DNA of 37,908 nt, from contig JAQXDJ010000031.1 in the NCBI GenBank assembly GCA_029251425.1, forward strand, positions 1 through 37,908, written 5' to 3'. This document shows positions 1 through 37,908 of this stretch, one piece after another. This stretch comes from Vicingaceae bacterium. Lineage in GTDB: Bacteria; Bacteroidota; Bacteroidia; Flavobacteriales_E; Vicingaceae. The notes under the pieces are model-generated. The model was given only the letters and a program-made list of their open reading frames with translations, made no database searches and was not told the origin of the DNA. The position numbers and the translations under genes were made by a program. The first letter of the stretch is position 1. Each line of letters starts with the position of its first letter.

Positions 1-3000
1 AATAAAGTAAAGAAGTTTATGTTTAAACCTGTTGCCAATGGTATTAACCCTAAAATAGTTGTAATTGCTGTTAACAATACCGGTCTTAAACGTGCTTTAC
101 CCCCAATTACAATTGCTTCAAACAAAGTATCTTTATCTACCATTTGATTTTTTGCTAACCCAAATTCTGCTTTCTTTCTATCAATTAAAAGCTGTGTATA
201 ATCGAGCAATACCACCCCATTATTTACTACAATTCCTGCTAACGAGATAATTCCCATCATTGTCATCATAATTACGAAAGGAGCTCCTGTAATAATTAAC
301 CCTCCAAAAACTCCAATTAAACTTAAGAAAATCGCCAACATAATAATTGTTGGTTTTGAAACAGAATTAAATTGGAAAATCAAAATCAAAAAGATTAAAC
401 CTAAACCACTAAAGAAGGCTCCCATTAAAAAAGCCATTTGCTTATTTTGTTCTTCTATTTGACCTGTATAATCAATGTTTACGCCTTTTGGTTTCCCATC
501 AAAGCTTTCCATCTCTTTTTGAATTTGAGAAACAATTGCTCCAGCATCAGTAAATCCAGGACTTAAAGCAGAATACACAGTAACCACTCTTTTTAACCTT
601 TTGTGTTTAATTGCGCTAAAACCAGAACTATTTTTTTGCTTGGTAACAGCCGAAACTGGAACTTCTTTTATTTGCCCATTTGATGGGTCTCTAAATGTTA
701 TTTTTTGATCAAATAAAGCATTTTTGTTGTATTTATTCGCTTCGTTAAATCTTACATATATGTCATAATCATCTCCATCTTCTTTATAAACTCCTGCTTT
801 AGCTCCAAAAATAGAATTACGTAATTGCTGACCAACTTGCATAGCGTTAATTCCTAATTCACCAGCCTTTTCTCTATCAACTTCTACTTGAAGGCTTGGC
901 TTAGATTTGTTCACATCAATTTTTAACTGGTCAATCCCTTGAATACTTCTAGAGTTAATAAAATCTTTCATTTTCTCTGCTGTAAAAATTAATTCAGCAT
1001 AATCCTTCCCCTCCAGCTCTATATTAATAGGGTATCCTTGAGGTGGTCCTGCAGCATCTTTTTCTACAGATATTGCCAAGCCTGGGTAAACATCTTGCAG
1101 TATTTTTTGAACCTCTTTTTGTAACACCTTACTATCAGCACCATTTCTATATTTATACTCTCTCATAGAAACGGTAACCTTTCCTTTGTGCGGCATTTCT
1201 GCACTCGAAGCTCCGTCAGTTTGAGGGTTTCCAGCACCAGCACCAACTTGAGAAACAGCACTTTCTACTAAAAAGTTCCTATCTCCTTCCATATACTCAG
1301 TAGCGTTTAAAATAGAATAAACACGCTTCTCAATATCCTTTGTAACCTCATTAGTTTTAGCAATATCCGTTCCTTGAGGATACTCTATGTAAACAATAAT
1401 TTGGTTGGGCGTATTGTCTGGGAAAAACTCAACTTTTGTTCTTTGTGTCATCATTGATGCAATAAACCCTCCGACAGCAACAACAAGTATAAAAAAAGTT
1501 AATCCAGCAACAACAAGAGGCCTCCAACCTTTTAATACAGACCTTAAAAATTTCTCATAACCTCTTTCCCAACGAGTAAGTATTTTTTCTTGGAAATAAT
1601 TAACCATTCTTCTTAATCCTAAACGATAAATCCAAAGCATTACAGCAGTAATCACCATTACACTTCCTAAAGAACGATATGTACTTCCTGAGACTAGAAT
1701 CAATAATCCTATTCCACCAACAATAGAAGTTATCCAAACAATACGTTTTAACGGCATGTCTTTATCCTCAGTAGTCATAAACTGCGATACTAATACCGAG
1801 TTAAAGAAAATAGCTACAACTAATGAAGAACTTAGTACTACTGAGAGTGTTATTGGAAAATAAATCATAAACTCACCCATAACTCCAGGCCACATCCCTA
1901 AAGGAATAAACGCTGCTACTGTTGTTGCTGTTGAAACAATAATAGGAAAAGCAATTTCGGCAATCCCTTGTCTAGCCGCTTTCACCCTACTCATTCCTTC
2001 TTCATCCATCAAACGATAAACATTTTCAACTACAACAATTCCATTATCAACCAACATTCCAAGCCCCATAATCAATCCAAAAAGAATCATTGTGTTCATG
2101 GTATACCCCAACATTTCTAATATTGTTAAAGACATTAACATAGACATAGGAATAGCAAACCCCACAAATAATGCATTCTTAAATCCTAAGAAAAACATCA
2201 AAACTCCTACAACCAGAATAATCCCGAATATGATGTTGTTTACCAAATCATCTACCTGTCCAATTGTTTTGGAAGATTGATCGTTTGCAGTTGTCACTTT
2301 TAAATCGATAGGGAAAACTTCAGTTTTTGCATTTTCTAAAATCACTTCAATTTTTTCTATTGCAGCAACCATATTTTTACCAGCACGTTTTTTAACATCA
2401 AGCATCACCGCCATGTTTCCAAACTCACGAGCAAAACTTGTTTTTTCTTTTTCTTGAAAAGAAACCGTTGCAATATCTTTTAAATAAATTGGATTGCCAT
2501 TTTCTGCTTTTACAACAAAACTTTCTAACTCCGAAGGATCTTCTATTTCTCCTAAAATACTAATGGTTCTTCTCTGGCCACTAGCCACTAAGTTTCCAGC
2601 CGAAATATTTACATTTCCTCCATTAATAGCGTTGCTAATATCTGTAAAGCTCACTTTAGAAGCCATCATTTTATAAATATCTACAGCAATTTCAACCTCT
2701 TTTCCTTGAACCCCTCTAATATCAACTTCTTTAATCTCAGGTAAGTCTTCAATTTCATCTTCTAAATACTCTCCATATTCTTTTAACGTTTCTACCGGAT
2801 AATCTCCTGATAGATTAATATTAATAATTGGCATTTGTTCAGACATACTAATATCCATTACACCTGGCTCTACTTTAGCGCCATTAAATGTTGGCCAATC
2901 TTCGGTAGATGTTTCTGTGTCAATTTCATCTTTTACTTTCTGCTTAGCCTGCTCAACAGTAATATTTTCATCAAACTCAACCATAATCATTGAGTAATCT

Positions 3001-3290
3001 TCTTGTGATGTAGATTCAATCTTAACCACATTACTAATCATTTTCAGCTTACCCTCTAATGGCTCCGTAATTAGTTTTTCAATGTCCTCAGCTGTGTTTC
3101 CGGGATAAATTGAACTTACATAAATCTTCGTCTCTTTAATTTCTGGAAAAGCTTCTCTAGGCATGCTAAAGTATGCTGAAACTCCCATAAAAAGTAAGAT
3201 TATCATTCCTACATAAATGGTTGTTTTATTATTTATCGCCCATGACGATAAACCAAATTCCTTTTCTACTTTTTTCTGTTGCTCTGTCAT
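1..3290 (-). CDS. RND-family efflux permease, C-terminus cut by window edge
   Basis: This is the inner-membrane pump of a tripartite efflux system, exchanging protons for substrate and passing it to the adaptor and outer-membrane channel encoded upstream. The frame stays open from the ATG at 3290 to the window edge, about 1096 codons, so only the last part of a usual RND permease is missing. It starts MTEQQKKVEKEFGLSSWAIN, with the first membrane helix right after. Two large periplasmic regions flank a helix carrying GLGMLVDNGIVVVENVYR (around 2020-2070) and, near the edge, GIVVNNGVVLLDYT (around 190-240). In AcrB these positions hold Asp407-Asp408 and Lys940; here they read Asp-Asn and Asn. 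It lies 7 bp behind the adaptor gene and is the last gene of the tetR operon within the window. Substrate class cannot be told; a drug/lipid-type (HAE) pump is more likely than a metal pump. Confidence 0.93.
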   Translation of the reverse strand, partial: MTEQQKKVEKEFGLSSWAINNKTTIYVGMIILLFMGVSAYFSMPREAFPEIKETKIYVSSIYPGNTAEDIEKLITEPLEGKLKMISNVVKIESTSQEDYSMIMVEFDENITVEQAKQKVKDEIDTETSTEDWPTFNGAKVEPGVMDISMSEQMPIININLSGDYPVETLKEYGEYLEDEIEDLPEIKEVDIRGVQGKEVEIAVDIYKMMASKVSFTDISNAINGGNVNISAGNLVASGQRRTISILGEIEDPSELESFVVKAENGNPIYLKDIATVSFQEKEKTSFAREFGNMAVMLDVKKRAGKNMVAAIEKIEVILENAKTEVFPIDLKVTTANDQSSKTIGQVDDLVNNIIFGIILVVGVLMFFLGFKNALFVGFAIPMSMLMSLTILEMLGYTMNTMILFGLIMGLGMLVDNGIVVVENVYRLMDEEGMSRVKAARQGIAEIAFPIIVSTATTVAAFIPLGMWPGVMGEFMIYFPITLSVVLSSSLVVAIFFNSVLVSQFMTTEDKDMPLKRIVWITSIVGGIGLLILVSGSTYRSLGSVMVITAVMLWIYRLGLRRMVNYFQEKILTRWERGYEKFLRSVLKGWRPLVVAGLTFFILVVAVGGFIASMMTQRTKVEFFPDNTPNQIIVYIEYPQGTDIAKTNEVTKDIEKRVYSILNATEYMEGDRNFLVESAVSQVGAGAGNPQTDGASSAEMPHKGKVTVSMREYKYRNGADSKVLQKEVQKILQDVYPGLAISVEKDAAGPPQGYPINIELEGKDYAELIFTAEKMKDFINSRSIQGIDQLKIDVNKSKPSLQVEVDREKAGELGINAMQVGQQLRNSIFGAKAGVYKEDGDDYDIYVRFNEANKYNKNALFDQKITFRDPSNGQIKEVPVSAVTKQKNSSGFSAIKHKRLKRVVTVYSALSPGFTDAGAIVSQIQKEMESFDGKPKGVNIDYTGQIEEQNKQMAFLMGAFFSGLGLIFLILIFQFNSVSKPTIIMLAIFLSLIGVFGGLIITGAPFVIMMTMMGIISLAGIVVNNGVVLLDYTQLLIDRKKAEFGLAKNQMVDKDTLFEAIVIGGKARLRPVLLTAITTILGLIPLATGLNINFFTL

Positions 3291-3297
3291 GTCTCCT

Positions 3298-4467
3298 CTA
3301 TTTTTGAGTGATAACTTTTACTTCTTGTCCATCTTTAATGCTTCTCGCTCCTTCTAAAATAATTTCTGCTCCATCTTCAAGCCCTTTCAGCACTTCAATA
3401 TAATCCCCTTCAGTTTGACCTGTTTCAATAATTATTTTCTTTGCAATTCCAACGTTATTTACCTTTTTCTCAATCACATATAAATACTCCTCTCCATTTG
3501 CATTTTCTGAAATAATACTTTGAGGGATTAACAATGCGCTTTCGTTCGTATAATCGTTTATTCTAATTTTTGCTGTTAAGTTTGGTTTAATCAACTTACT
3601 CTCGTTAGAAACAGGAATTTCTACTTTAAAAGTTCTGTTTGCAGGGTTTATAAAGCTTCCCACTTGCACTACTTTCGTCTGAATTTTTTCTCCTAAAACA
3701 GGCAATTCTACCTCAACCGATTTTCCTTTGGTAACGCTTGTAATATGTCTTTCAGGAACATTTGTTTCTACAAACATATCTGTTAAGTTTACAATTCTAA
3801 ATAATTGATTCATTCCAGGGCTAACCATGTTTCCTTGCTCTGTAATTACCTCATCAATAACCCCAGAAAAAGGTGCTGTAATAACTGTTTTAGCTATTTG
3901 CTCTTCCATTTGATTCACCATCTTTTCTTGTGCTTCGTGGTTCGCTTTTGCTTGTAAATATTGAATCTCGCTTCCTACTTTTTGTTTCCACAAACGCTCT
4001 TGTTTTTCAAAAGTAGTTTTTGCAAGATCTGCTTGAATTTTCATTTGAGCCAATTGTGGTCCCATTCCTCCATCATCAATCTTAGCCAATTTTTGCCCTT
4101 TAGAAACCTGTTGCCCTTCTTTAACAAAAACTGACTGTAAGATTCCTGGAGCCTCTGGCATAATAACAACCAAATTGTTTGTGCTCACATTTCCTTGCAA
4201 TTCTAAATAATGCTTAAACACTTCTTTCTTTGCAGTAAATGAAGAAATTAATGCAATTTTCTTATTTGTATCTAATGTTGCTATTTTTGCATTTAACAAC
4301 TCCAATTGTGCTGCATAAGTGTTTTGTAATTCAGCAACCGTTGCTTTTTTTGCTCTTATTTCTTCTAAGTTATTTGTTGCAATAACCTCTTCAACAGTTT
4401 GTTCTTTATCTCCTCCACAAGCGAAAAGTAAAACTGCTGCACCTATTAATATTATTGATTTTTTCAT
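3298..4467 (-). CDS. RND efflux periplasmic adaptor (membrane-fusion protein), lipoprotein
   Basis: This is the periplasmic adaptor (HlyD/AcrA family) bridging the RND permease and the TolC-like channel. The 389-residue protein has a lipoprotein signal ending LLFAC, so Cys17 would be acylated, as in AcrA. GGDKEQ follows the Cys, which does not look like a surface-export signal, fitting an inner-face periplasmic position. Residues about 25-60 are a charged coiled coil. The lipoyl half-motifs lie around VFVKEGQQVSKGQKLAKIDD and TVITAPFSGVIDEVITEQG, separated by a helical hairpin. The beta-barrel and membrane-proximal domains follow. The gene sits 28 bp after tolC and 7 bp before the permease in one operon. 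The long N-terminal coiled coil before the barrel-sandwich domain is typical of Bacteroidota adaptors. Family is secure, substrate unknown. Confidence 0.95.
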   Translation of the reverse strand: MKKSIILIGAAVLLFACGGDKEQTVEEVIATNNLEEIRAKKATVAELQNTYAAQLELLNAKIATLDTNKKIALISSFTAKKEVFKHYLELQGNVSTNNLVVIMPEAPGILQSVFVKEGQQVSKGQKLAKIDDGGMGPQLAQMKIQADLAKTTFEKQERLWKQKVGSEIQYLQAKANHEAQEKMVNQMEEQIAKTVITAPFSGVIDEVITEQGNMVSPGMNQLFRIVNLTDMFVETNVPERHITSVTKGKSVEVELPVLGEKIQTKVVQVGSFINPANRTFKVEIPVSNESKLIKPNLTAKIRINDYTNESALLIPQSIISENANGEEYLYVIEKKVNNVGIAKKIIIETGQTEGDYIEVLKGLEDGAEIILEGARSIKDGQEVKVITQK

Positions 4468-4495
4468 GACTTTATATTGAGTTTCTTAATGTAAG

Positions 4496-5839
4496 TTATT
4501 TTATTCCGTATGATTTTTGAAGCTCTGATTTAGATGTTAAAAGATCTAACAAAGCTTTTATATAATTTCCTTCTGCCGTTAAGTATTGATTTTGTGTTTG
4601 CGACAATTCTAAACTTGAAGCAACGCCTTCTTTATATCTCAATACTGTTTTATCATAAATCTTTTTTGCTAACGCCATGTTCTCTTTTTGGTTAACATAA
4701 GTTTCATGATTTGTTTCGTAATTAGATTGTGCTACTTGTGTTTGATACAATAAACTTTGCTCTACTTCTTTTGCTGTAATTTCAGCTTTATCCAATTCTA
4801 TTCTCGCTTGGCTCATTTTAGATAAACGAGCACCACTTTGTAAAATTGGCAAAGTCAATTGTGCACCAACAACTGTCATCGGATACCATTTCCCACCACT
4901 AAAAGCATCAAACTTAGTGTTCATGTTTTGTTGCTCATGACTCAAAAACAAATTAATTGAAGGTAAAAAAGCATACTTTTCTTTTCTTAAATTCAATTTT
5001 TGTAACCGCATATTGGTTTCCACTAAATTGTAATCTATATGGTTCTCAACATTAAAATCTTTTTCGGCCATTCTAACCTTTACTTCATCCACAAAACCAT
5101 CTAAATTTTCTGTTAACGTAATTTTTGTTGCGATATCCATTCCTAATTGAAGCTTTAACAACTTTCTAGCAAACCTTACTTGTCCTTCAGCAATTCCAAC
5201 TGCTGTCGCTAATTCATTTACAGAAAGTGTTAATTGATCAACACTTTGTTCATCAACCATTCCCTCCTTATATAAAGCAGAAGTTTCTTTTAGTATTTTT
5301 TCAACCGATTCTTTTGATTTTGTTAAGACAGCTGTATTTTCTTCAGCTACTAATACTGTAAAATAAGCTTGTTTTACCCCTTCTCTTAATTCAATTTCTG
5401 TTTTAATTTGATTAGATATTGATAGGTTTTTGTAAGTTTTTGCAGCTTGCAATCCAACAATGTATGAACCATCAAAAATTAATTGAGAAGCACTAATTCC
5501 AACAGAATTACTATAATCTAATCCAAACTGTAACTCTGCTAGTTCATCTGCTGGTGCAGCTGGATTGAAAGCACTTGCTGGAGCTAAACTAACAGGAATA
5601 TCTAAAAATTTTTGAAGCTTTGCATTTGCACTAACTTGAGGCAAACCCATTGCTGTGGTTTCCCAAACTTTTTTCTTAGCAATGTCAACATCCAACATTG
5701 CTTTTTTATTTTTATAATTATGTTCTACAGCAAAATCTTGAGCTTCTTTTAAATTAAAGCTCGTGTTTACTTCTTCTTTTTCCTGAGCAACCGCTAGGGT
5801 AGAAACAAAAAATAATGCGATTAATAATTTCTTTTTCAT
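4496..5839 (-). CDS. TolC-family outer-membrane efflux channel
   Basis: This is the outer-membrane channel of the efflux system. The 447-residue protein has a cleavable signal peptide (MKKKLLIALFFVSTLAVA, cut likely before QEK), then two copies of the outer-membrane efflux protein repeat. It is rich in long amphipathic helices with Asn, Gln and Ala. The end, with NQYLTAEGNYIKALLDLLTS, is the usual last helix of the family, where the protomer closes the tunnel. Length matches TolC/OprM-type channels. There is no lipobox, so it is not an OprM-type lipoprotein. The start lies 5 bp after the tetR stop, so the two are very likely co-transcribed; the adaptor follows after 28 bp. Nothing is broken or unusual. 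The family call is firm, but which permease it serves besides its neighbour is not known. Confidence 0.94.
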   Translation of the reverse strand: MKKKLLIALFFVSTLAVAQEKEEVNTSFNLKEAQDFAVEHNYKNKKAMLDVDIAKKKVWETTAMGLPQVSANAKLQKFLDIPVSLAPASAFNPAAPADELAELQFGLDYSNSVGISASQLIFDGSYIVGLQAAKTYKNLSISNQIKTEIELREGVKQAYFTVLVAEENTAVLTKSKESVEKILKETSALYKEGMVDEQSVDQLTLSVNELATAVGIAEGQVRFARKLLKLQLGMDIATKITLTENLDGFVDEVKVRMAEKDFNVENHIDYNLVETNMRLQKLNLRKEKYAFLPSINLFLSHEQQNMNTKFDAFSGGKWYPMTVVGAQLTLPILQSGARLSKMSQARIELDKAEITAKEVEQSLLYQTQVAQSNYETNHETYVNQKENMALAKKIYDKTVLRYKEGVASSLELSQTQNQYLTAEGNYIKALLDLLTSKSELQKSYGIK

Positions 5840-5844
5840 CTTTC

Positions 5845-6483
5845 TTAATCTAATTTTAAGTGATTGTTTTCTTTTTTATTCAATGTCTCTTTTAAAAGAG
5901 TGATACCTGCATCGTTGGCAACACCTCTAACATGATAACGAATCATTTCAAGGTGTAAGTCCTCGAGTTTAACATCTTTCCCAAAAGTTTGTTCAGCTTC
6001 AAAAAAGCCGTCCATCATCAGCATATATAAAGAAGTTACTATTTCTGGATTTAAATTTTCACGATAAACTCCCTCTTTAATACCTCGTTTGGTGTTTTCT
6101 AAAATAGAGTTTCTTACAAAATTTTGTTTATGATCTTGCATTATAGCCCAACTGTCAGGGTGGTACTTTTGTATGTCATATATAACTGAAGGGTGTAAAT
6201 CTCCTAACCTGGAATTTACAAACCGTGTAAAACCAATCAATTCATCAATAGCGTTTTCACAGTTTAAAGAAACTTTTGCTAAAACTTCTTTTTCTTCTTC
6301 TAAGCAAAGTGTCATTCCTTTAAAAACTAACTCCTTCTTATCTGATACAAACTGGTAAAGTGTCTTTTTGGATATTCCTAGTTTTTTAGAAATATCAGCC
6401 ATGGTAAGGCTTTTTATCCCAAACCTCATAAAGAGATCTAAACAAGAGCCAATAAGTTCACATGATTTATTTTCTTCTTTCAT
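5845..6483 (-). CDS. TetR/AcrR-family regulator of the efflux operon
   Basis: This DNA-binding repressor probably controls its own operon. The 212-residue protein has the TetR N-terminal helix-turn-helix at about residues 20-52 (FGIKSLTMADISKKLGISKK then TLYQFVSDKKELV). A helical ligand-binding domain without recognisable specificity follows. The ATG at 6483 is the right start because the first TetR helix begins only about ten residues later. A TAnnTTTG -7 element ends only 4 nt before that ATG, so the mRNA is probably leaderless or nearly so. Two copies of GGAAACGTTTTT lie next to the -7 element and are good candidates for its operator. As first gene of the operon it would form a negative feedback loop with tolC, adaptor and permease. 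The ligand is unknown, perhaps an efflux substrate. Confidence 0.93.
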   Translation of the reverse strand: MKEENKSCELIGSCLDLFMRFGIKSLTMADISKKLGISKKTLYQFVSDKKELVFKGMTLCLEEEKEVLAKVSLNCENAIDELIGFTRFVNSRLGDLHPSVIYDIQKYHPDSWAIMQDHKQNFVRNSILENTKRGIKEGVYRENLNPEIVTSLYMLMMDGFFEAEQTFGKDVKLEDLHLEMIRYHVRGVANDAGITLLKETLNKKENNHLKLD

Positions 6484-6487
6484 GATG

Positions 6488-6495
6488 CAAACATA
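6488..6495 (-). promoter_or_regulatory. Promoter -7 element of the tetR-efflux operon
   Basis: Read on the minus strand this is TATGTTTG, a full match to the Bacteroidota sigma-A -7 consensus TAnnTTTG. Only 4 nt separate it from the tetR ATG, so transcription should begin at or next to the start codon. No clean TTG -33 element is visible at the usual distance; that space holds the AAACGTTT repeats. Repression by occlusion is therefore plausible. Confidence 0.6.
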
Positions 6496-6524
6496 GGAAA
6501 CGTTTTTAACTTGGAAACGTTTTT
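6496..6524. promoter_or_regulatory. Candidate TetR operator: two GGAAACGTTTTT repeats
   Basis: The 12-mer GGAAACGTTTTT occurs at 6496-6507 and again at 6513-6524, a 17-bp period. Each copy contains the perfect palindrome AAACGTTT, and an inverted GTTTCC half lies at 6535-6540. The pair covers the spacer and -33 side of the tetR promoter, where a repressor would block RNA polymerase. Assignment to this TetR protein is inferred from position. Confidence 0.55.
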
Positions 6525-6553
6525 CGTATTTTTTGTTTCCTTTTAAAACAAAA

Positions 6554-6586
6554 AAATCCCCAAACCTATATAAAGTTTGGGGATTT
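6554..6586 (-). terminator. Intrinsic terminator of the 6600-8414 gene
   Basis: A perfect 12-bp stem (AAATCCCCAAAC at 6554-6565 with GTTTGGGGATTT at 6575-6586) has a 9-nt loop. On the minus strand it is followed by a run of T residues. It starts 14 bp after the stop of the minus-strand gene and keeps its transcription from entering the tetR promoter. T-rich sequence on the other side could let it work in both directions. Confidence 0.85.
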
Positions 6587-6599
6587 AAATTTTATTTTT

Positions 6600-8414
6600 T
6601 TATGCTTGTTCTAAAGAGGGCAATGTTATTTCTTCAACAATTGCTTTATATTGAGCCAATTCTTCTTTAAATTTTGTTTTAATCACCTCAGATTCATCTT
6701 TCATTTCATTCAGTAAGTTTTCATAATACTCAATTCCCGAATTTAAATTGGCTTTAAACCCTTGGTAGTATTTTACTCTTTTACCATTTAATGCCTGAAG
6801 AGGTTCTTCGATAATTTCTTTATTTAAATAATCAATATACATTCCCAATTCTTTAATAAACATATGAGGTCTGTATGTATCATTTAAAACATTGTTTTTC
6901 CCGTAAATATGACCAACCATTTCTTTTAATGTTGATTCTTTAGAGAAATATGCAAGGTTTGGTCCTGGACATAAAGAAACACCTGTACCGTCAGATCTTT
7001 TTAACAAGTCATTTTCAGAATACGCTGTCATAACCAAGCCTGCACAAATACAAGACTTTACTGTTATTTTATCGTAAGCTTTTTGATGTTCTGATTCTGG
7101 AAGGTTTTTTTCTTCTAACTCAGCAATTTTCAATTTTTGATATTGACGGGATGCCAAACAAATTGGTCTCTCAGTAAATTCTGTATTGTAAATTTTTAAG
7201 AACTGGCTAGGACAAGTACTGCCTGGTTTTCCAGCAGCAATTTTCTCATCTTTTTCAACATCTTTTGTGTTTCCTTTAACTGAATTAAAAGGAACTCCTA
7301 TTGGAGAAATATCACTCAAATAAAGTTCATTTGTTCCTGCGTCAGAAAGAATTTTAAAAGAATTTTCATCAACGTTCACAGCTTCAGGAACCAATAAAAA
7401 TGGTGTCCCCCATCCAACTAAATCAACATCATAATTCTCTAATAGTAAATTATGTTCGTTAGCTGTTCCAACTCCTCCTTGAGCTGTTACCAACATTTTT
7501 AAAGGTTTAGTAAGTCTTTTCCTTTCCAACCCTTCTAATGCATCATTTAATATAGCATGAACTTGCTCTATTAATTCATTCTTCTTTTGTTTAAACTCTT
7601 CTAAGATTGGCCCCATTAAGTAACCATCAGTAGCAAAAGCATGCCCCCCACAATTTAAACCTGACTCAACTCTATATTCAGTAACCCAAATTCCTTTTTT
7701 AGCCAAAAATTTTCCTTGAACCAAAGCTGAACGGTAATCACTAACTTTTAAAATAATTGTTTTGTTTAGTTGCTCGTTTTCATCCGGAAAAAACTCATCA
7801 AAATTTGCAACATAACTATATAGTCTTGGGCTTAACCCCGCAGACAATACAACCCCAGAAGTTAAATCACTTTTTGCGAAACCTCTTAATGCTGCATGAG
7901 CATCATTCATTTCTTGTGGCAACTGCTCTCCTGTTTTCGTAAAATTAGCCTTATCTAATTTTGTCATAATGTTTACATCAATAGCTCCAGGCTCCATATT
8001 GTCCCTTAACCACTGTTGTTTTTTTTCTACAACTAAAGAGTCTGTCTCTTCAGTCATTCTTTTATACTCTTTCTTAAGGTCACACACATCAGGAAGCATT
8101 TCAAAATACTTCGTCAATTCGCTTCCTTTATCAAAAGAGGCATTCTTTAATTCTTGAAATTTATTTTTCACCATTCGATTCATCACATTTAAATAAAGTG
8201 TGATTCTCCTAGCTCTTTTATCAAGATCATCTTTAGCAACTTCTATATATGGTATGTCCATCTTATTGCAATAAAACTTTCTCATTCTATCTGCCAACAA
8301 ATCATCTCCCAATGACAATACTGAAGAAATACCAAAAGGTGCAACCTTAAAAGGTGTGTCAATCGTAAACCCAATTCCCATTACAGGAATTTGAAATGTA
8401 TGTTTTTTTTCCAT
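6600..8414 (-). CDS. Unnamed NPD/FabK-like flavoprotein with C-terminal cysteine cluster
   Basis: I do not know a name for this 604-residue protein, which looks like a conserved Bacteroidota family. Three stretches resemble the FMN-binding barrel of nitronate monooxygenases and FabK/PfaD enoyl reductases: IPVMGIGFTIDTPFKVAPFG near the start, SGLNCGGHAF (251-260, like the EAGGH loop), and AQGGVGTANEH (311-321) followed by VGWGTPFLLVPEA (like GGI..GADGVQMGT.F..T.EA), which would hold the FMN phosphate. A helical insert lies at about 60-180. After the barrel come five cysteines in conserved-looking motifs (C401 in CPSQ, C419 in CLASRQY, C455 and C457 in CICAGL, C482 in CPGPN), which could bind an iron-sulfur cluster or zinc. 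It is a single-gene unit with its own promoter and terminator, and has no signal peptide, so it is cytoplasmic. FMN binding and metal binding are inferences; substrate unknown. Confidence 0.7.
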   Translation of the reverse strand: MEKKHTFQIPVMGIGFTIDTPFKVAPFGISSVLSLGDDLLADRMRKFYCNKMDIPYIEVAKDDLDKRARRITLYLNVMNRMVKNKFQELKNASFDKGSELTKYFEMLPDVCDLKKEYKRMTEETDSLVVEKKQQWLRDNMEPGAIDVNIMTKLDKANFTKTGEQLPQEMNDAHAALRGFAKSDLTSGVVLSAGLSPRLYSYVANFDEFFPDENEQLNKTIILKVSDYRSALVQGKFLAKKGIWVTEYRVESGLNCGGHAFATDGYLMGPILEEFKQKKNELIEQVHAILNDALEGLERKRLTKPLKMLVTAQGGVGTANEHNLLLENYDVDLVGWGTPFLLVPEAVNVDENSFKILSDAGTNELYLSDISPIGVPFNSVKGNTKDVEKDEKIAAGKPGSTCPSQFLKIYNTEFTERPICLASRQYQKLKIAELEEKNLPESEHQKAYDKITVKSCICAGLVMTAYSENDLLKRSDGTGVSLCPGPNLAYFSKESTLKEMVGHIYGKNNVLNDTYRPHMFIKELGMYIDYLNKEIIEEPLQALNGKRVKYYQGFKANLNSGIEYYENLLNEMKDESEVIKTKFKEELAQYKAIVEEITLPSLEQA

Positions 8415-8445
8415 GCTTTAATTAAGATATAAAAAATACAGTTTG

Positions 8446-8477
8446 CAAATATAAGTAACTTAAATGATTATTTCCAA
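8446..8477 (-). promoter_or_regulatory. Promoter of the NPD-like gene
   Basis: On the minus strand TTG (8477-8475) is followed after 21 nt by TATATTTG (8453-8446), a full match to the Bacteroidota -33/-7 pattern. The -7 element lies 31 nt before the ATG at 8414, giving a leader of roughly 25-28 nt. Confidence 0.65.
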
Positions 8478-8565
8478 CCGATTTACCTCTAAACAGCATT
8501 CTTAAGGGTCTATTGATTTGAAGCACTTAGGTCTTTCTTTTTACTTAAAGAAATACTTGATTTAG

Positions 8566-8573
8566 TATATTTG
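8566..8573 (+). promoter_or_regulatory. Promoter -7 element of the solute-binding lipoprotein gene
   Basis: TATATTTG matches TAnnTTTG exactly and lies 21 nt before the ATG at 8595. A TTG codon within it is in frame with the gene, but using it as a start would place the -7 element inside the coding region. This supports 8595. No clear TTG is seen at the -33 distance. Confidence 0.6.
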
Positions 8574-8594
8574 GAAAATCAAAGGATAAAAAAC

Positions 8595-10313
8595 ATGAAA
8601 AAAATAGCTTTAAGCGCTTTTACTGTATTAATTTTTTTACTCTCTTCTTGTGGAGGAAATGATAATGAAACAACACTAAAAGACCCCTCAAATAATGACA
8701 AAGAAACTGAAAACTCTTGTTTAGATTTTGCAATTAATGAAAAATATCAAACCTTAGACCCTATAAAAATTACTGACGTTACTTCATTTCATGTCTTAAG
8801 TCAAGTTTATGAACCTCTCCTAAGGTTTAATGAAACAGATTTATCATTAGAGCCTCTTTTAGCAGAGTCATGGTCAGTGAGTGACAATAATCTTGTTTAC
8901 ACTTTTAACTTAAAAAAAGGTGTCTATTTTCATGACAATAGTTGTTTTGAGAACGGTAAAGGAAAAGAGTTTAACGCTTCTGATGTTATTTACTCTTTTG
9001 AACGGGTTTTTTCAGAGACAGAGGGTAACTATGCTTATAGTTTATTTAGAAACACTATTGAAGGGGCTGAACAATTCAAAATTTCTGGAGGAAACATCTC
9101 TGGAATTAAAGCTATTGATGATTATACTGTTTCTTTTACTTTAACAAAACCTTCCTCTAGTTTTATTAACCTTATGGCGATAACAAGCGCAGCAATTGTA
9201 AACAAAAATGCAATTGAAAAAAATGCAGTTGCTGGAACAGGCCCGTTTATTTATAACAAAAAAAATGATACAAAGCTTGCTGTTACACTGCTCAAAAATA
9301 AAAATTATCACATGTCCGACAATAAAGGCAACAAACTTCCTTATTTAGAATCCGTAGCATTTAACTACATTCAAGATGGGCAAGATGAATTAACTCTTTT
9401 TAAAGAGGGTAAGCTAGATGTTATCGTTGGCATTCCCCCTGAATCTGTTAAAGAAATTGTCGAGGATCAAATCTCTGATTTTCAAAACAAGCCAACAAAA
9501 TATGTATTAGGAAGATACCCCAAAATACTCACCTCTTACTTAAGCTTAAATACTGCAGTGCAACCTTTCAATAATATTAAAATTAGACAGGCAATTAGTT
9601 TAGCAATTAACAAAACAAAGATTGTAACAAACGTTTTAAAGGGTGAAGCTTTTGGAGAAGGAAATCACGGTATAGTTCCTCCAGCAATAAAAGAATACGA
9701 CTTTTCTTCTGTTATTGGTCAAGAACACAATATTGTAAAAGCAAAAAAATTACTATCAGAAGCTGGATACTCTCAAGGAAAAGGGTTTCCTACAATTAAA
9801 TTTTCAGTTGGAAAAGGAAATACTAGCGTGCGTGTTGCTTTAGAAATTCAAAAACAACTGTTAGCCAACCTCAATATAAACGTAGAGATATCTTCTCTTT
9901 TTCAAAAAGAAATTATGACCCTTAACGACTCTTCACAAACAAACATGAGTTTAGGTGGTTGGTTAGGCGAATACCCTGACCCTGTTTCTTTTTTATCAAT
10001 ATGTTATGGTGCAGATGTTCCCCAGTCCAATACAGAAAGTGCATTTCCAAATGAATCTCGTTACAAAAACAAACGGTTTGACCAGCTTTACGAACAAGCC
10101 TCAATTACCTTAGATTTAAAAAAGAGATACGAACTTTGTTTAGAGGCCGATCAAATTATTGCAACAGAAGTGCCTGTAATTCCACTTTGGTATCATGAAA
10201 ACTATCAACTAATTCAATCGTCAATAAAAAACTATAAACCAAACCCTATGAACCTTCGCTACCTAACTTATGTTAGTATAGATAAGGCTTCATCAAAGAA
10301 ATTAGAAGAATAG
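8595..10313 (+). CDS. Family 5 (peptide/nickel-type) ABC solute-binding lipoprotein
   Basis: This is a periplasmic, membrane-anchored binding protein of the DppA/OppA/NikA class, which captures oligopeptides or similar solutes. The 572-residue protein begins MKKIALSAF and has a lipobox LLSSC, with Cys19 the likely lipidated residue. The family pattern is clear: LDPIKITDVTSFHVLSQVYE near the N-terminus, LAESWSVSDNNLVYTFNLKK, FNASDVIYSFERV, the KIRQAISLAINKTKI region, and a C-terminal IIATEVPVIPLWYHENYQ. Length is normal for the family. No permease or ATPase gene is nearby, so its transporter is elsewhere or it has another role. The next gene on the same strand, an MMPL-type exporter, follows after 72 bp and may be co-transcribed. 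Specificity cannot be read from the sequence. Confidence 0.9.
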   Translation: MKKIALSAFTVLIFLLSSCGGNDNETTLKDPSNNDKETENSCLDFAINEKYQTLDPIKITDVTSFHVLSQVYEPLLRFNETDLSLEPLLAESWSVSDNNLVYTFNLKKGVYFHDNSCFENGKGKEFNASDVIYSFERVFSETEGNYAYSLFRNTIEGAEQFKISGGNISGIKAIDDYTVSFTLTKPSSSFINLMAITSAAIVNKNAIEKNAVAGTGPFIYNKKNDTKLAVTLLKNKNYHMSDNKGNKLPYLESVAFNYIQDGQDELTLFKEGKLDVIVGIPPESVKEIVEDQISDFQNKPTKYVLGRYPKILTSYLSLNTAVQPFNNIKIRQAISLAINKTKIVTNVLKGEAFGEGNHGIVPPAIKEYDFSSVIGQEHNIVKAKKLLSEAGYSQGKGFPTIKFSVGKGNTSVRVALEIQKQLLANLNINVEISSLFQKEIMTLNDSSQTNMSLGGWLGEYPDPVSFLSICYGADVPQSNTESAFPNESRYKNKRFDQLYEQASITLDLKKRYELCLEADQIIATEVPVIPLWYHENYQLIQSSIKNYKPNPMNLRYLTYVSIDKASSKKLEE

Positions 10314-10385
10314 TTTATTTCTCTTTTCATCCTCTAGGATTAATACGATATTTGTGCGCTGTTATCCGTAATTGGAACTATTTAT

Positions 10386-12830
10386 ATGTGGGTTAAATTC
10401 TCAAGACTAATACTACGAAACCGTTTAGTAATTCTTATTGTTTTAGGAATTATTACTGCCTTTATGGCTTATCGTGTTCAGTTTGTAAGCATGAGTTACC
10501 AGCTCGCTCAAATGCTTCCAAAATCAGACAAAACACACATTGAATACCAAGAGTTTAGATCTACCTTTGGAAAAGACGGGAGCATTGTTGTTGTTGGAAT
10601 AAATAATGAAGACCTTTTTAAACTCAAAAACTACAATGCTTGGTATGATCTTACTCACAAGATTAAAAAAATTACCGTTGATTTTAAAATTAACAAAAAA
10701 GACACTGTTGTTAATGGTGTAACAGAAGCGCTTTCTGTTGCCAACCTTTTTTCTCTTAAAAAGAATAAAAAAGAAAAACGGTTTGACTTTGAACAAATAG
10801 TTAAACATAAGCCATCCACCCAAAAAGAGTTAGATAGCTTAAAAAATGTACTTTATAGCCAACCTTTTTACAATGGTTATTTATATACAGACTCATCAGC
10901 AACTACATTAATTGCAATTACATTAGAGTCAAGAGTTTTAAACTCTAAGTACCGAAACGAACTTTTTGAAAAGATTGATGCTGAAGTTTTAGCTTTTCAT
11001 GAAAACACAGGAATAAAGGTTCATAAATCTGGACTTCCATATATTAGAGCTAATTCAACAACTAAAGTAAAAGATGAAATTCTAATTTTCTTAGCCCTTT
11101 CAGTTTTTATTACCTCTTTAATTCTGTATTTATTTTTTAGATCATTTAAGGCAATGATTTACTCTATGTTGGTAGTAATTATTGGGGTTGTTTGGTCAGT
11201 GGGTATTCAATCTCTTTTTGGGTATAAAGTAACTATTCTTACAGGTTTAATTCCACCATTAATTATAGTTATAGGTATTCCGAATTGTATTTTCTTGTTA
11301 AATAAATACCATTCCGAATTTAAAAACCATGGAAACCAGGTAAAAGCGTTGAATAGGGTTATTCAAAAAATTGGGAACGCAATATTTCTAACCAATACAA
11401 CAACCTCTTTAGGTTTTGCTACATTTATTTTTACAAAAAGTGAAATATTAATAGAGTTTGGAGTATTAGCTGCTATTGATATTTTTATGGTGTTTATTCT
11501 TTCAATACTTATTATTCCTATTGTTTTTAGCTTTTTAGCCCCCCCAAAAGAGCGACACACCAAACATTTGGAAAATAAAAAAATGGTTAAAATTGTCGGT
11601 TTCTTGGAGCACATTGTAAAGTTTCATAGAAAAAAAGTTTATGCCGTAACCGTTGTTGTTGTCTTATTAAGTCTTTATGGTGTTTCTCAAATTACAACTA
11701 CAGGAAACATTATTGATGATTTGCCAAAAAACGACCCTATTGTTCAAGATCTTAAATTTTTTGAAAAAGGTTTTAACGGGGTAATGCCATTCGAAATTGT
11801 TATTGACACAAAAAAAGAAAATGGTGTTTTTGCAGATAATGGTAAGGTTTTATATAAAATACAGAAACTACAAAAAAGCTTAGCAGAATATAAAGAGTTC
11901 TCCAAACCTCTTTCTATTACCGAAGTAATTAAGTTTAGCTATCAAGCTTATAAAAAAGGTAAGCCTAAATTTTACATTCTGCCACCTGCAACAGAATTAA
12001 AAAAACTGCAAAAATATGCTAAAAACGACTCTCGAAAATCTAAGTTTTCTTCATTTATAGATAGCACCAATCAAATTACAAGGGTTAGTTTTCAGATGGC
12101 AGATATTGGAACCAAAGAAATGGATGTTTTACTTGCTGATATTCGTCCAAAAATAGATGAAATATTTCCCCCTCAAGATTATAATGTAAGCTTAACTGGC
12201 ACAAGTGTTGTGTTTTTAAAAGGAACCAACTATTTGGTTGAAAACTTATTAACCAGTTTAATTTTGGCTATTATTTTAATTGCCTCATTAATGTCTATTT
12301 TATTTTCATCTGTTAGAATGGTATTGGTTTCATTAATGCCCAACCTACTCCCTTTATTAACTACTGCTGGCTTAATGGGGTTCTTTGGCATCCCTATAAA
12401 ACCTTCTACTATTTTAATTTTTAGTATTGCTTTTGGTATTTCAGTAGATGATACCATACACTTCTTAGCAAAATATAGGCAAGAACTAAAACATCACAAA
12501 TGGAACATTAAAGAAGCTGTTTATCTAGCCCTTCAAGAAACGGGGGTAAGTATGATTTACACTTCTATTATTTTATTTTTCGGGTTTGGAGTTTTTACAG
12601 TTTCTAGTTTTGGAGGAACAATTGCTTTAGGAATTTTAGTTTCTATAACGCTTTTATTTGCAATGATGTCTGACTTAATATTGTTGCCATCTCTACTTTT
12701 GTCATTAGACAAATCGCTAACAACCAAAGCCTTTAAAAAAGAACCATTAATTGAAATAATGGATGAAGAAGAAGATATTGATTTGGACGAACTAGAAGTT
12801 AGACCTATTAAACACAAAGAAATAGAATGA
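10386..12830 (+). CDS. MMPL/RND-superfamily membrane exporter
   Basis: This 814-residue inner-membrane protein has the RND-superfamily double layout: one N-terminal helix (about 11-30), a large periplasmic domain, five clustered helices (about 225-390), then the same arrangement again. The second half contains FGISVDDTIHFLAKYRQE (around residue 680-700), with the paired acidic residues used for proton coupling in MMPL, HpnN and Patched-like proteins. The equivalent place in the first half reads IGIPNCIFLLNKYH, without the acids. Relatives export lipids, hopanoids or other hydrophobic molecules. No adaptor or channel gene is adjacent. The tail ends in a strongly acidic stretch (EIMDEEEDIDLDELE). 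A weak -7-like GATATTTG lies at 10347-10354. Lipid export is suggested by family and by the RfbA and prenyl synthase genes downstream, but not shown. Confidence 0.88.
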   Translation: MWVKFSRLILRNRLVILIVLGIITAFMAYRVQFVSMSYQLAQMLPKSDKTHIEYQEFRSTFGKDGSIVVVGINNEDLFKLKNYNAWYDLTHKIKKITVDFKINKKDTVVNGVTEALSVANLFSLKKNKKEKRFDFEQIVKHKPSTQKELDSLKNVLYSQPFYNGYLYTDSSATTLIAITLESRVLNSKYRNELFEKIDAEVLAFHENTGIKVHKSGLPYIRANSTTKVKDEILIFLALSVFITSLILYLFFRSFKAMIYSMLVVIIGVVWSVGIQSLFGYKVTILTGLIPPLIIVIGIPNCIFLLNKYHSEFKNHGNQVKALNRVIQKIGNAIFLTNTTTSLGFATFIFTKSEILIEFGVLAAIDIFMVFILSILIIPIVFSFLAPPKERHTKHLENKKMVKIVGFLEHIVKFHRKKVYAVTVVVVLLSLYGVSQITTTGNIIDDLPKNDPIVQDLKFFEKGFNGVMPFEIVIDTKKENGVFADNGKVLYKIQKLQKSLAEYKEFSKPLSITEVIKFSYQAYKKGKPKFYILPPATELKKLQKYAKNDSRKSKFSSFIDSTNQITRVSFQMADIGTKEMDVLLADIRPKIDEIFPPQDYNVSLTGTSVVFLKGTNYLVENLLTSLILAIILIASLMSILFSSVRMVLVSLMPNLLPLLTTAGLMGFFGIPIKPSTILIFSIAFGISVDDTIHFLAKYRQELKHHKWNIKEAVYLALQETGVSMIYTSIILFFGFGVFTVSSFGGTIALGILVSITLLFAMMSDLILLPSLLLSLDKSLTTKAFKKEPLIEIMDEEEDIDLDELEVRPIKHKEIE

Positions 12831-12857
12831 TTCTATTTTTAGATTAAGAAAAAAACC

Positions 12858-13721
12858 ATGAAAGGAATTGTATTAGCTGGAGGATCGGGAACAAGGTTGC
12901 ACCCATTAACATTAGCTGTTAGTAAGCAATTAATGCCTGTTTACGATAAACCAATGATTTACTACCCTATCTCAATTTTAATGAGTGCAGGGATAAAAGA
13001 AATATTAATTATTACAACACCTGAAGATAGTTCAAGTTTTCAAAAACTTTTAGGTGATGGAAAACAATTCGGTTGTGAATTTACTTATGCTATTCAAGAA
13101 GTTCCTAATGGTTTAGCCCAAGCTTTTGTAATAGGTGAAGATTTTATTGGTGATGATAGTGTTGCTCTTATTTTAGGAGATAACATTTTTTATGGGACAG
13201 GATTAGATGGTTTATTAATGGAGAATACCAATTCTGTTGGTGCTGTTGTTTTTGCCTACCATGTTTCTGATCCTGAAAGATACGGTGTTGTTGAATTTGA
13301 TGATAATCAAAAAGCAATATCTATTGAAGAGAAGCCAGAAAAACCAAAATCAAACTATGCGGTTCCTGGTTTATATTTTTATGACAACAATGTTATTGAA
13401 ATAGCCAAAAGTTTAGAGCCTAGCCCTAGAGGGGAATATGAAATTACAGACATTAATAGTGTTTATTTAAAACAAGGAAACTTAAAAGTTGGTGTTTTAG
13501 ATAGAGGAACTGCTTGGTTAGACACAGGCACACACGAATCGTTAATGCAAGCTTCTCAGTATGTTCAAGTAATAGAAGAACGTCAAGGTTTAAAAATTGG
13601 ATGCTTAGAAGAAATCGCTTACAAAAAAGGATTTATTTCGAAAGAGGAATTGCTAAACTTAGCTAAACCTTTGGTAAAAAGTGGATATGGAAACTACTTA
13701 ATTCAAATTGCAGAAGAATAA
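12858..13721 (+). CDS. rfbA: Glucose-1-phosphate thymidylyltransferase
   Basis: This enzyme makes dTDP-glucose from glucose-1-phosphate and dTTP, the first step of dTDP-sugar (for example dTDP-rhamnose) synthesis for surface polysaccharide. The 287-residue protein shows the nucleotidyltransferase signature [16 protein letters not shown] at the N-terminus with [15 protein letters not shown] next, then LGDNIFYG with the metal-binding Asp. [36 protein letters not shown] and [14 protein letters not shown] follow. Length matches RmlA of the short class (about 290 residues). The start codon is the only sensible one, just before GIVLAGG. It lies 27 bp after the exporter gene. The other usual partners (rfbB, rfbC, rfbD) are not in the window, so the pathway must be completed elsewhere. 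Confidence 0.95.
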
Positions 13722-13792
13722 AATAGAATGTTATAAGAAACAACGAATACTTAAATTATTTCGTCTCTTAAGTTAAATCAGAAATTAAGTTA

Positions 13793-14737
13793 ATGGAAAA
13801 CAAAACAAACATCTTAGTTACAGGCGGTGCCGGAAATGTTGGTAGCGCTTTAGTTGAAAGGTTAATCGAAAACCCTAACAATTTTGTTGTAGTTGCCGAC
13901 AACTTGCTAACTGGATCAATAGAAAAATTACCAGAAGCTCCAAACAACAACCTTGAGTTTGTAAAATGTGATGTGAATATCAATGAAGCTATTTCAAATA
14001 TTTTTGAAACTTACTCTTTTGACTATGTTTTTCATTACGCTGCCTTAGTTGGTGTTAAAAGAACACTTGACAACCCTCTAATGGTGCTTGCAGACATAGA
14101 AGGTTTTAAAAATATTTTAGAGCTTTCTAAAAACTCAAAAGTAAAGCGTATTATTTTTTCGTCTTCTTCAGAAGTTTATGGAGAGCCTGTCGATTACCCA
14201 CAAAATGAAAAAACAACACCTTTAAACGCTCAACTTCCTTATGCTATAGTAAAAAATATAGGAGAAGCATATTTAAAATCATACCAACAAGCTCACGGAT
14301 TAGACTTTACCATTTTTAGATTTTTTAATACCTATGGTCCTAAACAATCAAAAGATTTTGTGATTTCTAAATTTATTAATGCTGCGTTAAACAATAAAAA
14401 TATTACCATTTACGGAGATGGTTCACAAACCAGAACATTCTGCTATATAGAAAACAATATTAACGCAACTGTTTATGCAGCCTTTAATGATACTGGAAAA
14501 AACCAAACAATTAACATTGGCAACAACATAGAAACCCCTGTTTTAGAGCTTGCAAAAACAATTATTAAACTAACAGGTTCCAAATCTCAAATAGTTCATT
14601 TGCCAGCATTAGAAGATGGTGATATGACAAGAAGAAACCCAGATATTACAATAATGAAAAGCTTGGTTGATCAAGAAATTTATTCTTTAGAGGATGGTCT
14701 TAAAAAAGTTTTAGAAAACACTACCTTTATCGCATAA
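13793..14737 (+). CDS. NAD-dependent sugar-nucleotide epimerase/dehydratase (extended SDR)
   Basis: This 314-residue enzyme belongs to the extended short-chain dehydrogenases that act on nucleotide sugars (4-epimerases, 4,6-dehydratases, UDP-glucuronate decarboxylases). The Rossmann motif TGGAGNVGS is at residues 10-18. The serine-rich strand IIFSSSSEVYGEP is at about 120-132, and the catalytic pair is Tyr150 and Lys154 in YAIVK. The substrate-side signatures FRFFNTYGPKQ and GDGSQTRTFCYIENN follow. FNTYGP and RTFCYIEN are closest in style to UDP-glucuronate decarboxylase and GalE-like enzymes, but the exact reaction cannot be decided. The gene is 71 bp after rfbA and 5 bp before the prenyl synthase gene, so it probably shares their transcript and a role in envelope sugar synthesis. 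Confidence 0.88.
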   Translation: MENKTNILVTGGAGNVGSALVERLIENPNNFVVVADNLLTGSIEKLPEAPNNNLEFVKCDVNINEAISNIFETYSFDYVFHYAALVGVKRTLDNPLMVLADIEGFKNILELSKNSKVKRIIFSSSSEVYGEPVDYPQNEKTTPLNAQLPYAIVKNIGEAYLKSYQQAHGLDFTIFRFFNTYGPKQSKDFVISKFINAALNNKNITIYGDGSQTRTFCYIENNINATVYAAFNDTGKNQTINIGNNIETPVLELAKTIIKLTGSKSQIVHLPALEDGDMTRRNPDITIMKSLVDQEIYSLEDGLKKVLENTTFIA

Positions 14738-14742
14738 AAACA

Positions 14743-15720
14743 ATGTCAAACACTATTTCTTTTTACATTAATCTTATAGATAAAGCTCTTAAAGAAAGAG
14801 AGAATAAAAAGTCTCCCGCAAATCTATACGAACCAATAACCTACACTCTTAATATAGGTGGCAAAAGAATTAGACCGGCATTATTAATGTTGTCCAACAA
14901 CTTATTTGGAGGAAAAGATGAAGCTGCACTTAATTCTGCTTTAGCAATTGAGGTCTTTCACAACTTCACACTACTTCATGATGACATAATGGATGAAGCC
15001 CCTTTAAGGAGAGGCCACCCTTCTGTTTATAAAAAATGGAATACTAATGTTGCTATTCTTTCTGGAGATGTAATGTTAATGCAAGCCATTCAATTATTAA
15101 GTAAAAAAAATCATCCCAACTTACACCGCACATTAAGTATATTCAATACAACAGCAATACAGGTTTGTGAGGGGCAACAATTAGATATGGATTTTGAAGA
15201 ATCATCTGCTGTTTCGATTGATGATTACTTAAAAATGATAGAATTAAAGACTGCTGTTTTATTAGCTGCCAGCTTAAAAATAGGTGCTGTTATTTCTCAT
15301 GCATCGTCAGACAATGCACATCATATTTATGAATTTGGTAAAAATTTAGGAATTGCATTTCAATTAATGGATGACATTTTAGATTTATACGGTAATACAG
15401 AAAAGGTTGGAAAACGTATTGGTGGAGATGTAATCGTTAATAAAAAAACCTATTTATTACTAAAAGCACAAGAGTTGGCAACAGGAAAAACAGCCAAAGA
15501 TTTAGATTTCTGTCTAACCTCAAAGGTTTTGGATGATGCCTCAAAAGTAGAAAGAGTTACCGCAATTTTTAATACCTTAAACATTAAAAAATTAGCCTTG
15601 GATGAAATGAACCTATTCTACAATACAGCCATTTCTCACTTAGATAGTATTGACGCGCCAGCAGAAAAGAAATTGGTTTTTGAAAGATTCGCTAAAGGTT
15701 TGATGAACAGAGAAAGTTAG
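14743..15720 (+). CDS. Polyprenyl diphosphate synthase (trans-isoprenyl type)
   Basis: This enzyme adds isopentenyl diphosphate units to an allylic primer. The 325-residue protein has GGKRIRPALL (39-48), the first Asp-rich motif DDIMD (80-84) followed by RRGHPS, and the second motif DDILD (209-213) with the nearby KT pair in ELKTAVLL. Phe75, the fifth residue before the first motif, is bulky. In characterised type I geranylgeranyl synthases an aromatic residue here limits chain length, so a short (about C15-C20) product is possible instead of the long quinone tail. That is an inference. The start is 5 bp after the SDR gene and the stop 5 bp before a small unknown gene, so all three are likely translated from one mRNA. 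Confidence 0.92.
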   Translation: MSNTISFYINLIDKALKERENKKSPANLYEPITYTLNIGGKRIRPALLMLSNNLFGGKDEAALNSALAIEVFHNFTLLHDDIMDEAPLRRGHPSVYKKWNTNVAILSGDVMLMQAIQLLSKKNHPNLHRTLSIFNTTAIQVCEGQQLDMDFEESSAVSIDDYLKMIELKTAVLLAASLKIGAVISHASSDNAHHIYEFGKNLGIAFQLMDDILDLYGNTEKVGKRIGGDVIVNKKTYLLLKAQELATGKTAKDLDFCLTSKVLDDASKVERVTAIFNTLNIKKLALDEMNLFYNTAISHLDSIDAPAEKKLVFERFAKGLMNRES

Positions 15721-15725
15721 AGTCT

Positions 15726-16085
15726 ATGAAGCTTCCTTCTCTCTCAGAATTATCACCTTATTATAATAGAATCGATTTATTAGAAAAGGTAGTTGAGCAA
15801 ATTAAAAAAGATTTTAATTGGTTTAATTTTGAGATTACGTTTACAGGAGAAAGCGAAAGCCCATATCAAGAATTATATGTTCAAATACTTCCTCTAATAG
15901 ACGAGTTATTAAATGATGATTACCCTAAGTTAATGGCTATGCTATACCGCATCGATTTAGATGAGGAGTTTCTCAATAAAAAATTGAAAGAAAACCATCA
16001 TTCTGACACAGATGAAGTGATTACTGATTTAATTCTCAAAAGAGAATTACAAAAAGTAATTATTAGAGAAGCTTATAGTTCTTAA
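15726..16085 (+). CDS. Small conserved-looking protein of unknown function
   Basis: I do not recognise a named family. The 119-residue protein has no signal peptide, membrane helix or cysteine and should be cytoplasmic. It is acidic and mostly helical, with LPSLSELSPYYNRIDLLEKV at the front and a middle segment PLIDELLNDDYPKLMAMLYR that looks like the best-defined helix pair. A further acidic helix runs to the end (TDEVITDLILKRELQKVIIR). It starts 5 bp after the prenyl synthase stop, which strongly suggests translational coupling. It ends 2 bp from the convergent DMT permease gene. Composition matches its neighbours, so there is no sign of recent transfer. A role linked to the prenyl synthase is only a guess from position. 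Confidence 0.75.
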   Translation: MKLPSLSELSPYYNRIDLLEKVVEQIKKDFNWFNFEITFTGESESPYQELYVQILPLIDELLNDDYPKLMAMLYRIDLDEEFLNKKLKENHHSDTDEVITDLILKRELQKVIIREAYSS

Positions 16086-16087
16086 TA

Positions 16088-16960
16088 TTAAGAGCTTCGC
16101 TTTTTTAAAACCGCATTCAAAAAAATTGTAGCAATAACGATTATTGTTCCCATATAAAAACCAAAAGACATGGTTTCGCTTTCTGGCCAAATAATTAGTG
16201 CTAGTATTATAGAATAGATTGGCTCTAAATTAATTGATATTGTAACGGTATAAGGTGCAATTTTTTTCATCACCTCAACAGACACAATAAAAGCAAAAGC
16301 GGTACAAAGTGTTCCTAAAATAACCAGCCACTTTATATCTTCAAAAGGAACAGAAAGTTGAGAAAAATCAGCTCCATTAGTTATTAGTAAATAAACAGAG
16401 ACTATAATAAAAGCTCCCAATAGTTCGTAAAACGAAATTAACTTAGCATTCGTCTTCTTTATTAAAACACCATTTAAAACCGTAAACCAAGAAGCTAACG
16501 CTGCTGAAACAACAGCCAAAATCATTCCTATTAAATACTTGAATTCGAAACTAAAAATAAAGTATAACCCTGTAATGATTAACAACCCAAAGATTAACTC
16601 GTAGGGCTTTATTTTTCTTTTAAAATATAAAGGCTCTAATAATGCTGTAAAAAAAGTGCTACTCGAAAAACAAACCAGTGCAATAGAAACGTTTGATTGT
16701 TTTATTGCTTCAAAAAAAGTAACCCAATGTACAGCTATAATTACCCCTACCAACAATATTTTAACCAGCTCTTTTCTGTTAATTCTTAACGAAAATTTAG
16801 TAAATAAAAAATATGCTAACACACTTACAAGTGCTATTCCGACTCGGTACCAAACCAATAAATAAGAATCTATTGTAATTAGTTTTCCTAGCACACCAGT
16901 CAACCCAAAAATTAAGACCGTTATGTGTAGCCAAATATGATATTTATACTTCGATAACAT
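16088..16960 (-). CDS. DMT-superfamily (EamA-type) permease
   Basis: This is an inner-membrane drug/metabolite transporter with ten predicted helices in two EamA repeats, 290 residues from the chosen start. It begins MLSKYKYHIWLHITVLIFG. The first repeat contains LLVWYRVGIALVSVLAYF and VHWVTFFEAIKQSNVSIALV; the second has FSAFIVSVEV-like and PIYSIILALIIWPE segments near the end. The family moves amino acids, nucleotides or other metabolites; substrate is unknown. An upstream in-frame ATG at 16999 exists, but a TAnnTTTG -7 element lies at 16974-16967, between the two starts, so the ATG at 16960 is preferred. That element is only 6 nt from the ATG. It is transcribed away from the lipoprotein gene at 17045 and its tail meets the 15726-16085 gene. 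Confidence 0.88.
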   Translation of the reverse strand: MLSKYKYHIWLHITVLIFGLTGVLGKLITIDSYLLVWYRVGIALVSVLAYFLFTKFSLRINRKELVKILLVGVIIAVHWVTFFEAIKQSNVSIALVCFSSSTFFTALLEPLYFKRKIKPYELIFGLLIITGLYFIFSFEFKYLIGMILAVVSAALASWFTVLNGVLIKKTNAKLISFYELLGAFIIVSVYLLITNGADFSQLSVPFEDIKWLVILGTLCTAFAFIVSVEVMKKIAPYTVTISINLEPIYSIILALIIWPESETMSFGFYMGTIIVIATIFLNAVLKKRSS

Positions 16961-16966
16961 TGGGGT

Positions 16967-16999
16967 CAAATGTAAATCAAAAAACAATGTGAAAATCAA
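16967..16999 (-). promoter_or_regulatory. Promoter of the DMT permease gene
   Basis: On the minus strand TTG (16999-16997) is followed after 22 nt by TACATTTG (16974-16967), matching the Bacteroidota pattern. Only 6 nt separate the -7 element from the ATG at 16960, so the mRNA would have almost no leader. Confidence 0.6.
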
Positions 17000-17032
17000 A
17001 AAACTCCTTCAATATCACATTTCTAAAAAATG

Positions 17033-17040
17033 TATATTTG
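17033..17040 (+). promoter_or_regulatory. Promoter -7 element of the 17045 lipoprotein gene
   Basis: TATATTTG is a full TAnnTTTG match ending 4 nt before the ATG at 17045, which predicts a leaderless or nearly leaderless mRNA. The earlier in-frame ATG at 17030 overlaps this element and is therefore unlikely to be used. A -33 TTG is not evident. Confidence 0.6.
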
Positions 17041-17044
17041 GTTA

Positions 17045-17527
17045 ATGAAAAAGCTACTTTCTTTTGCCGTTATAATCCTTTTAATGTCCTGTGTTTCTTG
17101 CACCGAAAAAAAATCGTATTACGAGCAATTTAAAAAAAATAAAACCTTTGTTTCGCGTATTCTAGACCTCAACAAAACCTTTAATGAAATTAGGACAGAA
17201 GAGAAAGGAAAACTCATCAAAGAAGATATAAGTTTTTTAAAATTTATTTATGATATTGGTGAAAATGACACTTATGTTGTTTCTTATTTGTTTGATGAAA
17301 AAGGTTGTTATGAAATAGGTATTGATGGTTATTTTGAATTTGAAAAAGATGCTTTAGATGTTTTAAGTGGCATTCAAAAAGAAATGGAAACGGCAGCCTA
17401 CAAAAAAGAGGTAGATGATAACCGTTTAAATAGATGGAAAAACGCAGACAAATCTATTTCAATAGAATTAGACCACAAAGGCACAGAAAACGGTTTGTTT
17501 GTCGCTACCATTTTTGCAAACGAATAA
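17045..17527 (+). CDS. Small lipoprotein of unknown function
   Basis: This 160-residue protein starts MKKLLSFAVIILLMSC and carries a lipoprotein signal with two possible lipidated cysteines, Cys16 (LLMSC) and Cys19 (CVSC). EKKSYYEQF follows, without an acidic surface-export signal, so it is probably periplasmic. The rest is a charged alpha/beta domain: SRILDLNKTFNEIRTEEKGK, then FIYDIGENDTYVVSYLFDEK and CYEIGIDGYFEFEKDALDVL. I do not recognise a family. The start at 17045 is chosen because the next upstream ATG overlaps a -7 promoter element. It is a single gene: its stop is 1 bp from the end of the convergent DUF502 gene, and the divergent DMT permease starts 84 bp away. A shared role with the permease is possible but unsupported. 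Confidence 0.8.
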   Translation: MKKLLSFAVIILLMSCVSCTEKKSYYEQFKKNKTFVSRILDLNKTFNEIRTEEKGKLIKEDISFLKFIYDIGENDTYVVSYLFDEKGCYEIGIDGYFEFEKDALDVLSGIQKEMETAAYKKEVDDNRLNRWKNADKSISIELDHKGTENGLFVATIFANE

Positions 17528-17528
17528 A

Positions 17529-18086
17529 CTATTTATCTTCTAGCTCTTCTTCAATTTCGGTAACTCCTCCCGAAATAATAAATTTCATAATGTCTGCTGA
17601 AGAACCATCAACAGGTGTAACATTTTTTTTAGGTACCACAATTAAATTACCAGTAACAGCATAAGAAAAAGGAATATAAACACCTATTTTATCAGCAGAA
17701 ACACCAAAGTGTGTTAAATCTTTTTGGGTAATAAACCCGAACCGCTCAACATCTCCTTCCATTTTTACCAAAACAGGCTCGGTAAACCTCTTTTTCTTTC
17801 CAACAAAAGCAGACAGTAAATCTTTAACCGAAGTATATATGATTTTTATTAATGGAACACGGTCTAAAATTTTATCAAAATTTAAGATTTGACGCGTTAA
17901 TAATGTTCTACCTATAAAACCAACAATGGTAACCGTTAACAATATGGTTAATAAGCCTAATCCAGGAATTTCTACAGGAACTATACCATCAACAAACCTA
18001 ATAGACTCAACAACAATATAAATGGTAACACTAATTGGCACCAAGTACAAAAGTCCTTGTAAAAAATATCCTAACAGTTTTTTCAT
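17529..18086 (-). CDS. DUF502-family membrane protein
   Basis: This 185-residue inner-membrane protein matches the DUF502 pattern. Helix one is in LLGYFLQGLLYLVPISVTIYI (about 3-24). A periplasmic loop with VDGIVP follows, then helix two in GLGLLTILLTVTIVGFIGRT (about 42-61). The conserved DKILDRVPLIKIIYTSVKDL comes next, then a cytoplasmic beta domain with VGVYIP-like and VPYSY-like elements (IGVYIPFSYAVTGNLIVVPK) and the closing FIISGGV. Its function is not established. The start lies 1 bp after the MmcQ/YjbR stop, so it is the last gene of the lrp-mmcQ-DUF502 unit. It ends tail to tail with the 17045 lipoprotein gene, with 1 bp between the stops. Confidence 0.9.
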   Translation of the reverse strand: MKKLLGYFLQGLLYLVPISVTIYIVVESIRFVDGIVPVEIPGLGLLTILLTVTIVGFIGRTLLTRQILNFDKILDRVPLIKIIYTSVKDLLSAFVGKKKRFTEPVLVKMEGDVERFGFITQKDLTHFGVSADKIGVYIPFSYAVTGNLIVVPKKNVTPVDGSSADIMKFIISGGVTEIEEELEDK

Positions 18087-18087
18087 T

Positions 18088-18441
18088 TTATAATTCTTCG
18101 AGCTCTTTTTGTACTTTTTTTGTTAATGATTTAACCACCAAACTGTAAGAGTCATCTATTAGTTCAAAAATCAACTTATCAGAAATACCTCCGAGTAAAG
18201 AAACACTGTTCCAGTGTCTTTTACTCATATGATAAGCCCCAGTTATTCCTTCATACTCTTCTCTTAATTCAACCGCTATTTCTGGATCACATTTTAAGTT
18301 TATAAAATCAAATTTTTCAATTCCAGTGAGAGCAAACATTTTATTCATCACCTTAAAAACTAATGTTTTTTCATCAAAAGGAAAGCTTTCTGTTACTCCT
18401 TTTTTTGAAATGCAAAAGTCTCTATATTGTTCAATATTCAT
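18088..18441 (-). CDS. MmcQ/YjbR-family protein
   Basis: This 117-residue cytoplasmic protein has the MmcQ/YjbR fold (double-wing, CyaY-like). Markers are ESFPFDEKTLVFKVMNKMFA in the first half, then NLKCDPEIAVELREEYEGI and AYHMSKRHWNSV, which is the usual family core. It ends with a helix (LIDDSYSLVVKSLTKKVQKE). The family is annotated as DNA-binding, from the fold more than from experiment, so the function should be treated as open. Its start codon overlaps the end of the Lrp gene by 4 bp (ATGA-type overlap), and DUF502 follows after 1 bp, so the three genes form a tight unit. Length is typical of the family. Confidence 0.9.
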   Translation of the reverse strand: MNIEQYRDFCISKKGVTESFPFDEKTLVFKVMNKMFALTGIEKFDFINLKCDPEIAVELREEYEGITGAYHMSKRHWNSVSLLGGISDKLIFELIDDSYSLVVKSLTKKVQKELEEL

Positions 18442-18908
18442 TTTTTATACTTGTACGGCAGCACTTTAGAGTATTTATCTTTAGAAATAACAATCATTGA
18501 GTGCATATTTCTTATTTCTGGTATTGGTGTTAATTTCTCTTTAACTAAAACATCAAAAGCAATAATGTCTTTAACCATTATTTTTAATAAGTAATCTGCT
18601 TGCCCAGTAACATTATAGCACTCTAAAACTTCATCAATTTCATTAATCTGATCAATAAAATTAGTGATTGCATTGTCTCTTTGTCTGATTAAAGATATCT
18701 GCATAAAAGCAGAAATTCCTAACTCTAATTTAGACTCATCTACTAACGCATGATAACTTTGAATAAAACCATTAGACTCTAATTTTTTTACTCGCTCTAA
18801 TGTTGGTGCTGGAGATAATCCAATATCTTTAGAAAGTTGAAGGTTGGTAATTTTACCGTTTTCCTGCAGTCTTTTTAATATACTTAAATCTAATTCGTCT
18901 AACTTCAT
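18438..18908 (-). CDS. Lrp/AsnC-family transcriptional regulator
   Basis: This 156-residue regulator has the Lrp/AsnC layout. An N-terminal winged helix-turn-helix is at about residues 4-50 (LDLSILKRLQENGKITNLQL, then SKDIGLSPAPTLERVKKLES). A linker and a C-terminal RAM domain (about 65-145) follow, the latter able to bind an amino acid and form octamers. The RAM domain contains the usual ECYNVTGQADYLLKIMVKDI pattern. It leads a three-gene unit with MmcQ/YjbR and DUF502. A full Bacteroidota promoter precedes it (TTG, 22 nt, TATTTTTG at 18948-18941), giving a leader of about 25-29 nt. No operator repeat stands out. Target genes and ligand are unknown; autoregulation is common in the family. 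Confidence 0.94.
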   Translation of the reverse strand: MKLDELDLSILKRLQENGKITNLQLSKDIGLSPAPTLERVKKLESNGFIQSYHALVDESKLELGISAFMQISLIRQRDNAITNFIDQINEIDEVLECYNVTGQADYLLKIMVKDIIAFDVLVKEKLTPIPEIRNMHSMIVISKDKYSKVLPYKYKK

Positions 18909-18940
18909 TTTACCTTTTTTAAAATATTCTGTTAATAAAT

Positions 18941-18973
18941 CAAAAATAACGAAATTAAAATTGGCAAAACCAA
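18941..18973 (-). promoter_or_regulatory. Promoter of the lrp-mmcQ-DUF502 unit
   Basis: On the minus strand TTG (18973-18971) and TATTTTTG (18948-18941) are separated by 22 nt, a full match to the Bacteroidota -33/-7 pattern. The -7 element is 32 nt before the ATG at 18908. Confidence 0.6.
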
Positions 18974-18989
18974 GCTGTAAGTTAAATTT

Positions 18990-19739
18990 TTAAGGCAAAA
19001 TATGGTACAATATTGGTTTGCTAGGCGAAGCATCATTCTCAAAACTTGCAATCTGAATATTTAAAAAGTAAGTTCCATCTGCTATAGAATCGGGAACAAA
19101 TATTAATTCAGTAATCGTTCTTTGGGCTTGTGTATTATTAGGGTATTCCCAAAATGTATGATGAGAAATTAGCTCCCCACCATCTTCTTCTTTATCAACA
19201 GACGGAGTGTCTATTAACAAGTGTTCTATGCTGTTGTCAATTAAATATTGAATTGCTTTATCTTCTACAAAAGTTGGATTTGTACTAGAGTATTGTTTTG
19301 ATAGTTTTTCTTTTGAGTTTGGAAGTGTTCTAATAATAATAGCTTTTGCATTATTGTTATTAAAAACATTTTTAATTTGAGGCAAAGTAATAATATAATC
19401 TTCTCCTTTTTGTTCAGGAGTAATACTTACAAGGTTTCCTAAAAAAAAGAACTGCTTTAGGCATTTGTTAATCGTATAAGGCTCTTTACTAATATGCCCA
19501 ACACACTCTGTGTGTGTTCCATGTCCATGTGGATTAAAATAGATGTTACGAAAGTTAACCGCACCACCTAGGTTTACATCTCCAACAAATCCATTTTCCA
19601 TAACGGGTTCAAATCTTGGCTCATTAACGTACCAAGCTGTTGGGTTTGTTTTGTCTGCCCTTAAGCCCATAGAAATATCAAGAGGTTGTGACAAGTCTAT
19701 TTCATATGTTTTGTTGTTGTGATTTATTGTTGTTTTCAT
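18990..19739 (-). CDS. Cyclase-family metal-dependent hydrolase (KynB-like fold)
   Basis: This 249-residue cytoplasmic protein belongs to the cyclase/kynurenine formamidase-like family of metal-dependent amide or lactone hydrolases. The metal-binding stretch reads HGHGTHTECVGH (71-82). The canonical motif is H-x-G-T-H-x-D-x-P-x-H; here the histidine before GTH is shifted by one residue and Glu78 replaces the Asp. A second conserved region is LLIDTPSVDKEEDGG followed by HHTFWEYPNN, where His and Glu would complete the site. Formamidase activity is therefore not assured. It is the last gene of a minus-strand run with a small membrane protein (3 bp upstream), HemW and a histidine kinase; this mixture gives no pathway clue. 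Substrate is unknown. Confidence 0.82.
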   Translation of the reverse strand: MKTTINHNNKTYEIDLSQPLDISMGLRADKTNPTAWYVNEPRFEPVMENGFVGDVNLGGAVNFRNIYFNPHGHGTHTECVGHISKEPYTINKCLKQFFFLGNLVSITPEQKGEDYIITLPQIKNVFNNNNAKAIIIRTLPNSKEKLSKQYSSTNPTFVEDKAIQYLIDNSIEHLLIDTPSVDKEEDGGELISHHTFWEYPNNTQAQRTITELIFVPDSIADGTYFLNIQIASFENDASPSKPILYHILP

Positions 19740-19742
19740 TTT

Positions 19743-20042
19743 TTAGATTTGATAGTAAAGTATAAGTAGCAAAAACATAAAAACGGAAAGCCCTATTGAC
19801 ATAACGCCTCCCCATATAAATTCTTTTTTCTTTTTTATAAGTCCAAACATTATGAACCCAACCCAAATAACATGAATCCAATTGTAGCAAAGAAGAAGTA
19901 TTATTCCTTTAGAAAGAATGATAAAAAACTCGCCTATTCCTTGTTCAAAAATTTTACTATTTACTAAAAACAAAATGAGAAATACAGCGTATATAATGGT
20001 TAGCAAAATATTAAGTCCCATTATTTTAAACCGTACTTTCAT
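19743..20042 (-). CDS. Small integral membrane protein of unknown function
   Basis: This 99-residue protein consists almost entirely of membrane helices, about three: residues 8-27 (MGLNILLTIIYAVFLILFLV), about 36-66 (FFIILSKGIILLLCYN onward) and about 75-98 (GGVMSIGLSVFMFLLLILYY). A basic cytoplasmic loop LIKKKKEF precedes the last helix. There is no recognisable family. The gene is supported by its packing: its ATG directly abuts the HemW stop (0 bp) and the cyclase gene starts 3 bp after its own stop. Overlapping frames on the same strand are weaker candidates. Function cannot be inferred. Confidence 0.72.
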   Translation of the reverse strand: MKVRFKIMGLNILLTIIYAVFLILFLVNSKIFEQGIGEFFIILSKGIILLLCYNWIHVIWVGFIMFGLIKKKKEFIWGGVMSIGLSVFMFLLLILYYQI

Positions 20043-21167
20043 CTATATATAAAATAAATCTGAAGTAATTTTATCAGCAATAAAAATTCCTTCCTGTGTT
20101 AATGTTATCTTATTATTATCGGTTTGAAGATAAGAAGAATTCAGGTAATGTTTTATTTCTTTTTGAAAATGAGCGTTTAGTTTCTTATTAAAATTGGTTT
20201 GAATATAATCTAAATCAACCCCCCAAATTGTTCTTAACCGTGTTAAAACATATTCATTAAAAGCTGTTTTTTCATCAATATCTTCTTCTTCAAAATAACA
20301 CTCATTATTATTTAAAGCTTTAATGTATTTGATGTTGTTCGCAACATTCCAGACTCTCTTTTCAGCTATGTAAGAATGAGCTGAAGGTCCTATTCCCAAA
20401 TACTGTTCTCCTTTCCAATAGTTACTGTTGTGTTGTGAATAAAAACCTTCTTTCCCAAAGTTAGACACCTCATATTGTGTCATTCCGAAAGTTGTTGTTT
20501 TTTCAATTAACATTTTAAACTGACGAATCATTTTTTCATCATTTAATTTTGGTAATTGACCCAACTCTATTTGGTGTGCAAGCTTTGTTTTTGGTTCAAC
20601 CGTTAGCCCGTAAGCAGAAAGGTGAGGAACATTAAATGTTGCTATTTTTTGCAGGTTATCTAACCAAATATTATCGGTTGATATTGGTGACCCATAAATT
20701 AAATCGATGGTGATGTTTTCAAACCCAACATCCTGACTTCTTTTTATGCTTGCTTCAGCCTCGTTGGAATTGTGTGCTCTATTAAAAAATTCCAGTTCGT
20801 TATTGTTAAACGATTGAACACCTATACTTAACCTGTTAACCCCAGAACCCTCCAACTCTTGTAACTTTTTTTGTGTTAAATCATCAGGATTGCACTCTAG
20901 TGTAAACTCAATATTGGAGGCAACAATATAGTTCTTATAAATCGATTCAACAATTCGTTTCAAATCATCACCAGTCAATAAGCTTGGTGTTCCTCCTCCA
21001 AAATAAATGGTATTTATTTTATTAGTAAGCTGCTCTTTTCTGTTTGCTATTTCTGTAACAATTCCGCTAACTAAGTCCGTTTTATTTTTTAAAGATGTTG
21101 AAAAATGAAAGTCACAATAACTACAACTTTGCTTACAAAATGGAATATGGATGTATATTCCGGCCAC
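20043..21167 (-). CDS. hemW: HemW-like radical SAM heme chaperone
   Basis: This 374-residue protein is a radical SAM enzyme of the HemN/HemW group. Cys11, Cys15 and Cys18 (CKQSCSYC) bind the 4Fe-4S cluster, and IYFGGGTPSLL (54-64) is the SAM-binding GGGTP motif. NRLSIGVQSFNNNELEFFNR and the winged C-terminal HemN domain follow. Its length (about 375, not about 450) and the start directly with the radical SAM barrel (MAGIYIHIPFC) point to HemW, a heme-insertion protein, over the oxygen-independent coproporphyrinogen oxidase HemN. Such genes are often wrongly labelled hemN. It lies 2 bp after the histidine kinase gene and abuts the small membrane protein gene, within one transcription unit. Confidence 0.92.
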   Translation of the reverse strand: MAGIYIHIPFCKQSCSYCDFHFSTSLKNKTDLVSGIVTEIANRKEQLTNKINTIYFGGGTPSLLTGDDLKRIVESIYKNYIVASNIEFTLECNPDDLTQKKLQELEGSGVNRLSIGVQSFNNNELEFFNRAHNSNEAEASIKRSQDVGFENITIDLIYGSPISTDNIWLDNLQKIATFNVPHLSAYGLTVEPKTKLAHQIELGQLPKLNDEKMIRQFKMLIEKTTTFGMTQYEVSNFGKEGFYSQHNSNYWKGEQYLGIGPSAHSYIAEKRVWNVANNIKYIKALNNNECYFEEEDIDEKTAFNEYVLTRLRTIWGVDLDYIQTNFNKKLNAHFQKEIKHYLNSSYLQTDNNKITLTQEGIFIADKITSDLFYI

Positions 21168-21169
21168 GC

Positions 21170-22693
21170 TTATTTATTCAAAACAATTCTAAAGGTTGTA
21201 CCAGTAGCATCCGATTGTTTTACGAATATTTTTCCCTCATGATAGTTTTCTACTATTCGTTTTACCAATGACAACCCTAACCCCCAACCTCTTTGTTTTG
21301 TAGTAAACCCAGGCTCAAAAACAGTTTTATGTTGTGCCCTAGGTATTCCTGTTCCAGTATCAGAAATATCAATATAAACAAACTGACTTTGGTCTGTAAT
21401 ACAAATGTTAATGTTTCCCTCTCCCTTCATCGCATCAACAGCATTTTTAATCAAGTTCTCTAACACCCAACTAAATAAAGAGGGGTTTAGTTTTGCTTCA
21501 ATTTGCGCATTGTTTTGAGTGGTAAATGTGATGTTTATTTTTTTAGAAATCCTAACTTTTAAATAACTTAAAGAGTCGTTTATTACTTTATTTAGGTTTT
21601 CTGTTTCTAATTTTGGTATCGATCCTATTTTAGAAAAACGCTCGGTAATTGTTTCTAAACGAGTAATATCTTTTGACAGTTCGTTAATGGTATTCTCATC
21701 AACATCTTTTAATTTTAAATACTCCACCCAAGCCATTAAAGATGACAGTGGCGTTCCTAATTGGTGTGCTGTTTCTTTAGCCATACCAACCCAAACCTGG
21801 TTTTGTTCAACTTTACGAGAGGTGCTAAACAAGTAGTAAGAAATCAACAAAAACAATGCAATTATCAAAATCTGAAAGTATGGGTAGTACTTTAATTGTT
21901 GTAATAATTCTGAATCTGAATAAAAAATATAATTAACCGTATTGTTGTTTATTGTGATGGTGATTGGCTCATTTTCAACTCTCATCTCTTCAATTGTTGC
22001 CAATAAAAAATCTTGACCAACATTAGAATCTCCCCCTTTTAGATTTCCATACTCTTTTATTTCTGTTTGAGAACTGTCTGTGTAAATTACTGGAACAGAG
22101 GCTGAATTGATAACAATTTCTGAAATAAACGATTTTATTAAATCATCTAAAACAATTTTAAGTTCCGAAAATATTTTTGAATCTTTATAGTATAATTTTT
22201 GAACAACAGTATGCCTCCCAACCTTATACGATAGATCTATTGGCTTATTTTGACTCTGACGCATTTTGTCCAATTCATCTTTTAAAAACTGAGCAGTATC
22301 GACACCCTCTTCAATATCAAAATTTCTGTATGTATTTATCTTTTCATTTTCATCTACAACCAAAACGGGTATGGTAGTATTTCTGCCAATTATGTTTAAA
22401 TAAAACGTTAAATCTGTATGGTTGTCAGAAGTAGCCAAACGCTTATTCGCTTCTGCCCAAAGCTCAATTTTATTCCGCTCTTCATTAGATAGTTTGCTAA
22501 AAAGCTCTCCGGTATAATTCACCAAAGTTGCTTTATTTTGTATGGCCTCTGCCCACAATTGAACCTTGTTTCGTTCTTCTGAAGAAATTTTTTGAACCAC
22601 AACATTGGTGTACCACAAAGAGGCAATAATTATAATTACTGCAGCTCCTGCCAAAAGCAGTTTCCATTGTTGTTTTTTAGAATAAATATTCAA
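21170..22693 (-). CDS. Membrane sensor histidine kinase
   Basis: This 507-residue kinase has one helix at about 11-30, a periplasmic region to about 270, a second helix at about 272-290, and a cytoplasmic kinase core. His310 in ETAHQLGTPLSSL is the phosphorylated residue. The N box is ENLIKNAVDA (412-421), the G1 box DTGTGI (445-450) and the G2 box GWGLGLSLV (469-477). The HQLGTPL variant of the H box is frequent in Bacteroidota. The periplasmic part holds internal repeats: EERNK..LWAEA at 39-50 and 71-82, and two similar sensor-like modules at about 107-180 and 198-268. The start codon appears to be TTG at 22693, because no ATG is in frame before the upstream stop. No response regulator gene is adjacent. 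It heads the run with hemW. Signal unknown. Confidence 0.9.
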   Translation of the reverse strand: MNIYSKKQQWKLLLAGAAVIIIIASLWYTNVVVQKISSEERNKVQLWAEAIQNKATLVNYTGELFSKLSNEERNKIELWAEANKRLATSDNHTDLTFYLNIIGRNTTIPVLVVDENEKINTYRNFDIEEGVDTAQFLKDELDKMRQSQNKPIDLSYKVGRHTVVQKLYYKDSKIFSELKIVLDDLIKSFISEIVINSASVPVIYTDSSQTEIKEYGNLKGGDSNVGQDFLLATIEEMRVENEPITITINNNTVNYIFYSDSELLQQLKYYPYFQILIIALFLLISYYLFSTSRKVEQNQVWVGMAKETAHQLGTPLSSLMAWVEYLKLKDVDENTINELSKDITRLETITERFSKIGSIPKLETENLNKVINDSLSYLKVRISKKINITFTTQNNAQIEAKLNPSLFSWVLENLIKNAVDAMKGEGNINICITDQSQFVYIDISDTGTGIPRAQHKTVFEPGFTTKQRGWGLGLSLVKRIVENYHEGKIFVKQSDATGTTFRIVLNK

Positions 22694-22787
22694 CCTAAGG
22701 GTTATTTTTATGTTGTGCGCCTAATTAGGACGTGTGAAAGTAATAAATAGTTATAAAAAAGTTAGGCTCATTATAAAATAATAATTT

Positions 22788-24005
22788 CTATCGCTTAAAA
22801 ACCTTAAATGTTTCCTGTTTGGTTTCAGAAACTACTTTTACAAAATAAACTCCTTGGTTTAAGGGTTGTAGTTTTAAATTAACGGTTTTAGTCTTATTTA
22901 CTTTCTTTGTCTGAAGAATTTTACCCAATACATCATAAACCAAAACAGTTAATTCTTCTTCTCTTTTGTTTGAGGAGAAATTAAACTGGTTTTTCGAGAA
23001 AAACCCTTTCCAGTTGTTTTTCACCTCCAACTCTTCCGAACCAACATTAACAGGAATACTTACTTTTAAAACTACAGGCAAATGATCTGACATGTAATAA
23101 AGCGCATCAATTACATTGCTTGGTGCAGCATTGTTTGTTCCTGAATTAATTGATTGGTTAAAATGATTACCATCGTTACCAACAGCGGTATAAGAACCCG
23201 GCACATAAGTTAGCCCTTGAGTCCCAGTTTGTAATTGATCATTAAAAAATATAAAGTCAAAACGGTCATCCATCCCCCCAGAAGCACCACCATCCCCAAT
23301 GCTCGAAGAACGAGTACTTTGCGTATGAATACTTGCAAAAGAAGAATTATTATTCCAACTTCCAGGAGAAGAAATAGGGTCTAACAAAGGAACATTTCCT
23401 CCATTTAAAATTGTATTGTAGGCAGGTTCTGCGCTTGTATATAAATTAAAATCACCTCCTAAAATCACATTTTCGAGATCAGCTCGTGAATCTAAATAAT
23501 TTTTAAAAACACCTGCTTCCTGGTTTCTTTTTTGCTCATTAGTAACTCCAGAACTGGCTTTTAAGTGTGCAGAATAGCAAAAAATAAAAACAGTATCAGA
23601 GCTGGCTGTCATGTTTGGTGCTTTATAATACAACACGTACTCACTAATGTTTCTTAAGGCTGTTGGTATTTCTTTTTGACTATACAAAACAAGTTTGTCA
23701 GAGTTAAAATACAACATGTTGTTCGTGTCTGGTCCCGAAAAAAATGTTGCTCGTAAATAATTTGTAACACCATCAACATTTAATGCGTCCGTTAAAATTG
23801 TTGTTGCACCAGCAGAAGATTCCAGCTCATTTATTAAAAAAATATCGGGCTGAACATGTTTGATAATCGGTTTTAGTGTGTCTGCTTTTGAAGTGTTAGA
23901 TGACGGATAATTTAACACGTTATAAGTCATAACAGTTAAAGTGTCTTGGGAGTTAGCTCCAAGCGCCAAACTCAGTAATATAATAAACAAAACTATTCTC
24001 ATCAT
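22788..24005 (-). CDS. Secreted EEP-family nuclease/phosphatase with T9SS sorting domain
   Basis: This is a probable extracellular DNase-like enzyme. The 405-residue protein has a signal peptide (to ALGANS-Q) and then at once the endonuclease/exonuclease/phosphatase fold. Key residues are Asn29 (MTYNVLNY), Glu60 (INELES), His147 (SAHLKAS), Asp185 and Asn187 (GGDFN), DDRFDFIFF (246-254), and Asp307-His308 (MSDHLPV). All match the metal and phosphate site. Residues about 328-405 form a type A T9SS sorting domain ending YFVKVVSETKQETFKVFKR, so the protein is exported to the cell surface or medium. The start is the ATG at 24005; the TTG at 24008 is not needed. It follows the second EEP gene by 6 bp in one operon, divergent from the TonB-dependent receptor operon. 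Substrate is unproven; other EEP members act on inositol phosphates or sphingomyelin. Confidence 0.88.
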   Translation of the reverse strand: MMRIVLFIILLSLALGANSQDTLTVMTYNVLNYPSSNTSKADTLKPIIKHVQPDIFLINELESSAGATTILTDALNVDGVTNYLRATFFSGPDTNNMLYFNSDKLVLYSQKEIPTALRNISEYVLYYKAPNMTASSDTVFIFCYSAHLKASSGVTNEQKRNQEAGVFKNYLDSRADLENVILGGDFNLYTSAEPAYNTILNGGNVPLLDPISSPGSWNNNSSFASIHTQSTRSSSIGDGGASGGMDDRFDFIFFNDQLQTGTQGLTYVPGSYTAVGNDGNHFNQSINSGTNNAAPSNVIDALYYMSDHLPVVLKVSIPVNVGSEELEVKNNWKGFFSKNQFNFSSNKREEELTVLVYDVLGKILQTKKVNKTKTVNLKLQPLNQGVYFVKVVSETKQETFKVFKR

Positions 24006-24011
24006 CAATAA

Positions 24012-25076
24012 TTATTTCAAGGGGTTGTCAAGTTCTTTAATTAAAAACATATAAACCGGAAAGTGGTCACTATAGCCGCCCACATAAGTTCCAAAAGAAT
24101 AAGTTCTATAAGGGTACCCTTTGTATCGGCCTTCAGTACTTTTTAAATAAGGCTTATTAAACACCTTTGATTTATAAAGTTTAAAAGAGGAGTAGTCTTT
24201 TCCTAAAAGAGGTTTAGACACCATGATTTGATCAAACAAATTCCATGCATCGCGATAAGCCAAAGTCCCTATCCCTTTTTTATAATAACTTTCCCAGGGA
24301 TTAAACAGATCTCCTTTTCCTAGTTTTTCCTCTTTTCCGTTTCCTCGTAAATGTTTTTTTACACTTTCATCTACAGGGTCATCATTTAAATCTCCCATAT
24401 AAAATACTTTTGTTTTAGGGTCATTCTTTTGTAAAGAATCAACAATCATTCTACCTAATTTTGCCGCAGAGGCCCTTCTTGGTTTACTTCTTTTTTCACC
24501 ACCTCTACGTGATGGCCAATGTGCTACAATTACATGAATTTTTTCCCCATTTAACAACCCACTTACGAGTAGTTGATCCCTTGTGTAAAATGTTGTATCA
24601 ATATTTCTTAAAGAAAAGCTTTTGCTAGATGTAACTTCAAAATACTTGGGGTTATATAATAGGCCAACATCAATTCCTCTTCTGTCTGGAGAATCATAAT
24701 GAACTACCTGGTAGTTTCTGTTTTTAATGCTTTCTGATTTTACTAAATCTTCTAAAACACTTTTATTTTCAACCTCTGAAACTCCTAAAATTGCAACTCC
24801 GTCTGGTGTTATTTCTGTTCCGATTTCACCAATAACTTTAGCCATGTTTACCAACTTTTCTTGATAATGCTCTGATGTCCACGCTTTATTCCCTTTTGGC
24901 GTAAAGTCCTCTTGTAAAATTTTATTTGGATCTGGATCAATTAATGTATCAAAAAGGTTTTCTAAATTATAAAACCCAATTCCTGTAACTAAATATTCCT
25001 TTTTTTGCTCTTGTGAAAATGTATTCCCTAAGATAGCGGTAGCAAGGATTATTGATAAAATAAAGTGTTTCTTCAT
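24012..25076 (-). CDS. Secreted EEP-family nuclease (periplasmic or cell-envelope)
   Basis: This 354-residue EEP-fold enzyme has a signal peptide (MKKHFILSIILATAILGNTF, cut near SQ) but no T9SS domain or lipobox, so the periplasm is likely. Active-site residues are Asn38 (FYNLENLFD), Glu101 (VSEVENK), His186 (AHWPSRRGG), Asp229 and Asn231 (MGDLNDDP), LFDQIMVS, and Asp337-His338 (YSDHFPVY). FYNLENLFD plus AHWPSRRGG is the style of Bacteroidota endonucleases. The start at 25076 is preferred over the ATG-less upstream extension to 25145, because it begins the signal peptide and a full promoter lies at 25139-25106. Being periplasmic, it could finish the cutting begun outside by the T9SS-exported partner encoded 6 bp downstream. 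Substrate is inferred. Confidence 0.88.
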   Translation of the reverse strand: MKKHFILSIILATAILGNTFSQEQKKEYLVTGIGFYNLENLFDTLIDPDPNKILQEDFTPKGNKAWTSEHYQEKLVNMAKVIGEIGTEITPDGVAILGVSEVENKSVLEDLVKSESIKNRNYQVVHYDSPDRRGIDVGLLYNPKYFEVTSSKSFSLRNIDTTFYTRDQLLVSGLLNGEKIHVIVAHWPSRRGGEKRSKPRRASAAKLGRMIVDSLQKNDPKTKVFYMGDLNDDPVDESVKKHLRGNGKEEKLGKGDLFNPWESYYKKGIGTLAYRDAWNLFDQIMVSKPLLGKDYSSFKLYKSKVFNKPYLKSTEGRYKGYPYRTYSFGTYVGGYSDHFPVYMFLIKELDNPLK

Positions 25077-25105
25077 TGTATATTTTTTTGCAAAGTAACT
25101 AATTT

Positions 25106-25139
25106 CAAATTTATGGTTTTTGTTTTGTTCAATTCTCAA
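25106..25139 (-). promoter_or_regulatory. Promoter of the EEP nuclease operon
   Basis: On the minus strand TTG (25139-25137) and TAAATTTG (25113-25106) are 23 nt apart, matching the Bacteroidota pattern; a closer TTG is at 25132-25130. The -7 element is 29 nt before the ATG at 25076. Confidence 0.6.
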
Positions 25140-25180
25140 TGTCAATTTTCTGTTAACTAATTATCAACAATTTAGTTGTT

Positions 25181-25214
25181 TTGAATATTTTATCATTTTT
25201 AAAACTTAATTTTG
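25181..25214 (+). promoter_or_regulatory. Promoter of the TonB-dependent receptor operon
   Basis: TTG (25181-25183) and TAATTTTG (25207-25214) are 23 nt apart. The -7 element lies 106 nt before the receptor ATG, so the leader is about 100 nt, much longer than others in the window. An imperfect dyad, AACAA-TTTAG-TTGTT (25166-25180), lies just upstream and could bind a regulator. The region 25146-25320 holds both divergent control regions and no gene that I can see. Confidence 0.55.
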
Positions 25215-25320
25215 ATTTGTTGTTTATTTCTTTATAATTAACAGCAAAAAGTGAACACCCTATGAAGCATTCCAACTAAGTCTTCAAACCGCTTTATTTT
25301 TATACTTTTTTATAACACAA

Positions 25321-27855
25321 ATGAGAATAATAAAAATATTATCGGCAACTGTTGTTTTTACAACGCTTTCAGCAAGTGCACAAACAACACCATCTTCTAT
25401 TTCAAATGAAGATAGTACCGAAAATGCAACAACTATACCAGCCTTCACAACATCGTTAGATTTATTAGAGGGTGATGCGCAAGCTCAAGATGTTTCAGGT
25501 CTATTACAATCTTCAAGAGATGTTTTTTCAAATATCGCTGGATTTAATTTTAGTGCTGCTCGTTACCGAGTTAGAGGTTATGATTCTGAAAACTTTTCTG
25601 TAAGTATGAATGGTGTTTCACTAAATGAACCGGAAGGAGGGAGAGCTATTTGGGCTTTTTGGGGTGGTCTAAATGATATTACACGAACTCAGGAGTCAAA
25701 GGCAGGAATTAGCTCTTCTCCATATAGTTTTGGAGGTATTGGAGGATTTTCAAACATTGACTCTAGAGCAACAGCTGTAAGAAAAGGAACGAGAATTTCT
25801 TATGCGTCTGCGAATAGATCTTACCGAAACCGTGTTATGGTTACACACTCTACCGGAATGATGGAGAATGGTTTTGCAATTGCAGTATCTGCATCTAAAA
25901 GGTGGGCTGGAGAAGGTTATATTGATGGGACTTTTTATGATGGAGGTAGTTATTTACTTTCTATAGAAAAAAAGATTAATGACAAACACACCATCGGTTT
26001 GGTTGGATATGGAGCTCCCACAGCAAGAGGAAAGCGAAGTATTTCTACACAAGAAGCCTACGATTTAACTGGAAACAATTACTATAATTCATATTGGGGG
26101 TATCAAAACGGAAAAAAAAGAAACTCAAGAATTAGAACAAACCACAAGCCTAGAATTATGTTAAATCATTATTTTAAGGTTAATGAGAAAACAAATATTA
26201 ATACTTCTACTTATTACTCTTTCGGAAAAGAAGGAAATACGAGATTAAATTGGTACAGTGCTGCAGATCCTCGCCCTGATTATTACAGAAACCTTCCTAG
26301 TTACTATAACAATCCTGGGGATGAATTTTTATTTGAACAACAAACCAACCTTTGGGAGTCTAATGACCCATTAGCAACACAACTTGATTTTGATCAAATG
26401 TATTTTGCAAACACTAAAAACCTTTTTACACTTTCTAATGCTGATGGTGTCGCTGGGAATAGTGTTACAGGAAATCGTGCAAAATATATAATTGAAGAGG
26501 CGAGAAAAGATGTTACACACTATGGGGTTAACATGAATGCTTCCCATAAACACAGTGAGCAAATAATGATAAATGGTGGTTTAGATGTAAGTATTTATAA
26601 AAGCAATAACTATAAATTAATAGACGACCTTTTAGGTGCTGATTTTTGGGTAGATGTTGATCAGTTTGCTGAAAGAGATTTTGCTGATGAAACTATTGCT
26701 CAAAGCGACATAAACAATCCCAACAGAATCGTTAAAGAAGGCGATCGTTTTGGGTATGATTATGATATAAACATAAACACATATAAAGGTTTTGGTCAAA
26801 TTGAAGGAACCTCAAAAAAGATAGATTGGTTTGCGGCCCTATCTTTAACAAGTACTTCTTTTTGGAGAACAGGAAACTATCAAAATGGTTTGTTTCCAGA
26901 CAACTCACTAGGTGATTCGGAAAAACAAAGTTTTTTTAATTATGGAATTAAAGGTGGTGCTATTTACAAACTATCAGGAAGACATTTGATTCGATTAAAT
27001 GGGGCACATTTAACAAGAGCTCCCTTTTCAAGAACTGCATTTGTCTCTCCAAGAACAAGAGATCAAGTTGTGCCAGACCTAGAAAGTGAAAAATTAATGT
27101 CTGGAGACATTAGTTACCTTGTTCGTTACCCTAAATTAAAAGCAAGAGCAACTCTGTTTCACACAACACTTAAGGATAAAACTTGGAGCAGAAGTTTTTA
27201 TAATGATGAATTAAACACTTTTGTTAACTATATGATGACTGGAGTTGATCAGGTTTTCACTGGCCTTGAATTTGGTGCTGAAGCAAATGTTACATCAACA
27301 ATTATAGTGACTGGAGCTTTTGCAACGGGAAAATTTCTTTATGACTCAAGACCTACCGCAACTATTATTCAAGACAACTCAACAGAGCTGCTTGCTGAAG
27401 ACAAAACTGTTTATTTTAAAAACTTTAGAATTGGAGGAATCCCCCAAACAGCAGCTTCAATTGGTGTACAATACAGGTCTCCTAAATATTGGTTTGTGGG
27501 TACTAACTTTAACTATTTTGCAGACATCTATTTAGATGCTAACCCCGACAGAAGAACAGAAGAGGCTATTTCTAAATATGTTTCTTCAGACCCTCAGGTT
27601 AGTGAAATTGTTGACCAAACAAAACTAGACAACGATTACACACTTAACTTGTTTGCTGGAAAATCGTGGAAATTAAAGGATAAATACTTTATTAGATTAA
27701 ACGTTAACGTTAACAATGTTTTGGATAATACAGATTTCCAAACGGGTGGTTTTGAACAATTAAGGTACGATCAAAACGAAATAGGAAAGTTTCCACCAAT
27801 GATAGGTTATATGTTGGGAAGAACATATTTTGCAATGGTTAGTTTATCTTTTTAA
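25321..27855 (+). CDS. TonB-dependent outer-membrane receptor
   Basis: This is a 22-stranded-type outer-membrane importer driven by TonB. The 844-residue protein has a signal peptide (MRIIKILSATVVFTTLSASA, then QTTPSS). The plug domain starts near residue 55 with VSGLLQSSRDVFSNIAGFNF, RYRVRGYDSENFSVSMNGVS and PEGGRAIWAFWGGLNDI. A long beta-barrel follows with many aromatic strands, ending YFAMVSLSF with the C-terminal Phe needed for barrel assembly. It lacks the N-terminal carboxypeptidase-regulatory-like domain of SusC proteins, and no SusD gene is near. A TonB box is not obvious. It heads an operon with two surface lipoproteins (21 bp downstream) and a T9SS-exported OB-fold protein, opposite two EEP nucleases, which suggests nucleic-acid fragments as cargo. 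Cargo is an inference. Confidence 0.93.
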   Translation: MRIIKILSATVVFTTLSASAQTTPSSISNEDSTENATTIPAFTTSLDLLEGDAQAQDVSGLLQSSRDVFSNIAGFNFSAARYRVRGYDSENFSVSMNGVSLNEPEGGRAIWAFWGGLNDITRTQESKAGISSSPYSFGGIGGFSNIDSRATAVRKGTRISYASANRSYRNRVMVTHSTGMMENGFAIAVSASKRWAGEGYIDGTFYDGGSYLLSIEKKINDKHTIGLVGYGAPTARGKRSISTQEAYDLTGNNYYNSYWGYQNGKKRNSRIRTNHKPRIMLNHYFKVNEKTNINTSTYYSFGKEGNTRLNWYSAADPRPDYYRNLPSYYNNPGDEFLFEQQTNLWESNDPLATQLDFDQMYFANTKNLFTLSNADGVAGNSVTGNRAKYIIEEARKDVTHYGVNMNASHKHSEQIMINGGLDVSIYKSNNYKLIDDLLGADFWVDVDQFAERDFADETIAQSDINNPNRIVKEGDRFGYDYDININTYKGFGQIEGTSKKIDWFAALSLTSTSFWRTGNYQNGLFPDNSLGDSEKQSFFNYGIKGGAIYKLSGRHLIRLNGAHLTRAPFSRTAFVSPRTRDQVVPDLESEKLMSGDISYLVRYPKLKARATLFHTTLKDKTWSRSFYNDELNTFVNYMMTGVDQVFTGLEFGAEANVTSTIIVTGAFATGKFLYDSRPTATIIQDNSTELLAEDKTVYFKNFRIGGIPQTAASIGVQYRSPKYWFVGTNFNYFADIYLDANPDRRTEEAISKYVSSDPQVSEIVDQTKLDNDYTLNLFAGKSWKLKDKYFIRLNVNVNNVLDNTDFQTGGFEQLRYDQNEIGKFPPMIGYMLGRTYFAMVSLSF

Positions 27856-27876
27856 CCCTGTAAATATTAAATTATT

Positions 27877-29151
27877 ATGAAAATGACATTTACTAGAAAA
27901 ATATTAAGCGCTGTTTTGGTTATCGGTATCACTCTTTTTACTGCTTGTAAAAAAGATTTCGATACGGTTCCTGTAAAAGAATTGCCCGAAGGAAATATAA
28001 TTACAATAGATTCTTTAAGAAAAATTTATACAGCTTTTGACACAACAATCACTAATGACATTTCAATTTATGGTGTTGTTACTGCAGATGCTGTAACAGG
28101 AAATATTTATAAAGAATTGTATATCCAAGATGAAACAAATGCCATTAAGCTGGAACTTCTTTCTTCTGCCGATTTTTTTATTGGAGACAGGGTAAGGGTT
28201 GCAATAAAAGGAGCAACAGTTAGAAGAGATAGGGATATGATTGTGTTAGACAGCATCAACCCAGATATCGCAATAATAAGACAAGAACAAAATCAAGATT
28301 TAACTCCTGAAGTAGTTACAATAGACTCTTTAATCCTTATTGATATCTTTGCTTCAAAATACCAAGGTAAATTAGTGCAAATTAACAATGTTGAATTTGA
28401 TTGTGCTGACGCGTGTAAAACTTGGGCTGATGGAATTGGCCAAAGAGACGAAAACAGAGTGTTAATTGATACAATGGGAAACTCTATAGTTGTAAGGTCT
28501 AGCGGTTTTTCTACATTTGCTGGAGACAACCTTCCTTTTGATCAAGGCTCTATTGTTGGTGTTGTTTCTCAATACGATGGAACCGTTCAGTTAACAATCA
28601 GAAACCCAAATGAATTTATTGTTTCTAACACGAGAAAATCAACATGCACTCCTTGTCCTGCATTTACATATACTAAAGATTTTGAAGATGAAAGTATTAC
28701 TTCTGGTGGTTGGATTCAACAAAATATTGCTGGAAACATCAGTTGGGAGGCTAGCGACCAAGGCTCTCACCCTAGTTTTTATGGAAGAATTTCTAACTAT
28801 AATGGTAGCAGCAATGTTGCTTGCGAAACTTGGTTGGTTTCTCCAGCCTTTGATTTATCTAACACCACAAACCCAGAATTCTTTATGGAGTCGGACGTAA
28901 ACTACAGTGGTGCGGACTTAGAGGTTTATATTACGACAAACTTTACTGGAGATGTTACAACAACATCTTGGACGCAACTTTCTGTTCCATTAGACCCTGA
29001 CAATTCTGGTTGGAACACTTTTTATCCTTCTGGAGCGGTTAGTCTTGTAAGCTATAAAAGTTCAGGAGTAAGGGTTGCGTATAAGTATGTTGGAAGTTCT
29101 TCAAATGGACAAACATGTGAAATTGATGATATTAAAATTATTGATCTATGA
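27877..29151 (+). CDS. Surface lipoprotein with DUF5689-like and choice-of-anchor J-like domains (copy 1)
   Basis: This 424-residue lipoprotein has a lipobox LFTAC (Cys24) followed by KKDFD. This resembles the K/D-rich export signal that sends Bacteroidota lipoproteins to the cell surface. Residues about 35-245 match the DUF5689 pattern: ISIYGVVTADAVTGNIYKEL, then YIQDETNAIKLELL, IGDRVRVAIKG, YQGKLVQINNVEF and LPFDQGSIVGVVSQYDGTVQ. This looks like a tandem OB-fold arrangement. Residues about 255-424 look like a choice-of-anchor J domain (FEDESITSGGWIQQN, ETWLVSPAFDLSN, DDIKIIDL). A Cys pair at 263-266 (CTPC) joins the two parts. It is 21 bp behind the receptor gene and overlaps copy 2 by 4 bp. 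It probably binds substrate for the receptor, a role SusD plays elsewhere; ligand unproven. Confidence 0.85.
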   Translation: MKMTFTRKILSAVLVIGITLFTACKKDFDTVPVKELPEGNIITIDSLRKIYTAFDTTITNDISIYGVVTADAVTGNIYKELYIQDETNAIKLELLSSADFFIGDRVRVAIKGATVRRDRDMIVLDSINPDIAIIRQEQNQDLTPEVVTIDSLILIDIFASKYQGKLVQINNVEFDCADACKTWADGIGQRDENRVLIDTMGNSIVVRSSGFSTFAGDNLPFDQGSIVGVVSQYDGTVQLTIRNPNEFIVSNTRKSTCTPCPAFTYTKDFEDESITSGGWIQQNIAGNISWEASDQGSHPSFYGRISNYNGSSNVACETWLVSPAFDLSNTTNPEFFMESDVNYSGADLEVYITTNFTGDVTTTSWTQLSVPLDPDNSGWNTFYPSGAVSLVSYKSSGVRVAYKYVGSSSNGQTCEIDDIKIIDL

Positions 29152-30365
29152 AAAATTTATTAAAAAATTATAGCGCTATTTTTATTCTGATTGCTCTATT
29201 TACTTCGTGTAAAAAAGACTATGAAGATCCAACAATAAAAACAGTAGCCACAGGAAGTGTTCAAACAATTGCTCAGGTAAGAGCTTTGTATCAACCAGGA
29301 AAAACAATAAAAATAGCAGAAGATATTTCTGTTTATGGTGTGGTTACCATGGATGAGAGTACGGGAAACCTGTATAAAGAATCATACATTACAGATGGGA
29401 CAGGAAATTTATACTTACGCTTTACAACAGGAAGCGGTCTGTACATTGGCGACTCTGTTAGGGTAAATCTTAATGGTGCTAAAATTTTAAAGTATAACCA
29501 AATGCTTCAGGTTGACTCCCTTCACCCAGACAACAGTGTGGTCAAGTTGTCTACTCAAAACTATGTTACCCCAGAAACTATTTCTATTTCTTCTTTATTG
29601 GCTGATTTAGAGGGTTCTCAGGGAAAACTAGTTAAAATTGACGGTGCATTTTTTGCAGAAGGAGGTTTAGGTTTAAGTTATGCGGATGGAGAGAATCAAG
29701 TTTCAGAAAGTAGATATTTATTTGCGCTAAACGGAGATGAAATAGAGGTAAGAACAAGTGGGTATTCTAATTTTGCTGATGACACCCTTCCTAGTGGAAG
29801 TGGTAAATTTATTGGTGTTGTTGCGCAATACAATGATGGATTACAATTGTTAATTAGAGATCCTCAAGAGTTAGAAATGGACGGTGAAGCCCCTCTTTTA
29901 AAAACATTTAATGATCAAAGTATTACTTCTGGAGGTTGGACAACACAAGTTGTTACCGGCCCTTTTAATTGGATTACTAATGACCAAGGGTCTAGTTCTC
30001 ATTATGCTGCATTAACAAATTATGACAATGGAAACACAGCGTCTGAGGTTTGGTTAATTTCCCCATCATTTAATTTTAGTAATTCAACAGCACAAAGTTT
30101 AAGTTTTAAAAATGCCTCAAACTATAACGGTCCAGACATAGAGGTTTATGTTTCAACAAACTATGATGGGGCAAGTTTACCAAACACAGCAACATGGTCA
30201 CAATTAAGCGCAAACCTTTCTGGTGGAGGTTTTGAGTGGGTCTCTTCGGGAATTATTAATCTTTCTTCTTTTACAGGTGCCAATACTTATATTGCAATTA
30301 AATACACAGGCACAGCTTCTGATGGAAAAACCTGGGAGCTTGACAATATCATTATAAATAAATAA
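29148..30365 (+). CDS. Surface lipoprotein with DUF5689-like and choice-of-anchor J-like domains (copy 2)
   Basis: This 405-residue paralogue of the preceding gene has the same order of parts. The lipobox LFTSC (Cys21) is followed by KKDYED, a likely surface-export signal. The DUF5689-like region spans about 30-235 (ISVYGVVTMDESTGNLYKES, then YITDGTGNLYLRF, IGDSVRVNLNGAKI, QGKLVKIDGAFF, GKFIGVVAQYNDGLQ). The C-terminal choice-of-anchor J-like domain spans about 245-405 (FNDQSITSGGWTTQV, SEVWLISPSFNFSN, WELDNIIINK). It lacks the CTPC linker of copy 1. Its ATG overlaps the end of copy 1 by 4 bp, so the two are translationally coupled and may work as a pair at the mouth of the receptor. They probably arose by tandem duplication, now well diverged. 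Confidence 0.85.
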   Translation: MKNLLKNYSAIFILIALFTSCKKDYEDPTIKTVATGSVQTIAQVRALYQPGKTIKIAEDISVYGVVTMDESTGNLYKESYITDGTGNLYLRFTTGSGLYIGDSVRVNLNGAKILKYNQMLQVDSLHPDNSVVKLSTQNYVTPETISISSLLADLEGSQGKLVKIDGAFFAEGGLGLSYADGENQVSESRYLFALNGDEIEVRTSGYSNFADDTLPSGSGKFIGVVAQYNDGLQLLIRDPQELEMDGEAPLLKTFNDQSITSGGWTTQVVTGPFNWITNDQGSSSHYAALTNYDNGNTASEVWLISPSFNFSNSTAQSLSFKNASNYNGPDIEVYVSTNYDGASLPNTATWSQLSANLSGGGFEWVSSGIINLSSFTGANTYIAIKYTGTASDGKTWELDNIIINK

Positions 30366-30401
30366 CTTTAACAATATCTTTTAATATTAAAACTATCAAT
30401 T

Positions 30402-31808
30402 ATGAAAAAACTCTTTACTCTTTTATTTGCTGCTTCACTTGGCTCTATAGCTATTGGGCAAACAGTATTTACAAGTAACTTAAGCTCTTGGAATATGGGA
30501 GACCCAACAGACTTTATGGGCCCTAACACAAGTATCGCGTCAAGCAGTGTTGTACAAACTTCAACTGGAGCAAACTTTGGCTCAGACATGGCTGCCCTAA
30601 TAAATAGCACAACTTCTCACAAAAGGTTCACTACAGAAAGTACTGCTGTTGTTGGCGGAACAACTTATACTATTAAAATTTGGGTATCAGGTAACACTGG
30701 AGAATTGAGAACAAATTATTATGATGAAACTGATGGAACAACAGCGGGTTATGGAACGTATAATTCTTATGTTACTATTTCTGGGGCTCAAACTATTGTT
30801 TCTCAATCAGTAACAGTTCCTAGTACGTGTAATGATGCTCAGTTTATTTTATCTTTAAGAAACACTGATGCAACCGGAATTCTTGTTGATTCCGTATCTG
30901 TAACTGCAGGAGGAACTACTCCTCCGCCAACAGGTATAACTTCTATTTATGATATTCAATTTACAACGAATACTAATGGAGACTCTCCAGAGGTAGGAAA
31001 TGTAGTTACAACAAAAGGTGTGGTTACGGCATATATCAACAACACTGCTAATTTTGGTGGGGGAAGTTTCTTTATTCAGGATGGAAACGGATCTTGGAAT
31101 GGATTATATATTTACAACCTAGACACTACTAGAACTCCATTTGTTGGAGATAGCGTTGAAGTAACAGGAACTGTTATTGAGCACAACTTAGGTTCGGCTC
31201 CAGAAAATGTTACAGAACTTGGTTCAGTAACTAATGTTAATGTTATTAATTCAGGTAACACACTCCCTTCAGAAACGATTGTAACTACTGGCGCTGCAAA
31301 CAGAGAAGAATACGAAGGTGTTTTAATTAAAGTGGTTAATGCAGAAGCAACTTCTGTTGGTTCAACTTTAGGTTTTGGATTATGGGAAATGAATGATGGT
31401 TCTGGCGCTTTAAAAGGTGATGATGATATGTATGCTTTTCACACCCAAGCTATTTTAGGTTCTGACTATGACGTTACAGGTATTGGTCACTATTCTTTTG
31501 ATGACTACAAAATTTTACCAAGAAAAACAAGTGATGTTGCCTTGTTTACTGGTGTTGACGAATTAAGTGGTGTAAAAGTGGTTGTTTACCCCAACCCGGT
31601 AAAAGGCATGTTAAACTTTAAGTTAGATGTTAACGGATTTAATGTTCAGATTATTGACGTAACAGGAAAAACGGTTAGAACAGAAAACACGATAAACAAC
31701 AAGCTAACAGTTAATACTGAAAACTTAAACAACGGTTTTTATTTTTACAGCATCTCTGATGTTAATGGAAATTTAATTTCTACCAATAAATTTATTGTTG
31801 CTAAATAA
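30402..31808 (+). CDS. T9SS-exported OB-fold protein, like the N-terminal part of ExeM/COG2374 nucleases
   Basis: This 468-residue protein has a signal peptide (to AIGQ, about residue 20). A beta-sandwich module (about 21-170) with TYTIKIWVSGNTGELRTNYY resembles a carbohydrate-binding-type fold. A Pro/Thr linker (TTPPPTG) follows, and then a region (about 180-385) that reads like the OB-fold part of secreted nucleases: IYDIQFTTN, VVTTKGVVTAYI, SFFIQDGNG, VGDSVEVTGTVIEHN, YEGVLIKVVNAEA, DVTGIGHYSFDDYKILPR. The catalytic EEP domain usually fused after this part is missing. Residues about 392-468 are a T9SS type A sorting domain (VVVYPNPVKG to TNKFIVAK). It is 36 bp after copy 2 and is followed by a strong terminator, closing the operon. 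I infer that it holds substrate for the separately encoded nucleases. There is no catalytic residue set that I can see. Confidence 0.82.
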   Translation: MKKLFTLLFAASLGSIAIGQTVFTSNLSSWNMGDPTDFMGPNTSIASSSVVQTSTGANFGSDMAALINSTTSHKRFTTESTAVVGGTTYTIKIWVSGNTGELRTNYYDETDGTTAGYGTYNSYVTISGAQTIVSQSVTVPSTCNDAQFILSLRNTDATGILVDSVSVTAGGTTPPPTGITSIYDIQFTTNTNGDSPEVGNVVTTKGVVTAYINNTANFGGGSFFIQDGNGSWNGLYIYNLDTTRTPFVGDSVEVTGTVIEHNLGSAPENVTELGSVTNVNVINSGNTLPSETIVTTGAANREEYEGVLIKVVNAEATSVGSTLGFGLWEMNDGSGALKGDDDMYAFHTQAILGSDYDVTGIGHYSFDDYKILPRKTSDVALFTGVDELSGVKVVVYPNPVKGMLNFKLDVNGFNVQIIDVTGKTVRTENTINNKLTVNTENLNNGFYFYSISDVNGNLISTNKFIVAK

Positions 31809-31828
31809 TAAACGCTATTAATTATAGT

Positions 31829-31860
31829 AAAAGGCGAACCAAATGGTTCGCCTTTTTTTA
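31829..31860 (+). terminator. Intrinsic terminator after the receptor operon
   Basis: A GC-rich stem (GGCGAACC at 31833-31840 with GGTTCGCC at 31845-31852) has a 4-nt loop and an outer A/T extension, and is followed by a T run to 31859. It starts 20 bp after the OB-fold gene stop and separates that operon from the acetyl-CoA synthetase gene. Confidence 0.9.
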
Positions 31861-31895
31861 TTTTCTCTTACTTTTAAGAACCTAAAACTTATTGT

Positions 31896-33788
31896 ATGTC
31901 TATTAAGATTAATTCATTAGAAGAATACCATCAACAATACCAAAAAAGTATAGAAAACCCAGAGAGTTTTTGGAGCGAAATTGCTGAAACTTTTACTTGG
32001 AAAAAGAAATGGGAGACTGTTTTAGATTGGAATTTTGAGGAACCAAAAATAGAATGGTTTAAAGGGGCTAAATTAAACATCACAGAAAATTGTTTAGACA
32101 GACATTTAGCAACTCAAGGAAATAAAACAGTAATTATTTGGGAGCCGAACAACCCAAATGACAAGACTATAAAACTAACCTACAAAGAGCTTCATCAAAA
32201 AGTTTGTGCGTTTGCTAATGTCTTAAAAAACAATGGTGCTAAAAAAGGAGATAGGGTTTGTTTGTATATGCCAATGGTTCCAGAATTGGCAATTGCGGTT
32301 TTAGCTTGTGCGAGAATTGGAGCAATACACTCTGTTGTGTTTGCTGGGTTTTCTGCCAAAGCTCTTGCTGATAGAATTAATGATGCCACATGTAATATTG
32401 TTATCTGTTCTGATGAGGCTTATCGTGGGACGAAAACTATTCCCATAAAAACCGTTGTTGATGAAGCTTTAAAAACCTGTCCAACTATCAAAAAAAATAT
32501 TGTATTAAAACGAACGGGCGCTACTGTTATTATGAATCAAAAAGATGTTTGGTGGCATGAGGAAATAGAAAAAGTGAACGAAAATTGTGTTGCGGAAAAA
32601 ATGGATGCAGAAGATGACCTTTTTATTTTATACACTTCTGGTTCTACAGGAAAGCCAAAGGGTGTTGTTCACACTACTGCTGGTTATATGGTTTATACAA
32701 ATTACAGCTTTCAAAATGTTTTTCAATATGAAAAAGATGATGTTTATTGGTGTACTGCAGATATTGGTTGGATTACAGGACATTCTTACATTATATATGG
32801 TCCTTTGTTAGCTGGAGCCACAACGGTTATGTTCGAGGGTGTTCCAACTTGGCCAGATGCAGGAAGGTTCTGGGAAGTTATAGATAAGCACCAGATAAAT
32901 ATTTTTTACACAGCTCCCACAGCCATAAGAGCTTTACAAGCTTGTGATATCAGCTTTGTAAACAAACACAAACTAAGTTCTTTAAAGGTGTTGGGAAGCG
33001 TTGGTGAGCCTATTAATTTAGAGGCCTGGGATTGGTATCATAAAAACATAGGCAAGGGTAATTGCCCAATAGTTGACACCTGGTGGCAAACAGAAACTGG
33101 CGGTATTATGATTTCGCCATTGGCAGGAATTACACCTTTAAAGCCAACTTATGCAACCCTTCCTTTACCTGGAATACAACCTTGCTTGGTCGATGCTGAA
33201 GGAAATGAAATTGAAGGAAACGATGTTGAGGGAAACCTTTGTATAAAACACCCTTGGCCCTCTATGTTAAGAACCATTTACGGTGATCACAAAAGATGTG
33301 CAGCTGTTTATTTCTCTACCTATAAAGGAAAATACTTTACTGGTGATGGTTGTAAAAGAGATGAAAATGGAATGTACAGAATTACAGGAAGGGTTGATGA
33401 TGTTATTAATGTTTCTGGACACAGAATAGGAACAGCAGAAATAGAAGACGCTTTAGATACACATCACAATGTTGTTGAAACAGCTGTTGTTGGCTTTTCT
33501 CACGAAATAAAAGGGCAGGGAATTTATGCTTATGTTATTTGTGCCAAAGAAGTAAATGAGAACGAGCTAAGAAAAGAGTTGTTAGTTCAAATTACCAAAG
33601 AAATTGGTCCCATAGCAAAACCAGATAAAATTCAAATTGTTAGCGGACTGCCCAAAACAAGGTCAGGAAAAATTATGCGTAGAATTTTAAGAAAAATTGC
33701 AGAAGGAGACACTTCCAACCTAGGAGACACGAGCACATTACTAGATCCAACCGTGGTTGAAGAAATTAAAACAGGAAGGGTTAATTAG
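31896..33788 (+). CDS. acs: Acetyl-CoA synthetase (AMP-forming)
   Basis: This enzyme activates acetate to acetyl-CoA through acetyl-AMP, in the cytoplasm. The 630-residue protein has the N-terminal ACS extension (NPESFWSEIAETFTWKKKWE), the AMP-binding loop YTSGSTGKPKGVVHT (246-260), WCTADIGWITGHSYI, the acetate-pocket motif DTWWQTETGG, and SGHRIGTAEIED at the domain hinge. The C-terminal catalytic Lys592 lies in SGKIMRR, the residue usually controlled by acetylation. The Trp in WWQTETGG is the one that restricts acyl chain length, which favours acetate over longer acids. Length is typical (about 630-650). It is transcribed alone: a terminator lies upstream and the convergent dprA gene downstream. 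Only a weak -7-like TACTTTTA is visible before the start. Confidence 0.96.
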   Translation: MSIKINSLEEYHQQYQKSIENPESFWSEIAETFTWKKKWETVLDWNFEEPKIEWFKGAKLNITENCLDRHLATQGNKTVIIWEPNNPNDKTIKLTYKELHQKVCAFANVLKNNGAKKGDRVCLYMPMVPELAIAVLACARIGAIHSVVFAGFSAKALADRINDATCNIVICSDEAYRGTKTIPIKTVVDEALKTCPTIKKNIVLKRTGATVIMNQKDVWWHEEIEKVNENCVAEKMDAEDDLFILYTSGSTGKPKGVVHTTAGYMVYTNYSFQNVFQYEKDDVYWCTADIGWITGHSYIIYGPLLAGATTVMFEGVPTWPDAGRFWEVIDKHQINIFYTAPTAIRALQACDISFVNKHKLSSLKVLGSVGEPINLEAWDWYHKNIGKGNCPIVDTWWQTETGGIMISPLAGITPLKPTYATLPLPGIQPCLVDAEGNEIEGNDVEGNLCIKHPWPSMLRTIYGDHKRCAAVYFSTYKGKYFTGDGCKRDENGMYRITGRVDDVINVSGHRIGTAEIEDALDTHHNVVETAVVGFSHEIKGQGIYAYVICAKEVNENELRKELLVQITKEIGPIAKPDKIQIVSGLPKTRSGKIMRRILRKIAEGDTSNLGDTSTLLDPTVVEEIKTGRVN

Positions 33789-33818
33789 TCATCAAAAGGG
33801 TTTTCGTTCACTATTGCA

Positions 33819-34922
33819 TTAAGCCAGCTTATACATTTTTCCTGGAAGCGATTTTACTAAACCATCAAACTCTAAGTTTAACAGTAAAGATGTTGTTTGG
33901 CTCATGGTCATTTTTGCCAACAAAGAAAGTTCATCAACCCCTATTTTATCTTGTTTAGACAGTATTGCAGTGATCGTTTTTTGCTCTGGTGTGAGTTCTA
34001 AAAACAACTGTGTTTGTGTTTGAGCCACCTTCTTTTTAGTTTGCCAGCCCATTACATACTCAATATCTTTAGCTGACTGTATTAATGCAGCTTTATGGCT
34101 TTTTATAAGGTTGTTGCACCCTTCAGACTGACTATCTCCTAACCTTCCTGGTAGAGCAAACACATCCCTATTATAATCGTTTGCGATGTAAGCGGTAATT
34201 AACGAGCCCCCTTTTTTACTAGACTCTACAACAATTGTTAAATCAGACATTCCTGCAACAATTCTGTTTCGTTTCGGGAAGTTTTCTCTATCCGGCTTAG
34301 TTCCGCTTTTAAAATCAGAAAGCAAAGCGCCTTTTTCAGTCATTTGATTCGCGACACTTTTGTGTTGTGCAGGATAGAGTCTGTCAAGGCCGTGAGCCAA
34401 GACACCAACTGTTGATAAGTTGTTTTTTATAGCAGCTTTATGTGCACAAACATCTATACCATAAGCAAGGCCACTAACAACTGTTGGGTTGTGTGGTGCT
34501 AAATCTTTAATCAGCTGATCACAAAAACCTTTACCATATTCCGTTGCTTTTCGTGTTCCAACCACACTAATAACCTTTTGGTTATTAAAATCGATATTTC
34601 CTTTTGAATATAACAACACAGGTCCGTCCTCGCAATGTAATAGTCTTCTTGGGTAATTATCATTTAAGAAAAACAGAGGTGTTATTTCGTTTTTTGAAAT
34701 GAAACCAAGCTCTTCCTCTGCTATGGCCAGAGCCTCTGTTTTATGTTGAATAATTTTGTTTGCGTTTACAGGCCCTATTCCTGGTATTTTTTCTAAAACA
34801 CTTTTTTTCTCCTTAAAAACCTGCTCAGAGCTACCACAATAAGCAATTAGTTTCTTTGCTGTAACATCTCCGATGTTGGGAATTGAAGTAATTGCGATAT
34901 GATAAAGTAGCTGTTCGTTCAT
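33819..34922 (-). CDS. dprA: DNA-processing protein DprA
   Basis: DprA binds incoming single-stranded DNA during natural transformation and loads RecA. The 367-residue protein has an N-terminal helix-hairpin-helix part (IPNIGDVTAKKLIAYCG and IPGIGPVNANKIIQH). The Rossmann-like DprA/Smf core follows: VVGTRKATEYGK, VSGLAYGIDVCAHKAAI, LAHGLDRLYP, SGTKPDRENFPKRNRIVAG, SKKGGSLITA, and VFALPGRLGD. A C-terminal winged-helix (DML1-like) domain, TPEQKTITAILSKQDKIGVD onward, ends at 367. All parts are intact and of normal length. The gene is single, divergent from kdsB (44 bp between starts) and convergent with acs. It lies about 9 kb from the nuclease/receptor cluster; a functional link through DNA uptake is possible but not implied by the operon structure. 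Confidence 0.95.
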   Translation of the reverse strand: MNEQLLYHIAITSIPNIGDVTAKKLIAYCGSSEQVFKEKKSVLEKIPGIGPVNANKIIQHKTEALAIAEEELGFISKNEITPLFFLNDNYPRRLLHCEDGPVLLYSKGNIDFNNQKVISVVGTRKATEYGKGFCDQLIKDLAPHNPTVVSGLAYGIDVCAHKAAIKNNLSTVGVLAHGLDRLYPAQHKSVANQMTEKGALLSDFKSGTKPDRENFPKRNRIVAGMSDLTIVVESSKKGGSLITAYIANDYNRDVFALPGRLGDSQSEGCNNLIKSHKAALIQSAKDIEYVMGWQTKKKVAQTQTQLFLELTPEQKTITAILSKQDKIGVDELSLLAKMTMSQTTSLLLNLEFDGLVKSLPGKMYKLA

Positions 34923-34966
34923 CGGATAGTAAAATTAACTATTTTTATGGTTGATATTTATAGCGC

Positions 34967-35701
34967 ATGAAAACACTTGGTATTATTCCTTCTCGTTATG
35001 CATCAACACGCTTTCCAGGAAAGCCACTGATTGACATTGGTGGTAAAACAATGATTCAGCGCGTTTATGAACAAGCAAAGAAAGCAACATCTTTAACGGA
35101 GGTTGTTGTTGCCACGGATGATGAAAAAATTTTTAATCATATCTACTCTTTCGGAGGAAATGTGGTAATGACTTCATCTTCCCACGAAAGTGGAACAGAC
35201 AGGTGTGCAGAGGTTTTAAGCAAAACCAGAGGTAATTATGATGCTGTAATTAACATACAAGGAGACGAGCCTTTTATTAATCCTGAGCAAATTAACCAAC
35301 TGTGCGCTTGTTTTAACGATGAGCAAACAGATATTGCCACCCTCATAAAAAAGATTGATACTGGAGAAGAGCTTTTTAATCCTAATCGTCCTAAGGTTGA
35401 GGTTGACGAAAATAGTTTTGCAAAAATGTTTAGCAGAAAAGCTATTCCAGAACTTTTAAATATTGAAAAGAGCGAATGGTTAAGCAAACAAGCCTTTTAT
35501 AAACACATTGGTATTTATGGTTACCGTTCTTCTGTTTTAAAAGAAATAAGTCAACTACAACCCTCTCCTTTAGAAATTGAAGAGCGACTAGAACAATTGC
35601 GCTGGTTAGAAAATGGATATAAAATTAAAGTGGCTACAACTGTTTTTGAAGCTGCTGCTATTGATACTCCTGAGGATTTAGAAAAAATTACTTTTAAATA
35701 G
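34967..35701 (+). CDS. kdsB: 3-deoxy-manno-octulosonate cytidylyltransferase
   Basis: KdsB makes CMP-Kdo from CTP and Kdo, supplying the inner-core sugar of lipopolysaccharide. The 244-residue protein shows the complete family pattern. IIPSRYASTRFPGKPL at the N-terminus binds the nucleotide, then GGKTMIQRVYEQA, VVATDDEKIF, and SSHESGTDRCAEV. INIQGDEPFI carries the metal-binding Asp. The C-terminal part holds HIGIYGYRSSVL and LEQLRWLENGYKI. Length is typical (about 245). The ATG at 34967 starts the first strand directly. It confirms a Gram-negative Kdo-containing envelope. It is followed after 39 bp by the HU-like/SPOR gene on the same strand, and a common transcript is possible. Confidence 0.96.
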   Translation: MKTLGIIPSRYASTRFPGKPLIDIGGKTMIQRVYEQAKKATSLTEVVVATDDEKIFNHIYSFGGNVVMTSSSHESGTDRCAEVLSKTRGNYDAVINIQGDEPFINPEQINQLCACFNDEQTDIATLIKKIDTGEELFNPNRPKVEVDENSFAKMFSRKAIPELLNIEKSEWLSKQAFYKHIGIYGYRSSVLKEISQLQPSPLEIEERLEQLRWLENGYKIKVATTVFEAAAIDTPEDLEKITFK

Positions 35702-35740
35702 TTAAGTTTTTAAGTATTTTTATACATTCGCAAGCCCTAA

Positions 35741-36802
35741 ATGAAAATTGAACAATACATATCCGAATTACTTTACCAATACGATTGTGTTATTGTTCCT
35801 GGTTTGGGTGGTTTTATTGCTAATTATAAACCCGCTACAATACAGCCTATTCAAAACACATTTTCACCACCGTCAAAAAGCATTTCTTTTAATAAAAACC
35901 TAAACAATAACGATGGTTTATTAGCCAATTTTATTGCTCAAAAAGAAGCTTTTAGCTTTGATTTTGCTTCAAAAAAAATTGAAGATTACGTTGGTAAAAT
36001 TAATAGAGAGTTAAGACTTAAAAAAAGCGTAACACTTGCCGCTGTTGGTAATTTATTTTTAGATTCGGAAAATCGCTTACAGTTTGAGCCAGCAAACACT
36101 TCAAACTATTTACTAGAGTCTTATGGCTTGCCTGTTTATCAAAAACAACCTATAAAAAGAATAACTATCGAAGAAAAAATAACCAAAGAATTTGTTGATA
36201 GAACAACACCTTTAGTTGCTGTTAAAGGCCAAGAAAATAGAAAATCAAAAAAATGGATGTATTCTGCCGCTTTGGTTTTTTTAGCTTTTGGTGCTGGGTT
36301 TATGGCCAACAACTCTAACTTGTCTGGCGATTTAAATTACGCCAACCTTAACCCTTTTACTCCAAGTGCTAAAGCGGTTTATACCCCTTTTCAATATGAT
36401 TTAACTATTTCGGAAACAACAACATCAACTGTTGAGGAACAAATTAATGCTGCAAATGAAAACAGCATTTTTGTAGAGGTAACTCTTGATGAAAAAGAAA
36501 ACCTTTTTGTTGTTCAACTAAAAGAAAAAACTGTTGCAGAACCTGTTTCTACTTATGTTGCTGAAACTAAAAAAGTATTACAATACCACATTATTGGCGG
36601 TTGCTTTTCAGAAAAAAGGAACGCTAAAAAAATGGTTAAGAAGCTTAAAAAACAAGGTTTTGATGCTTTTGTTGTTGGAAAAAGAAAAGGCTTGTGGGCT
36701 GTAAGCTATAATAGCTTTGTAACAAGAAAAGAAGCTTTAAATGCTTTAGAAAATGCTCAAGCTCATAATGACAAGGCTTGGATTTTAGATCAATCTTTTT
36801 AA
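35741..36802 (+). CDS. Membrane protein with CCDC81-type HU-like domain and C-terminal SPOR domain
   Basis: This 353-residue protein has three parts. Residues 1-130 look like the tandem CCDC81-type HU-like domains known in Bacteroidota (YDCVIVPGLGGFIANYKPA, then INRELRLKKSVTLAAVGNLF). A basic segment and one membrane helix at about 172-189 follow (MYSAALVFLAFGAGFMAN). A periplasmic linker leads to a SPOR domain at 281-353 (QYHIIGGCFSEKRNAKKMVK onward), which binds denuded peptidoglycan at division sites. The predicted topology puts the HU-like part in the cytoplasm and SPOR in the periplasm, so the protein could link something inside the cell, perhaps the nucleoid, to the septum. DNA binding by such HU-like domains is not certain; protein binding is an alternative. 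Its stop overlaps the convergent dehydrogenase stop by 4 bp. Confidence 0.88.
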   Translation: MKIEQYISELLYQYDCVIVPGLGGFIANYKPATIQPIQNTFSPPSKSISFNKNLNNNDGLLANFIAQKEAFSFDFASKKIEDYVGKINRELRLKKSVTLAAVGNLFLDSENRLQFEPANTSNYLLESYGLPVYQKQPIKRITIEEKITKEFVDRTTPLVAVKGQENRKSKKWMYSAALVFLAFGAGFMANNSNLSGDLNYANLNPFTPSAKAVYTPFQYDLTISETTTSTVEEQINAANENSIFVEVTLDEKENLFVVQLKEKTVAEPVSTYVAETKKVLQYHIIGGCFSEKRNAKKMVKKLKKQGFDAFVVGKRKGLWAVSYNSFVTRKEALNALENAQAHNDKAWILDQSF

Positions 36803-37740
36803 GAAAACTCTTTTTCTATTTTATCTGCCAAAAAACTAGAAAGCTTTACGTAAGATTCTTTAGTCCAGCCGGCAACATGCGGACTTAATATTGCTTTTTC
36901 TGATTGTGCTAAATATTTAAAATCTTCTGGCAACTCATTTGCGTTTATCGTTTCAAACGATTTTGTTTCATATTCTAACACATCTAAACAAGCCCCTAAA
37001 ACCGTTTTGTTTTTTAGACCCTTTACCAGGTCTGCAACAGAAACATTATTGCCTCTTGCTGTGTTTATTAAGTAAATGGGCTTTTTAAATTTTAATAAAA
37101 ACTGCTCATTTACATAGAGGTGTGTTTCTTCCGAAAGTGGCAAGTGAATGCTTAAAATATCCGTTTTTTCAAAAATTTTATCTAAAGAAGTTTCTGTTAC
37201 AAACTGGTCCGAAAAACCTGTTTTATATTTATCATGAGCAATAACGTTGCACCCAAAACCAGAAAGTTTTTGAGCAAAAATTTTGCCCATGTTTCCATAC
37301 CCAATTATTCCAACAGTTTTTCCAGCTAACTCTAACCCCCTGTTTCCTTCTCTGTCCCAAACACCCTTTCTAACTTCAGTGTCTCCTTTTTTTAGTTGGT
37401 TAAAAAGCATTAACAACATTCCTATAGCTTGTTCTCCAACAGCATCCATATTTCCTTCTGGAGAATTAAAAACTTTAATTCCTTTTTCTGATGCATAATC
37501 AACATTAATGTTTTCTAGCCCCGCTCCTGATCTAGCGATAAACTTTAGATTAGTCGCTTTGTTTAAAAACTTTTCACCTATTGAAAATCGACTTCTAATA
37601 ACCAAACCAAAATAGTCCGAAATTTTTTGTTCTATTCGTTGTTTTGTAGCGCTTAAATCATGTTCACACTCAAAACCTAAAGCAGTTAGCCTTTCTTCCA
37701 ATATTGGATGAACAGTATCTACAAAAAGTATTTTTTTCAT
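36799..37740 (-). CDS. D-isomer-specific 2-hydroxyacid dehydrogenase
   Basis: This NAD-dependent dehydrogenase belongs to the family of phosphoglycerate, glycerate and lactate D-dehydrogenases. The 313-residue protein has the dinucleotide motif GIIGYGNMG (144-152), catalytic Arg229 in NTARG, acidic partner Glu256 in LDVLEYE, and His288 in LSPHVAGWT. SGAGLENINVDYA and SPEGNMDAVGEQAIG near the N-terminal half are typical of the phosphoglycerate dehydrogenase side of the family. It lacks the C-terminal ACT domain of long SerA enzymes, so feedback by serine through ACT is not expected. A short SerA role is possible, but hydroxypyruvate or another 2-keto acid cannot be excluded. It is transcribed alone; its 3' end overlaps the SPOR gene by 4 bp. 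Confidence 0.9.
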   Translation of the reverse strand: MKKILFVDTVHPILEERLTALGFECEHDLSATKQRIEQKISDYFGLVIRSRFSIGEKFLNKATNLKFIARSGAGLENINVDYASEKGIKVFNSPEGNMDAVGEQAIGMLLMLFNQLKKGDTEVRKGVWDREGNRGLELAGKTVGIIGYGNMGKIFAQKLSGFGCNVIAHDKYKTGFSDQFVTETSLDKIFEKTDILSIHLPLSEETHLYVNEQFLLKFKKPIYLINTARGNNVSVADLVKGLKNKTVLGACLDVLEYETKSFETINANELPEDFKYLAQSEKAILSPHVAGWTKESYVKLSSFLADKIEKEFS

Positions 37741-37838
37741 GCTTACAATATTATGAATTATAGACCGTTATCCGTATCATAAAATCAACAAGCCTATGTA
37801 ATTTATTTACTTTTTATTCATACACTAAAATCAAAATT

Positions 37839-37908
37839 ATGAAAAAAGTAATGCTAATAGTTGCCGCTACATCTATGGTTCTTTTTGGATGTAGTAAAGA
37901 AAAATTAT
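37839..37908 (+). CDS. Start of a lipoprotein gene, cut by window edge
   Basis: Only the first 23 codons are present. They encode a lipoprotein signal, MKKVMLIVAATSMVLFGC, with Cys18 the likely lipidated residue, followed by SKEK. That pattern makes a real gene start likely although nothing can be said about function. The gene is divergent from the dehydrogenase gene, with 98 bp between the starts; no full TAnnTTTG match is visible in that gap. Confidence 0.7.
   Translation, partial: MKKVMLIVAATSMVLFGCSKEKL

Follow-up and report, generated by a model that had tools for sequence, protein, structure and literature searches.

A FabX-like family of predicted flavin/iron–sulfur proteins in Bacteroidota and its association with low-oxygen and denitrification loci

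We analyzed a 37,908-nucleotide stretch of a Vicingaceae genome (the window), where a gene on the minus strand (positions 6600–8414, stop codon included) encodes a FabX-like, predicted flavin/iron–sulfur protein of 604 residues. The ORF starts with ATG, and its translation has more than 100 full-length homologs. A Bacteroidota-type promoter, ATTTAAG...TATATTTG, precedes it on the same strand (8446–8466, with TATATTTG at 8446–8453) and is present in most of 14 relatives whose upstream regions were aligned. After the stop codon lies a terminator-like inverted repeat, CCCCAAAC...GTTTGGGG (6558–6582, minus strand). The gene stands alone, with a TetR-TolC-HlyD operon downstream and a divergent gene for a peptide-binding lipoprotein upstream. 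A preliminary description of this DNA had read the locus as a single-gene unit with its own promoter and terminator, as these signals bear out, and the motifs it named are present in the translation: GGH at residues 256–258, GGVGTANEH at 313–321, and GTPFLLVPEA at 336–345. This divergent gene (8571–10313) encodes a family 5 solute-binding lipoprotein and precedes a gene for an MMPL transporter; about 12 relatives retain it beside the FabX-like gene. Elsewhere in the window, two adjoining endonuclease/exonuclease/phosphatase proteins are encoded on the minus strand (22788–25145), one of them with a Por secretion tail.

Searching Pfam, NCBIfam, and PDB sequences with the 604-residue protein gave no meaningful match. 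The Pfam nitronate monooxygenase (NMO) family, PF03060, did not match it up to E = 10, nor did it match any of 38 family members among the matches listed, and the protein matches neither the NCBIfam FabK model (TIGR03151) nor the PfaD model. A match to NF001645 (E = 0.0005) was discarded as noise, since it scored 20 bits against a cutoff of 162 and covered 43 residues. Full-length homologs occur in 113 of 297 genomes sampled across Bacteroidota (38%), in 32 of 60 close relatives, and at 80 loci of GTDB contigs, including records labeled Omnitrophota, Desulfocapsa, and Desulfobia. Homologs were also found in 10 of 198 sampled genomes from the phylum of the Desulfocapsa record, and the family is thus present in some Desulfobacterota. 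The homologs on the three labeled contigs (L035, L091, and L106) are ∼50% identical and reflect either lateral transfer or mis-binned Bacteroidota contigs. The homologous gene is split in Chryseobacterium sp. E1 (L110), and one genome carries a second copy in pieces with stops (G151:C1:4371176-4372859).

Across 132 full-length relatives, six cysteines (C255, C401, C419, C455, C457, and C482) are 100% conserved, far beyond chance; C49 and C111 vary in the same set. N148, E250, the GGH motif, G313, G314, G316, S370, and P371 are invariant as well. The preliminary description had named five of these cysteines and proposed their invariance as a check; all five (C401, C419, C455, C457, and C482) are placed exactly and hold throughout the alignment, and the sixth, C255 of NCGGH, had been missed.

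An AlphaFold2 model of the window protein, built with 38 homologs, reached a pLDDT of 83.6 and a pTM of 0.85, with the GGH loop and residues 402–409 below a pLDDT of 50. The first five PDB matches of this model in Foldseek were all Helicobacter pylori FabX, an acyl-ACP dehydrogenase/isomerase (E values from 4.4e-8); FabK and nitronate monooxygenases came next. A second AlphaFold model, of the L035 homolog (pTM 0.87), likewise had FabX as its best PDB match (E = 1.3e-10), ahead of PfaD-type reductases and FabK. The TM-score to FabX, normalized by target length, is 0.59–0.66, at an identity of ∼15%. Both models, which contain no cofactors, show an NMO/FabK/FabX-type barrel, in line with the FMN-barrel-like fold that had been suggested from the sequence, and we assign an FMN barrel to the protein with high confidence. 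The predicted barrel spans residues 1–380 (7275–8414; this and all protein features below are on the minus strand). The helical insert of the preliminary description reappears in the secondary structure of the AlphaFold2 model at about residues 60–140 (7995–8237), in a gap of the FabX-like alignment, and residues 507–604 (6603–6896) form a C-terminal helical extension; FabX has neither.

FabX is an FMN enzyme of the NMO family whose C-terminal subdomain carries a [4Fe-4S] cluster (PMC8626469). Its N99 binds FMN, which is also contacted by E175, S179, and T340; S273 hydrogen-bonds the catalytic H182; C300, C304, C308, and C320 hold the cluster; and T130 and R164 bind ACP, with R164 needed for ACP binding (PMC8626469). 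To place these residues, we gathered FabX-like proteins from Desulfobacterota genomes by a CX3CX3C pattern search among NMO relatives and aligned the family profile with five of them by hhalign, counting the FabX residue number of each paired position by hand. The five included L246, which matches H. pylori FabX at 418 bits. The alignment (E = 1.5e-8, 266 columns) begins at the NIM strand, takes in the cysteines, and ends at IYG. It pairs the invariant N148 (7971–7973) with the FMN-binding N99. In the stretch ESGLNCGGH (E250–H258; 7641–7667), the invariant E250, C255, and H258 fall on the FMN contact E175, on S179, and on the catalytic H182, respectively. G313 and G314 of GGVGT (residues 313–317; 7464–7478), the predicted FMN phosphate-binding loop, pair with G220 and G221, and S370 of SPIGVPF (residues 370–376; 7287–7307) pairs with S273, FabX reading SPVGYP at this motif.

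The same alignment continues through the C-terminal cluster subdomain, making residues 381–506 (6897–7274) homologous to that of FabX and, by prediction, a [4Fe-4S] subdomain. Within it, C401 (7212–7214) pairs with C300, C419 (7158–7160) with C308, and C455 with C320, so that three of the invariant cysteines stand at FabX ligand positions. The fourth FabX ligand, C304, has no partner in the family; C457, which forms a C-I-C motif (7044–7052) with C455, stands at A322 and is proposed to replace it. A FabX-like protein encoded at L255 (247–2583, C-terminal part) shows the same exchange: it has Tyr at the C304 position, and its C320-I-A segment reads CIC. Its ligand set is thus C...C...CxC, as in the family, but Cys is missing from the positions equivalent to C255 and C482. 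The protein seems to represent an intermediate stage in the move of a cluster ligand. Because L255 makes the same C304-to-CIC exchange, C401, C419, C455, and C457 are most likely the cluster ligands here. C482 (6969–6971), in the CPGPN motif, pairs with T340 and, together with C255, is predicted to sit at the flavin. A cluster following the FTG motif, topologically unlike that of FabX, was ruled out, as SPIGVP pairs with SPVGYP and CPGPN with FTGAN.

We consider it very probable that the protein binds a [4Fe-4S] cluster. The flavin plus iron–sulfur redox enzyme put forward in the preliminary description is the best reading of the locus, given that the nearest solved structures are of FabX, which carries FMN and [4Fe-4S] (PMC8626469); both cofactors are strongly inferred. 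The description of the cysteines as added has to be amended, in that the alignments identify them as a variant of the FabX cluster subdomain and not as an extra feature of unknown nature.

In the genomes of relatives, the gene directly follows the Fe-S repair gene RIC at L195, L176, and L177, and coordinates place it likewise in about 12 genomes of one family (f44). It adjoins nadA-nadB at L149, L154, L195, and L196. The last of these loci carries a long run comprising Rrf2, a short unplaced gene, a globin-like gene (recognized by eye only), RIC, a 2Fe-2S ferredoxin, a hemerythrin, a fatty acid desaturase, the FabX-like gene, nadA, and nadB. The desaturase gene lies 66 bp upstream of the FabX-like gene in one operon, a neighborhood seen in one lineage only. 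Across the sampled genomes and uncorrected for phylogeny, RIC co-occurs with the family in 79 of its 113 carriers (odds ratio 7.4, P = 5e-15) and clade II NosZ in 56 (odds ratio 3.2). In 16 of the 55 genomes with coordinates for both genes, from 10 genera and four families, nosZ lies within 13 kb. Neither RIC nor NosZ was found in the window's own genome, which is 80% complete. The neighbors are enzymes of oxygen-independent biosynthesis or repair (NadA/NadB and RIC) together with an O2-dependent desaturase, a combination consistent with a low-oxygen role; neighbors and promoters together suggest that bacteria use the enzyme at low oxygen or when respiring nitrogen oxides. Genomic context had been judged silent on the reaction; this holds within the window, but not across relatives, where context is informative.

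When neighbors were clustered, the gene was mostly alone, and recurrent neighbors were lineage-bound; an aldo/keto reductase in Chryseobacterium and a convergent kynureninase in Flavobacterium were set aside on this ground. The cbb3 profile was dropped as a discriminator, being present in 212 of the 297 genomes. In one lineage of the window's own family (L190), the gene is part of a benzoyl-CoA-type cluster that also contains Had and Oah, both of which act on acyl-CoA. This degradation cluster (L190, 2323–15872) further encodes a 2-hydroxyacyl-CoA dehydratase/benzoyl-CoA reductase-like subunit and a 616-residue protein, of which the first half matches a ketopantoate-reductase-like model and the second half a dehydratase activase. 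At L176, a membrane protein of ∼400 residues without a Pfam or NCBIfam match (9835–11067) adjoins both the gene and RIC; a 401-residue neighbor of the gene at L084 is similar to it in size and look.

Regulatory sequences point in the same direction. In an unbiased palindrome scan of 67 nonredundant upstream regions of family genes, the most enriched palindromes were ATGA-N6-TCAT, TGAC-N4-GTCA, and TGAT-N4-ATCA. The combined FNR/CRP-type box TGAYNNNNRTCA is present in 17 of these regions, always 61–121 bp before the ATG, compared with 4.7% of other genes at the same loci and about one occurrence expected after shuffling. In a matched control restricted to genes with their own upstream gap, the count was 15 of 54, whereas 5000 control draws gave 2.5 on average and never more than 7. 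No FNR-type box is present in the window's own genus, which instead shows the plain Bacteroidota promoter in the upstream alignment of 14 relatives.

We therefore favor, as reasonably probable, a divergent and enlarged FabX-type FMN/[4Fe-4S] oxidoreductase whose probable substrates are acyl thioesters and which would operate at low oxygen or during denitrification. In such an enzyme, FMN in the NMO-type barrel and a [4Fe-4S] cluster held by C401, C419, C455, and C457 in the C-terminal subdomain would relay electrons, in one direction or the other, connecting a substrate bound at the H258/S370 site with an external partner that exchanges single electrons. C255 and C482, lining the FMN, could tune the flavin or act as a redox or acid–base pair. 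An acyl thioester, either acyl-ACP or acyl-CoA, would be dehydrogenated, isomerized, or reduced next to the thioester; we infer both the substrate class, toward which the balance tips only slightly, and the direction of the reaction. Acyl-ACP may not be the substrate, because the stretch around FabX R164 is shortened here. Electrons are probably not exchanged directly with a pyridine nucleotide, because the cluster subdomain stands, as it does in FabX, where FabK binds NAD(P)H. Cells would make the enzyme under low oxygen or during respiration of nitrogen oxides, and it may then stand in for a step that requires oxygen, such as fatty acid desaturation, without requiring oxygen itself.

Several other readings were weighed against this one. 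The cysteines might bind zinc or form disulfides in place of an Fe-S cluster, because the ligand spacing is unlike that of FabX and sequence alone cannot tell metals apart; we give this little credence, as the subdomain is homologous to the FabX cluster domain, a FabX-like protein has the same four-cysteine set, and the enzyme is cytoplasmic and linked to Fe-S repair genes. The rank of FabK and PfaD right after FabX among the structural matches could point to an NAD(P)H-dependent enoyl reductase of either type, which is very improbable considering that the NCBIfam FabK and PfaD models are not matched and that the window's own genome encodes another NMO-family protein, similar to FabK in length (323 aa). 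A nitronate monooxygenase-like or nitrosative-stress detoxification enzyme would account for the NMO fold, the catalytic His, and the RIC, Rrf2, hemerythrin, and nosZ neighbors. However, any enzyme needed at low oxygen would have the same neighbors, the Pfam NMO family does not match, the structurally nearest protein is FabX and not an NMO, and known NMOs lack a cluster; we regard this reading as quite improbable.

Two further alternatives concern the acyl substrate itself. The L190 cluster would suit a ring dehydrogenase or reductase acting on cyclic or aromatic acyl-CoA thioesters in anaerobic degradation: the gene lies 16–22 bp from a thiolase and from Had (the latter above its NCBIfam cutoff), in the company of Oah, an HGD-D/benzoyl-CoA-reductase-like subunit, an activase fusion, and a CoA ligase. 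This arrangement is confined to one lineage, and most carriers are ordinary aerobic flavobacteria at whose loci such genes are absent, making the reading improbable as an account of the family. Narrower than our favored explanation, and a possible though unlikely form of it, is an oxygen-independent unsaturated fatty acid synthase of Bacteroidota, which would carry out a FabX-like dehydrogenation and isomerization of medium-chain acyl-ACP and replace the O2-dependent desaturase during anoxic respiration. It would explain the FabX homology, the desaturase 66 bp upstream in one operon, the low-oxygen box, and the linkage to nosZ and RIC, and it would agree with the finding that the family and a FabX-like protein occur together in none of the sampled genomes (0 of 13, P = 0.002, confounded by clade). 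The shortened ACP-binding R164 region, the extra Cys at the FMN, the single desaturase neighborhood, and the fact that fatty acid synthesis genes are not recurrent neighbors all weigh against it. Somewhat speculatively, the FabX-type oxidoreductase that we favor could be an unrecognized enzyme of oxygen-independent fatty acid desaturation in mostly aerobic Bacteroidota, switched on with denitrification to supply membranes without oxygen.

A family carried by 38% of the sampled Bacteroidota genomes, with no Pfam or NCBIfam entry, can now be placed beside FabX. It is linked to loci of low-oxygen life and denitrification, and the residues proposed for the cluster and the flavin are defined well enough to be mutated. 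Synthesis of unsaturated fatty acids without oxygen, if this is its role, would help to account for the membrane fluidity of desaturase-dependent bacteria in anoxic respiration; if not, it would represent a new reaction on the FabX scaffold. The proposed relocation of C304 to the A322 position, with L255 as an apparent intermediate, provides a clean case of cluster-site rewiring. The fold and the cofactor pair are already known from FabX. Our literature searches found no usable description of the family or of an NMO gene at nosZ, nor did they turn up a prior account of the ligand set, the two cysteines at the flavin, the extra domains, the wide distribution of the family, or its link to denitrification.

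Compared with known systems, the family shares its fold and FMN-site motifs with nitronate monooxygenase (PF03060) but has no Pfam match to it; apart from FabX, we know of no NMO that carries a cluster. PfaD and trans-AT enoyl reductases (PDB ID codes 4z9r, 6lkc, and 4cw5) are larger barrel proteins of similar size, with structural similarity of second rank only; they have a GGH-type active site and, to our knowledge, no conserved cysteine set. FabK (enoyl-ACP reductase II) has the barrel fold and the catalytic His in common with the family, but is ∼320 residues long, is not recognized in the family by its NCBIfam model, and has an NAD(P)H-binding part where the family has the cluster subdomain; in the hhalign alignment, the cluster-type subdomain occupies the place of this part of FabK and PfaD. 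FabX-like proteins of 425 residues in other Bacteroidota (L274–L281) share the FMN barrel and a C...C...CxC...C pattern in the cluster subdomain and likewise lack the CX3CX3C of FabX. They differ in having no Cys before GGH, no large helical insert, and no C-terminal extension, and none was found in sampled genomes carrying the 604-residue family.

H. pylori FabX itself (HP0773; PDB ID codes 7e1q and 9lt5) has 363 residues against 604 here, the helical insert and the C-terminal helices belonging to the family alone. The cluster ligands of FabX are arranged as CX3CX3CX11C, in contrast to the proposed CX17CX35CXC of C401/C419/C455/C457, and FabX S179 and T340 at the FMN are replaced by Cys. In the multiple alignment, the family has a shorter R164 segment and does not agree with FabX at the T130 position. 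As judged from these alignments, the family lacks the ligand motif and ACP residues of FabX proper but is like FabX in architecture: the two have in common the NMO-type FMN barrel, the catalytic His with its Ser partner in SPxGxP, a C-terminal [4Fe-4S] subdomain (predicted here), and residue equivalences through the whole core.
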